A DNA stretch of 64,000 bases, taken from Aurantiacibacter atlanticus (GTDB lineage: Bacteria; Pseudomonadota; Alphaproteobacteria; Sphingomonadales; Sphingomonadaceae). The number at the start of each line of letters is the position of its first letter. Position 1 is the stretch's first letter. The notes below the pieces were generated by a model. That model saw nothing but the letters and a program-made list of their open reading frames with translations, made no database searches and was not told the DNA's origin. Below are positions 1 to 64,000 of this stretch, in pieces. The stretch spans positions 310,001 to 374,000 of the forward strand of contig NZ_CP011310.1 of NCBI RefSeq assembly GCF_001077815.2, read 5' to 3'. The translations under genes were made by a program, and so were the position numbers.

Positions 1-2405
1 TCCAGCGCAATACGTTCACGCAATTGCAGGTAATGGATGAGAAATTCAGAATCCATAAGCCCGCCGCGCAGCAGCTTCACATCGAGCGGCCCTTGCGGCG
101 GCTTCGCCTTCACCACTCCCGCCCGCATCGTCAGCACATCATCGCGCAGCTTTGCCGCATCGCGCGGGGCAGTCAGCACATCGCGGACGATGCCCGCCAA
201 TGCATCACGCGCGCCATCAGAGCCATAGATCGGACGTGCGCGGGCGAGCGCCATATGTTCCCAAGTCCAGGCACTTTCATGCTGATATTTGGCAAAGGCT
301 TCAAACCCCACTGCCAGGGGGCCTTGCTTGCCCTCCGGTCGAAGACGCGTATCTATTTCATAGAGCGCCCCCTCGGCGGTGGGGACAGTCAGGGCGGCGG
401 TGACACGCGTGGCGAGGCGGTTGTAATAAAGCGCGGTGGAAAGCGGCCTCGGGCCATCCGATTCCAGACCGATATCGCCTGTAAACAGGAACACGATATC
501 CAGATCGGATGCATGGGTCAGCGCCCCGCCGCCCAGCCGCCCCAGTCCCAATATCACCAGTTCACTATCAGGAATGACACCATGCGCCGCCTGAAATTCG
601 CGTATAGCGCTATCCGCTCCTGTCGCCACCGCGGCTTCCGCCACGCGGCACAGGCCCTCGGCAATGTCGAGCGGATCGTGACGGCATTCGATCAATTGCA
701 CGCCTAGAGCAAAGCGTTCTTCGCCCACCACCTGCCGGAGACGATCGAGGCGCGCTTCGTAATCGCTTTCCTCGCTGCGGGCCATGCGCGCAGCCAAGGC
801 ATTTACTTCGCCTGGCAGATCAAGCGCACTTGCATCGATCAATGCATCGAGCAATTCGGGCCGCCGCGCCAATTCGTCGGCCAATGGTTGCGCGCGGGTG
901 AGGATGCGCAACACCCTGTCGAGCAGGCCAGGGCGTTCTTCGAAAAGACGGAACAGATTGATGGCGCTAGGCAGGCGCGAGAGAAAGGTTTCCCATCGCG
1001 CCAGAGCGCGCGCCGGTTCGGGTGCATCGGCAAGCGCCTGCAACAGATCGGGCTGCATGGCGGCAAAGGCCTTGCGCGCCTCACCTGATCGCAAGGCGCG
1101 GATAGTGCCGCGCCAATGTTCCACCCGGGCGCGGAATTTATCCTCGAAAGCCTGTGGGACATTGACCGTGGTCGCGCCATCTGCGCCATCGTCCTCGCCA
1201 AGCAAATCGTCATATACCTGCGCCACCGCACCGCAGATCCGGCCAAGCTCATCCAGCAGCGCCGCACCATCCGGCAGGCCATCGAGATGCGCGACATTGT
1301 CGATTGCATCCGCATTGGCGGGCACTTCATGGGTCTGGCGGTCATCCACCATCTGGAAGCGGTGCTCTATCGTGCGCAGCCTGTCATAGCTTTCGCCGAG
1401 CAATTGCGCGTCGTCCGGTTTGATGATCTGCGCCGCAGCCAGCGCATCAAGTGCCTCTCGCGTGCCCTTGCAGCGCAACGCCGGCATACGTCCGCCATAA
1501 ATCAGCTGGTGCGTCTGCGCGTAGAATTCGATTTCCCGAATGCCGCCCCGCCCGCGCTTGATATCAAACCCCGGCCTTGGTTCGCGCGGACCATCATAGG
1601 CAGAACGGATACGCGCGGTCAGCCTGCGGATTTCTTCGATTGCAGTGAAATCCAGGCTCTTGCGCCAGACAAAGGGGCGGATATCGTCGAGAAACCGCTG
1701 GCCCGCCGCGATGTCACCCGCTGCCGCGCGTGAGCGGATGAAGGCAGCGCGTTCCCACGCCAGCGCAGAGCTTTCATAATGTGAAATTGCACCATTGAAC
1801 GAAAGCGCCAACGGGCTGACTTCACTGGCCGGGCGCAGCCGCAGATCCACCCTCAGGACATAGCCATCACCGGTGCGGGTCGAAAGCAATTCAACCAGAT
1901 GGCGGGCATATCTTTGCGCCGCCTCGCCCGGCTCGTCCCGCTCGCGGCGGGGCAGGGTATCGGGATCGAACAGCAGGATCGGATCGATGTCGGAGCTGTA
2001 ATTCAGCTCGCCCGCGCCCTGCTTGCCCAATGCCAGCCCGATAAAGCCGGTGGTGTCACCATCTGGCACACGGTGGCGCACTGCAGCCAGCATTGCGGAA
2101 TCGAGCGCGCGATCCGCAAAAGCGCTCAATTCCTTCATGATCCGTGCCAGCGGAAAGGCCCCGGCAAGATCGCCCACCCCCAGCACCAGTGCCAGAGACA
2201 ATCGCTCCCTGCGCAGCGCGAGGCCTGTATCCTCCGCGCCCTCGCCACTTGCCTTGGCAACTGCCAGCGCCTCATCGCCCTGACCCTTCTTCAGCATTTC
2301 GCCAAGTTCCGGTCGCCGCTCCAGCGCCAGCCGCAGGAAGGGCGAATGCTTCTGCGCACGGTCAATTGCCGATTGCCAGTCCCCAGCCATATCCGGGCCT
2401 GTCAT
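1..2405 (-). CDS. glnE: Bifunctional glutamine synthetase adenylyltransferase/adenylyl-removing enzyme (partial)
   Basis: This enzyme adds AMP to, and removes it from, glutamine synthetase, tuning ammonia assimilation to nitrogen status. The frame is open from an ATG at 2405 to the left edge, giving about 801 residues; the family runs to roughly 900-1000, so about 100 C-terminal residues lie outside the window. Two nucleotidyltransferase cores are visible: the N-terminal one (adenylyl-removing half) carries ELNYSSDIDPILLFD with its DxD pair, and the C-terminal one (adenylyltransferase half) carries GLGRLGGGALTHASDLD. The linking motif KRGRGGIREIEFY typical of GlnE lies between them, and RGGLMDSEFLIHYLQLR lies after the second core. 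It is divergent from the M28 peptidase gene. A second in-frame Met six codons in could also be the start. Family assignment is very secure. Confidence 0.95.
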   Translation of the reverse strand, partial: MTGPDMAGDWQSAIDRAQKHSPFLRLALERRPELGEMLKKGQGDEALAVAKASGEGAEDTGLALRRERLSLALVLGVGDLAGAFPLARIMKELSAFADRALDSAMLAAVRHRVPDGDTTGFIGLALGKQGAGELNYSSDIDPILLFDPDTLPRRERDEPGEAAQRYARHLVELLSTRTGDGYVLRVDLRLRPASEVSPLALSFNGAISHYESSALAWERAAFIRSRAAAGDIAAGQRFLDDIRPFVWRKSLDFTAIEEIRRLTARIRSAYDGPREPRPGFDIKRGRGGIREIEFYAQTHQLIYGGRMPALRCKGTREALDALAAAQIIKPDDAQLLGESYDRLRTIEHRFQMVDDRQTHEVPANADAIDNVAHLDGLPDGAALLDELGRICGAVAQVYDDLLGEDDGADGATTVNVPQAFEDKFRARVEHWRGTIRALRSGEARKAFAAMQPDLLQALADAPEPARALARWETFLSRLPSAINLFRLFEERPGLLDRVLRILTRAQPLADELARRPELLDALIDASALDLPGEVNALAARMARSEESDYEARLDRLRQVVGEERFALGVQLIECRHDPLDIAEGLCRVAEAAVATGADSAIREFQAAHGVIPDSELVILGLGRLGGGALTHASDLDIVFLFTGDIGLESDGPRPLSTALYYNRLATRVTAALTVPTAEGALYEIDTRLRPEGKQGPLAVGFEAFAKYQHESAWTWEHMALARARPIYGSDGARDALAGIVRDVLTAPRDAAKLRDDVLTMRAGVVKAKPPQGPLDVKLLRGGLMDSEFLIHYLQLRERIAL

Positions 2406-2541
2406 GTGAGATCTGCTTTCATCGCGATCGGTCCTGCCCGCAGCCGCGCCGCGCGGCAAGGGGTGCGCCACAGCTTGCCCCGCATCGCACACGGTGCCAA
2501 ACCGGTTGGCAACACGCAATTCAAGACCAGAAGAGGTCCAT

Positions 2542-4182
2542 ATGATCCGCAAGTTTGCCCCCGCCGCGCTGTTGGCGCTTGCCGCCTGCTCCACCACTCC
2601 GGTGCAGGAACCGCCGCAAATCTCGCTTGAAACCATGCAGGATGTCACGCGCACGCTTTCTTCCGATGCCTTCGAAGGGCGCGAACCGGGCACGCCGGGG
2701 GGCACGCGCACTACTCAATATCTGGCAGAAGAGTTCAGGGCTGCAGGATTGCAACCCGGCAATGGTACAAGCTGGCTGCAAGAAGTGCCTCTGGTAGAAA
2801 TCACCAGCAGCAATTTCGCGCCGCTGACGGTGGGCGATCTGCAATTGGAACACGGCAGCCAATGGGTTGGCGTCAGCTATCCGCAGGTGGAGCGGACCGC
2901 GATTGCCGACAGCGAACTGGTGTTTGTCGGATACGGCATCAACGCGTCCGAACGCGGCTGGAACGATTATGCGGGCCTCGACATGGAAGGCAAAACCGCG
3001 CTCATCCTTGTCAATGATCCCGACTACGCTGAAGAAGGGCTAGAAGGCCCGTTCAATGGCCGCGCGATGACCTATTACGGGCGCTGGACATACAAATATG
3101 AAGAGGCCGCACGGCAAGGTGCGACCGCTGCCATCATCATCCACGAGGAATTTCCAGCCAGCTATGGATGGAACGTTGTTGAAGGCGGGTGGACGGGGGC
3201 GCAGGCCTATGCTGACACCGGCGATGGCGGCGCAAATGCTACTGACATGAACGGCTGGATTCAGGCCGATGCCGCGCGTGAGATCTTCTCCGCTGCCGGC
3301 ATGGACATGGCCGAAATGGTGCGCGCGGCAAGCCAGCCGGGCTTTACGGCTGTCCCGCTGCAACTGGACCTGTCGACCAGCTTCGATAACGCCGTCCGGC
3401 GCTTTTCTTCCAATAATGTGATCGGAGTTCTGCCGGGCACCCAGCGGCCTACGGAATATGTGCTGCATACCGCGCATTGGGACCATTTGGGACGCTGCGG
3501 CGCTCCTGAAGACGAGGACCAGATCTGCAACGGCGCGGTCGACAATGCGACTGGCACCGCGGCGCTGGTCGCACTGGCGCAGGCCCATGCAGCCGCCGGA
3601 CCGACCGCGCGCACGCAGGTGTTCCTGGCGGTGACTGCCGAAGAATCCGGTCTGCTCGGCTCTGAATATTACGGCGCGAACCCCGTGTTCCCGCTCGACC
3701 GCACGGTAGGCGGCGTCAATATCGACGCGCTCTATGTGCTGGGCGAAGCACAGGACGTTACGGTGATCGGCGGCGGCAAGAGCGATCTCGACAGCTATCT
3801 GGCTACGGCGCTCGCGGCGCAAGGGCGTAGCGCCACGCCTGATTCGGCCCCGCAGGCCGGACGATATTACCGCTCGGACCATTTCAGCCTCGCCAAGCGC
3901 GGCGTGCCGATGTTCTATGTAAAATCAGGACAGACGCTTGTTGAAGGCGGCTCGGAGGCTGGCGAAGCGGCGTATCTGGACTACAACACCAATCGCTATC
4001 ACGCAGCGGGAGATGAATATTCCGATAGCTGGGATTGGGCTGGCGTAATGCAGGACCTTGATCTCTACTTCCGCCTTGCCCGCGCCTTGGGCGAGACAGG
4101 TGATTGGCCCAATTGGAATGCTGGGGATGAATTCCGTTCCATCCGCGATGCCAGCTGCGCTTCGGCGTCGACCGGCTGCTGA
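2542..4182 (+). CDS. M28-family zinc metallopeptidase, exported lipoprotein
   Basis: Predicted two-zinc aminopeptidase of family M28, 546 residues, acting outside the cytoplasm. The N-terminus has a positively charged start, a hydrophobic stretch and a lipobox LAAC at about residues 14-17, so it should be a lipid-anchored protein. The zinc and catalytic residues can be followed in order: HTAHWDH near 309-315, Asp in GAVDNATG near 334, the EE pair in TAEESGLLGSEYY near 367, Asp in NIDALYV near 395 and His in RSDHFSLAKRGVPMF near 447. The start at 2542 is chosen over an upstream in-frame ATG at 2494 because the signal peptide begins there and GAGGT lies just upstream. Only 4 bases separate its stop from the agmatine deiminase start, so the two are probably cotranscribed. 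Confidence 0.9.
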   Translation: MIRKFAPAALLALAACSTTPVQEPPQISLETMQDVTRTLSSDAFEGREPGTPGGTRTTQYLAEEFRAAGLQPGNGTSWLQEVPLVEITSSNFAPLTVGDLQLEHGSQWVGVSYPQVERTAIADSELVFVGYGINASERGWNDYAGLDMEGKTALILVNDPDYAEEGLEGPFNGRAMTYYGRWTYKYEEAARQGATAAIIIHEEFPASYGWNVVEGGWTGAQAYADTGDGGANATDMNGWIQADAAREIFSAAGMDMAEMVRAASQPGFTAVPLQLDLSTSFDNAVRRFSSNNVIGVLPGTQRPTEYVLHTAHWDHLGRCGAPEDEDQICNGAVDNATGTAALVALAQAHAAAGPTARTQVFLAVTAEESGLLGSEYYGANPVFPLDRTVGGVNIDALYVLGEAQDVTVIGGGKSDLDSYLATALAAQGRSATPDSAPQAGRYYRSDHFSLAKRGVPMFYVKSGQTLVEGGSEAGEAAYLDYNTNRYHAAGDEYSDSWDWAGVMQDLDLYFRLARALGETGDWPNWNAGDEFRSIRDASCASASTGC

Positions 4183-4186
4183 AGCA

Positions 4187-5203
4187 ATGGAAAATACAAC
4201 GCGCTTTGCCATGCCCGCCGAATGGGCACGGCAGGACTGGATATGGATCGGTTTCCCTGCCCATGCCGACCTTTGGGAATTCAATCTTGCGCCCGCGCAG
4301 GCGCAGATGGCGGCTTTTGCCAATGCCGTGGCAGAAACCGGACAACAGGTGCGCCTGGTGGTTCGCGATGAAAGCGCAGAGGAAGCGGCGCGCGGCCTCG
4401 TTTCGGGCGCAGTCGCGTTGGAGCGGCATCCCTATGGCGATATCTGGTTGCGCGATACTGGCCCGCTGGTCGTGCCGCAGGGTGATGGCTCCCGCCGCGC
4501 GCAAGGGTTCGGGTTCAACGGTTGGGGCGGCAAATATCTCCTCGAAGGCGATCAGGAGACCGGCCCATCGCTCGCCAAGGCAGGCGATATGCCATACACG
4601 CGGGCGGACTGGATTTTGGAAGGCGGCGCGGTGGAAAGCGATGGCACCGGCCTCGTGGTTACCACCGAGCAATGCCTCCTCAACCCCAATCGCAATCCGC
4701 AGCTTTCACGCGAACAGATATGGAGCAATCTGCAGCGCGACCTCGGCTTTTCGCGCATCTTGTGGCTGGGCGAAGGGTTGGCGGGCGATCATACCGATGG
4801 TCATGTGGACAATCTCGCGCGGATGGTCGCGCCCGGCACAATCGCCATTCCCGTCACCAGCGGAGCAGACGATCCCAATGCAGCGGTCTATGCCGACGCC
4901 CGCCAAAAAGCGCGCGCATTCGGACTGGACGTGCGCGATGTCCCGTCGCCGGGACTAATTGGCGATGAGGATGATGCGGAACCTGCCAGCTACATGAACT
5001 TCGCCATTTGTAATGATGTGGTGGTGGTGCCCACCTATGGCTCCCCGCACGATGAAGACGCTGTGGCCGCAATCGGCTCTCTGTTTCCCGAACGCAGTGC
5101 TGTGGGGCTGCGCGCCGATGCCGTGCTGACGGGCGGCGGCAGTTTTCACTGTGCCAGCCAGCACGTGCCGCTGGGGAATAGGCGGCGCAAGGGCGCATCT
5201 TAA
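4187..5203 (+). CDS. aguA: Agmatine deiminase / peptidylarginine-deiminase-like family
   Basis: Member of the agmatine deiminase (PAD_porph) family, which hydrolyses agmatine to N-carbamoylputrescine and ammonia in putrescine synthesis. The 338-residue protein has the guanidine-modifying fold signatures: YGDIWLRDTGP, EGGAVESDG, GDHTDGHVDNLARM and the C-terminal GGGSFHCASQHVP with the catalytic Cys at about residue 322. The start at 4187, 4 bases after the M28 peptidase stop, matches the usual N-terminus of the family. The frame is open upstream into the peptidase gene but that part is shadow. No N-carbamoylputrescine amidase lies nearby in the window, so the next pathway step must be elsewhere if this enzyme acts on agmatine. 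Confidence 0.88.
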   Translation: MENTTRFAMPAEWARQDWIWIGFPAHADLWEFNLAPAQAQMAAFANAVAETGQQVRLVVRDESAEEAARGLVSGAVALERHPYGDIWLRDTGPLVVPQGDGSRRAQGFGFNGWGGKYLLEGDQETGPSLAKAGDMPYTRADWILEGGAVESDGTGLVVTTEQCLLNPNRNPQLSREQIWSNLQRDLGFSRILWLGEGLAGDHTDGHVDNLARMVAPGTIAIPVTSGADDPNAAVYADARQKARAFGLDVRDVPSPGLIGDEDDAEPASYMNFAICNDVVVVPTYGSPHDEDAVAAIGSLFPERSAVGLRADAVLTGGGSFHCASQHVPLGNRRRKGAS

Positions 5204-5237
5204 CTATTTGTTAGGGTTTGAAAGCGACAATCAGGCC

Positions 5238-5363
5238 ATGGCCCACGCTATCGCTTACACCCGCAATCTTGCCCCCGATGTGCATGAATATGCACGCGTG
5301 GCCGTGGTGAGCTTTTGCGCGCTTGCGCTGATCGCGGCAGGCCAGGCCCTGCCTTTCGCCTGA
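5238..5363 (+). CDS. Possible small single-pass membrane protein (41 aa)
   Basis: A 41-residue frame with a charged N-terminal half and a hydrophobic C-terminal segment (VAVVSFCALALIAAG) that could span the membrane once. It sits in the gap between the agmatine deiminase gene and the convergent thrS. I do not recognise a family. The frame is open further upstream (from 5151) but that part overlaps the deiminase gene in another frame. No strong ribosome binding site is visible before 5238. It may be a real small gene or chance. Confidence 0.3.
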   Translation: MAHAIAYTRNLAPDVHEYARVAVVSFCALALIAAGQALPFA

Positions 5364-5439
5364 AGGCGGCTCGGCTCTCCAGCTAATTAGATAAGCACAA
5401 TTACGGCATCGCTCTTAGGCGAGGAGCCGAAGGCGGAGT

Positions 5440-7452
5440 TCAGCTTTTCAGATCCGGCGGCGTGGCGGCATCCTTTAGTAGGGCAATGGCGTCATTGAGG
5501 CTCATCACCCGCTGCTCTTTCTCGCCCAGCGTGCGCACGGCAACGGTGCCCTCCTCAGCCTCGCGCATACCCACCACCAGAAGGTGCGGCACTTTCGCCA
5601 AAGAATGTTCACGCACCTTGTAGTTGATCTTTTCGTTGCGGAAGTCGCTTTCGACGCGAATGCCCGCGGCTTCCAGCTTGGCGACCGCTTCTTTCCCGTA
5701 CTCATCCGCATCGGATACGATGGTGGCGACAACCGCCTGCACCGGCGCAAGCCACACCGGTAGTCGACCAGCGAAGTGTTCGATCAAGATGCCGATGAAG
5801 CGCTCATAGCTGCCGAAAATGGCGCGATGGAGCATGACCGGGCGATGACGTTCGCCATCCTCCCCGACATAATTTGCATCGAGCCTTTCGGGCAGCACGC
5901 GATCTCCCTGAATGGTGCCGACCTGCCATGTGCGGCCAATCGCATCGGTCAGATGCCATTCCAGCTTGGGAGCATAAAAAGCACCTTCGCCGGGAAGTTC
6001 CTCCCATCCGTATTCCTCATTCGCCATGCCCGCTTCTGCCACGGCATCGCGCAATTCCTGCTCAGCCTTGTCCCAATCTGCATCCGAACCGAAACGCTGG
6101 CCAGGGCGCAGGGCCAGCTTGACGTGATAGGAAAATCCGAAGTCCTGATAGACCTCGTCGGCCAGCCGGCAGAACGCACGCACTTCTTCGACCACCTGTT
6201 CCTCGGTGCAGAAAATATGCGCATCATCTTGCGTAAACTGGCGCACGCGCATCAGGCCATGCAGCGCGCCATGCGGTTCGTTCCGATGACAGCAGCCCAT
6301 CTCGCCCAGCCGGATCGGCAATTCACGATAGCTGGTGATGCCCTGCTTGAAGACCAGCACATGGGCCGGGCAGTTCATCGGCTTGATTGCCATCCACTGC
6401 GCATCGGCGGCAATCTTCGGCGTGGCTGCTGCACCGTCTTCATCCACCTCGGGCACGATATCGGGCACGGCAAACATGTTTTCGGCATATTTGCCCCAAT
6501 GGCCGGATTGCTCCCACTGGCGCACATCCATCACCTGCGGAGTCTTGATTTCCTGATAGCCCGCGCCATCCATTTTGCGGCGCATATAGGCTTCAAGCTC
6601 GCGCCAGATGCGATAGCCCTTGGGGTGCCAGAAAACGCTGCCATGCGCCTCTTCCTGAAGATGGAACAAATCCATTTCGCGGCCCAGCTTGCGATGATCG
6701 CGCTTGCCCGCTTCTTCCAGCCGCATGAGATGCGCGTTCAACTGCTTTTTGTTAAGCCAGCCGGTGCCATAAATGCGCGTCAGCTGCGCATTTGCCTGAT
6801 CGCCGCGCCAATAGGCACCTGCAACGCGCATCAGCTTGAAGGCTTCGGGATCGAGCTTGCCGGTGCTGGCAAGATGCGGGCCACGGCACATATCGAGCCA
6901 GTCCCCGCCGCTGCGATAAACCGTCAGTTCCTCGCCCTCGGGCAATTCCTGCGCCCATTCGGCCTTGAAGGTTTCGCCCTCGGCCACCCATTTGTCGATC
7001 AGTTGCTGGCGGGTCCACACCTCGCGCGTCAGCGGCTTGTCCGCCTTGATGATCTCGCGCATCTTTTCCTCGATCGCGGGCAAGTCGTCGACCGAGAAAG
7101 GGTCGCGCGTGTCGGGCGCCTTCACATCGTAATAGAAGCCGTCATCGGTGGCAGGGCCAAAGGTGATCTGGGTGCCGGGCCACAAGGCCTGCACCGCCTC
7201 TGCCAGGACATGCGCGAAATCGTGACGGGCAAGTTCCAGCGCCTCTGCCTCGTCCCGCGATGTGATGAGCGCCAGTTCCGCATCGCCATCGAAAGGGCGG
7301 TTTATGTCGCGGACTTCGCCGTTCACGCGCGCGGCGATGGCGGCCTTGGCAAGCCCGGGTCCAATCGCGGCGGCAACGTCGCCGGGTGTGCTTCCCGCTT
7401 CCATTTCGCGCACGGAACCATCGGGCAGGCTGATTTTGAGCAATTCGGTCAT
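5440..7452 (-). CDS. thrS: Threonyl-tRNA synthetase
   Basis: Charges tRNA-Thr with threonine in the cytoplasm; class II synthetase of 670 residues, close to the usual bacterial length. Domains in order are an N-terminal TGS domain (about 1-62), the editing/SAD domain with [10 protein letters not shown] and [11 protein letters not shown], the catalytic core with [16 protein letters not shown] (motif 2) and [18 protein letters not shown] (motif 3), and the C-terminal anticodon-binding domain ([14 protein letters not shown]). The frame runs upstream to 7527, but the start at 7452 gives the normal N-terminus ([12 protein letters not shown]). It is divergent from the alpha/beta hydrolase gene with an 84-base gap. 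Confidence 0.97.
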
Positions 7453-7535
7453 GCCATGCCACCTAGTCAGTCCGAAGGCGCGCGCCAAGAGTGCATTCGC
7501 CCTTGTGACTGCTGATTTGCAGCCCATACTTTAGT

Positions 7536-8285
7536 GTGATGATCGAAACACAGTTCCATCCATTGCCCGATGGCAGGCAGATTGCCTTTCGGCACACTCC
7601 CCCAAAAGCATCAGGCACCGGCTCTGCAGTGGTTTTCCTCCCGGGCTATATGTCCGACATGGCGGGCAGCAAGGCGACGGCAATTTTCGATCTTTGCGCA
7701 GCAACGGGCCGTGAATGTCTGTTGCTCGATTATTCGGGATGCGGGGAAAGCAGGGGTGATTTTGCAGACGGTTCGCTATCGCGCTGGCAAGAGGAGGTCT
7801 GTGCCCTCATTGATGCGCATGTCGAATGCGACAGGATCGTTGTGGCGGGGTCTTCGATGGGCGGCTGGCTGATGCTGCTGGTGGGACTGCAGCTGGGCGC
7901 GCGGCTTGCTGGCCTTGTCGGCATTGCCAGTGCGCCTGATTTCTCGGACTGGGGCTTCTCCGCAGAGCAGAAGGCCCAGCTGAAGAGCGGGCAGACCATC
8001 TATAAAGACAATCCCTATGGCTACGATCCTACGCCGACACATTCGCTATTCTGGAACGACGCGGCAAAGCATGAGCTTCTGGATGCGCCAATCGCGCTCA
8101 ATTGTCCGGTGCGCCTGCTGCACGGGCAGGTTGATACAGATGTGGCGCCCGATACCTCGCTCCGCCTTGCCGCAGCGCTTGCCAGCGATGATGTGCAGGT
8201 CACCTTGGTAAAGGGCGGTGATCACCGCTTGTCGCGCGATACTGATATCGCGCTATTGTTACGTACATTGGAGATACTTGCATGA
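7536..8285 (+). CDS. Alpha/beta hydrolase
   Basis: Serine hydrolase of the alpha/beta fold, 249 residues, no signal peptide, so probably cytoplasmic. The nucleophile elbow GSSMGGW places Ser at about residue 107; the oxyanion-hole region is FLPGYMSD near 34-41; the acid is probably Asp in HGQVDTDV and the base His in KGGDHRLS near the C-terminus. It resembles the ABHD10/palmitoyl thioesterase-like group, but the substrate cannot be read from sequence. The start may be the first or second of two adjacent ATG codons. Its stop overlaps the start of the luciferase-like gene in ATGA, so the two are translationally coupled. Confidence 0.82.
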   Translation: MMIETQFHPLPDGRQIAFRHTPPKASGTGSAVVFLPGYMSDMAGSKATAIFDLCAATGRECLLLDYSGCGESRGDFADGSLSRWQEEVCALIDAHVECDRIVVAGSSMGGWLMLLVGLQLGARLAGLVGIASAPDFSDWGFSAEQKAQLKSGQTIYKDNPYGYDPTPTHSLFWNDAAKHELLDAPIALNCPVRLLHGQVDTDVAPDTSLRLAAALASDDVQVTLVKGGDHRLSRDTDIALLLRTLEILA

Positions 8286-9271
8286 GCGCAGTCGATTTTT
8301 CGGTTCTCGATCTCGTCCCCGTTCGCGAAGGTGGCGATGTGGCGCAGGCCATTGCCGATGCGGGCAGGCTGGCGCAGGCAGCGGAAAAAGCCGGTTACAA
8401 GCGGTTCTGGGTAGCAGAACATCATGGCAGCGAAGGAATAGCGGGCGGCGCAACATCGGTCGTGCTCGCGCATATCGGCCATCTGACTGAAACCATCCGC
8501 ATCGGCGCGGGCGGGATCATGCTGCCCAATCACAATCCCTTCGTGATCGCCGAACAATTCGGCGCGCTCGATGCCATGTTCGCCGGCCGCGTCGATCTGG
8601 GACTGGGACGCGCGCCTGGCTCCGCGCCTGTCATCGGACAGTTCCTGCGCAAGGATTTGCGCGCCGCTTCGGAATATTTCCCGCAGGATGTTGCCGAATT
8701 GCGCGCGCTTTTTGCAGGCGATCCGCAATTGCCCATCGCCGCGACACCGGGGCGCGGGGCGAAGGTGCAGATGTGGGTGCTTGGCTCCAGCCTGTTCGGC
8801 GCGCAGCTCGCCGCGCAATTTGGCCTGCCTTATGCCTTCGCCAGCCACTTTGCCCCCCAGCAGCTGGACGAGGCGCTGGCGACCTATCGTTCGCAATTTC
8901 GCCCGTCGGAAAGTCTGGACAAGCCCCATGTCATGGCCGCGATGAGCGTCCTGTGCGCCCAGACCGATGCCGAAGCGCATTTGCTGGCCAGTTCACAGGA
9001 CCAGTCGTTCGTGCAGTTGATGAGCGGCGATCCCGGCAAATTGCCACCGCCAGTCGAGGGCTATCGCGACATGCTTCCTGACAAGGTGCGCGTCATGCTT
9101 GAACGCAGGGACGAAGCGCGCGCCGTTGGTTCTCCTGCCACTGTGCGCGACCGGGTCAGAAGCTTTATTACGCGGACACAGGCTGACGAGATAATCGTTG
9201 CAGGCCCCACATTTGACCCCGCCGCACGCGAGGCATCTCTGGCCCTCACCATGGATGCGCTGAACGGCTGA
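8282..9271 (+). CDS. LLM-class flavin-dependent oxidoreductase (luciferase-like monooxygenase)
   Basis: Member of the bacterial luciferase-like monooxygenase superfamily, enzymes that use reduced FMN to oxygenate organic substrates. The 329-residue protein has the typical start (FSVLDLVPVREG), the FWVAEHHG motif at about 41-48, an IRIGAGGIMLPNHNP strand-loop and GRVDLGLGRAPG, as in the MsnO8-type subgroup of single-domain proteins. The start codon overlaps the hydrolase stop by 4 bases. No flavin reductase lies beside it, so reduced flavin would come from elsewhere. Substrate unknown. Confidence 0.87.
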   Translation: MSAVDFSVLDLVPVREGGDVAQAIADAGRLAQAAEKAGYKRFWVAEHHGSEGIAGGATSVVLAHIGHLTETIRIGAGGIMLPNHNPFVIAEQFGALDAMFAGRVDLGLGRAPGSAPVIGQFLRKDLRAASEYFPQDVAELRALFAGDPQLPIAATPGRGAKVQMWVLGSSLFGAQLAAQFGLPYAFASHFAPQQLDEALATYRSQFRPSESLDKPHVMAAMSVLCAQTDAEAHLLASSQDQSFVQLMSGDPGKLPPPVEGYRDMLPDKVRVMLERRDEARAVGSPATVRDRVRSFITRTQADEIIVAGPTFDPAAREASLALTMDALNG

Positions 9272-9306
9272 AAATCACGCAGGGAATTTGGTTTCTGCTG
9301 AAACAT

Positions 9307-9350
9307 TTCCCGTGCATCGCACGACCCTCGGAGATAGAGCCGCACGGGAA
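9307..9350. promoter_or_regulatory. Perfect 9-bp inverted repeat upstream of the glutamate dehydrogenase gene
   Basis: TTCCCGTGC at 9307-9315 is repeated in inverse orientation as GCACGGGAA at 9342-9350 with a 26-base spacer. It lies between the luciferase-like gene and the large dehydrogenase gene, ending 67 bases before the latter's start. It could be an operator or an RNA stem-loop in the leader; there is no T-run after it, so it is not an ordinary terminator. Confidence 0.4.
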
Positions 9351-9417
9351 CTTCAGCTAGGCCACCGGGTAGGTCTATCGAGTCGATGCGTCGATGATCC
9401 AAGGAGAGATGCCAGCA

Positions 9418-12400
9418 ATGTCCAGCACGAAGAGCGCCAGCGAAGCCAAAGCCACCCTTGCCAAAAAGGAACGCGCCTTCGCCAAGACGCTGGCCACGCG
9501 GATTAGCGATTCAATTCTGCCGGGCGAATTCTCGCTTGAAGGGAAGCAGCTGGAGGATGCCACCGCCTTCGTCATAGAAACCGCGCGGGAGCGCAAGGAG
9601 GGCCAGCCATCCATTTCCGTGCGTTCTGCCACCGATGGGCGGCGCTTCATGCGCATTGCGATCATCAATAAGGATATGCCGTTCCTGGTCGATTCGATCG
9701 GCGCTGTCATGGCCGCGCACGGGCTTTCGATAGATGTCCTGGTCCATCCGATCATTCCGGTGCGCCGCAAGGATGAAAAGCTGGAAGACGTGCCTGAAGG
9801 CGATGGCACTGGAGAAAAGAAGGAAAGCTGGGTCTATCTCGAGACCGAGCGGATCGACGCCAAGGAAAGGCGCGCCCTGGAAGCGGAATTGCGTGCATCC
9901 ATCATAGATGTCCGGGCCGCTGTCTCCGACTGGCCGCAAATGCACGACATGATGGATGCCGATGCGGATCGCCTTTCGGATGCTGAAGGCGCCGCTCTGC
10001 TGCGCTGGCTATCGGGCGGGATGTTGACCCAATTGGGCCACATCACCCGCAATCGCGATGGCAAGGAAACTGACAAACTGGGCATCTGTCGCCGCTCGAC
10101 ACCTGATGTTCTTGCTGAAAATGCCTATGCCAAGGCGTTTGCCTGGTTTGATGGAGAGAATGGCGCGCCTGGCCGCGCCCCGCTGATCATCAAGGCCAAC
10201 CGCCTGTCCAAGGTGCACCGCCGCGTACCGCTCGACCTGTTCGTGGTGCCGGTTTTGGAAAAGGGCCGCGTAGAGGCGATCTCGATCCATGCGGGCATCT
10301 GGACAAGCGCCGCGCTCGTCGCGTCGCCTGACAGCGTACCGGTTCTACGCCAACAGCTCAAGGCCATCATGGAACGGCTCGATTTCGATACTGGCAGCCA
10401 TGATTACAAGGCGCTTGTCCATGCATTGACGGCGCTTCCACACGATCTCATCATCAGTTTTTCGGACGATGACATCACCCGCGTTGCCACCGCGATGATG
10501 ACTTTGGCTGATCGCCCTCGTCCGCGCGCAACATTGGTCACTGCGCCCCTCGGCCGCCATGTGTTCGGCTTTGTGTGGCTGCCGCGCGACATGCTTTCTA
10601 CCAGTGTCCGCTTGCAGGTGCAGGACTTGCTCGAACGCGAAAGCGGGGCGACCACGCTCGACTGGAGCATGATGGTCGAAGGCGGCAATCTTGCATTGCT
10701 GCGGTATGTGATGGACTTCCGCACAAAGCACGGCGCGCCCGATACTGAAGCGATCGACAAGGCTTTGCAGCAAATGCTGCGCGGCTGGAACGATGCCGTT
10801 GAAGAAGCGCTGGCCGCCAGCGAGGAACCCAATAGGGCCGCCGCGCTTGCCGCCCGCTATGCCGAGAGCTTCCCCTCCTTTTACCGCGCCACCTATGGCG
10901 CAGGCGAAGCGGCGAAGGATATCGTCCGCTTGCGCCAGCTTGCTACCCATGCCGAAGAAAGCGGGCAGGGCCGCGATGCAAGGCTATACCGCAAGGATGA
11001 GGATGGCGAAGACCGGCTGCGACTAAAGATTTACCAGCACAATGGCTCATTGCCATTGTCCGATGCTGTGCCTGCTCTGGAAAACTTCGGCTTTCGCGTT
11101 CTTTCCGAAGTTCCCAGCGAATTGAGCGGTGATGACACCGGCACGATCCACGATTTCGTGCTTGCCCTGCCTGCGGGCATGGAAGCGGGCACCGTGCTGG
11201 AGCGCGCGCCGACTATCGAGCATGCCGTGACCTGTGTGCTCAATGAAAAGGCAGAGGACGACGTGTTCAATCGCCTTGTCATCTCCGCTGCGCTGGACGG
11301 GCAGGAATCCAATTGGCTGCGCGCTTTTTATCGCTATCTGCGCCAGTCTAACGTCGCCTTTACAATCTATACGGTGGTCGATGCACTGGCGGGTGCGGAA
11401 AATGTCACGCGCGGCCTGATAAACCTGTTCCGCACCATGCATGATCCGGCTTTCAAGAATGATCGCGCAAAGGCTCGTGCCAAGGTGGAAGACGATATCC
11501 GCGCTGGCCTGGCCGAAGTCATGGCGATCAATGATGATCGGCTGCTGCGCCGTTATTGGGCGGTCATCAGCGCTGTCTTGCGCACCAATGCCTTTGCTCC
11601 TGCGGCAGATGAGGCGCTGGCCTTCAAACTTGATAGCTCGCTTGTCCCCGGCCTGCCAAAGCCCGTGCCATGGCGCGAGATTTTCGTATATTCGAACCGC
11701 GTCGAAGGCGTGCACCTGCGTGCGGGGCCAGTGGCGCGCGGCGGCCTGCGCTGGTCCGACCGGCGCGATGATTATCGCACCGAGATTCTCGGCCTGATGA
11801 AGGCTCAGAAGGTGAAAAATGCTGTCATCGTGCCGACCGGTGCAAAAGGCGGTTTCTACCCCAAGCAATTGCCCAGTCCGGCGCTTGACCGCGATGGCTG
11901 GTTTGCTGAAGGCAAGGCCAGCTACACTCTGTTCATCCGCAGTCTCCTGTCCATTACCGACAACATCGTTGACGAAAAAGTTGTCCACCCTGCAGACGTG
12001 GTGATCCACGATGGCGAAGACCCCTATTTCGTTGTTGCGGCAGACAAGGGCACGGCGACGTTCTCCGACACGGCAAATGCCATCGCGATGGAGCAGGATT
12101 TCTGGCTGGGCGATGCCTTCGCCAGCGGCGGCTCCAATGGCTATGATCACAAGGCCATGGGCATTACCGCGCGCGGCGCTTGGATTTCCGTGCAGCGCCA
12201 CTTCCTCGAAATGGGCGTCGATGTGCAGGTCGATCCCATTCGTGTGGTTGGTTGCGGCGATATGTCGGGTGACGTGTTCGGCAATGGCATGTTGCTCAGC
12301 AAGTCGATCAAGCTGATTGCCGCCTTTGATCACCGTCACATCTTCATCGATCCCGACCCAGATGCGGCTGTCAGCTGGAAAGAGCGTAAGCGCCTGTTTG

Positions 12401-14148
12401 AACTGAAACGATCAAACTGGGCCGAATACAAGGAAGATCTGCTGTCGAAAGGCGGCGGCATCTATCCGCGCACGCTCAAGCGGGTTGAGCTTTCGGCAGA
12501 AGCAATCAAGGCGCTCGATATTCCGGCAGAGGATATGAAAGACGGTGCGCTTGATCCTGAAACGCTGATCCACCGCATCCTGAAAAGCCCGGCTGATCTC
12601 ATCTGGTTCGGCGGGATCGGCACCTACATCAAGGCCAGCCATGAAAGTCACGCAGATGTTGGCGATCCGGTCAATGATGGCCTGCGTGTCGATGCGGAAA
12701 ATCTGTGTGCCAAGGTCATTGGCGAAGGTGCAAATCTGGGTGCAACGCAGGCAGGACGGATCGAATTTTCGCTGCATGGCGGGCGGATCAACACCGATTT
12801 CATCGACAATTCTGCAGGCGTGGACTGTTCCGATAATGAAGTGAATATCAAGATCGCCCTGACCGCGGCACGGCGCGCGGGACGACTTTCTGAAGAACGC
12901 CGCAACGCCATCCTGAAAGACATGACAGAAGAAGTCGCCGGGCTTGTCCTCGAAGACAACCGGCTTCAGGCGCTGGCGCTCTCTATTGCCGAAAAGGGCG
13001 GCAGCCGGGCAATCGGGGCACAGGCGCGTGTCATCGAAATGCTCGAGGAACATGGCGGCCTTGACCGCCGCAACGAAGGGCTAGGCGATGCAGAGGCATT
13101 GGCGCGCCGCGCTGGCGATGAACAGGGCCTCACCCGGCCTGAGCTCGCGGTCCTGCTGTCGCATTCCAAGCTTGTCCTGCAGGATGCCGTAGAAGGCAGC
13201 GCACTTGCGGCCGATGATGCGTCAGACCCGCTGGTTCTGGGCGATTTCCCGCCGCAGATGCAGGAACAATTTACCCGGCAGGTGCTCGATCACCGCTTGC
13301 GCAATGAAATTGTCGGTACGGTTGTAGCCAACAAGCTAGTCAATCGCATGGGTATGATACACCCCTTCGAACTTGCCGAAGAAGAAGGTGCCGGGCTTGA
13401 CGCCATTGGCGCGGCATTCGTGGGTGCCAGCGCCCTGCTTGGCATGGATCGGGTGTGGGAAATGCTCGACACTGCCAAGATGCCGGAAACAGCGCGGCTC
13501 ATGCTGTTCGATCAGGCGGCATTGGCGCTACGCGGACATATGGCTGATCTACTGCGCGCGGGAACGGGCGATTTGTCTCCCTCGCAACTTGCGACAGAGA
13601 TCGGCGGCATGGTCAATGAACTGGTCGACAAAGCCGATAACCTGCTCGGCCTCGAAGCGCGCAAGCATATCGAAGATATCGCTACGCGCATGGTTGAAAA
13701 GGGCGCAACGCAGGAGCCGGCCGATATGGTCGCCCGGTTGTTTGCTGTGGACGGTGCCATTGGCCTGTCTCGCCTTTCCAGCGATACGGGCATTCATCCT
13801 GTCGCTCTGGCGCAAGGCTTTATCGAACTGGGTGCGCTTCTGGGCATTGACTGGGCGCAATCGCGCGCTGCAGTGATGAGCCCCGCTGACCCGTGGGAAC
13901 GGCTGCTCGTCGCCGGACTGGCGCGCGATTTCCAGCAGATGCGGTTTGATTTCCTGCGCAGTCTTGCCAAGCAGCGCGGCAAGAATTCGGGCGATCCGTC
14001 TGCCTTGATCGAAGAGTGGGCGGAGGAGCAGGACCATGTCATCGCACAGTTCCGCAGAATGATTACGCGGGCACGCGGCGCTACACCTGTCGCTCCGGCC
14101 ATGCTGGCGCAAATCGCCAGCCAGGCACGTAATATGCTGCAAGGCTAG
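9418..14148 (+). CDS. gdhB: NAD-dependent glutamate dehydrogenase, large (about 180 kDa) type
   Basis: Oxidatively deaminates glutamate to 2-oxoglutarate with NAD. At about 1576 residues it belongs to the large GDH type known from Streptomyces, Pseudomonas and Caulobacter, in which a long N-terminal regulatory region with ACT-like parts precedes the catalytic core. The core shows [17 protein letters not shown], the lysine-containing [25 protein letters not shown] and [13 protein letters not shown]. The start at 9418 follows AAGGAG at 9401-9406 by 11 bases; in-frame ATG codons at 9394 and 9409 are alternatives. It is preceded by an inverted repeat at 9307-9350. The gene symbol follows usage in other proteobacteria. 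Confidence 0.93.
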
Positions 14149-14198
14149 ACTACCTATCAACCTTGACGCGAGCACTGATTTTGCGCACCGCTCGCGCC

Positions 14199-15422
14199 AT
14201 GATTAATCATGATGTTGTCATCGTGGGTTCAGGGCATGGCGGCGCACAGGCGGCTATCGCGCTGCGTCAACACGGCTTCGAGGGTTCGATTCTGATGATA
14301 GGCCGCGATCGCGTGCCGCCCTATGAAAAGCCGCCGCTTTCTAAGGAATATCTGGCAGGCGAAAAGCCGTTTGAACGTCTGCTTATCCGGCCAGAGGCAT
14401 TCTGGGCGGAAAAAAATATCGAGCTGATGCTGGGCGAGGCCGTCACCAAGATCGATCCGGAACAGCGCGAGGTGCATCTCAGTTCGGGCGAGACAATCGG
14501 TTATGGTCGGCTGATCTGGGCGGCAGGCGGCGATGCGCGCCGGCTTTCATGCCCCGGTGGCCATCTCGATGGCGTCCACGCCGTGCGTGACAAGCGCGAT
14601 GTCGACGCACTGCTTGCCGATCTTGATGACGGCGCCCAACGTTTCGTCGTGATCGGCGGCGGCTATATCGGGCTGGAAGCAGCCGCCGTCCTGCGCAAGC
14701 TGGGCCGCGATGTCACCTTGGTTGAATCGATGGATCGCGTGCTGAACCGCGTGGCGGGCGAGGAACTTTCGCATTTTTACGAAGAAGAGCACCGCCGTCA
14801 GGGCGTCGATCTGCGGTTGGGCGTAGAGGTTGAACGCCTGACAGGTGAAGTCCGCGTCACCGGCGTGGTGCTGAGCGATGGTGAGGAAGTGCCATGCGAT
14901 GCGGTCGTGGTGGGCATTGGCATCGTGCCTGCCGTCGGCCCGCTAATCGCGGCAGGCGCTGCGGGCGCGAATGGCGTTGATGTTTCTGAAACCTGTCACA
15001 CCAGCCTTGAGAAGGTCTATGCCATCGGAGACTGCGCGGCGCATGGTAACAGCTATGCCGAAGGAGCGGTCATTCGGGTAGAGAGCGTGCAGAACGCACA
15101 CGACATGGCCACCACGGTGGCCAAGGGCATCTGCGGCGATTCACAGCCCTATTCTGCCTTTCCGTGGTTCTGGTCCAATCAATATGATCTGCGTCTGCAA
15201 ACTGCCGGGCTCAATATTGGCTATGATGAGACTGTTTTGCGCGGCGATCCCGCAGAACGCAGCTTTTCCGTTATCTACCTCAAGGAAGGGCGCGTGATCG
15301 CGGTGGATGCAGTTAATCGCACCAAGGATTACGTGCAGGGCCGCAAGTTGATCGAGGCGCGATGCGTAGCCGATCCGGCGGATCTGGCCGATACCGAAAA
15401 GCAGCTCAAGGAGCTGCGCTGA
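14199..15422 (+). CDS. FAD-dependent NAD(P)H:ferredoxin/rubredoxin reductase-type oxidoreductase
   Basis: Flavoprotein of the putidaredoxin/ferredoxin reductase family, which passes electrons from NAD(P)H to a ferredoxin serving a P450 or dioxygenase. The N-terminal FAD site is [12 protein letters not shown] at about residues 6-17, followed by [11 protein letters not shown], typical of this family. A second nucleotide-binding motif [14 protein letters not shown] lies near 150, and [12 protein letters not shown] is the C-terminal FAD contact. The start at 14199 gives a normal N-terminus; the frame is open to 14163. No ferredoxin or oxygenase gene lies nearby. The last 17 bases overlap the end of the convergent queG. 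Confidence 0.88.
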
Positions 15423-16470
15423 GGCGTGACAAGGCCCAATCAGCCGCTTCGCTGACAACCGGATCAGGGTCAGATCGCAATTCAGCCACCTGATCCAACA
15501 GCGCATTATTGCCGCTATTGCCAGCAGCGATCAGGCAATTGCGCACAAAGCGATTGCGCCCGATCCGTTTTATCGGAGAGCCAGAAAACTTTGCGCGAAA
15601 TGCCACATCGTCCAGCGCCAGCAATTGCGCAAGTTCAGGCGCAGCCAGTTCTCCTCGCGGGACAAAAGCGAGATGGCGCGCGGCGGTATCGGCAAATTTG
15701 TTCCACGGGCACACCGCCAGGCAGTCGTCGCAGCCATAGATGCGATTGCCGATAGCAGAGCGAAATTCCTCGGGTATCGGCCCCTTGTGCTCAATGGTGA
15801 GGTAGGAAATGCAACGCCGTGCATCCAATTGGTAAGGCTGCGGAAAGGCATTGGTCGGGCAGGCATCCTGGCACGCCCTGCATGATCCGCACAGATCGGC
15901 ATGGTCGCCATCTGGCGTCAGCTCTATCGTGGTATAGATCGCGCCGAGAAACAGCCAGCTGCCATGCTCTCTGCTGACAAGATTGGTGTGCTTGCCCTGC
16001 CAACCCAGCCCGGCGGCTTCACCCAGCGGCTTTTCCATGACAGGCGCTGTATCGACAAACACCTTGAGCTGCGTTTCCGGCACTTCTTCACACAGCCAGC
16101 GCGCCAGCGCCTTCAGCGCCTTTTTCAGCACATCATGGTAATCGCGGCCCTGCGCATAGACCGAAATTCGCGCCTTTTCCGCATCGCCTTCCAGCGCCAG
16201 CGGATCAATTTCGGGCGCGTAAGACATGCCAAGCGCGATTACGCTTTTCGCGGCGGGCCACATGCTCTGGGGCCCCTGCCTTACATCGGCGCGGTCTTCC
16301 ATCCAGCCCATCGCGCCGTGAAACCCGCTGTCGAGCCATGCGTGCAACCGTTCTGCGCGCAGCGGGTCATCCGCGGCAGGCGCGATTCCCACAGAGGCGA
16401 AGCCCAGTTCACGCGCCTTATTGCGCAAACGTGTTTCGAAGCGATGTTCAATCAAGCGCGTATCGGCCAT
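15406..16470 (-). CDS. queG: Epoxyqueuosine reductase
   Basis: Catalyses the last step of queuosine formation in tRNA, reducing epoxyqueuosine to queuosine using a cobalamin cofactor and two 4Fe-4S clusters. The protein of about 354 residues carries both ferredoxin-type cysteine clusters, [16 protein letters not shown] and [14 protein letters not shown], in the spacing of QueG, and ends with a short HEAT-like tail ([17 protein letters not shown]). The start at 16470 is preferred; an in-frame ATG at 16479 would add three residues. It converges on the ferredoxin reductase gene with a 17-base overlap. Confidence 0.92.
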
Positions 16471-16524
16471 GTTAACCATATTGCGGGAGTGTCCCGTTCA
16501 TTCGTCTCGTCTAGCGGCTAAGGT

Positions 16525-17517
16525 ATGAATATGGCGACCCCTATCACCGATTCAGGCTCTGTGCCGGATATCGCAACTTCGCGCCCTCTTGCGATTGAGG
16601 CGCGCGGTCTTGTCAAACGCTTTAACAGCACGCTGGCGGTCGACGGCGTCGATATCTCCATTCCCGAAGGCGCGATCTACGGCATCCTCGGCCCAAATGG
16701 CGCAGGCAAGACCACGACCTTGCGCATGCTGCTCGGTATTATTGATCCCGATGAAGGGTCGCGGCGTGTGCTGGGGGCGGATAATCCGCAGGATGTTGCG
16801 CGGCGGATCGGCTATCTACCTGAAGAGCGCGGACTTTATCCTTCGATGAAATGTTATGAGGCCATCGCTTTCATGGGCGCATTGCGCGGTGTGCCGCTGC
16901 CAGAGGGGCGCAAGCGGGGAAAAAGGCTGCTGGAAGACCACGGGCTTGGCCATGCCGTCGACAAGCAGATCCGCCAGCTTTCGAAGGGCATGGCGCAGAC
17001 GGTGCAATTGCTTGGCACATTGGTGCATGATCCTGCGCTGGTGGTGTTTGACGAACCTTTCAGCGGCCTCGATGCGATCAATCAGGGCAAGCTGGAAGTG
17101 CTGATACGCGGCCTTGCAGACAAGGGCACGACGGTGATCTTCTCTACCCATGTGATCGCCCATGCAGAACGATTGTGCGAAGGCATTGCCATTATCGCCG
17201 GGGGCAAGGTTCCATTTGCGGGCAAGGTGGATGAAGCGCGCGATCGCATCCCCGCACAGGTTCGGCTGGAAACGCGAAATTCGGACGGACCGTGGAGCGC
17301 GGCGCTGCCAGCAGAAACAAGGCGGGTGGGCGATTTCTGGAATTTCCCCCTGCCCGAAAGCGGGGTCGAACCGCTGCTTAAAGCGCTGATCGAAGGAGAC
17401 GCGGGCATCCAGTCACTCAGCATTGAACGGGCAGGCCTGCACGATGCTTTCGTGGCCATAGCCGGCGAGGCTGCGGCACGCGACATGGTCATGCAGGATG
17501 CAGGAGGCGAAGCATGA
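16525..17517 (+). CDS. ABC transporter ATP-binding protein, NatA-like
   Basis: ATPase subunit of an ABC-2 type exporter. Walker A is GPNGAGKTTT near residues 57-66, the signature is QLSKGMAQTVQL and Walker B is LVVFDEPFSGLDAIN, followed by the switch His in IFSTHVIAHAE. The C-terminal 80 residues form the extra domain seen in NatA/CcmA-like proteins. The start may be the ATG at 16525 or at 16531, the latter better spaced from AAGG. The stop overlaps the permease start in ATGA, so the two form one operon. NatAB exports sodium in Bacillus; the substrate here is not predictable. Confidence 0.9.
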   Translation: MNMATPITDSGSVPDIATSRPLAIEARGLVKRFNSTLAVDGVDISIPEGAIYGILGPNGAGKTTTLRMLLGIIDPDEGSRRVLGADNPQDVARRIGYLPEERGLYPSMKCYEAIAFMGALRGVPLPEGRKRGKRLLEDHGLGHAVDKQIRQLSKGMAQTVQLLGTLVHDPALVVFDEPFSGLDAINQGKLEVLIRGLADKGTTVIFSTHVIAHAERLCEGIAIIAGGKVPFAGKVDEARDRIPAQVRLETRNSDGPWSAALPAETRRVGDFWNFPLPESGVEPLLKALIEGDAGIQSLSIERAGLHDAFVAIAGEAAARDMVMQDAGGEA

Positions 17518-18785
17518 GCGACGACAATGCCATCAGGAACGGCGGCCGTTTGTCGCTATGGCGCGCCGCCTATGTCATTGCGCGGCGTGATTTTACTGCA
17601 GTCCTGTTCAGCCGAGCATTCATATTCTTTCTGCTGGGGCCGCTGTTCCCCGCCATCGTCATGGGGCTGGCAGGCGGGGTTGGCGCGCAAGTGCAGAGCG
17701 AAGCAGGCGTGGCCGATGTAGGTATCGCCATGCAAGCAGACGATCTTGATGCAATGCTGGCGGCGCGCGATGAACTGGCGATGCAATTGCCCGGTGCCAT
17801 ACCGCCCATGGTAGCCGTGGCCTATCTGCAACCGGGCGAAACATATGATGCGCGCGGCGTACTGGAAGATGGCGAAGGAAGTCTAGCAGGGGTGATCACA
17901 GGCACGCTTGACGCGCCGGTGCTGACCGCGACGGAGGGGCGCGTTATGCGCTGGCGGGGCACGGTCGGCATGGTCGCCGCGCATGCTGCCGAAGGAAATG
18001 CACTTGCCTATCCGCCGGTCGGCACATCCATAGTCGGCACCAGCGGGGCGGCAGAGAATTCGGGCCGCTTGCGCACTGCGCAAGGCGGGCAGGTTTTATT
18101 GTTTCTTCTCATCATGCTGCTGGCCAGCATGGTGCTGTCAAATCTGGTGGAGGAAAAGGGCAATAAGATCATCGAAGTGCTGGCCGCCGCAATTCCCATG
18201 GATGCAGTGTTTCTGGGCAAATTATTTGCCATGCTAGGCGTGTCGGTCGTGGGTATTGCGGTGTGGGGCTCAACAGGGGCGGCAATCCTTTATGCAGGCG
18301 GCATGTCGCTGTCCGATCTTGCCAATCCGGGTGTCGGATGGCCGATGTTCTTCCTCCTCTTCGCGCTCTATTTCGCCATGGGGTATCTGTTGCTAGGCTC
18401 CATCTTTCTTGCGGTCGGATCGCTCGCCACGACGGTGCGAGAGGTCCAGACGCTGTCTATGCCGGCCACCATGTTCCAGATCCTCGTGTTCTTTTTTGCC
18501 AGCCTCGCTGTAACCGACAGGGGGGGCATGATCGAATTAACGGCCATGGCATTCCCGCTGAGTTCGCCTTTCACCATGGTGGCCCGGGCGGCAGCGGAGG
18601 AATCGCTATGGCCGCACCTGCTGGCGCTGGGCTGGCAGGCATTGTGGGTCGCGATTTTCGTACGCGCCGGAGCATCGCTGTTCCGCAGGCGGGTGATGAA
18701 ATCAGGCCCGCGCGCGGCCACAAGGCGTGGACCCGTCAAGGCTTTGCTGGGGATGTTCAGGAACCGTTCGCCCCAGCAAAGCTAA
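17514..18785 (+). CDS. ABC-2 type transporter permease, NatB-like
   Basis: Membrane subunit partner of the preceding ATPase, 423 residues. The layout is that of the NatB/ABC-2 permease group: one N-terminal membrane helix (AFIFFLLGPLFPAIVMGL), a large external domain to about residue 195, then a cluster of five or so helices (including LLFLLIMLLASMVLSNLV and ILVFFFASLAV). The motif VEEKGNKIIEVLAAA after the second helix is characteristic of this permease family. It overlaps the ATPase gene by 4 bases. Confidence 0.88.
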   Translation: MSDDNAIRNGGRLSLWRAAYVIARRDFTAVLFSRAFIFFLLGPLFPAIVMGLAGGVGAQVQSEAGVADVGIAMQADDLDAMLAARDELAMQLPGAIPPMVAVAYLQPGETYDARGVLEDGEGSLAGVITGTLDAPVLTATEGRVMRWRGTVGMVAAHAAEGNALAYPPVGTSIVGTSGAAENSGRLRTAQGGQVLLFLLIMLLASMVLSNLVEEKGNKIIEVLAAAIPMDAVFLGKLFAMLGVSVVGIAVWGSTGAAILYAGGMSLSDLANPGVGWPMFFLLFALYFAMGYLLLGSIFLAVGSLATTVREVQTLSMPATMFQILVFFFASLAVTDRGGMIELTAMAFPLSSPFTMVARAAAEESLWPHLLALGWQALWVAIFVRAGASLFRRRVMKSGPRAATRRGPVKALLGMFRNRSPQQS

Positions 18786-18789
18786 GATC

Positions 18790-19296
18790 ATGACCATGCA
18801 GAATATATCGATCGATCGCCGTGCAATTCTCGCCTGGCTGGGTGCGGGCGTCTCTGTTCCCGTGCTGGCCGCATGCGGCGGTGAAGAAGCCCGTGCGCAG
18901 CAGAATTTTCTTATCACCCTGTCAGACGCGCAATGGCGCCAGCGACTGACCGCGCAGGAATTCCGTGTGCTGCGCGAAGCAGGCACAGAACGCCCCTTCA
19001 GTTCACCCCTCGATGATGAAAGCCGCCGCGGCACCTTTGTCTGCGCGGGCTGCAACAATGCGCTGTATTCCAGCCGACACAAATTCGACAGCGGCACTGG
19101 CTGGCCAAGCTTCTGGCGGGCGGAAACTGGCCGCGCGGTGGGTTATTCAACCGATCGTCTGCTCGGCTATAGCCGACAGGAAGTGCATTGCGCCGATTGT
19201 GGCGGCCATTTGGGCCATGTCTTCAATGATGGTCCGCGTCCGACAGGCAAGCGGCATTGCATCAATGGCGTGGCGATGAATTTCCGCGCCGCTTAA
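18790..19296 (+). CDS. msrB: Peptide methionine-(R)-S-oxide reductase with Tat-type signal
   Basis: Reduces methionine-R-sulfoxide in proteins. The 168-residue form has a 35-40 residue N-terminal extension with an RR pair and hydrophobic run (DRRAILAWLGAGVSV) ending LAAC, which reads as a Tat signal with a lipobox, so this MsrB should act in the periplasm. Zinc-site cysteines are in CAGCNNALY and CADCGGHLGHVF; the catalytic Cys is in RHCINGVAMNF at about residue 157. FDSGTGWPSF is the family signature. It starts 4 bases after the ABC permease stop, though no functional link is obvious. The 3' end overlaps the convergent GT-C gene by 4 bases. A second in-frame ATG lies at 18796. Confidence 0.92.
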   Translation: MTMQNISIDRRAILAWLGAGVSVPVLAACGGEEARAQQNFLITLSDAQWRQRLTAQEFRVLREAGTERPFSSPLDDESRRGTFVCAGCNNALYSSRHKFDSGTGWPSFWRAETGRAVGYSTDRLLGYSRQEVHCADCGGHLGHVFNDGPRPTGKRHCINGVAMNFRAA

Positions 19297-21041
19297 CGCG
19301 TCCGGTAGACCCGCAAGACACCATTATCGAACCCGGCAACCGGGGTGAGCCACGCGGGCACTTTCCCATCCGCCAGCGTGTTGGCGAAATTTTCCGGTGT
19401 GGCAGTGCGGTATAGTGCGAAGTCGACGGCAGACTGGCAGGCAATCACGTAATCGGGTCGATATGTGTCAATGATCGCGCGCGCGTCCTGATCGGTGCCG
19501 GTATAGGCCGCGATGATATCCACCATGGGCTGCTGGTTGCGGTGGTAGCTTGCCGCGATCACCGTATGGCCCGTCTTGCCCAATATTTCAGGTGCGGCAT
19601 CCATCGTCACCAGCAGCAAGCCCGGCTCCAGCCGGTCTAGCTGTGCGTAATCGCATGGTTCTTCGGCCATGGGCGCCGCAGCGCCACGCGCCATCGTCGG
19701 AGTGGGGAATAGCGGGTCGAGCGGCTTGCCCAGCGCGCTCGCAAACGTCGGCGTTGCCAGCATGAAGCAGCACAGCGTCGCCAGCGCGCGCGGGGCCGCG
19801 CTGGGAATTGCGCGCGTCCTTGGCAGTAGGAGCGCCAGCATAACCGCGGCAAAAGGAATGGTGAGCAATTGCGCAATCAGGCCAGCGCGCAGAAGCAGGA
19901 GCGAATAGGCCCATGCCGCCAATGTGAAAAGAAACAGCAGCAGCCAGGGCATGCCTGCGCCATCGGAAAAACCTCCGCCACGCCCGGCAAGCCAGTAACC
20001 GCCGATAATCGGCACCAGGGTCCAGATCAGCATGGCTGCGACCGATACCGGCTGTTCCCAGAACGGCAGGCCTTCGGCAATATAGCCATGCCACCAAGCG
20101 GCAAGCGCCGGATCGAGCTGCGCCATCGGATTGACAGCGCATGGCCCCAGCACAACCAGGGCAAGTGGAACGCTGGCGAGCGGGATCAGCGCCAGCCCTG
20201 CCAGCCGTCCGGCCGCATTCTGCTGAAATGGCAGGAAAGGCACGATACCCGCCACCAATGTAGCGATACCGAATGTGGCAATGTGGCCGGGACGAAGGAT
20301 ATCGCAAAAGGGGCCGAACAATTCAGCATTGGGCCGCGTGGCAAGCGAAAGAAAAGCCGCTGACACGGTGAGCGAAAGCAGGAACCATGGCAGCAAACGC
20401 TGCTCCTCTACCAGGTAACGCAGCGCATAAAGGCCAGCCAGAACCGCCACCAGCACCAGACCTTCAAGCGAAATCACAACCCATGCCGCGGCGAAAAAAC
20501 CCGCTGCGACAGCGGCCCAGACGCGCGGAGACAGCAGCAGTGCAGCACAGATCACTCCCAGCACTGCCTGGGGGACATGATGGTCGATGCTCAACGGGGC
20601 ATAGCTGCCCGGCAAGAGCGGGAATAGCGGCAGCAGAATCAGGCCAAAGCCATAGGCCACGCGCGAAAAGCCCAGCCGCAACATGATCGAGCGCAACGCA
20701 AACATTACGGGGAGCAGCCACACAAGCGGCACCACGGCCATGCCCCAATCTTCCCCCAGCACAGCAATAGCGAGCGCAAGCGGGAGATCGACAAGGCGCG
20801 ACCAGTGCATGGAGAAGCCAGCGGGCGGATTCATCCGGTATTGGGTGACATCCCACCAGCTCTGCCCGTCCATCCATGCCCTCACCTGTAACAGGCGAGT
20901 CCATTCGTCAGGACCAGGAACGTCCCAGCCGAGCAGGGGCAATAATGCGAGGTGCACAGCGCCATAAAGCGCCCAGATAGCCAGTACGACCCACGCCGAG
21001 CGCACAAATTCGCCGCCCAGATCTTCGCCCCGTCTTGCCAT
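19293..21041 (-). CDS. Polytopic membrane protein, STT3/PglB-like GT-C glycosyltransferase fold (putative)
   Basis: 582-residue membrane protein with about a dozen hydrophobic segments and a soluble C-terminal tail of about 130 residues. Two features recall oligosaccharyltransferase-type GT-C enzymes: an acidic first external loop (PGPDEWTRLLQVRAWMD, then MNPPAGFSMHWSRLVDLPL) and an SIDHHVPQAVLG motif in a later loop, like the DHH loop of STT3/AglB. The canonical WWDYG motif of the C-terminal domain is not seen, so a sugar-transferase role is likely but target and donor are open. It is the last gene of a three-gene operon after the FAD oxidoreductase and gtrA, 12 bases after the latter. Family call by eye. 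Confidence 0.65.
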   Translation of the reverse strand: MARRGEDLGGEFVRSAWVVLAIWALYGAVHLALLPLLGWDVPGPDEWTRLLQVRAWMDGQSWWDVTQYRMNPPAGFSMHWSRLVDLPLALAIAVLGEDWGMAVVPLVWLLPVMFALRSIMLRLGFSRVAYGFGLILLPLFPLLPGSYAPLSIDHHVPQAVLGVICAALLLSPRVWAAVAAGFFAAAWVVISLEGLVLVAVLAGLYALRYLVEEQRLLPWFLLSLTVSAAFLSLATRPNAELFGPFCDILRPGHIATFGIATLVAGIVPFLPFQQNAAGRLAGLALIPLASVPLALVVLGPCAVNPMAQLDPALAAWWHGYIAEGLPFWEQPVSVAAMLIWTLVPIIGGYWLAGRGGGFSDGAGMPWLLLFLFTLAAWAYSLLLLRAGLIAQLLTIPFAAVMLALLLPRTRAIPSAAPRALATLCCFMLATPTFASALGKPLDPLFPTPTMARGAAAPMAEEPCDYAQLDRLEPGLLLVTMDAAPEILGKTGHTVIAASYHRNQQPMVDIIAAYTGTDQDARAIIDTYRPDYVIACQSAVDFALYRTATPENFANTLADGKVPAWLTPVAGFDNGVLRVYRTR

Positions 21042-21053
21042 CGGGTGCAGTCC

Positions 21054-21455
21054 CTAGCGGAAAACCACGCGGCTGCGCAGTCGCCAGATTACGAAAAAGC
21101 TTACCGCGATCGCCACCAGCTTTGCAGCACGCGGATCGATCCCGCCGGTGTCGCCTGCCCAGACAATGGCCGTGGTCAGCGCAAGGCCGATCAGCGCAGA
21201 GCCCACAAACAGCGCCTTTTGCCGCGTGCGGGCGCGACCGGGCTGCGCAACATGTCCGATAAAGACCGCGCGGCTGCTCATCAGCCAATGTGCCAGAATG
21301 CCGAGCGAATAGCCGATTGCCGAGGCACCTGCGGGCCATGTGCCAAGCGCCAACAGCGCAAGAAATGCGCCCAGATCCACCGCCAGCGCCCCAACGCTGG
21401 CGAACATATAGCGCGTCAGCCTCATGTCGATCAGGCGCAGAAGCGCGGCGGTCAT
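21054..21455 (-). CDS. GtrA-family membrane protein
   Basis: Small protein of about 133 residues with four hydrophobic helices, matching the GtrA family, whose members are thought to move polyprenyl-phosphate-linked sugars across the inner membrane. Recognisable parts are RYMFASVGALAVDLGAFLAL, the GYSLGILAHWLMSSRAVF segment and the end FFVIWRLRSRVVF. The start at 21455 follows the stop of the FAD oxidoreductase gene by a single base, which suggests translational coupling; in-frame ATG codons at 21476 and 21494 inside the upstream gene are alternatives. The next gene is the GT-C-like protein, fitting a flippase plus transferase pairing. Confidence 0.85.
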   Translation of the reverse strand: MTAALLRLIDMRLTRYMFASVGALAVDLGAFLALLALGTWPAGASAIGYSLGILAHWLMSSRAVFIGHVAQPGRARTRQKALFVGSALIGLALTTAIVWAGDTGGIDPRAAKLVAIAVSFFVIWRLRSRVVFR

Positions 21456-21456
21456 G

Positions 21457-23088
21457 TCAGGCGGCCTTTCTGCCATCGGCGATTTTGCTGCCATCTATCC
21501 GTTCCGGCACATCACGCATGGAATTGAGCGCGGCTGCCTGATCCTCTGTCACTTGCTGGCGGCCTTCGGGCAGCGCCTTATACGCACCTTCATCTCCGGC
21601 CTCGTGATATTCGGCGTCTTCATTCACGCACCACGTGTCATAGATCCGTTCGCCAGCGATGATATTTTCCACCGTCAGCATGGCCGTCATCATCGCATGG
21701 TCTTGGTTGTTGTAACGATGCATCCCGTTGCGCCCGACGAGGTGCAGTGTGGGGAAACGTTCCTCCAGTTCGCTGCGCATGGCATCGACATTGGCGGCAT
21801 AATCCTCGTCATAGACCGGGTAGGCCTTTTCCTGCCGGACCACTGCGCCGCCGATCACCTTTTCTGGCGACACCAGTCCGAGGATGTCCATTTCGCGCTT
21901 TGCCAGTTCGACAAGGTCGGCATCGTCCATTGACCACAGCCCGTCCCCTTCGAAGCAGAAATATTCAAGACCGACGCAGGCGACATTCTCGTCCGGCACC
22001 ATTTCAGGCGACCAGCTGCGGAAGTTCTGGACCCGGCCTACCTTCACCTTCGAATCGTGAATATAGATCCAGTTGTCGGGGAAAAGATCCTCCGAACGGA
22101 TCATCAAAGCCACTGTCAGGAAATCGCGATATTTGAGATTGTTCGCTTCCAGCGTTGTGTCGGGCAGTGGGTGCAGACGCGCTGCCAGTTGGCGCATCGG
22201 AGCGGAACTGATTGCATGGGCGGCCTTCACCACGACATCGCCATCGGGGCCCGAGGCGGTCATGCGCCAGCCGTTCTCGCCATCGGCAGCGAGCTGTTTG
22301 AGTTCGTGCCCCATGATGGTCCGGCCTTTGCCGGTGGCGACAATCTTGTCGCGCGCGGCATCCCACATCATGCCCGGTCCAAGGCGCGGATATCGGAAGG
22401 TTTCGAGCAGGGTTTTCGCCTGCTTACCCGATCCGTCATTCAACTTGTTAAGGCCGAGCGAGCGTTTCAGGCCATCGACCACTGCGCTCCACAGGGACAG
22501 GCCCTTGATCCGCTGGGCGGCCCAATCGGCGCTCATTTCATTGCAGGGCATTCCCCACACCTTCTCGGTATATGTCTTGAAAAAGATCGAATAGAGCCGC
22601 TTGCCAAATTGGTTGCTGGTCCAGTCCTCGAAGCTCTTTATCTCCCGTGCGGGAAATAGCTTGGCCTTGGCGTAACTCACCATGCACATGGCCGAGCGCA
22701 ACAGGCCAAGGTTCCACAGGGCTTCGAAAGCGCGCAACGGATAGGAGTAGAATTTGCCCTCGTAATAGATGCGGCTCATGCGCGGGCGCTGAATGAAATC
22801 GTCGGGCAGAATCTCGTTCCACAGATCGACGACTTGCTGGCTTTTGGAAAAGAAGCGGTGCCCGCCGATGTCGAAGCGATAGCCTTCGTGTTCGACCGTG
22901 CGGCTGATGCCGCCGACATAGGTCGCATCTTTTTCGATAATGGCGACGGTCTTCCCCGCCTTGGTCAGCAGATAGCCTGCGGTCAATCCAGCCGGACCGG
23001 CACCGATAATCGCAACATCAACCTGGATTTCACCTGCGTCCGCCGCGCCGTGAAAAGTCTTGCCATTGTCGTGGCCATTATCGTGCAT
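21457..23088 (-). CDS. NAD(P)/FAD-dependent oxidoreductase (amine oxidase/UDP-galactopyranose mutase-like fold)
   Basis: 543-residue flavoprotein with an N-terminal dinucleotide site VDVAIIGAGPAGLTAG at about 23-38 and the following KTVAIIEKDATYVGGISRT and GGHRFFSKS typical of the flavin amine oxidase/protoporphyrinogen oxidase/UDP-galactopyranose mutase-like group. Proteins like this are often found in surface glycan loci. No signal peptide; a His/Asn-rich start (MHDNGHDNG). It heads an operon with gtrA (1-base gap) and the GT-C-like gene, so a role in making or altering a lipid-linked sugar is a reasonable inference, but the substrate is unknown. Confidence 0.82.
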   Translation of the reverse strand: MHDNGHDNGKTFHGAADAGEIQVDVAIIGAGPAGLTAGYLLTKAGKTVAIIEKDATYVGGISRTVEHEGYRFDIGGHRFFSKSQQVVDLWNEILPDDFIQRPRMSRIYYEGKFYSYPLRAFEALWNLGLLRSAMCMVSYAKAKLFPAREIKSFEDWTSNQFGKRLYSIFFKTYTEKVWGMPCNEMSADWAAQRIKGLSLWSAVVDGLKRSLGLNKLNDGSGKQAKTLLETFRYPRLGPGMMWDAARDKIVATGKGRTIMGHELKQLAADGENGWRMTASGPDGDVVVKAAHAISSAPMRQLAARLHPLPDTTLEANNLKYRDFLTVALMIRSEDLFPDNWIYIHDSKVKVGRVQNFRSWSPEMVPDENVACVGLEYFCFEGDGLWSMDDADLVELAKREMDILGLVSPEKVIGGAVVRQEKAYPVYDEDYAANVDAMRSELEERFPTLHLVGRNGMHRYNNQDHAMMTAMLTVENIIAGERIYDTWCVNEDAEYHEAGDEGAYKALPEGRQQVTEDQAAALNSMRDVPERIDGSKIADGRKAA

Positions 23089-23132
23089 GAAAGCCCCCGG
23101 TTATCTTCCTGACCGGGAGTGAAGGAAATTGG

Positions 23133-23807
23133 TTATGAGGTAGTTAACAAGGGGTCGCGCGCGAGTGATCTGGCAGCTTGCGATTGCCTCTGCAATCGGG
23201 AAACGATGCTGGCGAGTTCGCCATATTGGAAAGTTTCCTCGAACACGAGACCACAGGCACCATTGCCCCGCCAGCGCACTTTGGCAGATGTGTTACGCAT
23301 GCCATCAGCCATCAGTCGCACACGTTGATCTATCGCGAAGCTGCTGGAACATGCGACCTTGGCGCCTTGCTGGGAAATATCCTGGATGGTCGCATATTCC
23401 GCCCTGCCCTGAATTTCGACCTGCGCCGGTGCAGTCAGATTGATGCGCACCGGTCGCTTGTCGAAGCGGCTGGGGCATTCGATTATCTTGCGGATATCGG
23501 CACTATGGGCAAAACGAAAGCCGGCGCGGTCGGCATCCTGCCACACCATTTCTACATCGTAGCGGTCACCATTCTGCAGCTCTATGCTCATCTGCCGACC
23601 GGAAGGCAGCGGATGAAATATGCGCGCAGAAATGCCCGTTTCCGAAGCATCACGGATGACGCACAGGAATTCCCCCGCCTGCGTCACCAGCTTGGCTGCC
23701 CTAATCAGCAACGTATAGCGTGGAGCATTGCGCATTTCCGGTCCATCGACCGAAGTGTGATCTTGTGCCGGGGCAAGATTATTGCCGCATAGCTGGTTTC
23801 GCATCAT
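23133..23807 (-). CDS. Tandem PilZ-domain protein
   Basis: About 224 residues with two PilZ-like domains; PilZ domains often bind cyclic di-GMP and control motility, polysaccharide production or adhesion. The first has RNAPRYTLLIRAAKL followed by IRDASETGISARI; the second has SRFDKRPVRINLTAPAQVEI followed by TIQDISQQGAKV, each fitting the RxxxR...D/NxSxxG layout. The start is placed at 23807 (or 23804) because GAAGGG lies just upstream on the minus strand; the frame is open to 23858. It is a single-gene unit downstream of the tRNA-Leu. Which of the two domains binds the nucleotide is not clear by eye. Confidence 0.8.
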   Translation of the reverse strand: MMRNQLCGNNLAPAQDHTSVDGPEMRNAPRYTLLIRAAKLVTQAGEFLCVIRDASETGISARIFHPLPSGRQMSIELQNGDRYDVEMVWQDADRAGFRFAHSADIRKIIECPSRFDKRPVRINLTAPAQVEIQGRAEYATIQDISQQGAKVACSSSFAIDQRVRLMADGMRNTSAKVRWRGNGACGLVFEETFQYGELASIVSRLQRQSQAARSLARDPLLTTS

Positions 23808-24000
23808 CGACCCTTCTTTCACCGCTTTCATCACCGGACGACCTGGCAAAACAGGCAATCAATTTCTGATGAAACAATGTGATAGGGACAAGGTAATGAA
23901 GAATTAACAGCATGCACTTGCGTGGTTTCCGCAAGGTCGCATCAAGGCCACGTTTACAATTGCGCGGGGCTGAGCCTGATTGCTGCGCCCACATGAAGGC

Positions 24001-24088
24001 TGGTGCGGGCGGTGGGACTCGAACCCACACGTCACATAAGGGACAGGGGATTTTAAGTCCCCGGCGTCTACCATTCCGCCACGCCCGC
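24001..24088 (-). tRNA. tRNA-Leu (anticodon TAA)
   Basis: Reading the minus strand, the gene has the 7-bp acceptor stem GCGGGCG/CGCCCGC, a discriminator A and an encoded CCA end, the D-loop region GGCGGAATGGTAGACGC, an anticodon loop with TAA between a CGGGG/CCCCT-type stem, a long variable arm as in class II tRNAs, and the T-loop GGTTCGAGTCCC. Length with CCA is 88 bases, right for tRNA-Leu. Confidence 0.97.
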
Positions 24089-24270
24089 ACATTGCCCGCC
24101 CCGCCTAGCGCCGGCATGACCGGTTTGCCAAGTAGGTTTGCCTTCGCAGCGACTTTTACGCGCAGACGTGATTTGCCAGGCCGCAAATTTGCGGTGGCGT
24201 AGATATGGAGGTGCCGACCAGAGCCTGCCTTGCGGCAGCGCCTGCGGCATCAACATGAATACTGATTTGC

Positions 24271-24552
24271 TTAATCTGTGTTCAAACGCTCTCGCATTTC
24301 CTTGCCCGGCTTGAAATAGGGCACGCGCTTTGCAGGAACATCGACAGCCTCACCTGTGCGCGGATTGCGTCCGGTGCGCGCATCCCTTTGACGGGTTGAG
24401 AACGTGCCAAAGCCACGCAATTCGACACGTCCGCCTTCGGCGAGACGCCTGCTGATTTCATCAAAGAAAATGTCGACCATTTGTTCGACCTCTTCAGGCC
24501 GAAGCTCAGGATTATCAGTCGCCAGTGCCTGCAGAAGTTCGGATCTGATCAT
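24271..24552 (-). CDS. ihfB: Integration host factor beta subunit
   Basis: DNA-bending histone-like protein, 93 residues, which pairs with IHF-alpha to shape promoters and recombination sites. The family signature is [20 protein letters not shown], followed by [20 protein letters not shown] and [11 protein letters not shown]. Compared with HU, the sequence ending and the ELRGFGTF variant fit IHF-beta. The start at 24552 ([10 protein letters not shown]) gives the usual N-terminus; the frame is open to 24588. It stands alone between the tRNA-Leu and a GntR-type regulator, both also on the minus strand. Confidence 0.93.
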
Positions 24553-24729
24553 ATAATTTCCCGACCGGGTTATGGGCGCGACCCGCATGACCTCAATCGC
24601 CAGATCATCATGACCGGAGACCGATTGCGTTGCAGACTGGCAGAGAGTGCCAACGCGCGCAATGGGGCCAATGATTTTTCACGATATTTTTGACAGTTTA
24701 TTACAAGATTTCCGCTTCTGCAGTAAAAT

Positions 24730-25068
24730 TCAGGCTTCTTCAGCAAGATCAGCAAGCTTCAGGCCCAACCGGCCCATCCGTTCACGAATGGCGGGCCACT
24801 CCTCACGGAGGAAATTTTCGCGCTCGCTATGACGCAATTTTGAAGCCGCGCCGTCGCGTACGAACATCCCGACCCCGCGCTGCACGCGGATCAGCCCATC
24901 GACCTGGAACTGCTGATAAGCCTTGGCCACCGTCAGCGGATTGGCCCCCTGATCGGCTGCAAATGCCCTGACCGACGGCAGCATTTCTCCCTCGGCATAG
25001 CGTCCGTCAATGATGGCGGCGGCGATCTGTTCGCGCAAGCGCAGGTAGACGGGACGGGAATCTGTCAT
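24730..25068 (-). CDS. GntR-family transcriptional regulator, short YtrA-like type
   Basis: 112-residue DNA-binding protein with an N-terminal winged helix of the GntR family: VYLRLREQIAAAIIDGRY, LPSVRAFAADQGANPLTVAKAY (helix-turn-helix at about 32-53) and LIRVQRGVGMFV. Only about 40 residues follow, so it lacks a large effector domain, as in the YtrA subgroup. It is divergent from the peptide transporter gene, with about 190 bases between the two starts, and could control that operon; no clear operator palindrome was seen in the gap. Confidence 0.87.
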   Translation of the reverse strand: MTDSRPVYLRLREQIAAAIIDGRYAEGEMLPSVRAFAADQGANPLTVAKAYQQFQVDGLIRVQRGVGMFVRDGAASKLRHSERENFLREEWPAIRERMGRLGLKLADLAEEA

Positions 25069-25260
25069 GGCAGGTGCTTCAGTGCCATAATACAGCGCGG
25101 CAGGTCAAGCGCACCATCTTCGCAGGAAATGAGCAAAAAAGCGGTTTCAAGCGCAACTTCGTAGCTTCACAAGCGCGCAAAAGCCGTTAGGGTGCCCGCT
25201 TTTACGGGAAAGCCGCGCCTATTAGAGCGTGATGACGAATTTCTGAGGGATTGCATTTAT

Positions 25261-26931
25261 ATGGTCGAAGGCCTCTTTTTCACATTCGGTTCCGGGTTCG
25301 AGATGTGGACCTTCCGCTTCGCCGTCATCGCACTGGTCAGCTTTCTTATAAGCGGGCTTGTCCTGATAACCCGTCCGCAAGAAGAAGTTATCGGCCACCC
25401 CAAGGGCCTGTTCCTCCTCTTCATGGCCGAAATGTGGGAGCGCTTCTCCTACTACGGCATGCGCGCCTTGCTGATTTTCTACCTGGTCCAGCATTGGCTG
25501 TTTTCGGATAGCGAGGCGTCGATCATTTATGGTGCCTATACGGCACTGGTCTATATTACGCCCGTTGTCGGCGGCTATCTGGCTGACCGTTACCTCGGCC
25601 AGCGCAAGGCAGTGTTGTTCGGCGCGGTCCTGTTGACCTTCGGTCACTTCTTCATGGCGTTCGAAGGCGATGCGTCGCTTGGCCAGGACAACCCGATGAT
25701 CAATGTGTTCTGGCTTGCTCTGGCGCTCATCATCGTGGGTTCGGGCTTCCTGAAGGCCAATATCTCCGTCATCGTCGGACAGCTCTATTCGCGCACCGAC
25801 ATTCGCCGCGACCCGGCCTACACCATTTTTTACATGGGCATTAATGTCGGCGCCGCGACAGCATCGATCATCTGCGGCTATCTCGGACAGACGGTGGGCT
25901 GGCAATATGGATTCGGCCTTGCCGGTTTCGGCATGCTGATCGGGCTGGTCTTTTTTGTGATCGGCAAGCCACTGCTCCTCGGCAAGGGCGAATCGCAGCA
26001 TCCCGAACGGATTGCCGGCGGCAAGGAATACGGGATTTATGGCCTTGGCCTCGCCATGGTGGCGCTGTGCTGGGCCGCGATCCAGTATCAGGAAATGGTC
26101 GGCTATATGCTTGGCATCTTTGGTGGCGGACTGGTGCTCTTCGTGCTGTTCACGGCAGTGACCAAACTGGCGCCGGAAGAGCGCAACCGCATCTTCGCTG
26201 CCATGTTCCTGATCCTTGTATCGATCGTCTTCTGGGCATTGTTCGAGCAGGCTGGTTCCAGCCTCAACCTCTTCACTGATCGCCATGTTGATACGCAGGG
26301 CGTGAACGCATCGATGTTCCAGTCAATCAACGCGATCTATATCGTGCTGCTCGCACCGGTTTTCGCAATGGTTTGGCAAGGCCTGGCCAGAAGAGGTGCA
26401 GAACCCAGCACTCCGATGAAATTCGGTCTCGCCGTGATCCAGGTTGGTCTTGGCTTCCTGGTGCTGGTGTGGGGCGCCGAAAGCGTCGGCGTCAGCGTGC
26501 CGACACCAGTGATCTTCATCTTCCTCATCTATCTGCTGCACACGACAGGCGAACTTTGCCTTTCGCCCGTGGGCCTCAGTGCGATGAACCGCCTGAGCCC
26601 GGCCAACATGGCCTCGCTCATCATGGGCACATGGTTCTTCGCATCGGCTGCCGGTAACTTTGCTGCAGGCCTGATCGCGGCAGCCACCGGTGCAGAGGGC
26701 GTGGGCGAAGAAGCGGGCAAACAGATCGTGCTCGGGGTTTATTCCACCGTTGGCTGGTATGCCGTGGCCATTGGCGTAATCGTCATGGTGATCGCCCCAT
26801 TCGTGAAGAAGCTAATGCATCTTGATACGCTGCAGGATGAAAACGTCGGTGACGATCTTGAAGGTCGGTCCGGCGCTGGTCTTGAAGCCCAGGAGGGCGG
26901 CGTTCACCCTACCAATCAACCTCACGGATAA
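25261..26931 (+). CDS. POT/PTR-family proton-coupled peptide transporter
   Basis: Inner-membrane symporter that takes up di- and tripeptides with protons. The family signature EMWERFSYYGMRALLIFYL gives the ExxER element near residues 60-64 of this model, and later segments (FYMGINVGAATASIICGYLG, FWALFEQAGSSLNLF, TGELCLSPVGLSAMNRLSP) match the family well. The N-terminus is odd: there is an extra hydrophobic segment (FAVIALVSFLISGLVLI) before the usual first helix. The start is uncertain: 25261 is used, 25192 and 25303 are alternatives. The next gene, an exported amidohydrolase, begins 5 bases after the stop, so transporter and hydrolases form one operon. Confidence 0.9.
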   Translation: MVEGLFFTFGSGFEMWTFRFAVIALVSFLISGLVLITRPQEEVIGHPKGLFLLFMAEMWERFSYYGMRALLIFYLVQHWLFSDSEASIIYGAYTALVYITPVVGGYLADRYLGQRKAVLFGAVLLTFGHFFMAFEGDASLGQDNPMINVFWLALALIIVGSGFLKANISVIVGQLYSRTDIRRDPAYTIFYMGINVGAATASIICGYLGQTVGWQYGFGLAGFGMLIGLVFFVIGKPLLLGKGESQHPERIAGGKEYGIYGLGLAMVALCWAAIQYQEMVGYMLGIFGGGLVLFVLFTAVTKLAPEERNRIFAAMFLILVSIVFWALFEQAGSSLNLFTDRHVDTQGVNASMFQSINAIYIVLLAPVFAMVWQGLARRGAEPSTPMKFGLAVIQVGLGFLVLVWGAESVGVSVPTPVIFIFLIYLLHTTGELCLSPVGLSAMNRLSPANMASLIMGTWFFASAAGNFAAGLIAAATGAEGVGEEAGKQIVLGVYSTVGWYAVAIGVIVMVIAPFVKKLMHLDTLQDENVGDDLEGRSGAGLEAQEGGVHPTNQPHG

Positions 26932-26936
26932 GCAGA

Positions 26937-28340
26937 ATGACCCGTCATATTGCAACGCGCGGCCCTGTCACCGCATTCGTGGCTATTGCTGCATTTGTGC
27001 TTGCAGGCTGCACCACGGCAGCGGGCACTGAACGCCCCGCACAGGCAAGCGCTCCCCCCGCTGGTGACGCATCCGCAGCCCCCTACGCCTCTACCTATGC
27101 GCGCTATCCGGGCACCCCTACCGCGGTCGTGGGTGCCACCATTTATGATGGCGCGGGTGGCCGGATTGACAATGGCATAGTGCTGTTTGCTGATGGCGAA
27201 GTGGTCGGCATTGGCGGGGCGGATCTTGCCGTCCCGGCGGGATATACCCGCGTCGACGGCACCGGCAGGTTCATCACGCCGGGTATCATCGATATCCACT
27301 CGCACCTTGGTGACTATCCGACCCCTTCGGTGCAGGCCCATAGTGACGGCAATGAAGCCACCAGCCCGACGACGCCCGAAGTCTGGGCGGAACATTCGGT
27401 ATGGCCGCAGGATCCCGGTTTCAGCCGGGCAATGGCCAATGGGGGGATTACCAGCCTCCAGATTCTGCCCGGCTCTGCCAATTTGATGGGTGGCCGTTCG
27501 GTCACGCTCAAAAACGTGCCCAGCCGCACCGTGCAGGGCATGAAGTTTCCCGGCGCGCCCTACAGCATGAAGATGGCCTGCGGTGAAAACCCCAAGCGCG
27601 TTTACGGCGGAAGAGGCCGCGCGCCATCCACACGTATGGGCAATTTTGCGGTCAATCGCGAAACCTGGCTGGAAGCGCAGGATTACATGGCGGAGGAGAA
27701 CCCCGATCGCGATCTGGCGATGGAAACGCTGGCGGGCGTGCTAGATGGCGAAATCCTTATTCAGAACCATTGCTACCGCGCGGACGAGATGGCGCTGGTC
27801 ATGGATATGGCGAGGGAGTTCGGATATCAGGTTTCCGCCTTTCACCACGCTGTGGAAAGCTACAAGATTGCCGATCTGCTGCGCGACAACAATGTCTGTT
27901 CGGCTGTCTGGGCCGACTGGTACGGCTTCAAGATGGAAGCCTATGACGCGATTCCCGAAAACGCTGCGCTCATCCATAATGCAGGCGCCTGCGTCGTCAT
28001 CCATTCCGATGATGCAAATGGCATCCAGAGGCTCAATCAGGAAGCCGCCAAGGCACAGGCCGATGGCCGCCGAATGGGCATAGAGATTGCCGATGCTGAT
28101 GTTATCAGCTGGATCACGCTGAACGCCGCGCGGGCCATGGGCATTGCTGATATGACGGGCAGTCTCGAAGCCGGCAAAATGGCCGATGTGGTGCTGTGGA
28201 ACGGTGATCCATTGTCCATCTATTCGCGTCCGGAAATGGTCTGGATTGATGGCGCGCTCATGTATGACATGAACAATTCCGCCATGCGTCCGGTGAGCGA
28301 TTTCGAGCTTGGCCAGCCGGGTGAAGGAGACGTGAAATGA
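26937..28340 (+). CDS. Exported amidohydrolase, metal ligands present
   Basis: 467-residue member of the amidohydrolase superfamily (imidazolonepropionase/dipeptidase-like branch), predicted lipoprotein with a signal ending VLAGC at about residue 25. Metal-site residues of the TIM-barrel fold can be followed: HSH in GIIDIHSHLGDYP, His in LIQNHCYRADE, the HH pair in SAFHHAVESYK and Asp in VIHSDDANGIQ. The C-terminal GSLEAGKMADVVLWNGDPL is typical of the superfamily. It sits between the peptide transporter (5-base gap) and a second amidohydrolase-like gene (4-base overlap), so it may cut peptides or amides in the periplasm before or alongside uptake. Substrate unknown. Confidence 0.88.
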   Translation: MTRHIATRGPVTAFVAIAAFVLAGCTTAAGTERPAQASAPPAGDASAAPYASTYARYPGTPTAVVGATIYDGAGGRIDNGIVLFADGEVVGIGGADLAVPAGYTRVDGTGRFITPGIIDIHSHLGDYPTPSVQAHSDGNEATSPTTPEVWAEHSVWPQDPGFSRAMANGGITSLQILPGSANLMGGRSVTLKNVPSRTVQGMKFPGAPYSMKMACGENPKRVYGGRGRAPSTRMGNFAVNRETWLEAQDYMAEENPDRDLAMETLAGVLDGEILIQNHCYRADEMALVMDMAREFGYQVSAFHHAVESYKIADLLRDNNVCSAVWADWYGFKMEAYDAIPENAALIHNAGACVVIHSDDANGIQRLNQEAAKAQADGRRMGIEIADADVISWITLNAARAMGIADMTGSLEAGKMADVVLWNGDPLSIYSRPEMVWIDGALMYDMNNSAMRPVSDFELGQPGEGDVK

Positions 28341-29710
28341 TTCGGTTTTTCAGCCTTGCGATTTCTGCTCTTGCACTGTGCTCCGCGCCATTGGCAGCGC
28401 AGGACATCGTCATCACTGGCGCTACCCTTGCCAAGGGCGATGGTAGCGATCCGATCACCAATGCTACTGTCGTGGTGCGCAATGGCCGCGTTGTGGCCGC
28501 CGGTAGTGACGTAATCGCGCCTGCGGGCGTTCCGGTGCTTGATGGCACCGACAGCTGGGTGACGCCGGGCCTGTTCGCCTCGATCACCAATCTGGGCCTC
28601 GTGGATGTCGATGCAGTTTCGGGAAGCAATGATGTGGCAGCGGGCGATTCGCCCTTTAGTGCCGCACTTGATGTAGCCCCGGCCATCAATCCGGCCGCGC
28701 AGGATTTTGGCTACAGCCGCGCAGGCGGAGTGACACGTGCAAGCGTCACCCCCACAGCGGGCTCCTCGATCTTTGCAGGACAGGGCGCGGTAATTGATCT
28801 TGGCTCTGATTACGACGCAGTGACACGTCCGCGCGCTTTCCAATTTGTCGAAATGGGTGAACGGGGCGCACGGCTTGCAGGCGGCAGCCGCACGTCGGTT
28901 TATGCCTTGCTGCTCAATGCGCTGCGGGAAGCGGGCCAATATGGCGATGATGCGCAATTGCGCACGGCGGGTCGGAATGGCAGCGTGGACACAGGCGATG
29001 ACCTGCCGCTCGATTCACGCCTGCTGGGGCGGGCGGAGCGTGAAGGCGACGTGCTGCTTACCCGTTTTGATGCCGCAGCTCTGGTGCCGGTCGTCAGGGG
29101 CGACCAGAAGCTGTATGTCGCTGTCCACCGCGCCAATGACATTCTTTCGGTGCTGGGACTGCGCGATGCATTCCCGGACCTGGACCTTGTGCTGATCGGT
29201 GCCACCGAAGGGTGGCTGGTTGCAGACCGGATCGCGGCGGCGGGTGTGCCGGTCATCACCGGCGCGCTGATTGACCTGCCCGAAAGTTTTGAGCGGCTAG
29301 CCGCTACGCAGAGCAATGTCGGGCGCATGGTCGATGCAGGCGTAACAGTTGCCATCGGCGGTTATGAAAGCAGCGGCGACCATCCGCGTAATTTGCCGCA
29401 ACAGGCTGGTAATATGGTCGCGTTGAACAACGTGCCGGGCGCAACCGGCCTGAGCTGGGGCGAAGCCTTTGCCGCAATCACATCCATTCCCGCCACCATT
29501 GGGGGAATGGATGGGCGTGCCGGCGTTTTGGCACCTGGTGCGCATGGCGATCTGGTGATTTGGGATGGCGATCCGCTGGAGGTCGGCTCTGCACCGGTCA
29601 GGGTTTTTATCGATGGGGTTGAACAGCCGCTCGACAACCATCAGACCCGCCTGCGCGAACGCTATCGCAGCCTTGATGAAAGCCAATTGCCCCCTGCCTA
29701 CAGGCGCTAG
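28337..29710 (+). CDS. Exported amidohydrolase-family protein lacking the metal-binding residues
   Basis: 457-residue homologue of the preceding gene with a cleavable signal peptide (ALALCSAPLAAQDI). The fold is recognisable from start (VVVRNGRVVAAGSDVIAPAGV) to end (GRAGVLAPGAHGDLVIWDG), but the place of the HxH motif reads GLFASITNLGLVD, and the Asp motif is replaced by IGGYESSGDHP. It therefore looks catalytically inactive for metal-dependent hydrolysis and may be a structural or regulatory partner of the active protein. The genes overlap by 4 bases, which favours paired synthesis. Confidence 0.85.
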   Translation: MIRFFSLAISALALCSAPLAAQDIVITGATLAKGDGSDPITNATVVVRNGRVVAAGSDVIAPAGVPVLDGTDSWVTPGLFASITNLGLVDVDAVSGSNDVAAGDSPFSAALDVAPAINPAAQDFGYSRAGGVTRASVTPTAGSSIFAGQGAVIDLGSDYDAVTRPRAFQFVEMGERGARLAGGSRTSVYALLLNALREAGQYGDDAQLRTAGRNGSVDTGDDLPLDSRLLGRAEREGDVLLTRFDAAALVPVVRGDQKLYVAVHRANDILSVLGLRDAFPDLDLVLIGATEGWLVADRIAAAGVPVITGALIDLPESFERLAATQSNVGRMVDAGVTVAIGGYESSGDHPRNLPQQAGNMVALNNVPGATGLSWGEAFAAITSIPATIGGMDGRAGVLAPGAHGDLVIWDGDPLEVGSAPVRVFIDGVEQPLDNHQTRLRERYRSLDESQLPPAYRR

Positions 29711-29713
29711 GCG

Positions 29714-30517
29714 TCAGTGCTGCTGCTGGAGGAATAGCATGATCCGGTCCTGCACCGGTTCGTGCACCACTAGGTCATGGCCCCATTCGGGATAGGTTTC
29801 GATCACCGTGTCGTCCCGCACCTTGGCCAGCGCCTGCGCCTGTTCAAGCGCGATGAGCGAATCTGCCTCGCCATGCACGATTAATATCGGTTCGCCGATT
29901 TCGGGCAGCTTCTGGTCGTTGCGATAGCGATCACGCAGCAGCAGGCGGACGGGCAACCAGCGGAGCTTGCGTGCGGCGGTTTCTTCCATGCTATCGAATG
30001 GAGAAATCAGCACCAGCGCACGCGCACGGACTTCCGTAGCAAGCTGGGTGGCGACGCCAGAGCCGATTGAATTGCCCACCAGCACAATTTCGCTTTCAGC
30101 CAACCGCTGCTTTTCGCGCAGGAAACGCCATGCGGCCCGCGCATCTTCATACAATCCGGCTTCAGATGGTGTGCCGGCATTGCCTGAATAGCCGCGATAT
30201 TCAGCGGCCATGATGCCATAGCCCGCGCGTGCCAACCGCGCTGTTACCAAGGCAGAAGATTGCCAGTTGGCGCCATTGCCGTGGAAGAACAGGATGGTGG
30301 GCAATCCGTCTTGCGCCGGGAGATAGCCAGCAGTCAGTTCCAGCCTATCGCGCGTCTCATAGCTAACATTCCGAAAGCCAGACGGAACATCATTGCTGGC
30401 AACAGGCGGCGCGTAGATAAAGCGGTGCTGGTTGAGATAGACCAGCGCAATCAGCCCGCCATAAATAAGCAAAAGGATGAGGATGACATAACCGATCACC
30501 CGCATTCCTTTCCACAC
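29714..30517 (-). CDS. Membrane-anchored alpha/beta hydrolase (ABHD13/BEM46-like)
   Basis: 267-residue serine hydrolase with one N-terminal membrane helix (VILILLLIYGGLIALVYL) and an alpha/beta hydrolase domain outside or at the membrane. The oxyanion-loop motif is FFHGNGANW, the nucleophile elbow VGNSIGSG, the acid Asp in HGEADSLI and the base His in EWGHDLVVH. It resembles the BEM46/ABHD13 group, whose substrates are poorly known. A second start (Met 5) is possible. Its start lies 8 bases after the dxs stop, so it is probably the last gene of the dxs transcript. Confidence 0.85.
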   Translation of the reverse strand: MWKGMRVIGYVILILLLIYGGLIALVYLNQHRFIYAPPVASNDVPSGFRNVSYETRDRLELTAGYLPAQDGLPTILFFHGNGANWQSSALVTARLARAGYGIMAAEYRGYSGNAGTPSEAGLYEDARAAWRFLREKQRLAESEIVLVGNSIGSGVATQLATEVRARALVLISPFDSMEETAARKLRWLPVRLLLRDRYRNDQKLPEIGEPILIVHGEADSLIALEQAQALAKVRDDTVIETYPEWGHDLVVHEPVQDRIMLFLQQQH

Positions 30518-30525
30518 AGCAAGAT

Positions 30526-32475
30526 CTAGGCCCGCGCCTCTGTCACGCCCGCGCTGTTGTGACGCAGCGCTTCAAGAACGGTTTCGACAATATGCGGCGC
30601 ATTGAGGCGCGCACTGTCATACTGTTTCACCGGATCATCGTGATCAAGGAAAGTATCGGGCAGGCGCATGGTGCGGATCTTGAGGCCGCCTGTCGAACTG
30701 TCCGGATCGGTCAGCCCTTCGTCGCTCGCCATTGTCAGAAGATGTGCACCCATCCCGCCAATGGCCGCCTCTTCCACGGTGACCAGCACCTCGTGTGAAT
30801 CGGCCAGTTCACGTATCAACGCCTCGTCTATTGGCTTGGCAAAACGCATGTCGGCAACCGTGGTGGCAAGGCCCATGGCTTCCAGCTGATCTGCTGCCTT
30901 CTTCGCCTCCTCCAGGCGCGCACCGAGCGATAGGATGGCAACTTTGCCAACCTTGGCATCGCCGCGCACTACGCGGCCCTTTCCGATTTCAAGGAGCTGC
31001 GGCATCTCCGGCATCTCAACGCCGACACCATTGCCGCGCGGATACCGAAAAGCGATTGGGCCGCTATCATGCTGGGCAGCAGTGTAGGTCATATGGACAA
31101 GCTCAGCCTCGTCTGCGGCGGCCATGACGACGAAGTTGGGCAGGCTGGCGAGATAGGTCACATCAAATGATCCCGCATGTGTCGCGCCGTCGGCACCGAC
31201 CAGTCCGGCACGGTCGATGGCAAACCGGACGGGCAGGTTCTGGATCGCCACATCATGCACCACCTGATCATAGGCGCGCTGGAGAAAGGTGGAATAGATG
31301 GCCGCAAAAGGGCGCATGCCCTGTGCGGCAAGCCCGGCGGCGAAGGTTACGCCATGCTGTTCGGCAATGCCGACATCAAAAGCACGATCGGGATGCATCT
31401 GTGAAAATTTGTCAACGCCCGTCCCGCCCGGCATCGCGGCTGTGATTGCGCAGATGCGGTCGTCAGTTTCAGCCAGCTTCGCCAGAGTTTCCCCGAACAC
31501 ATTTTGATAGGCGGGCGGACCAGCAGCGCTTTTCTTCTTTTCACCAGTGACAACATCGAATTTGGGAACGCCGTGATATTTGTCGGCGCTGTCTTCAGCA
31601 GGCGCATAGCCCTTGCCCTTGGTGGTCACGACATGGACCAGTATCGGCCCCTGATCACTATCGCGCACATTTTCCAGCACGGGGATGAGGTGATCGAGGT
31701 TGTGCCCGTCAATCGGGCCGACATAATAGAAGCCCAGTTCTTCAAACAGGGTTCCGCCCGTCACCATACCACGGGTATATTCCTCTGCCTTGTGCAGGGA
31801 ATGATGCACACGGCGGCCAATCTTGTTGGCCACCTTGGACGCGAGCGAGCGCAGGCCGAGATATTCGCTGGAGGACACCATGCGCGCCAGATAGGCGGAC
31901 AGTCCGCCTACCGGAGGCGCAATGGACATATCATTATCATTGAGGATCACCACCAGCCGATTGCCGGCCTGTTCGGCATTATTCATCGCCTCATAGGCCA
32001 TGCCCGCGCTCATCGCGCCATCACCGATAACAGCGATCGCCTTCCCCGGCGCATCATTGAGCTTGTTAGCAACAGCAAAGCCCAGACCTGCCGATATGGA
32101 GGTAGAGGAATGCGCCGCGCCAAACGGGTCATATTCACTTTCGCTGCGCTTGGTGAAGCCCGACAGCCCGCCAGCCTGGCGCAATGTACGAATGCGGTCC
32201 CGCCGTCCGGTAAGGATTTTGTGGGGGTAGGCCTGATGGCCAACATCCCAGATCAGCCGATCATCGGGGGTATTGAAGATATAGTGGATTGCGACGGTCA
32301 ATTCGACAACGCCCAGGCCGGACCCGAGATGGCCGCCGGTGGAGCCGACAGCATCAATCATCTCTGCGCGAAGTTCGTCAGCAAGCTGGCGCAATTGCTC
32401 TGGCGCTAGCTTGCGGAGATGTTCAGGGGTGCCGACAGTGTCGAGCAGCGGCGTATCCGGACGAGATGCAGTCAT
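30526..32475 (-). CDS. dxs: 1-deoxy-D-xylulose-5-phosphate synthase
   Basis: First enzyme of the MEP pathway to isoprenoids, joining pyruvate and glyceraldehyde 3-phosphate with thiamine diphosphate. At 649 residues it has the normal length. Seen are the N-terminal [20 protein letters not shown], the diphosphate motif [19 protein letters not shown] with the following [13 protein letters not shown], and the transketolase pyrimidine-domain segment [18 protein letters not shown]. The start at 32475 gives [12 protein letters not shown] 14-bp palindrome lies 38 bases upstream (32513-32526). Confidence 0.96.
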
Positions 32476-32512
32476 AATGCAGTCTTACACCGCATTTTCT
32501 GGCCTGTCGATG

Positions 32513-32526
32513 AACGCTTAAGCGTT
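32513..32526. promoter_or_regulatory. Perfect 14-bp palindrome upstream of dxs
   Basis: AACGCTTAAGCGTT reads the same on both strands. It lies in the 74-base gap between the Fur/Zur gene stop and the dxs start, and is flanked by six A residues on the plus strand. On the minus strand the T-run comes before the stem, so it does not fit a terminator for the upstream gene. It may be an operator; not experimentally linked to any regulator here. Confidence 0.4.
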
Positions 32527-32549
32527 AAAAAAGAACGGTTCGTCGTGGG

Positions 32550-33014
32550 CTAAGCGGCGCAATCACGGCATAGGCCACGCAACTCCACCACGGGGCGCAC
32601 ATCGCGATAACCATGCGCCCTCCCTGCCTTTCGCAAGGCATCGGTTAGCGTGTCATCATCAAAGTGGTCCGCCTGCCCGCAATCATCGCAAATCAGGAAA
32701 ATGCAATCATGGCGGCACCCGGGGTGGCTGTTGACGAGATAGGCGTTGGCACTTTCAATCCGGTTGGCCAGATTTGTGCGCACGAAAAGATCCAGAATAC
32801 GGTAAACACTGTTGGCCGCCACACGCTTGCCACGCGCCTTGCCCACATCTTCCGCAATATCATAGGCTGATACCGGACGCCCCTGTGCGGCAAGCACCTT
32901 GAACACGTCCTCGCGCATTGTCGTCCATTGCTCTCCAGCTTCGGTCAGCACCGTTGCAGCTTCGGCCAGCAGCTTGTCGCCGGAATGTTCGTGGTGGTTA
33001 TGTCGTGTCGCCAT
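32550..33014 (-). CDS. Fur-family regulator, probably zinc-responsive (Zur)
   Basis: 154-residue metal-dependent repressor. The winged helix covers about 20-85 (SAYDIAEDVGKARGKRVAANSVYRILDLF), and the C-terminal half holds HPGCRHDCIFLICDDCG and a final LRGLCRDCAA, i.e. the CxxC pairs that bind structural zinc in Fur/Zur proteins. A His-rich start (MATRHNHHEHSG) and the spacing resemble Zur more than Fur, but the metal cannot be proven by eye. The start at 33014 is used; the open frame continues to 33236 inside msrA in another frame. It lies between msrA and dxs, all minus strand. Confidence 0.85.
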   Translation of the reverse strand: MATRHNHHEHSGDKLLAEAATVLTEAGEQWTTMREDVFKVLAAQGRPVSAYDIAEDVGKARGKRVAANSVYRILDLFVRTNLANRIESANAYLVNSHPGCRHDCIFLICDDCGQADHFDDDTLTDALRKAGRAHGYRDVRPVVELRGLCRDCAA

Positions 33015-33049
33015 GCGCCCAACATAGGCGCGCTGGCGAGCAGGTGCAA

Positions 33050-33721
33050 TCAACCGGTGCGATAGCGTGCACGGTAAAGGCCGGGGAAGCGCGCGCGCAA
33101 TGCTGCGACCTTGGGCGCATCCCAGCGACGGATGTAGCCATTGTCCGGATTGCGCAGTGCAAAATCCTGATGATAGCGTTCGGCTTCGTAAAAGCGACGG
33201 TGGCTTTCGATGCGCACGGCGATCGGATCGCTCCATTCACCCGAACGGCCCACCTGCCGGATATAGCTTTGCGCCACGGCGCGCTGTTCTGCATTCATGG
33301 GGACAATGGCTGCACGATAATGCGATCCGCGATCAGGGCCCTGGCGGTTGACCAATGTCGGGTCCGCAACCACCGAGAACAGGATCTGCAGCAATTGATC
33401 GTAACGCACGACCGAAGGATCATAGGCGATGCGCACTGCTTCTGCATGGCGCGTAAAACCGCGGGACACACGCGAATAAATCGCGTTGGCGGCGGTGCCG
33501 CCGTGATAACCGGATACAGCGCTTGTCACGCCGCGCGTATGGCTGAAGACCGCCTCTACGCCCCAGAAGCAACCACCTGCAAAAATCGCCACCTGCAACC
33601 CTTGTTCGTCAGCCTGACGTGTAGCGACCGGCGCATCGAATATTTCTGCGGCCGATGCACTAGTGGCAGCAAGCGAAAGGGTCCCAACTCCGAAGAGAAT
33701 TGCGGCGTAAAGGTTATTCAA
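33050..33721 (-). CDS. msrA: Peptide methionine-(S)-S-oxide reductase, exported
   Basis: Reduces methionine-S-sulfoxide. The 223-residue protein begins with a Sec-type signal peptide (LYAAILFGVGTLSLAATSASA) and then has the catalytic motif AGGCFWGVEAVF with Cys near residue 51, followed by GVTSAVSGYHGG and a normal family core ending DAPKVAALRARFPGLYR. The start codon appears to be TTG at 33721, since no ATG lies before the signal peptide. With the Tat-exported MsrB at 18790 the cell would have both stereospecific reductases in the periplasm, although the genes are 14 kb apart. Confidence 0.9.
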   Translation of the reverse strand: MNNLYAAILFGVGTLSLAATSASAAEIFDAPVATRQADEQGLQVAIFAGGCFWGVEAVFSHTRGVTSAVSGYHGGTAANAIYSRVSRGFTRHAEAVRIAYDPSVVRYDQLLQILFSVVADPTLVNRQGPDRGSHYRAAIVPMNAEQRAVAQSYIRQVGRSGEWSDPIAVRIESHRRFYEAERYHQDFALRNPDNGYIRRWDAPKVAALRARFPGLYRARYRTG

Positions 33722-33726
33722 GAGCT

Positions 33727-33831
33727 TCAGGCTCCTCCGAGTTGCGGCAATATATTCGCCGCCAACACGGTTGCGGTTACACCGAAGCCCACAAAAAAGG
33801 AGCGGAAGAGTTCAGAGGAAAAGAGTGTCAT
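33727..33831 (-). CDS. Possible small membrane protein (34 aa) upstream of msrA
   Basis: A 34-residue frame (MTLFSSELFRSFFVGFGVTA... ending LPQLGGA) with one hydrophobic segment. It ends 5 bases before the TTG start of msrA, and its last codons contain the GGAGGA that could serve msrA, so coupling is possible. Short single-helix proteins of this kind occur in sphingomonads, but I cannot name a family. No clear ribosome binding site before its ATG. Confidence 0.3.
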   Translation of the reverse strand: MTLFSSELFRSFFVGFGVTATVLAANILPQLGGA

Positions 33832-33993
33832 AGCGGATGGTCCGGATTGCATTACAGTTTCGTATTGTTCGCAGCTGGATTAGCAAATGATTGCTTACGA
33901 AGGACTGAATTTGCACGTTGCCCGCCGTTCATGCGCCACAATTGCGGCGCATGTTCAACGACAGGATCGGCTTTCTCTCAGTGACCTGTACGT

Positions 33994-35583
33994 TCAATGC
34001 TTGAAGTGACGCATGCCGGTAAAGACCATGGCGATACCCGCTTCATCAGCGGCGGTTATGACTTCTTCGTCACGCATGGAGCCACCGGGCTGGATGACCA
34101 TTGTCGCCCCTGCCTCAACTGCGCTTATCAGACCATCTGCGAAGGGGAAGAAGGCGTCCGAAGCGACGGCGCTGCCCATTGTGCGAGGTTCGCTCCAGCC
34201 TTCCGATTCCGCTGCTTCGCGGGCACGCATGGCGGCAATGCGTGAAGAATCACGGCGGTTCATCTGGCCGGCCCCAATTCCTGCTGTCACCCCATCCTTG
34301 GCATAGACGATGGCATTGGATTTGACGTGCTTTGCCACTTTCCAGGCGAACAGCGCATCGGCGATTTCCGCCTCGCTCGGCTGACGCTTGGTGACAACCT
34401 TCAGCGTGTCTTCACCTACCACGCCATTATCGCGTGACTGGACCAGCATCCCGCCCGCAATGCTTTTGAGATCGAGGCCGGGCCGCGCAGGATCGGGCAG
34501 CTCGTCAATCAGCAAAAGGCGCAAATTGGGTTTGGCTGCAAAAGCCTCGCGCGCGGCATCATCGGCACCCGGTGCGATGACGACTTCAGTAAAGATTTTG
34601 GTGATCGCCTGCGCGGTCGGCCCATCCAGCGGGACATTGGATGCAACGATGCCGCCAAAGGCTGATATGCTGTCACAAGCGAGCGCCTTTCTCCATGCCT
34701 CAAGCAAAGTTGAGCTTTGGGCAACCCCGCAGGGATTGGCATGTTTGAGGATCACAATGGCGGGTGATTCCGAAGCGAATTCTGCCATCAGTCCCAGCGC
34801 CGCATCAGCATCGTTGAGGTTATTGTATGACAGCGCCTTGCCCTGAATTTGCTCGGCCTGCGGCACGCCTGGGCTGGCGGGTCCGCCAGGGAGATACAGC
34901 GCCGCGTTCTGATGCGGGTTCTCACCATAGCGCAGGGTGGATGAAAGGCTGAAAGCCACCGTGAATGACTCGGGAAATGTCTCGCCCTGATCGGCAAAGG
35001 CGAACCAGCTGCCGATGGCTGAATCATAAACTGCGGTAGCGGCAAATGCCTTGGCCGCCATGCGCTTGCGGAAAGGCAGTGTCGTGGCGCCATCATGATC
35101 GGCCAGTTCATCATACAGCGCGGTATAATCGTCCGGGTCGGTGACAATGGTGACATAGGCGTGGTTCTTGGCGGAAGACCGAACCATGCTCGGTCCGCCA
35201 ATATCGATATTCTCGATAATCGTGTCACGGTCCGCCCCGCTCATCACCGTGTTCACGAATGGATAGAGGTTGACCACAACCAGATCGATTGCGCCGATAT
35301 CGTGCGCTTCCATTGCGGCGGCATGTTCGGGATCATCGCGGACGGCAAGCAGGCCACCATGCACGACGGGATGCAGCGTCTTGACCCTGCCATCCATCAT
35401 TTCCGGAAAACCCGTGAGATCGGAAACGTCGCGTACCAGAAGGCCCGCATCGCGCAGCGCGCGGGCGGTGCCACCAGTCGATACCAGTTCCACACCGGCC
35501 TTCGCCAGCCGTCCGGCCAGTTCGACAATACCGGCCTTATCGGACACCGAGAGCAGTGCCCGCTTGATCGCAACGTCAGTCAT
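33994..35583 (-). CDS. purH: Bifunctional AICAR transformylase/IMP cyclohydrolase
   Basis: Carries out the last two steps of IMP synthesis: formylation of AICAR and ring closure. The 529-residue length is standard. The N-terminal MGS-like cyclohydrolase domain shows [18 protein letters not shown] and [16 protein letters not shown]; the transformylase domain shows [26 protein letters not shown] and the end [17 protein letters not shown]. It starts 10 bases after the stop of the heparinase-like gene and is the last gene of the rpe-heparinase-purH run. Confidence 0.97.
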
Positions 35584-35593
35584 GCGTGATTAC

Positions 35594-37525
35594 TTATCCC
35601 ATTCGCTTGAGCAGCCAGGAGAAATTGCCTCCGCCGCGCGAGGCGAGGCCCTGGATCACCAATTGCTGTACCGGATGCGGACGGCCGTTTCCATCGATCC
35701 ACATACTTTCCTCCATTTCCAGCGCAGGCGCGCCGGTGACGAACTGCCAAAGGCTGCCGTCTGGCAATAGCAGGCTGGCATTGCGCCCGCCCGATCCCAG
35801 CGTGGCCTCGACATGACGGCCAAGGTGGAAGCGGATAGCAAAGGGGACTTTGCCGCGCTTACCCTTGCGGCCCGAAGGCAGAAGCACATCTTCGCCGCGC
35901 AGCTCGCTGCCATCGTCGCGCAGGATCAGAATGCGTTTGTGCAGCAGGCCAAAGCGGTTGGCATAACCATCATGGCTCGCCTCCAGCCGTCTGGCGCTGC
36001 CATGTTCCAGCTCCACCGTGCGCAGATCGACTTCAACTTCGCCGACGCCGCCACCCAGTTTGCCATCAAGCAGCACAGCGGTGGAATTCGCATCGCCGAG
36101 CACCAGCGTCGAATGTGCAGCGGTCGCCCGCAGGCCCTGTTCAACTCTGATCGGAACCTGTCCACCCGCCAGAGCAGCGCCGCCGCAATTGACGATCAAG
36201 CGTTGATCGCCATGGCTGAATTCAAACGCCAGCGTGCTGGCACAACCATTGCGCGCATGGCGCCCCAGTGGAGGCGGGGAGGCGTCGACCTGCAAGACAG
36301 CGGGCTTCGCCGTAATCCGCTGATAGCCCCAGCCGCGCGGTTCACGCAAAGGGCGTGCGCGCACGCCGCTCGCCTCTATTAGCGCAGCCAGCCTGCTTGC
36401 CGAGACCGCCGCACCGCCCTGCCAGCTGCCAAGGCCGCCATCACCATGCGTCAGCGCGAGCAGTGGCGGCACCATCAGCGCCAGCACCTTTCCGATTGCC
36501 TCTGGCACATCGCGCTTTGTTGCGCGGTAGCAGGCGGCAAGGTCGACCAGCAGCTCTATCGCCTGGATCTGCGCCACGGGACTGCGCGAAAGGGCACCGC
36601 CATCCTCGCCCACCAGTTCACCCAGTGCGCGCGCAAGCCCCGCTTCGCCAAACAGGCGGCGCGGCTTGCCTTCCGGCAGCAGCAAACCCGCCGCGATAAT
36701 AGCGCACCAAGCGGCGACTTCGCTCAACCGATCGGGCGCGCGTGTCGCATTGCGATCAAGCCAACGGGCCGTTTCTTCAATTGCGCTGAGGATGTCCTGC
36801 CGCTGCGCCTTATTGTCGCCAGCAAGGATCAGCGGTGCATGCACCAACCAACCAAGCAGGCGCAATCCGGCATGCTCCACCTTCCACGCTGGCCCCTTGC
36901 CGGGATGCGGATTGGCCGATAGCCAGCTTGCCAGAACGCGCTCTGCAACTTGCGAGCATTGGGCGCGCGGAGCGCTGGCATCCAGATCGCGCAGCCAGGT
37001 GAAGCCATGGATCACCCGCTCGAACGGCGGCGTCAGCTTGGCAGTCGGCCCGAAATCCACCTGCGCAATCGGCGCCTTGACGCCATGAACATAAAAATGG
37101 CCCGCCCGCAGCGCCATCCCGGCCGCACGCTCTCCGCCAAGCGGGTTATCAACCGTAGCGAGGAGGCGTGGGCGCGGCGGCTTGCGAAAAGGTGAAGCCA
37201 GCGTGCTACCCGGAATGCCGAGCCGATAGGCAATGCGCACCAGTCGCTCTGCCGCCGAAACGGACGGCGGATCGAAGTCGGTAAGCACCAAGGCACGGTC
37301 GGCAGCGATATTTTCATGCGTATCGCGCCTGTCGGCAGACCCGTCACTATCGAAGTCGCTCGCCAGCACCTCTTCGATCAATCCCCGCTCAAGCAGGTTT
37401 TCGCTGCCATCTTTCCCGAAATCGATAGCGGCCTTATCGGCCAATTTCGCAGAACGATCCCCGGATTGGCCTGCGTCATGGCGCAGCCGCACATCGCTGC
37501 GCAAGCCGGACGATTCGGCGTTCAT
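35594..37525 (-). CDS. Heparinase II/III-family protein
   Basis: 643-residue protein with the heparinase II/III-like layout: an alpha-helical first half (about 100-380, including [24 protein letters not shown] and [17 protein letters not shown]) and a beta-rich second half (about 400-630, with [18 protein letters not shown] and [18 protein letters not shown]). Such proteins are polysaccharide-lyase relatives. Genes like this regularly sit between rpe and purH in alphaproteobacteria, yet their substrate is not established. No convincing signal peptide is seen with the given start. It overlaps the rpe stop by 4 bases. Confidence 0.82.
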
Positions 37526-38187
37526 CCAGCCCCTCCGCGCAAGGCGGCGATATTGGCAGCATATTGCTCTGGCCCGCCTCTGAAGGTGGCGGAACCGGCC
37601 ACCAGCACATCGGCCCCCGCATCAATGCACTGGCGCGCAGTATCGGGGTTCACCCCGCCATCCACTTCGATCAGCACGTCCAGCCCGGCCTTGTCGATCA
37701 TTTTGCGGACCGCCTCGATCTTGCGCAATTGCGAGGCGATGAAGCTTTGGCCGCCAAAGCCCGGATTGACGCTCATGATAAGAACAAGGTCGATATCCTC
37801 GATTAGATAATCGAGCATCTTTGCGGGCGTTGCCGGGTTGAGCGAAATGCCCGGCTTCTTGCCCAATGAACGAATGGCCTGCACCGTGCGATGGACATGC
37901 GGCCCTGCCTCTGGGTGCACTGTGATGATGTCGGCACCGGCATCGGCAAATGCTTCAAGCCACTGGTCCACCGGCGAAACCATCAGATGCACATCGAAGG
38001 TTTTCGTTGTGCGCGGGCGCAGCGCCTTCACGACATCGGGACCGATGGTGATATTGGGCACGAAATGGCCATCCATCACATCGACATGGACCCAGTCGCA
38101 ACCGGCTTCGTCAATCGCGCGCACCTCTTCTCCCAGCCGGGCAAAATCGGCAGAAAGGATCGAGGGCGAGATGAGTGGAAGTGTCAT
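37522..38187 (-). CDS. rpe: Ribulose-phosphate 3-epimerase
   Basis: Interconverts ribulose 5-phosphate and xylulose 5-phosphate in the pentose phosphate pathway. TIM-barrel enzyme of 221 residues with the expected motifs [62 protein letters not shown] and [12 protein letters not shown]. The frame is open to 38244 but the start at 38187 gives the normal N-terminus. It heads the rpe-heparinase-purH run with a 4-base overlap to the next gene. Confidence 0.95.
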
Positions 38188-38446
38188 GATTGGTTTTCGA
38201 CGATAATGATCTGCGAATCGCCGCTCAAGCATGGCCAGGGCCAAAAAAGGTTAATCGCGGGGGAAAACTTCGTGTTTCGCAGGTCTGACGGCGCTCTTCA
38301 GCCGATGTTCACTGCCAAATGTGCAAATAGAGGCGAACAGGGGAACCGACGCGGTGTCGCAAATCGCACGCAAAACTGGCGTGCCTTACTGGCATTTCAC
38401 GCGCAGCTTTCCCAAACAGGTAAATATTCGCAGGACAGGACTACGT

Positions 38447-38947
38447 ATGACCACTCGCATTCTTCGCCAAGCTGGCGCCCTTTTGTTCGGCTCAGTGATT
38501 CTTGCAGGACTTTCGCTTCCCGCCAGCGCCCAGCAATATCGCCAGGAACTGCGGCATTCGGTTGCGCCCTGCCAAGGTAGCGGCCCGGCAGTGTGGATCA
38601 ATGTTACCGATGTCGCCGCTTCGCGCGGCACCCTGCGCATTCAGCTTTATCGCGGGACCGATGCCGATTGGCTAGAACGCGGCCGCTGGTTGCACCGGAT
38701 CGAAGTGCCTGCGCGCGCGGGCAACATGCAGGTTTGCATGCCCGTCCCCGCCACCGGCAATTACGCCATCGCCATTCGGCATGATGTAAATGGCAATGGC
38801 AGCACCGATATCCGCACCGATGGCGGAGGCATGTCAAACAACCCCAGTATCAACATCTTCAATCTGGGCCGCCCGAGTATAGACAGGACGCGCTTTTCGA
38901 TCGGGCGCGAAGTGAAGCCGATGGCGATCAGAATGCGCTATATGTAA
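38447..38947 (+). CDS. DUF2141-family exported protein
   Basis: 166-residue protein with a Sec signal peptide (ALLFGSVILAGLSLPASA) and a small beta-sandwich-like domain of the DUF2141 type: GTLRIQLYRGTDADWL, then YAIAIRHDVNGNGSTDI (a family-typical loop) and the ending KPMAIRMRYM. Function of the family is unknown; members often lie beside carotenoid, sterol or lipid genes. GGACAGGA upstream of the ATG at 38447 supports the start. It converges on the Tam41-like gene with a 20-base gap. A second DUF2141 gene is at 62014-62502. Confidence 0.82.
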   Translation: MTTRILRQAGALLFGSVILAGLSLPASAQQYRQELRHSVAPCQGSGPAVWINVTDVAASRGTLRIQLYRGTDADWLERGRWLHRIEVPARAGNMQVCMPVPATGNYAIAIRHDVNGNGSTDIRTDGGGMSNNPSINIFNLGRPSIDRTRFSIGREVKPMAIRMRYM

Positions 38948-38954
38948 CGCCCGG

Positions 38955-38980
38955 GCGCAAGTGCTCTTCAACCCTTGCGC
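38955..38980. terminator. Possible stem-loop between convergent genes
   Basis: GCGCAAG at 38955-38961 pairs with CTTGCGC at 38974-38980 across a 12-base loop. It spans the junction between the DUF2141 gene and the convergent Tam41-like gene. There is no run of T residues on either side, so termination activity is only a guess. Confidence 0.25.
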
Positions 38981-39855
38981 TTTGCGCGCCATACCCGCCA
39001 CAAGACACCGGGTGCCGCCAGCACAGGGTGGCTTTCGCGCCATGGCGTGATCTCCACCTTCACCCCGGTGTGCCGTTCCACCTTCCAGGCGGCATAGCGT
39101 CCGGCGCCGTCGAAAGTGCGGGTTGCGCGCACCAGTCGCGCTATGTTGAGCGGTTTGCCGAGCCGGCGGCGCCGGTGCCACCACCGCAAGATCCGTCGGC
39201 GCTCACCAGCGGGCATCATCGGGGTGATTACCTCGCCATTCTGCGAATAAGGGATATTGGCGGCCGCCAGCGTTGCAGCCAATAAACCGTCGAAATGCGC
39301 GACATTCAAATCAATGATGGAATCCTCGCGCCCCGGCTTTTCCACTCGCAATTCTGCTTTGTAAGTTGCGCGGAATAGCGCGCGCCAGAAATCTTTCTCG
39401 GCGCTGCAAGGCGGCCCTGCGGCTACGGCCAGGCGGGCCGCGGTCATACAGGCGGCCTGCACCGCCTCATTTACCGATTGCCCCACCGCATCGTCTCGGC
39501 TCCACGCAAGCGCGCTCGGCTGGACGAAACGCGCCCAGATCGTGGTGTCCCGCGATTTGCCAGCTGCTGCATTAGCGAATTTGGCCATCGTCATCGTCGC
39601 TATCTTGGCGCGTAGCGTCTCACCCTGATGGTCCCACTCGCGATAGGAGACGCGCGGCCACATGCCGGTTTCTGCCTCGCCAGGCAGAAGGACATAGAAA
39701 TCGAGAACGCCCTCGCGCGCGCCGGTGCGCAGATTGGAGCCGTAAAACAGGACCGCCATTGCGTCCGCTTCCTCGCCCAGTTGCGCCGCAAAGCTACGCG
39801 CTGCGGAATCCATGGTGCGTGAGAGAGACGCCGTGACAAGAGATGCAAGGGTCAT
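38968..39855 (-). CDS. Nucleotidyltransferase-like protein resembling Tam41 (CDP-diacylglycerol synthase)
   Basis: 295-residue soluble protein. The start of its core, FYGSNLRTGAREGVLDFYVLL (about 37-57), has the GS...hDF layout of nucleotidyltransferases. The later stretch RATYKAELRVEKPGRED followed by IIDLNVAHFDGLLAATLAAA recalls mitochondrial Tam41/Mmp37, which makes CDP-diacylglycerol from phosphatidic acid and CTP. The likeness is by eye against the remembered family pattern and is distant. The gene follows a diacylglycerol kinase gene with a 38-base gap on the same strand; that kinase would make phosphatidic acid, Tam41's substrate, which supports the idea. Otherwise it would be a hypothetical protein. 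Confidence 0.55.
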   Translation of the reverse strand: MTLASLVTASLSRTMDSAARSFAAQLGEEADAMAVLFYGSNLRTGAREGVLDFYVLLPGEAETGMWPRVSYREWDHQGETLRAKIATMTMAKFANAAAGKSRDTTIWARFVQPSALAWSRDDAVGQSVNEAVQAACMTAARLAVAAGPPCSAEKDFWRALFRATYKAELRVEKPGREDSIIDLNVAHFDGLLAATLAAANIPYSQNGEVITPMMPAGERRRILRWWHRRRRLGKPLNIARLVRATRTFDGAGRYAAWKVERHTGVKVEITPWRESHPVLAAPGVLWRVWRAKRKG

Positions 39856-39893
39856 CGGGCCAAGACCATCCGATACCGCTCAGGCGCGGTCGA

Positions 39894-40922
39894 TCACGGA
39901 ACGACGAAACGCAGTTTCGAGCCAGCCGTAACCCTGTAATTGCCCGCCGGGAAAGCTTCACCATCAAGGATGAAGCTGTCTGACAGATCAAGGTCAATCG
40001 TCTCTGTGCCCAGCACATGCGCGCCACGCTGCAATGTCGCCTCGCTTGCGGTGCCGCGCATCAGAGCTCCGATCCGCAGCAGCAATCCGCGCCGGGGGTT
40101 GTCCATCACCGCGAGCCGCAGCGGTTCAATCACGGAGCGAAACGGGTTGAGGCCTGCGGGAAAGCCTTCCAGTGTCGTGGCGACGAGCAAATAACGTTCG
40201 TCCTGCGGCAAGCCGCCAAGATGCGTCAGTTCCTCGCCATCACCAAGGCGCACCCGAATCGGTGTGCCGCGACGCCAGGGGTTGCTGCTGGCGCCAAGCA
40301 GGGCCTGCAATACACTCCATCCCGCAGTGACGCCGACGACGGCTGCATTGAACGCGCCGAGTTTGTGCGACTTCTGGCCAAGCGCGATGCAGCGGTTGAA
40401 TGCGCCAGCGCCCATGATGAAGCCGCGCACCTGTGCACTTTCATTCTCACGCTCTGCAATGACGAGAGGCTGCCGGCGCACGATATGACCCAGCTTTGCC
40501 GCCGCCAAGGCTTCTTCAAGCGTCCAGGCAGACAGGATGCCCAGATCCTGTGCCAGTGCATTGGTTTTGCCATTGGGTAGCACAATCACCATCGGCCAGC
40601 TTTCGCCGAATATTCCTGCGCCGCATGTCAAGACATCCCGCACTGTGCCATCACCGCCGTCAATGGCGATGCAATCGACCCGCCGCTCGGCAAAATCGGC
40701 AAGAATACCGGGCAAATCGCTGCGCTTACCCGGCGCAGTGACAATTACGCCTTCCGGCACCTGATGGGCGCCATCACCGCCATGATTGCGATGGCTGCGT
40801 GCATTGCGGATCAGGCCGACAAGCGGGCGCGCACGCAATGGCATCAGCGCACGCTCATCGTCTGCGCCAGGGCGCGCCTCGACCTCAGGCATGCGTTCGA
40901 AAAGATGGATGCTTCCCTGCAT
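39894..40922 (-). CDS. Diacylglycerol kinase-family lipid kinase
   Basis: 342-residue protein with a DAGK catalytic domain. The nucleotide motif is IAIDGGDGTVRDVLTCG (GGDGT at about residues 99-103), preceded by LVGLIRNARSHRNHGG, in the place of the family's NP motif, and followed by IVLPNGKTNALAQDLG. The C-terminal half is the beta-sandwich usual for YegS/DgkB-type lipid kinases (SDSFILDGEAFPAGNYRVT). It should phosphorylate diacylglycerol or a related lipid at the membrane face. The start may be the ATG at 40922 or the later in-frame ATG giving MPLRARPLVGL. It lies directly upstream of the Tam41-like gene. Confidence 0.85.
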   Translation of the reverse strand: MQGSIHLFERMPEVEARPGADDERALMPLRARPLVGLIRNARSHRNHGGDGAHQVPEGVIVTAPGKRSDLPGILADFAERRVDCIAIDGGDGTVRDVLTCGAGIFGESWPMVIVLPNGKTNALAQDLGILSAWTLEEALAAAKLGHIVRRQPLVIAERENESAQVRGFIMGAGAFNRCIALGQKSHKLGAFNAAVVGVTAGWSVLQALLGASSNPWRRGTPIRVRLGDGEELTHLGGLPQDERYLLVATTLEGFPAGLNPFRSVIEPLRLAVMDNPRRGLLLRIGALMRGTASEATLQRGAHVLGTETIDLDLSDSFILDGEAFPAGNYRVTAGSKLRFVVP

Positions 40923-41147
40923 TACCTGCTCGCTTTACACACTGACACCAAGAATTGGCTATGGCTTATGTCGAAATGCAACGAATCTGTCATCCGTATG
41001 CAACATCCAGCGTGCGAAAATGTCACGCTCCAAAGCACTAGCAGCGGGTTCGCGCCAGTTGCGAAACGGAAGATAGGGACCAATATCCGCATTGCAAGCT
41101 GACCCGTAAACGCCATAAACAGGCAATGACATCATGGGAGTGTACCA

Positions 41148-42359
41148 ATGCTGACTGCCGCCTTGCTCGAACTTGCCAAGGGTGAAAAAGGAACCATCAC
41201 GGCCCTTCGCCGCGCCATTCACGCTGAACCGGAGCTGGGCCTTGAAACGCCGCGAACGCTTGAAAAGGTGAAAGCGGCGCTGGCTGATCTCCCGCTTTCC
41301 TGGCACGAAGGGCCCTCCTGCACCGGGGCCGTAGCGATTCTCAAGGGGGCCAAACCAGGCCCAAGTGTGCTGCTGCGCGGAGACATGGATGCGCTCCCAA
41401 TGAATGAACATACAGATCTGGACTTTGCCTCGACAATCGCTGGACGGATGCACGCCTGCGGCCATGATGCCCACACGGCGATGCTGGCAGGTGCGGCGCG
41501 CATTCTTGCATCGCAGGCGGGCGATCTTGCAGGCGAAGTGCGCTTCATGTTTCAGCCGGGCGAGGAAGGGCATCACGGCGCACGCTTCATGCTGGAAGAC
41601 GGTCTGCTGGGCGGCACGTCCGAATATCCCTTGCCCGATGCCGCCTTCGCACTTCACGTCTGGCCGAATGCTCCGCACGGCCGGATTGAAGGGCGCAACG
41701 GACCGATGCTCGCGTCGGCTGACCTGCTGGAAATTACGGTGAAAGGCAGCGGTGGCCACGCCTCCATGCCGCATGATGCGATCGATCCTGTCCCCGTGGG
41801 CGCGGAAATCGTGCTGGCCTTGCAAACGATGATCACGCGCCGCTTCAATGCGTCAGAAGCCAGTGTCATCACAATCGGCAAAATGGACGCGGGAACCACC
41901 AACAATATCATCCCCGACAGCGTTTACCTGCTTGGCACGATGCGTAACCTTTCGGCAGAGCGGCGCGAGGCGGTGAAAAGCGCCGTGCACCAATTGGCCG
42001 AGAACATCGCCAAGGCGCATAATTGCACAGCCGAGGTGGTGATCACGCCAGGTTTTCCGCCGACCATCAATGATGCCCGCGCGATTGACCTTGGCAGACA
42101 GGTCGCGCTTGAACTGGGCGGAGAAGAACCATGGTCAGATCGCCCTGCCCCCACCATGGGCGCAGAAGATTTCTCCTATGTGCTGGAAAAGGTGCCGGGC
42201 GCGATGTTTTTCCTGGGTGTGGCGGCCGAAGGGGCGGACTGGAAGGGTTGCTGCGGCCTCCACTCCAGCCGAATGATCGTGGATGAAAGCGTGATGCCCA
42301 AGGGCGCCGCATTCCTCGCAGGATGCGCGGCGCAATTCCTCGACAAGGGCTGGAAGTAG
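41148..42359 (+). CDS. M20-family amidohydrolase
   Basis: 403-residue metal-dependent hydrolase of the M20D group (hippurate hydrolase, N-acyl-amino acid and IAA-conjugate hydrolases). Metal and catalytic motifs are LLRGDMDALPM, HACGHDAHTAMLAGAA, FMFQPGEEGHHGARFML and MGAEDFSYVLEKVPGAMFFLG, all in the usual order and spacing. No signal peptide, so cytoplasmic. It stands alone just before tRNA-Arg. The exact acyl-amino-acid substrate cannot be read from sequence. Confidence 0.9.
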   Translation: MLTAALLELAKGEKGTITALRRAIHAEPELGLETPRTLEKVKAALADLPLSWHEGPSCTGAVAILKGAKPGPSVLLRGDMDALPMNEHTDLDFASTIAGRMHACGHDAHTAMLAGAARILASQAGDLAGEVRFMFQPGEEGHHGARFMLEDGLLGGTSEYPLPDAAFALHVWPNAPHGRIEGRNGPMLASADLLEITVKGSGGHASMPHDAIDPVPVGAEIVLALQTMITRRFNASEASVITIGKMDAGTTNNIIPDSVYLLGTMRNLSAERREAVKSAVHQLAENIAKAHNCTAEVVITPGFPPTINDARAIDLGRQVALELGGEEPWSDRPAPTMGAEDFSYVLEKVPGAMFFLGVAAEGADWKGCCGLHSSRMIVDESVMPKGAAFLAGCAAQFLDKGWK

Positions 42360-42426
42360 CTTTTGACTTGGCGCGAGGCGCTGGCATTGCTAATCGCCCG
42401 CACCGGCCTTATCGGCCTGAAACACG

Positions 42427-42503
<77 letters not shown>

Positions 42504-42557
42504 GCTTTTCCGCCGTTTTCTGATTTCTGGATCGCGCCAGCTCCGGCGAAACTCCGG

Positions 42558-43787
42558 CTAATTCTCGGAGAACGCGCCTGGTGCGGAGGCTTCGATGCGG
42601 TCGATTAACTCCTCGATGAGGCGAAGCGCATCGACGAGATAAGTCTCATGATATGGCGTTGCGTACTTGTCTGACTCGTTCGGTCTGATGTGGCCCAACA
42701 TGAGCCGACCCTGAGTATCCCAACTTTTTTCGGCTTCGAGCAAAGGCCTGATAATGCTCGCGACGCTGCGACGGATCAGTTTCTCTCCGCTTTGCCCGTC
42801 GCCAGAGACGGGGAAGTTGAGCGTTGTGGCCATCTGGCGAAAGGCAGTTCTGATTGAAGCCGCTTTCACGAATTTTCCTTCGTTCGCATTGAAAAGCGCG
42901 ACCATCTGTCTGGGAGCCCTGACGAGTGGCCGGTACTTATTCGTTTGCGCCCGACCCGCAGGGTTTAAATTTACGTAAGCTGCCGCCGCATTCCATTGGC
43001 CCAGATTCGGATCAGTTGAAAAGTCCATGAGCGCATCCGGCCGCGCCCACGTCGCAACACCCAAGCGCAGATATTGAAGTAAGTTGCGCCGCTCACGCTT
43101 CCATTTTTCGATCTGCTTCTCGCTCGCCTCCGGTGGATCGATGACGAGCGCATATCGGAACATTTCAATGAGCTGTTCTTCGGATGCACGGAACCACGGT
43201 GTGTTGCTTACGTCTTCTGCTGCTTTCACCTTGAAGGTAGCGCGATGGGGCAGCTTCCTAGCGATGAAGGCGCTGTTTATCGCTGTCCGGAGCATCGAGA
43301 CGCTTGCCTCAATGGTCCCTGGCGAGCGCTTTCTTTCGATGCCTTTTGGCGAGACGATGGGGACTTTGGCCGCCCATTTCCTGAACTTGCCGGCCCATGC
43401 ATCGCCGAGTTCGTCGCAGCGCACATCCTCTAGGGCTTGGTCCTCAATGTAGGAAAGCACGTGGTTCAGTCGCGCATCGGCAGCGGCGTAATCCGTCTCT
43501 TCGAGATATTCGGCAATCGCGGTTGCGACTAGCGGCAACGGTTCGCCGCTGAAGGCTTGGCCACACGTGGGACAAAACTTCAACCCTCGCTCCCGCTCAT
43601 CGTAGAAACGATCTAGCTCTTCCTTCGCGAGTTCGTGGTCCGACGTGCCCGTTGAATAGCTGCGACCCCTTCCTCCTTCGCGGTCGTAATAGAAGATGTA
43701 GAGGTTTTTGGAGCGGGCCTTTCCATCCGGGTTCGTGTCGAATGCGAGATAGTAGTCGCCGCGTTCGTAGATCTTCTTCTTTCGCAT
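42558..43787 (-). CDS. Tyrosine-recombinase-like protein (integrase) beside tRNA-Arg
   Basis: 409-residue protein with the layout of a tyrosine recombinase, though the motifs are degenerate. The first catalytic-type segment is [15 protein letters not shown]; later come [17 protein letters not shown] in the place of the HxLRH box, LMLGHIRPN for LGH, and [12 protein letters not shown] holding candidate active tyrosines. The N-terminal third has [24 protein letters not shown] and a CPTCGQAF motif, unusual for the group. The start at 43787 follows GGAAGGA on the minus strand. Its 3' end points at tRNA-Arg 55 bases away. No copy of the tRNA 3' end marking the far boundary was found. Confidence 0.65.
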
Positions 43788-43925
43788 TCTTTTTTCCTTC
43801 CTACTGCAATCTCCTTTTCCAGACTTTCCAGTAGTCCGAGTGTCCCCCGTCAGCACCTATGGCACAGATTTGAGGTTGTGATTTAAGGAGGATTTGGGCT
43901 TCGTCGTAGTGACGAAGGAACGAAG

Positions 43926-44300
43926 ATGAAGCCCAAATCCTCAAGGTCCAAATTGCCTGCCGAGCAGGTGGTCAAGGACATCCGCCGCAAGACCCGTCGG
44001 CATTTTTCATCGGAAGACAAGATCAGGATCGTGCTGGAAGGCCTGCGCGGCGATGACTCGATAGCTGAGTTGTGCCGCAAGGAAGGCATTGCCCAGAGCC
44101 TGTACTACACCTGGTCCAAGGAGTTCATGGAGGCCGGCAAACGCCGCCTGGCTGGCGACACCGCCCGTGCAGCAACTACGGACGAAGTCAGGGATCTGCG
44201 CCGTGAGGCCCGCGATCTGAAGGAATGCGTGGCCGACCTCATCCTGGAGAACCGCTTGCTCAAAAAAAGCATGATCGCGGATGGGGGAGACGACGCATGA
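43926..44300 (+). CDS. IS3-family transposase OrfA
   Basis: 124-residue DNA-binding subunit of the transposase. It has a helix-turn-helix region (DDSIAELCRKEGIAQSLYY at about 47-65) and a C-terminal leucine-rich coiled coil (LRREARDLKECVADLILEN) that in IS3 elements pairs with OrfB. The stop overlaps the orfB start in ATGA. It appears intact. Confidence 0.9.
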   Translation: MKPKSSRSKLPAEQVVKDIRRKTRRHFSSEDKIRIVLEGLRGDDSIAELCRKEGIAQSLYYTWSKEFMEAGKRRLAGDTARAATTDEVRDLRREARDLKECVADLILENRLLKKSMIADGGDDA

Positions 44301-45317
44301 GATACCCCGCATCCGAGAAGCTGGAGATCATCAGGATCGTTGAGCAATCGCATCTCCCGGCCAAGCGCACGTTGGACCAGCTCGGCGTCGCACGGCGCAC
44401 CTTCTACCGCTGGTATGACCGTTACCTTGAAGGCGGGCCGGAGGCGCTGGCAGACAGGTCATCGACGCCGATCCGCGTGTGGAACAGGATCGCACCCGAG
44501 GTTCAGGATCAGATCGTCGAGATGGCGCTGGAGCAGACTGACCTCAGCCCAAGGGAACTGGCGGTGCGCTTCACTGACGAGAAGCGCTAGTTGGGCGCGC
44601 TCCGCTTGCCCTTCTTCGCTTCGCTTCGAATCCGTGTCGGAAGCCACCGTCTACCGGCTGCTCAAGGCCCACGATCTGATCACCAGTCCGGCCTATACTG
44701 TGATCAAGGCGGCAGAGGCGTTCCACACCCAGACCACGCGCCCCAACGAGATGTGGCAGACCGACTTTACCTACTTCAAGATCATCGGGTGGGGCTGGGT
44801 CTACCTCTCGACCGTGCTCGACGATTACTCGCGCTACATCATCGCCTGGAAGCTCTGCACCACCATGCGAGCCGAGGACGTCACCGACACGCTCGACATG
44901 GCTCTGGCAGCCTCAGGCTGCGACCATGCCAATGTGCTGCACAGACCACGTCTGCTGAGCGACAACGGTCCCAGCTACATCGCCGGGGAACTGGCCGAAT
45001 ACATCGAAGCGAACCGGATGAGCCATGTGCGCGGTGCACCCTTCCATCCGCAGACCCAGGGCAAGATCGAGAGATGGCATCAAACGCTAAAGAACCGCGT
45101 GCTGCTCGAAAACTACTTCCTGCCTGGCGACCTCGAACAGCAGATCGAGGCGTTCGTCGAGCATTACAACCACCAGCGCTATCACGAAAGCCTCGACAAC
45201 GTGACGCCTGCCGATGCCTACTTCGGCAGGGCTCCCGCCATCATCAAACGACGAGAAAGGATCAAGCGAAAGACACTCGAACATCGGCGCTTGCAACACC
45301 GCAAGCTCGCCGCCTAA
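44297..45317 (+). pseudogene. IS3-family transposase OrfB, broken by a 44-base replacement
   Basis: The N-terminal part reads from ATG at 44297 to a stop at 44588-44590 (ending RELAVRFTDEKR). The catalytic part resumes in another frame at 44634 (VSEATVYRLLKAHDLIT) and runs to 45317. The DDE residues of the rve-type domain are present in the second part: Asp in WQTDFTYFK, Asp in LLSDNGPSY and Glu in GKIERWHQ. Between the two, 44590-44633 holds 44 bases including (CTTCG)x3 where about 4 bases (for Tyr-Phe) would restore the reading. The element should not move on its own. Confidence 0.85.
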
Positions 45318-45372
45318 ACATCAAACCCAGACGAGGCCCGCACTCCGCAATCCTACGCCGCGAGTTGTGCCA

Positions 45373-46112
45373 AATGTTTTGACGACGGACAGTACGGCCA
45401 TTCCTAAACCTTCGCGCGCAGCGGCTAGATGGGCATAGAGGCTCGTCAGGACAGCCGCCGGGCTTCGGCCCTGAAGGGTCCTCTCGATCCATTTGGCGGA
45501 GGGAAGGTCATGATATGCGTCTGACCAAGCGATGAACTGATCTGAGTCCAGGCGACCTATATCTTGCTTGTCTTTCCGGGCCTCCCGCCGCGACAGATAG
45601 GCAGCTGATGCGTAGAGGCCGCAGCGCATCTGGCCCACGCGTTTGATGGTGACATTACCCTGGGTCGGACGCACCAGGCGGAGCGCCAGATCTGCTTCCC
45701 TACGATGGATATTTGCCGAATGAATGTCGGTTAGCATCTCAACCACAAGGTTTGGATGTTTCTCTCGTAGCGTCCCCAAGGCGGGTATGAGGATGAAATT
45801 GGCGAGGTTCTCCGCAGTTGCCAGCCGCACACGGCCGCTCACACTGTCAGTTTGTTCGGCACGATGTTCAAAAGAAATGGCCGCGTCTTCGATCTGTTCT
45901 GCGCGATCTATCAGGTCACGGCCCTCATCGGTCAAAACAAAGCCTGTCTGTGCTCGCTGGAACAGGCGAACGCCCAAGGTGGCCTCCAATGCCTCCACCC
46001 GGCGCCCTACGGTCGTGGCGTTCACACCAAGCATCACCGCAGCCTGATTGAGACTGCCGGTGCGCGCTACGGCGAGAAAATCCCGGACGGTATTCCAATC
46101 GGCATGCTGCAT
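45373..46112 (-). pseudogene. LysR-family regulator, 3' end removed at the IS boundary
   Basis: The first part is a normal LysR protein: helix-turn-helix FLAVARTGSLNQAAVMLGV at about 11-29 and the start of the effector domain (LPALGTLREKHPNLVVEMLT-like region, VRLATAENLANFILIPAL). After GLGMAVLSVVKTF the frame enters the IS end and stops at 45321, giving an alien tail. About 247 native residues remain of the usual 290-300, so the last strands of the effector domain are lost. The ATG at 46112 gives the typical start MQHADWNTVRDF; the frame is open to 46229. It is divergent from the aldo/keto reductase gene, which such a regulator would normally control. Confidence 0.8.
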
Positions 46113-46200
46113 TTTTGCAGTGTAATAGTGCGTTGGGCGATCTACAAGTTCACTGAGTGCAGGGGTATCTCTCGATAATTCACAAGATATGGAGTAACCA

Positions 46201-47235
46201 GTGGTCAAGAACACAGAAGCAACGCCCATCCCTGAAGTGCGGCTTGGGCCATCGAACGCTCCTCTGAAGGTCTCTGCAATGGGACTGGGATGTATGGGGA
46301 TGAGTGAGTTTTACGGACCGCGCGATGACGAACAGTCCCTAACAACTCTCAATCGTGCCCTCGATCTGGGTGTGACATTTCTGGACACGGCTGAGACCTA
46401 TGGTCTCGGCCACAATGAAGAACTGGTCGGGCGCCTGATTGCGGAGCGTGGGCGCGACGCGGTCACGATTGCCACGAAGTTCGGAATTCTGCGCGAGCCT
46501 GGCGCTTATGCGCGCGTTATCTCCAATGATCCGGCCTATATTCGGGAAGCCTGCGAGAAATCCCTCAAGCGGTTGGGGACCGACTATATTGATCTCTATT
46601 ACATTCACAGGATCGAATTGGACCGCCCGATTGACGAGCCGATGGAGGCGCTGGCCCGTCTCGTCGAAGAGGGCAAGATCGGGCACATCGGCATTTGCGA
46701 AGCCAGCCCTGCTACCCTGCGCCGCGCCAACACCGTTCATCAGATCACCGCGCTACAGTCGGAATATTCGCTTTGGACACGCGATCCCGAGGACGGCGTG
46801 TTTGCGGCCTGCAGGGAGCTTGGGATCGGTTTTGTACCCTATTCTCCACTGGGACGAGGATTCCTGACGGGAGCCATGAATTCCACGGAAGATCTGGCCG
46901 AAGACGATGCGCGACGTTCCATTCCGCGTTTTGAAGATGCGAATGTAAGCCGCAACCTGTTCATCGTTCAGGCCGTGCAAAAGATGGCGGAGGACAAGGG
47001 ATGCAAGCCTGCGCAAATCGCCCTGGCATGGGTGATCGCTCAGGGACAAGCGCATGATGTTCCGATCGTGCCGATCCCAGGGACTAAACGGGTCCAATAT
47101 CTTGAAGAGAATGTCAGTGCTTTGAGTGTCGAACTGACACCTGACGACATCGAAGAACTGAACCGCCTCGTTCCGCCCGGGGCTGCCGCTGGAGAACGTT
47201 ACCCCGCAGAGGGCATGAAAGGATTGAATGCATGA
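46201..47235 (+). CDS. Aldo/keto reductase
   Basis: NAD(P)H-dependent reductase of aldehydes and ketones, 344 residues, TIM barrel. Catalytic tetrad motifs are [11 protein letters not shown] (Asp and Tyr), [11 protein letters not shown] (Lys) and [12 protein letters not shown] (His). The cofactor-binding end is [15 protein letters not shown]. The closest general type is the AKR11/YajO-like group ([13 protein letters not shown]). The start is GTG at 46201 with GGAG 7 bases upstream. It overlaps the next gene by 4 bases. The divergent LysR gene next door is truncated, so its control may be lost. Confidence 0.9.
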
Positions 47236-47615
47236 GCCGCGAGAGCAAACCCCTCGACAAAGCTATGGCGCTTCTCGAACGGCTAGAGCCGGGCGCGCCG
47301 AAGAAAGTACAGGAGAATCTCGACGCCTTCTCGCCGGAAATGGCAGAATTGGTGATGGGTTACACATTCGCAGATATAGTCAGCCGCGATGGGATCGATC
47401 TACGCACCCGTGAGATGCTGACGGTCGCCATGCTTGCTGCCATGGGTACTGCGCAAGGTCAGCTCGAATTTCACATGCGAGCAGCGATGAATACAGGCGT
47501 GAGCAGGGAAGAGATTGTCGAGATCGTCCTCCAGGTGTCAGTCTATGCTGGTGTACCTGCCGCGATGAACGCCGTTACAGCAGCAAAGGCAGCCTTTGCC
47601 GCGCGAGAAGACTAA
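47232..47615 (+). CDS. Carboxymuconolactone decarboxylase-family protein
   Basis: 127-residue all-helical protein of the CMD/AhpD-like superfamily. The region [20 protein letters not shown] followed by [18 protein letters not shown] and [20 protein letters not shown] is typical of the 4-carboxymuconolactone decarboxylase branch; the CxxC pair of AhpD peroxidases is missing, so a peroxidase role is unlikely. The start overlaps the aldo/keto reductase stop (ATGA), so the two are coupled. Reductase plus CMD pairs are common in gene sets for small carbonyl compounds, but no substrate can be named. Confidence 0.87.
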
Positions 47616-47641
47616 ACGAAAGTCGCGCGTTTTATGGCGCC

Positions 47642-47710
47642 CACTTGCGCCAAGTGTGGACAGGTCCTCGCTCGCATCCACCCGATCAGCTGGATTATTG
47701 AGGACCTGTC
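47642..47710. repeat. Stem-loop and 11-bp inverted repeat after the CMD gene
   Basis: CACTTG/CAAGTG around a 3-base loop (47642-47656) is followed at once by a perfect inverted repeat, GACAGGTCCTC at 47659-47669 and GAGGACCTGTC at 47700-47710, with 30 bases between. It lies in the 200-base gap between the CMD gene and the convergent pyruvyl transferase gene. It could act as a terminator-like RNA structure for one or both strands, or be a remnant of a small mobile element; no T-run follows. Confidence 0.45.
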
Positions 47711-47815
47711 ACAACTCGGCCCGGCTCCATGCGCGCAGACTTAACGTCAATCGCGGCGAAGAAATTCATCGCCCCGTAATTCGCTAAATGCGCTGCGGCT
47801 TGCCGCCGGAAGAGT

Positions 47816-49033
47816 TCATTCCTGCAAAGCAGAGATAGCCTGCTGAATCACCGATGTCTTTTGGATGTTTTCCAAGCAATCTTTTATGGTCTGCGATTCA
47901 TTCGCGTAATTCGCCCCCATCTTGTCGATCTTCTCGATAATTTCGTCGACACCCGGGTTTCTTATGTCAAACACGTAATCCTGCTGCTGGAAATGTGCCG
48001 CCAAGTCAGTGTATTTGCTGGCCCACCCAAGTATGATCGCAGGGACGCCACTTCTGTAGGCAAACACCACCGAGTGATATCGTGAGGCGACTACATATTT
48101 AAACTTCCCGATGATATCTATGAGCTCGGGACTCGAATACTCACCGGTAATCACGCTCACTTTTTCTCGATCAGTGATCTTGTTAAGAACATTCTCCACG
48201 AGATGTATATCGGCGGTAGACGTGTTCAAAATGTACACGTTCTCCCCACTGTCGACCAACTTGTTCAGTATCTTAGCATAAAGGTTAAGCACCGATTCGG
48301 GGTCGCCTATCCTGAATACATTTTCGTTTATGATGAATCCGACAGAACCCGGAGCAGGGTAATTTATCTCCTGACTATCATCGGTTACGCTAATGTCGCC
48401 AGCTTCGGGGAAGTATTTCTCCCGGATAACCATGTCTGTCGATAATTCGACATTTTTCAGCCCCAGGGACTTCAGACATTCAAATCCCTCTGTCTCGCGC
48501 GCATATATTTTTGCAGGATAGGCCAATTCTTCCTTTACCTGCTTAAGAAAGTCTCCATTATCTTCTTCATCCCAGTCAAATGGGCCGAAGCTTTGTGGCA
48601 TCAGAACAATTTTCTTATTGTATCTCCTGGCAATTCTTATCGTCTGCAACAACATACCGCCGCCCTGCTTTGACCAGCCAGAGCCAAGAGTATAACCGCT
48701 AGCATCGAAAATAGCGTCCGCTTCTCGCAGCGCCTTTTCCATTTCTGCGATCTTGCCGTTCCACTTGTCACTTTTCCGCCAAACACTGGCGAAGCGCGTC
48801 AAGAGAGGAACAAGCAATGGAACTTGATTCAACCTGTATTTAAACACCAGGCGAGAAAAATAGTCATATGGAAGCAACTTGAACGTATATTGTTCAGGTT
48901 CATCATATTTGTTTGCGAAACCGACAACTTCACAATCCTTGTAAATGGCCTTCAAGCCGAAATACAAGGTCAGAAACATGGCTTGTGAGCCTTTGTTTCT
49001 CATCTGAATGCCGGTTACTATAAACTTTTTCAT
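47816..49033 (-). CDS. Polysaccharide pyruvyl transferase-family protein
   Basis: 405-residue protein of the CsaB/WcaK/AmsJ family, enzymes that add pyruvate ketals to sugars of surface polysaccharides using phosphoenolpyruvate. Family marks include the N-terminal GIQMRNKGSQAMFLTL, DAIFDASGYTLGSGW, KKIVLMPQSFGPFDW, KIYARETEGFECLKSLG and FKYVVASRYHSVVFAYRSG (the conserved RYH). The start at 49033 replaces a longer open frame to 49108. Its codons are visibly richer in A/T and Lys/Asn/Ile than those of neighbouring genes, a sign of transfer. It shares orientation with the sulfotransferase gene 311 bases upstream. Confidence 0.85.
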   Translation of the reverse strand: MKKFIVTGIQMRNKGSQAMFLTLYFGLKAIYKDCEVVGFANKYDEPEQYTFKLLPYDYFSRLVFKYRLNQVPLLVPLLTRFASVWRKSDKWNGKIAEMEKALREADAIFDASGYTLGSGWSKQGGGMLLQTIRIARRYNKKIVLMPQSFGPFDWDEEDNGDFLKQVKEELAYPAKIYARETEGFECLKSLGLKNVELSTDMVIREKYFPEAGDISVTDDSQEINYPAPGSVGFIINENVFRIGDPESVLNLYAKILNKLVDSGENVYILNTSTADIHLVENVLNKITDREKVSVITGEYSSPELIDIIGKFKYVVASRYHSVVFAYRSGVPAIILGWASKYTDLAAHFQQQDYVFDIRNPGVDEIIEKIDKMGANYANESQTIKDCLENIQKTSVIQQAISALQE

Positions 49034-49344
49034 GTTACTCAATCGCTCCCAAGGGACGTTTATCTCACCCCGACGTGTGCGTGCGTTTACCAGCGAAGAT
49101 CGTCTCACAGATTTCTGCGCTGTTTGCTCAGCGCAATTCGATGCGGCGATACCGCTGGGGTCCAGATAAATATGGCTGTTATACTATCCGAGTTAACAGC
49201 CGATGTGCGGGGTCGCAGCCTCACAAAGGGGATTAATCCGTTATCGACGCTCTTGGCGACATTTAGAGTCTGATGATCGCCTTTTAGCCGTTTCTGGACC
49301 AAACCGACAGCTACTCTCAATACCCTGTCCGGGCGAGTGACGCA
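49034..49344. other. Intergenic stretch without a recognisable gene
   Basis: The 311 bases between the pyruvyl transferase start and the sulfotransferase stop hold no convincing coding frame. Base composition is mixed. It may contain the promoter for the pyruvyl transferase gene, but no clear -35/-10 pair or operator was identified. Confidence 0.5.
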
Positions 49345-50184
49345 TCATCTGTCCCGATCCACCGGCTTATACCAGTGGTTGAGCGACTGGCCACTTATCT
49401 GCTCCAATGCCTCGATAGAGGGGCTATAATATTCGTTAAGGCGCTTTCGGAGTTCCGCCGACAGCGGCGGGTACTGGGTTTCACGCGCAATCAATCCTCT
49501 GGCGGCTTCGAACACGGCAGTATCGCGCAGGGGACGCACTACCGGCTTCATCCACGCAAGACGCTTGCGCAATTGCACGGGCACAAGCGGTGTCGTCTTG
49601 TCTTTTACCTTCTCCCGAGCCTCGGGCGCGAGAGCGCACGGCGGCAAGCCCAGATGATCGCGGACTTGCGACATTTGTGCGTCCGGGTCATCCATCACCC
49701 CTTCGAAGAAGAGAGTAAGAAGCCTCTCGCGGCCAAAGAGGTCGATATAGGGCTGCAAGTGCGACGCGAAATTTCCAGCGACCAGGAATTGGACATTCTC
49801 ACCCAAGGTAGGATCGAGATAGGTCTCGATATCCGCCCCGACCTCACCACGCCTGAACAGCATGCAATACCGCGAATAGGCCCGCTCTACGGGATTACGC
49901 AGCTGTGCAATCAGTTTAACATGGGGCAGATCGCGGTGGAGGCGTTCCGCCGCCTCAGGCTCATACAGATAGGAATTGGATTTCTCACCGACGGTTTTGC
50001 TAAGCCCCTCCTCGCTGAATTGCGACAGATACCAGTCTTGGCCCCGATCATACTCCCACGAAAAATAGTGAAGCTCCGGGTCAGGCATATAGACTGCCGG
50101 ATCCGACTGCAGCTGTGTCTGGAGCCAGGTGGTCGCCGACTTCGCGGCCCCGATAATGATGAAATCGATGTCATTAAACTGCAT
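49345..50184 (-). CDS. Sulfotransferase (single domain)
   Basis: 279-residue PAPS-dependent sulfotransferase, heparan-sulfate-type fold. The 5'-phosphosulfate loop is IIGAAKSATTWLQTQL at about residues 10-25 and the 3'-phosphate site is LIAQLRNPVERAYSRY near 92-107. Later family features are LFFEGVMDDP and the C-terminal SAELRKRLNEYYSPSIEALE. It probably sulfates a sugar of a surface polysaccharide or glycolipid, in line with the pyruvyl transferase gene downstream. No signal peptide or membrane segment. Start at 50184 gives a normal N-terminus. Confidence 0.88.
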   Translation of the reverse strand: MQFNDIDFIIIGAAKSATTWLQTQLQSDPAVYMPDPELHYFSWEYDRGQDWYLSQFSEEGLSKTVGEKSNSYLYEPEAAERLHRDLPHVKLIAQLRNPVERAYSRYCMLFRRGEVGADIETYLDPTLGENVQFLVAGNFASHLQPYIDLFGRERLLTLFFEGVMDDPDAQMSQVRDHLGLPPCALAPEAREKVKDKTTPLVPVQLRKRLAWMKPVVRPLRDTAVFEAARGLIARETQYPPLSAELRKRLNEYYSPSIEALEQISGQSLNHWYKPVDRDR

Positions 50185-50189
50185 TTGGC

Positions 50190-50510
50190 TAGTGTCGCCT
50201 CCGGTTGATGCGCTGGAACAGGGAGCGATATTCTTCGATTATACCGCGCAGATGGAATTCGGACTGATGGTAACGAAGGCTTCCGTATTTCCTCCCGGGT
50301 CGGCCGCGGCGTCAACGGTACCTAGCGCCACAGATTCGATCAAGATTAGTACGATGAGCTTTCGCGTGAAGGTTCCACCACCCGGCATACAATTGTCCAA
50401 ACTTCTGTTTGTGACCCAGCATCTTAATGCAGACCTTGATACGGGATTTTCGCAGCATGATCCATCGCGGGACGATCCGGGGCAAAAATATCAAGACGTG
50501 GGTAGACATA
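50190..50510 (-). pseudogene. Possible remnant of a glycan-related gene
   Basis: In the 404 bases between the sulfotransferase and csaA genes, one minus-strand frame reads SLRYHQSEFHLRGIIEEY and on to a stop near 50188, which looks like the C-terminal helix of a glycosyltransferase or sulfotransferase-like protein. The same frame has a TGA near 50312 and continues upstream without a recognisable domain. It may be a decayed gene end left by rearrangement of the island, or chance. No intact gene is seen in this stretch. Confidence 0.25.
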
Positions 50511-50588
50511 TATCTCTTCGCACAATCAGATGATCAACCGCCCCTGCAAGTGACACGGGTTCGCGCCCATGCCATAAGCCAGGTCGCA

Positions 50589-50927
50589 ATGGAAAATCCG
50601 ACAATCGCCGATTTCATGAAACTCGATATCCGTTGTGGGACAATCGTCACTGTCGAGAGTTTCCCGGAAGCGCGCAAACCGGCATGGAAGATGCGGATTG
50701 ATTTCGGCCCTGAGATCGGAGTGAAGAAGTCCTCCGCTCAGATCACCGATCTTTATGCTGAGTCTGACCTGTTGAACAAGAAAATCATGGCGGTGGTCAA
50801 TTTTCCGCCTCGCCAGATTGGGCCATTTGTTTCCGAAGTACTCGTGCTTGGTTTCCCCGACGCCGACGGGGCGATTGTGCTGGGCATACCTGATGGCGTA
50901 GTCCCCAATGGCGCGCGGCTTGTCTAG
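50589..50927 (+). CDS. csaA: tRNA-binding-domain protein, CsaA-like
   Basis: 112-residue protein made of a single tRNA-binding (EMAP/Trbp111-type OB-fold) domain. CsaA has been linked to chaperone-like activity and protein export. Recognisable parts are FMKLDIRCGTIVTVESFPEA, KKSSAQITDLY, KIMAVVNFPPRQIGPFVSEV and ending GIPDGVVPNGARLV. The start at 50589 gives the usual length; the longer open frame from 50427 is not supported. It converges on the TPR-sulfotransferase gene with a 4-base overlap. Confidence 0.9.
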   Translation: MENPTIADFMKLDIRCGTIVTVESFPEARKPAWKMRIDFGPEIGVKKSSAQITDLYAESDLLNKKIMAVVNFPPRQIGPFVSEVLVLGFPDADGAIVLGIPDGVVPNGARLV

Positions 50928-52900
50928 GCCAGATCGCCCAGAGCTGTCTTCAATTCATCCAGCCACGGCGCGAAAGGCTTCCATGCGCCCTGCCCGCTGC
51001 GATTGATCGGGCGGCGGACCTGTTCGCTACTTGCGGTGCGCACAGCGCGATCAGTTTTATGAAAGTCCAGACATCCCTGTTCAAACGGTAGCCCGCAATG
51101 ATCAAGCATTTTGCGAACCTGCCCTTCAAGATCGTCGAGTATGTCTTCGTGCTGTACGCGCAGGACCTTGCCGGGAAGCACCTCATCCCAATGCTCCATA
51201 AGGCCGACATAGTCGCTGTAATAACGACCGATTTGCGTAAGCCCGTAAGTGAATTCCTGCCCTTCGGCGAAAAGTTGCTTGAAGCCGGAAAAGCAGCAAT
51301 CCATCGGATCTCGACGCGCATCGATGACCCTGGCATTGGGCAGGATAAGGTGGATCAACCCGATATGGCGAAAATTGTTGGGCATTTTATCGATGAAGAA
51401 CGGCGCATCCCGGCGATGAATACGCGTGGTTTCAATGAAATCGCGGCCAAACTTCGTTAGCTGTTCGTCGGTTAGATCACGCAGGATTTCCGGATAGCGG
51501 CTTTCACCTGCCTTGCGCCCCCGCAGCCTGTGGGCAAGTGCAAGAATATTGGGCAATTCCAGCGTGCCATCAACCTGGCTGTGGCTGGCGAGAATCTGTT
51601 CCAGCAATGTCGAACCCGCACGGGGGAGGCCGAGAATGAAGATCGGATCGGGTGTGCTGTCGCCCGATCCTTCATGTTTTGCGAAAAGGTCCGGCGTGCA
51701 CCATTCCCTCTGCGTCGCGAGTTCCGCGCTCATCAAATCGGCATTGTATCGGGTCTGGTTGCGTTTGAGCGTGTTGCCTTGCTCATAGAAACGAAAGCTG
51801 TCCTGATATTCCTCACGGTCCTCATACGCTTTGCCTAAAGCGAAGGAGAGGTGGACCCGATCCTTGAAGACAAGGCCCGGCCTTTCGATCTGCTCGCGCA
51901 TGCTGGCAATTTCACCATCGGTGAAACGATAGGTCTTGAGGTTTGCCAATGCGTAATAGGCATCGCCGTGATAGGGCCTGGCACCAAAGGCGGCTCGGTA
52001 ATCTTCAACCGCCTTTTCCTGCTTTCCTGTTGTCTTGAGAGCGTGCCCCCTGCTGGTCAGCGTAGCGGGATCGCCAGGTATTCTTGCCAGCACAGCGTCG
52101 AACAATTCAAAGGCGCGATCATAATCGCCGGTTTGCATGCTCTCGATCGCGAGGTTGGACTGAAACAGGGGATTGGCTGGATCGCGCTTGTAGAGCGCTT
52201 CGGCTTCCTTGCGTGCCTTGTCGAACTTCTGCCGTTTGCGCAGGACATCGATATAATCGAGCCGCAGCTGGATATTGTCCGGCTCAAAAGCGACCGCGCT
52301 TTCAAGCAGGAATTCGGCATCGTCGAGAATGCCCAGACGCATGCCGATCTGCGCCAACAGGCGCATTCCTTCCACGTGTTTTGGTTCACCACGCAGATAA
52401 TGGCGGCAAAATTCCTCCGCCCGGAGGAGGCGGCCTTCGTGCAGGTGATGCGTCGCGGCAATGAGTTCGCGCGGGAGCGTGGCAATTCGTGAGGCCTGAG
52501 AGTGGGAAGCCTGTGCTTCAGCCGTCCTCCCGGTCTCCTCAAGCAAATTGGCTTGGGCACGCCAACTGGCATCGAGCGCCGGGTTGAACTGTGTTGCCCG
52601 GGCATAGGCTACGATGGCCTGTTCGGTTTCACCGCGAGCGCGGGCGAGATGGCCGGCCTCCTGCCATGCACGTCCATATTCGGGCGAAGCGGTGTGCAGG
52701 CGGGCAAGATAGGCTTCGGCAGCATCCAACTGTTCAAGATAACGCGCGGCGACTGCTGCGACATAAAGTGCCTCCGCATCGGCTGCTTCGACAAGAAGCA
52801 GATCCTCCGCAAGGCGCAGGCTATCGGCAAAATCACCATTTTGCAGCGCCTCTTGAGCTTTGCCGAGCGTAGCTTGCCGCCGCGTATCCTTGCTATCCAT
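50924..52900 (-). CDS. Tetratricopeptide-repeat sulfotransferase
   Basis: About 658 residues. The first 380 hold tetratricopeptide-like repeats (for example AWQEAGHLARARGETEQAIV and PLFQSNLAIESMQTGDYDRA); the rest is a PAPS-dependent sulfotransferase domain with ILGLPRAGSTLLEQILASHS as 5'-phosphosulfate loop and VIDARRDPMDCCFSGF as 3'-phosphate site. This arrangement is known in proteobacteria and resembles protein- or glycan-directed sulfotransferases; the acceptor is unknown. The start at 52900 (MDSKDTRRQ) is used because AAGG precedes it; an ATG at 52942 is the alternative. It follows the TonB-dependent receptor gene by about 80 bases on the same strand. Confidence 0.88.
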   Translation of the reverse strand: MDSKDTRRQATLGKAQEALQNGDFADSLRLAEDLLLVEAADAEALYVAAVAARYLEQLDAAEAYLARLHTASPEYGRAWQEAGHLARARGETEQAIVAYARATQFNPALDASWRAQANLLEETGRTAEAQASHSQASRIATLPRELIAATHHLHEGRLLRAEEFCRHYLRGEPKHVEGMRLLAQIGMRLGILDDAEFLLESAVAFEPDNIQLRLDYIDVLRKRQKFDKARKEAEALYKRDPANPLFQSNLAIESMQTGDYDRAFELFDAVLARIPGDPATLTSRGHALKTTGKQEKAVEDYRAAFGARPYHGDAYYALANLKTYRFTDGEIASMREQIERPGLVFKDRVHLSFALGKAYEDREEYQDSFRFYEQGNTLKRNQTRYNADLMSAELATQREWCTPDLFAKHEGSGDSTPDPIFILGLPRAGSTLLEQILASHSQVDGTLELPNILALAHRLRGRKAGESRYPEILRDLTDEQLTKFGRDFIETTRIHRRDAPFFIDKMPNNFRHIGLIHLILPNARVIDARRDPMDCCFSGFKQLFAEGQEFTYGLTQIGRYYSDYVGLMEHWDEVLPGKVLRVQHEDILDDLEGQVRKMLDHCGLPFEQGCLDFHKTDRAVRTASSEQVRRPINRSGQGAWKPFAPWLDELKTALGDLA

Positions 52901-52979
52901 CCTCACCACCTTGCCAGAAACGCAAAGCGGCAGGCAAGCCATCAGGGCTGCCCGCCGCCTGCGGTTCGATCAAATAAGA

Positions 52980-55607
52980 TCAGTAGTCGAAGGACACTCG
53001 TAATCCGGCAGTCAGGGGCCGGTTGGTGCTGATCCGGGCACGATCATTGACGAAATTGCCCGAAATCTGGGCGCGCTCGTCTGAGAGGTTTTCGCCGAAT
53101 ACCTCGAAAGTCCATTGATCGCTGGTCACGCCGGCCGACAGGTCGAACACGGTGTAACTTTCAAGCTTCAGCTTGTTTATCTCGATAATATCGGTGAACT
53201 TTGATGCCGAATGCGTGACCTGCGGCTGTATGAATGCGCCGAGATTGCCATTCAGGTCAAACTCGTAGCGTACCCGGAAATTTCCCTGGAACGATGGGGC
53301 AAAGGCAAGATCCGATCCGAGTATGACGTCGTCAGTCGGGGTCAGAACTTCGGTAATCTCTGTGTCGAGGATCGAGAAAGCACCTGCCACCGTCAGCCCC
53401 GGAAGGGAATAGGGCGCATAGGTGAAGTCAGCTTCGAGACCGTAAATCTCCGCATCCGCTGCATTGTCCGAGAAGAACAGATTGGTGATGCTCGGATCGA
53501 AGATTGTCGTCTGCAAATTGCTGACATCGACATAAAAGACACTGCCGTTCAGGCGGAACTGGCCATCGGCAAGATCCGTTTTCCAGCCGATTTCGTAATT
53601 CTTTACCTCATCGGTTTCGAGCGCGAATGGCACCATGAAACCGTTCGGTCCAGCTGCACCGCCAGGACGGTTGAGCAGGCCAGGGCGGAAGCCTTCGGAA
53701 TATGTCGCGTAAAACAGCAAATCCTGATTGGGCGTGAGTGTAACCGTACCCTTGAAGATTACGCCGCTCGTTTCAGCAGTGTCGGGCGCACCTACTGTGT
53801 TGTCTGGTGCGAATTGGGCCGAGATATTGGTGCCCGACCGCTGCTGATCAATACGTTGAGCAAGTGGAACACCCGTGTTTGCGCCGAAAACGGGGGAGGC
53901 CAGGTTGAAGAAGGAGCTATTCGCACTGCCTTCGAGATCGACTTCAATGTCGTAATATCGAAGCCCGGCGGTTACGGTCAGCAAGTCGGGGACCACATCA
54001 AATGATGCCTCGCCGAACAAGCCGATCTGTTCATCGGTACGGCGGATATCATTACGGAAGATCGTGGCTGCCGAGAACGGGCCTGCTTCGCTGAAATAGC
54101 CAGCCGACGCACTATTGATAGCGCCGGGAGGTGCGTTGATATCAGTAAGCGGGTAATTTGGCAGGAAACCGCGCGTTACCCCGTCCGAACCGCGCACCTG
54201 CGTATTTGAAAAATAATTGAAATTGTTCAACTCTTTCAACTCAAGATCACTGTAGAAACCACCCGCGGTAAAGCGGACTCTCCAGTCAGAAGGCGTGCTG
54301 ACCCTGAATTCCTGAGTAAACACCGTGGTGTCGGTCGTGGAGGCGACCGCAAGGTTCGGAGCATAACAGGTAGGATCCGCCGGCGCGTTCGTCACATAGC
54401 CGGGATAGACCACCGCAGTATCGCATATATAATAGGGCAGATACTGACCGACGAAGAGATAGTCGGTGTAATCGATATTCTGCTCTGTATTGCGGTCGGT
54501 ATAAGCACCGGAATAGACAAGGTCCAACGCGCCAAGCCGGCCTTCTACGGTCCAGCTGGTATTGGAAAAATCGTCTTCGATCCGGTCTTCCTCATAACGC
54601 TGGATCTCGAGATCATCGAGGCCATCGAGAGTCGGGTCTGCGAAGAACACACCGTCTGATTCCACACTCTGACGGGTATGGGCGACGGATACACGCCAAT
54701 CCGGGGTGAGCTCATAAAGCGCTGTGACGCGAAAGCCCGAATATTGGGTGTCGTTGAAATCGTCTTCCACTAGGCCTGTATTATCTGCGGCGATAAAGGT
54801 CGTGCCCGGTGCAGGACCGCCAGCCTGGAAGCCTGCACGATTGGTGGAAACCGGCACGCCGTTCTGGCGGACGGTTCCGGCGGAACGGAAGCGACCGCTT
54901 TCCTCTGCAGTAAGCTGCCCAGGAACATTGTCGATATAGCCACCCTGATCGTCGAGGAAAAAGACCCCGCGCAGCGCAAAATTGTCCGCCACCGGAACAT
55001 TGAGCATCACCTCGGCCTTGTAGCTGGATTCGCCGCCCTTGGTGAAGGAGACGCCAGCCGAGGCTGCAGCATCGAAACCGGAGAGGTCGGGCTTGGCCGT
55101 GATGAGCCTGACGACGCCCGCCTGCGAGCTGGCCCCAAACAGCGTGCCTTGCGGGCCGGACAATACCTCTATCCGTTCAAGGTCGGCAGCATAAACATCG
55201 AGATTACGCCCCGGCTGCGCCAAAGGCTGTTCGTCGAGATACAGCGCGACGTTCGGCGCCAGGCCAGCAACACCTGCAGTAGTCAGATTAGGCGTGGTCG
55301 AAGCGAGACCGCGAATGTAGATCGTGCTCTGCCCGGGGCCACTGCCGCCTGCGGTAACGGTTGGCAGTTGATCAAGATAATCCTCGAACGTGTCGATATT
55401 GAGCTCGCTAAGACCTTTCGCACCAATCGCCGAAACGGAGATCGGAACGTCCTGGAGATCCTCACTGCGCCTCTGTGCAGTGACCACGATGGTCGAGACG
55501 CCGCCAGCGCGCTCTTGCGCGCCCTCTGGCGCATCCTGCGCGATGGCGGGTGTAGCGACAGCAATGGCCAGCGCGCTGGTAGCCGCGCCGCTCGTAAATT
55601 TCCTCAT
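52980..55607 (-). CDS. TonB-dependent receptor
   Basis: 875-residue outer-membrane transporter. It has a signal peptide (SALAIAVATPAIAQ), a TonB-box-like STIVVTAQRR, a plug domain (about 45-170, with STIYIRGLAS, YLDEQPLAQPGRNLD, RIEVLSGPQGTLFGASSQAG) and a long beta-barrel ending in LTAGLRVSFDY with the terminal aromatic needed for barrel insertion. It belongs to the large sphingomonad group of receptors with organic or carbohydrate-like substrates rather than clear siderophore receptors; substrate unknown. A 16-bp interrupted palindrome lies 177 bases upstream. The TPR-sulfotransferase gene follows on the same strand. Confidence 0.93.
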   Translation of the reverse strand: MRKFTSGAATSALAIAVATPAIAQDAPEGAQERAGGVSTIVVTAQRRSEDLQDVPISVSAIGAKGLSELNIDTFEDYLDQLPTVTAGGSGPGQSTIYIRGLASTTPNLTTAGVAGLAPNVALYLDEQPLAQPGRNLDVYAADLERIEVLSGPQGTLFGASSQAGVVRLITAKPDLSGFDAAASAGVSFTKGGESSYKAEVMLNVPVADNFALRGVFFLDDQGGYIDNVPGQLTAEESGRFRSAGTVRQNGVPVSTNRAGFQAGGPAPGTTFIAADNTGLVEDDFNDTQYSGFRVTALYELTPDWRVSVAHTRQSVESDGVFFADPTLDGLDDLEIQRYEEDRIEDDFSNTSWTVEGRLGALDLVYSGAYTDRNTEQNIDYTDYLFVGQYLPYYICDTAVVYPGYVTNAPADPTCYAPNLAVASTTDTTVFTQEFRVSTPSDWRVRFTAGGFYSDLELKELNNFNYFSNTQVRGSDGVTRGFLPNYPLTDINAPPGAINSASAGYFSEAGPFSAATIFRNDIRRTDEQIGLFGEASFDVVPDLLTVTAGLRYYDIEVDLEGSANSSFFNLASPVFGANTGVPLAQRIDQQRSGTNISAQFAPDNTVGAPDTAETSGVIFKGTVTLTPNQDLLFYATYSEGFRPGLLNRPGGAAGPNGFMVPFALETDEVKNYEIGWKTDLADGQFRLNGSVFYVDVSNLQTTIFDPSITNLFFSDNAADAEIYGLEADFTYAPYSLPGLTVAGAFSILDTEITEVLTPTDDVILGSDLAFAPSFQGNFRVRYEFDLNGNLGAFIQPQVTHSASKFTDIIEINKLKLESYTVFDLSAGVTSDQWTFEVFGENLSDERAQISGNFVNDRARISTNRPLTAGLRVSFDY

Positions 55608-55980
55608 TGTGGAGAAGCCCTCTGTTTCTCGATTGCGATTTTATGCGAGCAGAGAATTCTTCACCCGCATCGCTAGATATTTCCAGCCAGATCCATGACG
55701 GACCCAGATGATCATTCCACTAACAGGCCAAAATAGGTGCCACCACAGCCGGCGGGTGGAATGACCATATTGAAAAGGGGCCTGTTGCATGATTGCAACG
55801 ATATATCAGGGAGCAAACTAACACTTGCCTTCTAACAAGTAATATCAATTAATTGATGCAAATAAATCTTCTATACTATTTTCAAATTGATCTACACTTG
55901 TTCCCGTTCATAAAAATTTTAAGTTGCAATCAGTCAGCATTGCGCGCGTCGATTTTCTTGGGAAATCTATTGAAAGACCG
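55608..55980. other. AT-rich intergenic stretch upstream of the TonB-dependent receptor
   Basis: The 373 bases between the receptor start and the BCCT transporter stop are clearly richer in A/T than the rest of the window, especially 55840-55925. I see no coding frame worth calling. It should hold the receptor promoter, and it contains the palindrome at 55784-55799. Confidence 0.6.
55784..55799. promoter_or_regulatory. Palindrome GTTGCA-tgat-TGCAAC, candidate operator
   Basis: Perfect 6-bp arms separated by 4 bases, 177 bases upstream of the TonB-dependent receptor start, in an A/T-rich leader. Its shape fits a dimeric repressor or activator site. No regulator gene lies beside it in the window. 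Confidence 0.4.
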
Positions 55981-57663
55981 TTACTTGCGCGCCGCATGCT
56001 CGGCGCATGCCACTGCAGTCGTGGGCACGCCCTGGTGTATTCGCAGCAGGTCGAACCCGACCGCCTTCAGGATGGAGATTGCCATAAGAGCCAGGACAAA
56101 GCTGAAGGGAAGCGCGCCGATAATCATGGTAATGCGGATGGCATCTATGCCGCCCAGGATCAGCATGCTGCCAACCACAAACGCCAATGCCCCGCCCCAG
56201 AACAGAATATGACGCCGGCGCTGGCCATCGGTTTCACCGGCGCCATTGATGGTATTGACGATCAGGATAGCGCTGTCCGTCGAAGTGACGAGATAAGTCA
56301 TCAACAAAATCACCACGAGACCCGATACAAGCTGGGCCATTGCCGGATCGAGCAACACTGCAAGCGTGGCGTAAAGCTGGTCGGAAATCCCCGCATTCAC
56401 AATGGCCCCATCCGCAATGCCGCTCAATTCAAGATCGATCGCGGTGCCGCCGACAAGGGTCATCCACACAAAGCACATCAGCGAAGGAACGAGCAGGACG
56501 CCAAATACATATTCCCGGATCGTTCGACCGCGCGAAATCCGCGCAATGAACATCCCGACGAAGGGCGCGAAGGCGATCCACCAAGCCCAGTAAAACACCG
56601 ACCAGTCGAGTTGCCATTGGACCAGCGCATCACCCACTTCGCTTCCGCTATCAAACAGCGTCAGCGAATTGGAAATTAACGTGCGCACATAGTCCCAAAG
56701 CCCGACAACAAGTGTCTTCGCGCCAAACAAGCCGGACCCGACGACAAGGAAAAGCGCCAGCAAGCCAAATGACAACCCCATATTGAGGTTGGACAACCAT
56801 TTGATACCCTTGCCGACCCCCGACAATGCACTGAGCGTCGAGGCACCGATAAGGATGAGCAACGATAGCGCTACAGCGGCAGCGGAAGAAGATCCATCAG
56901 CATCCTGCAGCCAATCGCCAAAGCCCAATCGCGCAAGTCCTGCGACAAATTGCTCAACCCCAAGGCCCATTGTGACAGCAACACCCAGAATGGTTGCAAC
57001 AACCGCAACGATATCGACCACATGCCCCCCGATGCCCGACAGCCTTAGTCCGAACAGAGGAGCGAGCGCCGAGCGGATCGTCAATGGCAGGTCACGACGA
57101 TACGACACATAGCCGATTGCCAGTCCGACCAGCGCATAGGTGCCCCATGCGGCAAAGCCCCAATGAAGAAACGTATAGATGAAGGCTGGGCGCACCGCTT
57201 CCGGGGAATGCGCTTCCATAGTCCCGCGAATGATATCCGGATTGTTAGAGAAATGCGCCAGCGGCTCGCCGGTCGAATATGTCAGCATGCCGATGCCGAT
57301 GCCGGCTCCAAAAAGCATGGCGAACCACGAAAAGCGGGAGAATTCCGGCTTGTCGCCCGGTGCAGCTATTCGCAAGCGTCCCGATTGCGGCACAATCGCC
57401 AGCACGAAGCAGATCGCCATGAGAAAAGCGACGAGATAGACATACCATCCAGAAAAGCTCGAAATGATATTCGAGTTGGCAGCGATCAGGGTTTCACTGG
57501 CATTCACGGGGAAGAAAATCGCCCACATGATCAACAGGGAAACGATAACCTTGGCCGGGATCGTCACCTCGCGACTGAACCCATCATAATACCCTCGGTC
57601 AGCAGTCTTGATCGGCAGTTCGACAAGAGGTGGTGAAAGCGTCGCGTTGCTATCGGAGTTCAT
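55981..57663 (-). CDS. BCCT-family betaine/carnitine/choline-type transporter
   Basis: 560-residue inner-membrane symporter with about 12 helices, used for uptake of trimethylammonium solutes such as glycine betaine. The glycine-rich segment is FGAGIGIGMLTYSTGEPL and the family signature FYWAWWIAFAPFVGMFIARI followed by GRTIREYVFG. The aromatic-rich substrate region around these motifs is kept. C-terminal extension is short, so an osmosensing tail like BetP's is not evident. It is a single gene, divergent from the SDR gene at 57925. Confidence 0.93.
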   Translation of the reverse strand: MNSDSNATLSPPLVELPIKTADRGYYDGFSREVTIPAKVIVSLLIMWAIFFPVNASETLIAANSNIISSFSGWYVYLVAFLMAICFVLAIVPQSGRLRIAAPGDKPEFSRFSWFAMLFGAGIGIGMLTYSTGEPLAHFSNNPDIIRGTMEAHSPEAVRPAFIYTFLHWGFAAWGTYALVGLAIGYVSYRRDLPLTIRSALAPLFGLRLSGIGGHVVDIVAVVATILGVAVTMGLGVEQFVAGLARLGFGDWLQDADGSSSAAAVALSLLILIGASTLSALSGVGKGIKWLSNLNMGLSFGLLALFLVVGSGLFGAKTLVVGLWDYVRTLISNSLTLFDSGSEVGDALVQWQLDWSVFYWAWWIAFAPFVGMFIARISRGRTIREYVFGVLLVPSLMCFVWMTLVGGTAIDLELSGIADGAIVNAGISDQLYATLAVLLDPAMAQLVSGLVVILLMTYLVTSTDSAILIVNTINGAGETDGQRRRHILFWGGALAFVVGSMLILGGIDAIRITMIIGALPFSFVLALMAISILKAVGFDLLRIHQGVPTTAVACAEHAARK

Positions 57664-57924
57664 TAATCACTGGCTCGCAGATCTCTGCGTCTGGCAGGAA
57701 CGCCGGACATTCAATAAAATTTCGATGATTAGCCGATCATAGGGCTATGCGAGCAAATTGCAAAAGCCGGGCCCTGTCATGCCACTCGCGGAAACCAGAA
57801 GAGCACCGCATACAAATTCGGGAATTCAACGGCTTACCGCATAGAGAGCACGATCCATTCCCACAATACATGCGCCGTCGAAACCAACTTGCCGCTTCGC
57901 TTCTTTCAGACGTGAGGAGACGAT

Positions 57925-58794
57925 ATGACCGATAGCGAAACATTCCAGCCAGAAATCAATGAAGAACCGCGCATGCCTGGTGCAGAGGCGGGTATGGATG
58001 ATAAACCAGATTGGGAGCCACGCTTTCGCGGGTCAGACAGGCTGGCGGGCAAGACTGCCATTGTTACAGGGGGCGATAGCGGCATCGGTCGCGCAGTGGC
58101 GGCTCTATTTTCAAGAGAGGGCGCGGATGTTGCGATTGTCTATCTTGCGGATGAAGAAACCAAGGATGCCGAAAAGACCAAGTCGATTGTCGAAAATGAA
58201 GGGCGCAGAGCGATTTGCCTGCAGGGCGATCTGGGAAGCCAGGATTTTGCAAAAGAGGTTTTCACGCGCACTGTCGATGAGCTTGGCCAGCTCGATATAC
58301 TCGTCAACATTGCCGGTGAGCAGCATCCGGATGATAGCATAGAAGACATTACCGAAGAACAATTACGCCGGACTTTCCAGACCAATATCTTCTCCATGTT
58401 CTATCTGGTTCAGGCCGCTCGGCCACATTTGCGGGAAGGAAGCGCCATCATCAATTGCACCAGCGTAACGATGTACAAGGGTGCGGACAATCTGCTCGAT
58501 TATTCGGCGACCAAGGGCGCAATCACGGCCTTTACACGCTCTCTTTCAGAAAATCTGGTCGACAAGGGCATTCGCGTAAATGCGGTAGCTCCCGGCCCTA
58601 TCTGGACGCCGCTAAATCCATACGGAGGGCAGCCGCCCGAGGACATGGATGAATTCGGCAAAAATACGCCGATGGGACGCCCGGGCCAGCCCAATGAGGT
58701 GGCCCCTGCCTTCCTGTTCCTCGCCTGCGAGGATTCCAGCTATATGTCGGGTCAGGTTCTTCATCCGAACGGTGGGATCATCGTTAACGGATAG
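57925..58794 (+). CDS. Short-chain dehydrogenase/reductase
   Basis: 289-residue NAD(P)-dependent oxidoreductase of the classical SDR family, YghA/YhdF-like, with an N-terminal extension of about 40 residues. Cofactor site is AIVTGGDSGIGRAVA at about 46-60, NNAG-equivalent ILVNIAGEQHP, catalytic Ser in INCTSVTMYKG and the YxxxK pair in DYSATKGAITAF, followed by VNAVAPGPIWTPL. GAGGAG lies 6-8 bases before the ATG. Proteins of this subgroup are often stress-induced; substrate unknown. It is divergent from the BCCT gene, with which a solute-stress theme would fit. Confidence 0.9.
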   Translation: MTDSETFQPEINEEPRMPGAEAGMDDKPDWEPRFRGSDRLAGKTAIVTGGDSGIGRAVAALFSREGADVAIVYLADEETKDAEKTKSIVENEGRRAICLQGDLGSQDFAKEVFTRTVDELGQLDILVNIAGEQHPDDSIEDITEEQLRRTFQTNIFSMFYLVQAARPHLREGSAIINCTSVTMYKGADNLLDYSATKGAITAFTRSLSENLVDKGIRVNAVAPGPIWTPLNPYGGQPPEDMDEFGKNTPMGRPGQPNEVAPAFLFLACEDSSYMSGQVLHPNGGIIVNG

Positions 58795-58884
58795 GGATCA
58801 GGTGCTGGTGTCATCCGCCCGTCCGCCTTTGAATATATTGCCAATGTCCAAAGCAGGATTGCGGCTCGAAACCCAGACACATTG

Positions 58885-58915
58885 AAAAAAGGGGTGGGCG
58901 CCGTGCCCACCCCTT
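58885..58915 (-). terminator. Rho-independent terminator of the OmpA-like gene
   Basis: On the minus strand the 11-bp stem AAGGGGTGGGC/GCCCACCCCTT with a 5-base loop is followed by a run of T residues, directly after the OmpA-like stop codon at 58921. The SDR gene reads towards the same structure from the other side, about 95 bases away. Confidence 0.85.
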
Positions 58916-58920
58916 GATCC

Positions 58921-59826
58921 TTACATCCCGTCCAGCGCCTTGCTGACGAGGATATTTACCGAAACACGGCGGTTCTGCCTGCGGCCTTCGGCGGTGGTGT
59001 TGTCAGCCAGCGGATCGGCTTCAGCCATGCCGGTGGGGGTGAGCATCCGATATGGTGCCCAGCTGCATTCCTGCTGCAGGAAGTTGACGACGCGGCCTGC
59101 GCGCCTTTCGCTCAGCGTCTGATTGAATTCCTGGCTGCCGACAGAATCGGTATAGCCAACAACCAGCAACAGAGCGTTGTCCATTGCTTCTGCTTCGGCA
59201 GCGACGTTGCACAGTTCAGCCTTGGAGCTGGGCGTAAGCCTCCATTTACCAGTGTCATAATAGACATTTGTTGTGCCCATGATGTTGTACTGGTCGATAT
59301 TGGCAACACGGCCACGCAGCGCCTCGGTGGCGGCGGCATTGCTCTCGATCGCTTCACTATGTTCACCAAACTGCTGGGACGTCGCGCCGTGAATCATCGA
59401 TGCCGTTTCAAGATCGTTATTCTGGAATTGCACACGGCTTGCCACAAGATTGCCGCCCCATTGGACGGTTTCCACTTTCACCGGCAGCCCATTGAGCAGC
59501 GAGTCAATGCCAAGTGAGTTACGGTTCATACCGAACAGGCCGCTTTTGGACCTGACTTCGGTACCTGTAGAAATGCGCACCACGGTGTTGGTACCGTCTT
59601 CTGCGGTGATCTGCATGGCATCGCCCCTGCGTGCCGAAATCATGCCTTCGAATTCGGGCCCTTGGGTCAGGCCGGAAAGATCGGCCGGGGGGGAGCCATA
59701 GACATCAATCTGATCTTCGCCCTGTGAAACCTGCTGGGGCGGTAGCTGCTGGGCAGAAATGCTGGCCGGTGCGGCGAGCAATGCCAGAATGGAAAAAGCC
59801 ATGGGCCCCTTGGAAATAATATTCAT
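58921..59826 (-). CDS. OmpA-family outer-membrane/peptidoglycan-binding protein
   Basis: 301-residue exported protein with a signal peptide (AFSILALLAAPASISAQ) and a C-terminal OmpA-like domain from about residue 190: YYDTGKWRLTPSSKAEL, VVGYTDSVGSQEFNQTLSERR and the end AEGRRQNRRVSVNI, which contain the diaminopimelate-binding Asp and Arg positions. The N-terminal part (about 40-150) is not a classic eight-strand barrel and contains a segment like an RNA-binding-like or DUF5666-type fold (GDAMQITAEDGTNTVVRI). It should anchor to peptidoglycan in the periplasm. GAGGAG before the ATG at 59826 decides the start. Confidence 0.85.
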   Translation of the reverse strand: MNIISKGPMAFSILALLAAPASISAQQLPPQQVSQGEDQIDVYGSPPADLSGLTQGPEFEGMISARRGDAMQITAEDGTNTVVRISTGTEVRSKSGLFGMNRNSLGIDSLLNGLPVKVETVQWGGNLVASRVQFQNNDLETASMIHGATSQQFGEHSEAIESNAAATEALRGRVANIDQYNIMGTTNVYYDTGKWRLTPSSKAELCNVAAEAEAMDNALLLVVGYTDSVGSQEFNQTLSERRAGRVVNFLQQECSWAPYRMLTPTGMAEADPLADNTTAEGRRQNRRVSVNILVSKALDGM

Positions 59827-59829
59827 CAC

Positions 59830-60323
59830 AATACTCCTCTTTACTATTCAAGCCGGTCTTGCGTGTTCGCGGCTATTCGTCCGACCGCCACCATCCTTGG
59901 CGTGTCCGGTTGTCAGAATTCCATCCATTCCTGAATAAGGTAAGCGGCGCACAAGTGAATCTCGAACGCATCGGATGGTCTGCCTGTCAGCCCAACCTTT
60001 CTGCCAGATGAACGTAATTGCAAACATGGTTAATTGTAAGGGTGTTTCGGGCAATCTGTGCGGCGAACCGTTGCTGAAGCGCTTTTTTGATCGCCAATCC
60101 GGCACTGTCCTTGCCCTATTGGCCAGCTGATAACGGTGCCGCGAAATAGGGAATTCGGGATTTCTGGAAACTTTACCTCTTGAGCATGAGGTCGCCCCAT
60201 AATGGGGAAATGCAGCCGGCAGATGTGAAATACATTGCTGCAATTGCACGCAGGGCAGGTTTTCTGTCAGTTGAATATTCCTGCTAACGGCTTGGCAATA
60301 ATGCTGCGGTAAACGCTCATGAC
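59830..60323. other. Intergenic stretch of about 490 bases without a convincing gene
   Basis: It carries the promoter region of the OmpA-like gene (minus strand) and of the hypothetical gene at 60324 (plus strand). A 133-residue open frame on the minus strand has no recognisable domain and looks like chance. No clear repeat or small RNA was seen. Confidence 0.5.
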
Positions 60324-60698
60324 ATGAACGCTATCAGACCCGGATTTGACCTGTCTTGCAGCCAGACCGTTCCCTTCGAAACTGGCGGTGGCGAGAGCGA
60401 GGCAGACGCATGCGTCAAGCGATGGGCAACACTTGGCGAAGCAGGCAAGGTTGTCGCAATGCTTGCCGGCATAGATGATGACGCGGCTGGCACTTTCGAT
60501 TCGGATATGTTCTGGCGCGCCACGCCTTGCCGCCGCGAACTCGCTGACAAGGCCGGGGCTGATCTTGCGGCAATCATGGAACCGGGCATCGCGGCACTGC
60601 TGGCGATACACACAAGCGGGCGCGATTGCCGCCCAGCCGCCCTTGCTCTGTGGCACGAATTCGATTCTGCCCGTAGCGCCCTGTTGACGATGCCATAA
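60324..60698 (+). CDS. Hypothetical protein (124 aa)
   Basis: I do not recognise a family. The protein is soluble, Ala-rich, with two Cys near residues 12 and 30 and further ones in TPCRREL and GRDCRPAAL, and ends LLTMP. Codon use and base composition match the neighbours, and it precedes mmcB on the same strand with a 59-base gap, so it is probably a real gene. No function can be offered. Confidence 0.5.
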   Translation: MNAIRPGFDLSCSQTVPFETGGGESEADACVKRWATLGEAGKVVAMLAGIDDDAAGTFDSDMFWRATPCRRELADKAGADLAAIMEPGIAALLAIHTSGRDCRPAALALWHEFDSARSALLTMP

Positions 60699-60757
60699 TC
60701 CAGCCGTTTCCTGCGTTCGCGCTTGACCCTGTTCCCATTTCGTTCCAGTTTCAGCGC

Positions 60758-61276
60758 ATGCCCGATTCGCTCACCATCCCGCCCGGAAGCCCAGATTCCG
60801 ATGATTCTCTTGCATTGCGGTCGCGTGCCGTGTGTCGCGGGATATGTCGTCTTTTCGCGCGCAATGGCATATGGATGATCGGAGAGATGCCGCTGCGCAA
60901 TGGACGGCGCGCCGATCTCATGGGGATCGATGCCAAGGGCAAGATCGTGATTGTCGAGGTCAAGACCGCGCGATCCGATCTGCTTGGGGATGGCAAATGG
61001 CCGGATTATCTCGATTTTTGTGACCGGTTCTATTGGGGTCTGCCCCCTGAACTTGATCGCAAGATCCTTGAAAGCGCGGATTATCGCCCCGATTGCTGCG
61101 GCGTAATTGTGGCCGATGAATATGATGCGGAAATCGTGCGCCCTGCCCCCAGCCACCCGCTTGTTGCGGCACGTCGCCGCGTGGAGGTTGAGCGGCTGGC
61201 CCGCACTGCGCTTCGCCGCCAGCTCGTTTCGCTCGATCCGCAATGCAGCAATTGGGGCGGTGATCTCGCCGGATAA
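60758..61276 (+). CDS. mmcB: MmcB-family DNA repair protein
   Basis: 172-residue protein of the MmcB family, first described in Caulobacter as a DNA-damage-related protein with a nuclease-like fold. The core reads MPLRNGRRADLMGIDAKG followed by IVIVEVKTARSDLLGDGKW and LDFCDRFYWGLP, i.e. the D...ExK pattern of the restriction-endonuclease fold. C-terminal ARRRVEVERLARTALRR is typical too. The sterol-desaturase-type gene follows on the same strand after 57 bases. Confidence 0.9.
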   Translation: MPDSLTIPPGSPDSDDSLALRSRAVCRGICRLFARNGIWMIGEMPLRNGRRADLMGIDAKGKIVIVEVKTARSDLLGDGKWPDYLDFCDRFYWGLPPELDRKILESADYRPDCCGVIVADEYDAEIVRPAPSHPLVAARRRVEVERLARTALRRQLVSLDPQCSNWGGDLAG

Positions 61277-61333
61277 GGGCCTCACAGCCGGGGCTGTGCA
61301 GCCTTGCAGCCTGCGCCTATAGACTATCGGGCC

Positions 61334-62059
61334 ATGCTGTTTGCCATCATCCTTGCCGCCGCCGCGATGACCGGCATCGTCGCGCTGCGTTATGTGCTGA
61401 CAAGCGGTGGATTCGCACTCGCCACAGCCAGGGTCCGGCCCGGATTATACGATGGGCTCAACCCCCAGATAATCACTGAAATCAAATGGTCGCTGCTGTC
61501 GGCAGCAATCTATGGCGTGCCCGCGGGCGTCGTAGCTTGGGGCTGGCAGGAACGAGGGTGGACACTGATCTACACTGATCTTTCCGCCTATCCGATATGG
61601 TATCTGCCGCTTTCGCTCCTCCTCTATCTTTTTGCGCATGACACATGGTTTTACTGGACCCATCGCTGGATGCACCGCCCCAAATGGTTTCGCATTGCCC
61701 ATGCAGTGCATCACGCCAGCCGCCCACCCACCGCATGGGCCGCGATGAGCTTTCACCCGATCGAGGCGGTGACAGGCGCAATCGTCATCCCATTGCTGGT
61801 TTTTCTGATCCCCATCCATGTTGGCATCCTGGGGCTGGTCCTGGCCATCATGACCATCATGGGTGTCACCAATCACATGGGCTGGGAAATGTTTCCCCGC
61901 TGGATTGTTCATTCGCGCTTAGGGAACTGGCTGATAACGGCTAGCCATCATCAGCGGCACCATGACGAATATCGGTGCAATTACGGACTCTATTTCAGAT
62001 TGTGGGATCGACTGTGCAACACCGACAAGGGATTGGGCCAGCCCGCTTCGCGGCCCTGA
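61334..62059 (+). CDS. Sterol desaturase/fatty acid hydroxylase-family protein
   Basis: Membrane-bound di-iron hydroxylase, 241 residues, with several hydrophobic helices. The eight-histidine pattern is present: HDTWFYWTHRWMH, then HAVHHASRPPT, and near the C-terminus ASHHQRHHDEYRCNYG. Such enzymes hydroxylate or desaturate fatty acids, carotenoids or sterol-like lipids. The start at 61334 is preferred to a TTG at 61304. The 3' end overlaps the next gene, a DUF2141 protein, in another frame, which suggests coupled translation. Confidence 0.9.
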   Translation: MLFAIILAAAAMTGIVALRYVLTSGGFALATARVRPGLYDGLNPQIITEIKWSLLSAAIYGVPAGVVAWGWQERGWTLIYTDLSAYPIWYLPLSLLLYLFAHDTWFYWTHRWMHRPKWFRIAHAVHHASRPPTAWAAMSFHPIEAVTGAIVIPLLVFLIPIHVGILGLVLAIMTIMGVTNHMGWEMFPRWIVHSRLGNWLITASHHQRHHDEYRCNYGLYFRLWDRLCNTDKGLGQPASRP

Positions 62060-62502
62060 TAACGGCATTCGCTACGGCGATTATCGCTGCTCCGACGATT
62101 GCCGAACCGCTTGGCGCGGAGGTAACAGGAACGCAGGTGACGATCACAATCACCAACATGCGCAATACCGACGGGATGTTGCGCGCCTGCATGACCCGTG
62201 ACGAGGATCGTTTCCCACGTTGCCAGGATGCGACACAGGGCTATCGCACCGTGGTGCCGGCTGGCGAGGCGACGGTGCTGCATTTCGAAAATGTTGCGCC
62301 CGGCACATATGCCATTGCGCTTCTGCATGATGAAAACGGCAATGGCCGCGCCGACCGTGCGTTGGGCATGATGCCGCGCGAAGGTTTTGGATTTTCGCGC
62401 GATGCGCCCGTGCGTATGGGCCCGCCTGATTTTGAAGAGGCCGCCATATCCATAGGTTCTTCACCATTTCAGCAAACTATACGTATGCGCTACATGCTTT
62501 AG
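62014..62502 (+). CDS. DUF2141-family exported protein, overlapping the hydroxylase gene
   Basis: About 162 residues: a hydrophobic signal (FAALITAFATAIIAAPTIAE), then a DUF2141 domain with TQVTITITNMRNTDGMLRAC, YAIALLHDENGNGRADRALG and the end FQQTIRMRYML, closely like the gene at 38447. The start is uncertain, GTG at 62014 or at 61975, both inside the hydroxylase gene, so the reading frames overlap by 46 or 85 bases. Position after a lipid hydroxylase fits the habit of DUF2141 genes to lie beside lipid or carotenoid genes. Confidence 0.78.
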   Translation: MQHRQGIGPARFAALITAFATAIIAAPTIAEPLGAEVTGTQVTITITNMRNTDGMLRACMTRDEDRFPRCQDATQGYRTVVPAGEATVLHFENVAPGTYAIALLHDENGNGRADRALGMMPREGFGFSRDAPVRMGPPDFEEAAISIGSSPFQQTIRMRYML

Positions 62503-62623
62503 AATTACGGGTAGCTGCCCTGAAAACGCTTCAAAAAAAGCCACTAAAACCCGGCGCAACTTCATCAAAAATTTACCACGTCGCGCCAAAAGGGTCCTGC
62601 AACCCAGGGAAAGGCTTTTGGGC

Positions 62624-64000
62624 ATGGACAGTTTGCGTGACAATTTCGCTGCACTCGATGTGGAGAATCTGGATGGATTCACCTCTCCGGGCATCGATAT
62701 GCAGGATGAAGAGGACGCGATCGATGAATCGCCGCCGCCTGCAATAGGCACGGACGAGCGCCGCCTGCAGGTTCGCGCCTATAATTTCTGGGCAAGCCTC
62801 CTGGAAGATCGCAACTTCCCCTCGATCAAGGAGCTTGATCCCACTCTCTTGCCCGATTTCGGCCCCAACAGCGTATTGCTGGATTTCACGAAGGGCATCG
62901 AAGACCCGTCCATCGCTTATATTGGTGAATTGCTGGCAGAAGAATGTGCCGATGAAAACGGCACGCCCGAACGGCTTTCGCAGGTCACGCCGCGCTCTTT
63001 GCTCAGCCGGATTACCGATCATTACATGCAGATCTTGGCCAATCAGTCGCCAATCGGTTTTGAAGCGGAATATGTGAACAACGCAAGCGCAACGATCCTG
63101 TATCGCGGAATTCTGCTGCCTTTCTCCAGCGATGACCAGACGATTGATTACATTTACGGCGTCATCAACTGGAAAGAGATGGCCGACGCACACTCTGCTG
63201 ATGAACTTCTGCTCGAAATCGATCAGGCGCTGGAAGCCGGCTCTGATCGTCCGGCGCCACAACCCGATCTCACCGATTGGGCGGATGGGCCGGCCAATGC
63301 CCTTCCCGATGACAATGCGCATGAAAGCGAGGCAGTGCGGCCTTCATTCGATCTGTCAGGCCTGTCAGCCTATACCGGCGACACGCTTGAGCTGGATAAC
63401 GAATTGGCACAGGGCGCAGATTACGACACGCTGGTGCCGCAACCTATGCCCCAATCGCTAGCCGATTGGCTGGCTGCCGCGCGCGAAATGGCGCAGCAGG
63501 CAAGAAGCGGCGAAGAGCGGACACGCACCGCATTGTATGAAGCAGTCGGCCGCGCATGGGATTTTGCCATCGCCGCCACGCATGAACCGGAAGATTTATC
63601 CGAATTGCTGCAGGATGCGGGCATTGCCATGCAGGAACGCGCCCCGATGACCCCTGTGGTCAAGCTGGTCTTCGGCGTGGATTACGACAAGACCCGTCTG
63701 ACCGAATATGCCGCAGTGCTCGCTTTCGCGCAGCGCAATGATATCGCGCAAGGAACGCTCGGCACCTATCTGCAGAATGCGGATGGCGGTTTGAAAGGTG
63801 TAGTATCCGAAGAACGCGCTTTCCGCCGCACGCTGGATGGCAAGGCCCCACGGGCGGTGCGTAAAGGGCCGCGCAAGGCCATCGCCAAGAAGCTGCGCGC
63901 TATCGCACCCCGTGATTTTGCAGCCCTTCCCCAGACCGGCGAGGAATTTGCTCTGGTAATGATTCGCCGCGATGAAAATGGCGATGTGGTGGTATTGGGC
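62624..64000 (+). CDS. PAS-like domain protein of unknown function (partial)
   Basis: The frame is open from ATG at 62624 to the right edge, 459 residues so far. The N-terminal part (RAYNFWASLLEDRNFPSIKEL, LDFTKGIEDPSIAYIGELL, YRGILLPFSSDDQTIDYIYG) resembles PAS-type sensor domains of the kind found in sphingomonads. The middle is acidic and low in structure; the part after about 300 has a Lys/Arg-rich stretch (KAPRAVRKGPRKAIAKKL). No kinase or output domain is reached in the window. Soluble, no signal peptide. GGGAAAGG upstream supports the start. Confidence 0.6.
   Translation, partial: MDSLRDNFAALDVENLDGFTSPGIDMQDEEDAIDESPPPAIGTDERRLQVRAYNFWASLLEDRNFPSIKELDPTLLPDFGPNSVLLDFTKGIEDPSIAYIGELLAEECADENGTPERLSQVTPRSLLSRITDHYMQILANQSPIGFEAEYVNNASATILYRGILLPFSSDDQTIDYIYGVINWKEMADAHSADELLLEIDQALEAGSDRPAPQPDLTDWADGPANALPDDNAHESEAVRPSFDLSGLSAYTGDTLELDNELAQGADYDTLVPQPMPQSLADWLAAAREMAQQARSGEERTRTALYEAVGRAWDFAIAATHEPEDLSELLQDAGIAMQERAPMTPVVKLVFGVDYDKTRLTEYAAVLAFAQRNDIAQGTLGTYLQNADGGLKGVVSEERAFRRTLDGKAPRAVRKGPRKAIAKKLRAIAPRDFAALPQTGEEFALVMIRRDENGDVVVLG

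Follow-up and report, generated by a model that had tools for sequence, protein, structure and literature searches.

A lipid kinase and a Tam41-fold nucleotidyltransferase of Aurantiacibacter atlanticus as a probable cpgB-cpgC pair of anionic sphingolipid synthesis

The window, a stretch of 64,000 nucleotides from Aurantiacibacter atlanticus, carries a lipid kinase gene followed by a nucleotidyltransferase gene (Table 1). We propose that they constitute the cpgB-cpgC pair for making anionic sphingolipids and that the Tam41-like enzyme makes CDP-ceramide from ceramide-1-phosphate, a reading to which we give a probability of about two in three (0.66). The nucleotidyltransferase has the predicted fold of Tam41, its pairing with the kinase is conserved, and it co-occurs and clusters with sphingolipid genes. 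A first-pass annotation had placed the pair on a route from diacylglycerol to CDP-diacylglycerol. Its Tam41-like nucleotidyltransferase and its lipid kinase both stand, and the pair proves to be conserved; what changes is the substrate, which is probably a sphingolipid and not a glycerolipid.

Both open reading frames are as that annotation described them, and the translation of the nucleotidyltransferase contains VLFYGSNLRTGAREGVLDFYV and IIDLNVAHF. The kinase gene comes first, with the nucleotidyltransferase 38 bases after it on the same strand. As claimed, the upstream product is a DAGK-family lipid kinase: it matches Pfam DAGK_cat (PF00781) at 36.6 bits (cut-off 23.6) and, by motif check, carries GGDGT at residue 89 and lacks CxxxCxxC. 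Relatives named in the contig search include Aurantiacibacter, Alteraurantiacibacter, Erythrobacter and Croceibacterium. Elsewhere in the window genome, residues 186-292 of the nucleotidyltransferase find a weak second match (C1:605577-605873, minus strand, E 3.1e-4, 30%) that sits in a 124-aa frame and is either chance or a fragment. The window also holds a tRNA-Arg gene (42427-42503), then a 432-aa open reading frame (42558-43856, minus strand) that has no Pfam match at 0.001; the end of this frame resembles a tyrosine recombinase by eye, and an integrated element possibly ends at 42427-43856. An IS3-like element, named by eye, lies at 43926-45317, where two reading frames encode HTH_Tnp_1 and rve domains.

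Table 1. Features of the gene pair and its convergent neighbour, in window positions.
Feature	Position	Strand	Basis
Tam41-fold nucleotidyltransferase, CpgC-like by gene order	38968..39855	-	ORF, 295 aa
Nucleotidyltransferase domains (residues): NTase ~13-138; winged helix ~139-231; basic helical C-terminus 216-295			AlphaFold2 model, Foldseek/VIA matches
Nucleotidyltransferase motif Y38-G39-S40 ... D52-F53-Y54, single acidic residue	39694..39744	-	55-row family alignment
Invariant Lys84 codon	39604..39606	-	K in 55/55 alignment rows
E168-L-R170-V-E172 codons, winged-helix domain, invariant triad	39340..39354	-	E168, R170, E172 in 55/55 rows
DAGK_cat lipid kinase, CpgB-like, 342 aa; putative ceramide kinase	39894..40922	-	PF00781
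DUF2141 protein, convergent neighbour	38321..38947	+	PF09912, 69.8 bits

The AlphaFold2 model of the nucleotidyltransferase (pLDDT 90.3) matches the Tam41 entries 6ig4, 6ig2 and 7ecd in Foldseek and VIA, the outcome of the structure comparison that the first-pass annotation had proposed, and these matches score well above every other nucleotidyltransferase among the matches listed. In the predicted structure an NTase domain is followed by a winged-helix domain, as in Tam41/Mmp37. The companion proposal, a search with the Pfam Tam41_Mmp37 profile (PF09139), left the window protein unmatched up to E 10, and for this reason we do not file it as a member of that family; it comes near no Pfam cut-off and has no NCBIfam match. 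Three of 55 diverse members of its own family do match PF09139 (L121 at 28.8, L122 at 23.1 and L165 at 21.8 bits), of which only L121 (also L145) passes the cut-off of 24. Searched more widely, the profile found one match in 398 genomes of the phylum (E limit 0.001) and one in 186 genomes of the class (E limit 0.01), each on a family member and under the cut-off; in 61 relatives (E at most 10) it gave weak matches in four, none above the cut-off and none at the loci of this gene. Sequence searches of the PDB with the single protein, three family alignments and L121 returned no Tam41 chain, but chance-level matches and a generic nucleotidyltransferase, 9xbd, at E 0.024. The model-based fold matches and the PF09139 matches of three of the 55 members support, beyond chance, a likeness to Tam41 that had been judged by eye.

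The 55-row alignment of the family contains fifteen invariant residues, which fall in both domains as well as in the C-terminus (Y38, G39, D52, P67, K84, W107, R109, Q112, P113, E168, R170, E172, T247, Y254 and K258), and S40 is present in 52 of the 55 rows. At position 54, the expected site of a second acid, the rows show Y, H, C or F and never D or E; Tam41 itself is described in a passage of PMC11646218 as keeping one of the three acidic residues of the fold. As to a possible third acid, no column between 55 and 140 is acidic in at least 85% of rows, but 44 of the 55 rows have an acidic residue at the position of E73. The C-terminal residues 216-295 contain 22 K/R versus 5 D/E. Between the D52 strand and P67 (about residues 55-66), the window protein is roughly a dozen residues shorter than the distant members L081 and L134. 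Identity to the Tam41 structures is only 11-14%, and function does not follow from a common fold; the protein might have taken on a different task, for instance transferring nucleotides to some other lipid or acting as a regulator. We consider this very improbable, given the residues that never vary, among them G39, D52, K84, R109, E168 and R170, and the kinase that adjoins the gene at locus after locus.

The survey of gene neighbours, likewise proposed at the outset, showed that a codirectional kinase gene directly precedes the nucleotidyltransferase in 120 of 127 distinct loci, within the order and beyond, with a gap of -27 to +214 nt between the two profile matches. The 127 loci, window included, were collected by overlapping searches, with duplicates merged by core sequence and matches below 100 bits dropped; fragments of one broken gene are counted separately (as L158/L159 of G223), and an earlier count with duplicates left in was 172/182. 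Because gene calls missed genes (the nucleotidyltransferase was lost or wrongly shown in 24 and 27 loci), later counts were made by six-frame profile searches. Three of the remaining seven loci are cut by a contig end, and four (L142, L145, L161 and L187) have no adjacent kinase: the pairing is conserved but not strict. Three of the four unpaired loci lie among sphingolipid genes; the fourth, L187, has none of the searched sphingolipid genes in a wider 12-kb stretch (L232). In L145 and L161 (family f130), Spt flanks the nucleotidyltransferase on one side and bCerS on the other, and no kinase was found in the stretch.

The kinases of the pair may form a group of their own. In a quick tree, the 48 operon kinases, including that of the window, split from 15 DAGK paralogues of the same order with a branch support of 100; it comprised 47 chosen operon kinases, the window's kinase and 15 of 30 PF00781 loci, and left out CC_1160 and the lipid kinases of the published CpgB study. 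Four order-level genomes without the nucleotidyltransferase (G044, G049, G054 and G059) keep a kinase beside Spt, which fits a kinase that acts before the nucleotidyltransferase, and these clusters (L235, L236, L237 and L238) may make ceramide-1-phosphate only. In G019, a genome of the window's genus that also lacks the nucleotidyltransferase, the stretch examined showed Spt and ACP only.

A further gene recurs at these loci. DUF2141 lies at most 2.5 kb from the nucleotidyltransferase in 82 of the 127 loci, some of which are short-flanked; it is upstream on the same strand in 26, downstream and convergent in 55, and otherwise placed in one. Its persistence beside the pair makes it a possible unnamed component of sphingolipid synthesis and its product a candidate partner of the pair. 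Among the open-licence papers searched, none mentions DUF2141 with sphingolipid.

The genomic surroundings of the pair point to sphingolipids. By our own cut, we set apart a near group of 65 loci (the window, L001-L077 except L074, and the loci of f1-labelled genomes); of the 62 loci outside it, 14 shorter than 6 kb were dropped. At least one of Spt, bCerS (ceramide synthase), CerR, AasR and CpgA is found in 43 of the 48 loci left and two or more in 36, under loose score limits that could admit paralogues; strict limits give 43 and 35. L097, L141, L157, L159 and L160 are the outside loci without such a gene. The labels Spt, bCerS, CerR and AasR denote Pfam domains together with gene order. At L134, an AMP-binding protein (AasR), an epimerase (CerR), an acyl carrier protein and an aminotransferase (Spt) stand in order, followed on the opposite strand by the nucleotidyltransferase, then the kinase, then a CDP-alcohol phosphotransferase. 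Next come a metallophosphoesterase and two genes of LptF/LptG type, of which one is assigned by clustering only. This order follows that from CC_1165 to CC_1155 in Caulobacter crescentus as given in passages of PMC11324152, with CC_1163 to CC_1165 assigned by the order of names there, and with no counterpart of CC_1157 seen at L134. Outside the class, G434 holds the nucleotidyltransferase, kinase, CpgA, two LptF/G genes and bCerS.

The near group differs in this respect, and the difference counts against our proposal. A sphingolipid gene lies near the pair in 7 of its 43 loci of at least 6 kb, and four of these seven cases consist of AMP-binding matches, which possibly mark enzymes of another kind; at L046, L061 and L065, CpgA is still next to the pair. 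No spt/cpg cluster gene was seen close to the window's own pair, which in this genus is detached from the remaining sphingolipid genes. In the window genome, Spt and ACP occupy C1:584.5-586.1 kb, and LptF/G-like genes accompany bCerS at 975.4-980.6 kb, so that the sphingolipid parts are scattered. Scattered sphingolipid genes also occur in Sphingomonas wittichii and Zymomonas mobilis, and Zymomonas lacks CC_1159 (PMC11324152).

Co-occurrence leads in the same direction as clustering. In a class-wide sample of 289 genomes, the nucleotidyltransferase is present in 34, bCerS in 41 and both in 33 (Fisher p 1e-34, a test that treats genomes as unrelated). The sole genome with the nucleotidyltransferase and without bCerS is G131, whose completeness is 82%; at a contig end, some 1.5 kb away from its pair, Spt is matched in part. 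Eight of the 289 have bCerS without the nucleotidyltransferase, including a weak partial match in G244. All 61 relatives have matches to the Spt and bCerS profiles and 51 have the nucleotidyltransferase. Since the other ten keep Spt and bCerS, the nucleotidyltransferase is dispensable for sphingolipids as such, a point against our proposal. CpgA is found in 12 of the 61, five of them weak partial matches.

CdsA is encoded separately from the pair, as the first-pass annotation had it: it is found in 59 of the 61 relatives, the two misses being drafts 86-87% complete, and lies at C1:1764728-1765123 in the window genome (PF01148). These distributions bear on the glycerolipid route, in which the kinase would convert diacylglycerol to phosphatidic acid and the Tam41-like enzyme would make CDP-diacylglycerol as a second supply beside CdsA. 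Such a route agrees with a predicted fold that is the same as that of Tam41 and with the DAGK_cat domain of the kinase, and the Caulobacter ceramide kinase CpgB, which makes ceramide-1-phosphate, is reported in a passage of PMC10331486 to phosphorylate diacylglycerol in vitro with comparable activity. However, CdsA is present anyway, the loci lie among sphingolipid genes, and the same source states that loss of cpgB leaves phosphatidic acid levels unchanged in Caulobacter. Because the nucleotidyltransferase follows ceramide synthase in its distribution and does not replace CdsA, we consider the route from diacylglycerol to CDP-diacylglycerol unlikely and its original attribution to this pair probably wrong.

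In Caulobacter crescentus, CC_1162 is spt, CC_1160 encodes the ceramide kinase CpgB and CC_1161 encodes CpgC; formation of ceramide phosphoglycerate requires both CC_1160 and CC_1161, whereas CC_1159 is needed for the second phosphoglycerate only, CpgA being dispensable for the first (PMC11324152). The nucleotidyltransferase tracks the ceramide genes, and in most loci outside the near group the pair stands at the place of cpgB/cpgC in Caulobacter, which makes a course from ceramide through ceramide-1-phosphate to CDP-ceramide likely. Taken together, the fold predicted for the nucleotidyltransferase, its conserved residues and the clustering with sphingolipid genes allow a definite proposal. 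The kinase would phosphorylate ceramide to ceramide-1-phosphate. In the second step the Tam41-fold protein, which is probably an enzyme peripheral to the membrane, would bind CTP between its nucleotidyltransferase and winged-helix domains, a site suggested by analogy with Tam41, and would move CMP to the phosphate of ceramide-1-phosphate (CTP + ceramide-1-phosphate -> CDP-ceramide + PPi), the chemistry that Tam41 performs on phosphatidic acid. Finally, the ceramide phosphate would go to an alcohol acceptor such as glycerate, presumably yielding ceramide phosphoglycerate, by the action of a CDP-alcohol phosphotransferase or, in genomes that lack CpgA like this one, of another enzyme.

Published schemes permit a shorter course. 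In passages of a 2025 paper (PMC12275187) and a May 2026 preprint (PMC13228409), the CpgC step is drawn as an unidentified mechanism, with CpgC alone between ceramide-1-phosphate and ceramide phosphoglycerate. As drawn there, the enzyme could use ceramide-1-phosphate and also activate and then transfer glycerate itself, or work with CDP-glycerate, to give ceramide phosphoglycerate directly. This would suit the window's genus, where a profile search of 37 genomes found CpgA in none; the absence of this obvious user of CDP-ceramide from all 37 also speaks against our own proposal. Yet the fold predicted here belongs to an enzyme that moves CMP to a lipid phosphate, and no further catalytic domain appears among the fold matches listed, so direct formation of ceramide phosphoglycerate seems to us quite unlikely. 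As for the CDP-ceramide proposal, a passage of the 2024 paper notes that an InterPro domain of CC_1161 hints at a CDP-diacylglycerol synthase and that the protein may form an NDP-activated ceramide (PMC11324152); the idea is thus already in print, as a guess. Among the open-licence papers searched, none uses the term CDP-ceramide with bacteria and none mentions Tam41 together with Caulobacter.

If the proposal is true, the pair would fill an unexplained step in the synthesis of charged sphingolipids in bacteria, a pathway whose end product in Caulobacter, CPG2, is described in part of PMC12275187 as helping the cell survive without lipopolysaccharide. The Tam41 fold proposes a reaction for the CpgC step, a cofactor (CTP with a divalent metal) and residues to mutate, and kinase-Tam41 pairs of this kind call for caution before they are read as a diacylglycerol route. 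With odds we judge somewhat better than even, bacteria run a ceramide version of the CDP-diacylglycerol branch in which a Tam41-fold CTP:ceramide-1-phosphate cytidylyltransferase carries out the CpgC step. A bolder, speculative corollary would make this sphingolipid enzyme of Alphaproteobacteria the ancestor of mitochondrial Tam41.

Among known systems, the family is closest in predicted structure to Tam41/TAMM41 (6ig4, 6ig2; PF09139) and to the Tam41 of Firmicutes (7ecd), with which it appears to share the NTase and winged-helix fold. A passage of PMC11646218 already describes the Firmicutes structure, and a Tam41 fold in bacteria is therefore not new. The family likewise has one acid in the first motif, and some relatives match PF09139; the basic last 80 residues of the window protein are, by sequence, in line with the basic, membrane-binding C-terminal region that part of PMC7018664 describes in Tam41. 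In contrast to Tam41, the window protein lies below Pfam detection, and the genomic setting of its family is sphingolipid synthesis with CdsA intact. CdsA would make the same kind of liponucleotide but is an unrelated integral membrane protein. CpgD (CCNA_01210), a CTP:phosphoglycerate cytidylyltransferase according to part of PMC12275187, is a CTP-using step of the same lipid pathway, although its substrate is phosphoglycerate and not a lipid. CpgB (CC_1160, CCNA_01218) is of DAGK type, has GGDG and no CxxxCxxC, and adjoins the CpgC gene; the window kinase is alike in domain, motif and gene place, from which we infer that it, too, may be a ceramide kinase. Finally, CpgC (CC_1161, CCNA_01219) holds the same place in its cluster as the family does, beside the ceramide kinase gene and spt, although the genus of the window has no CpgA and keeps its pair apart from such a cluster; by the shared gene order the nucleotidyltransferase is likened to CpgC as its probable counterpart.
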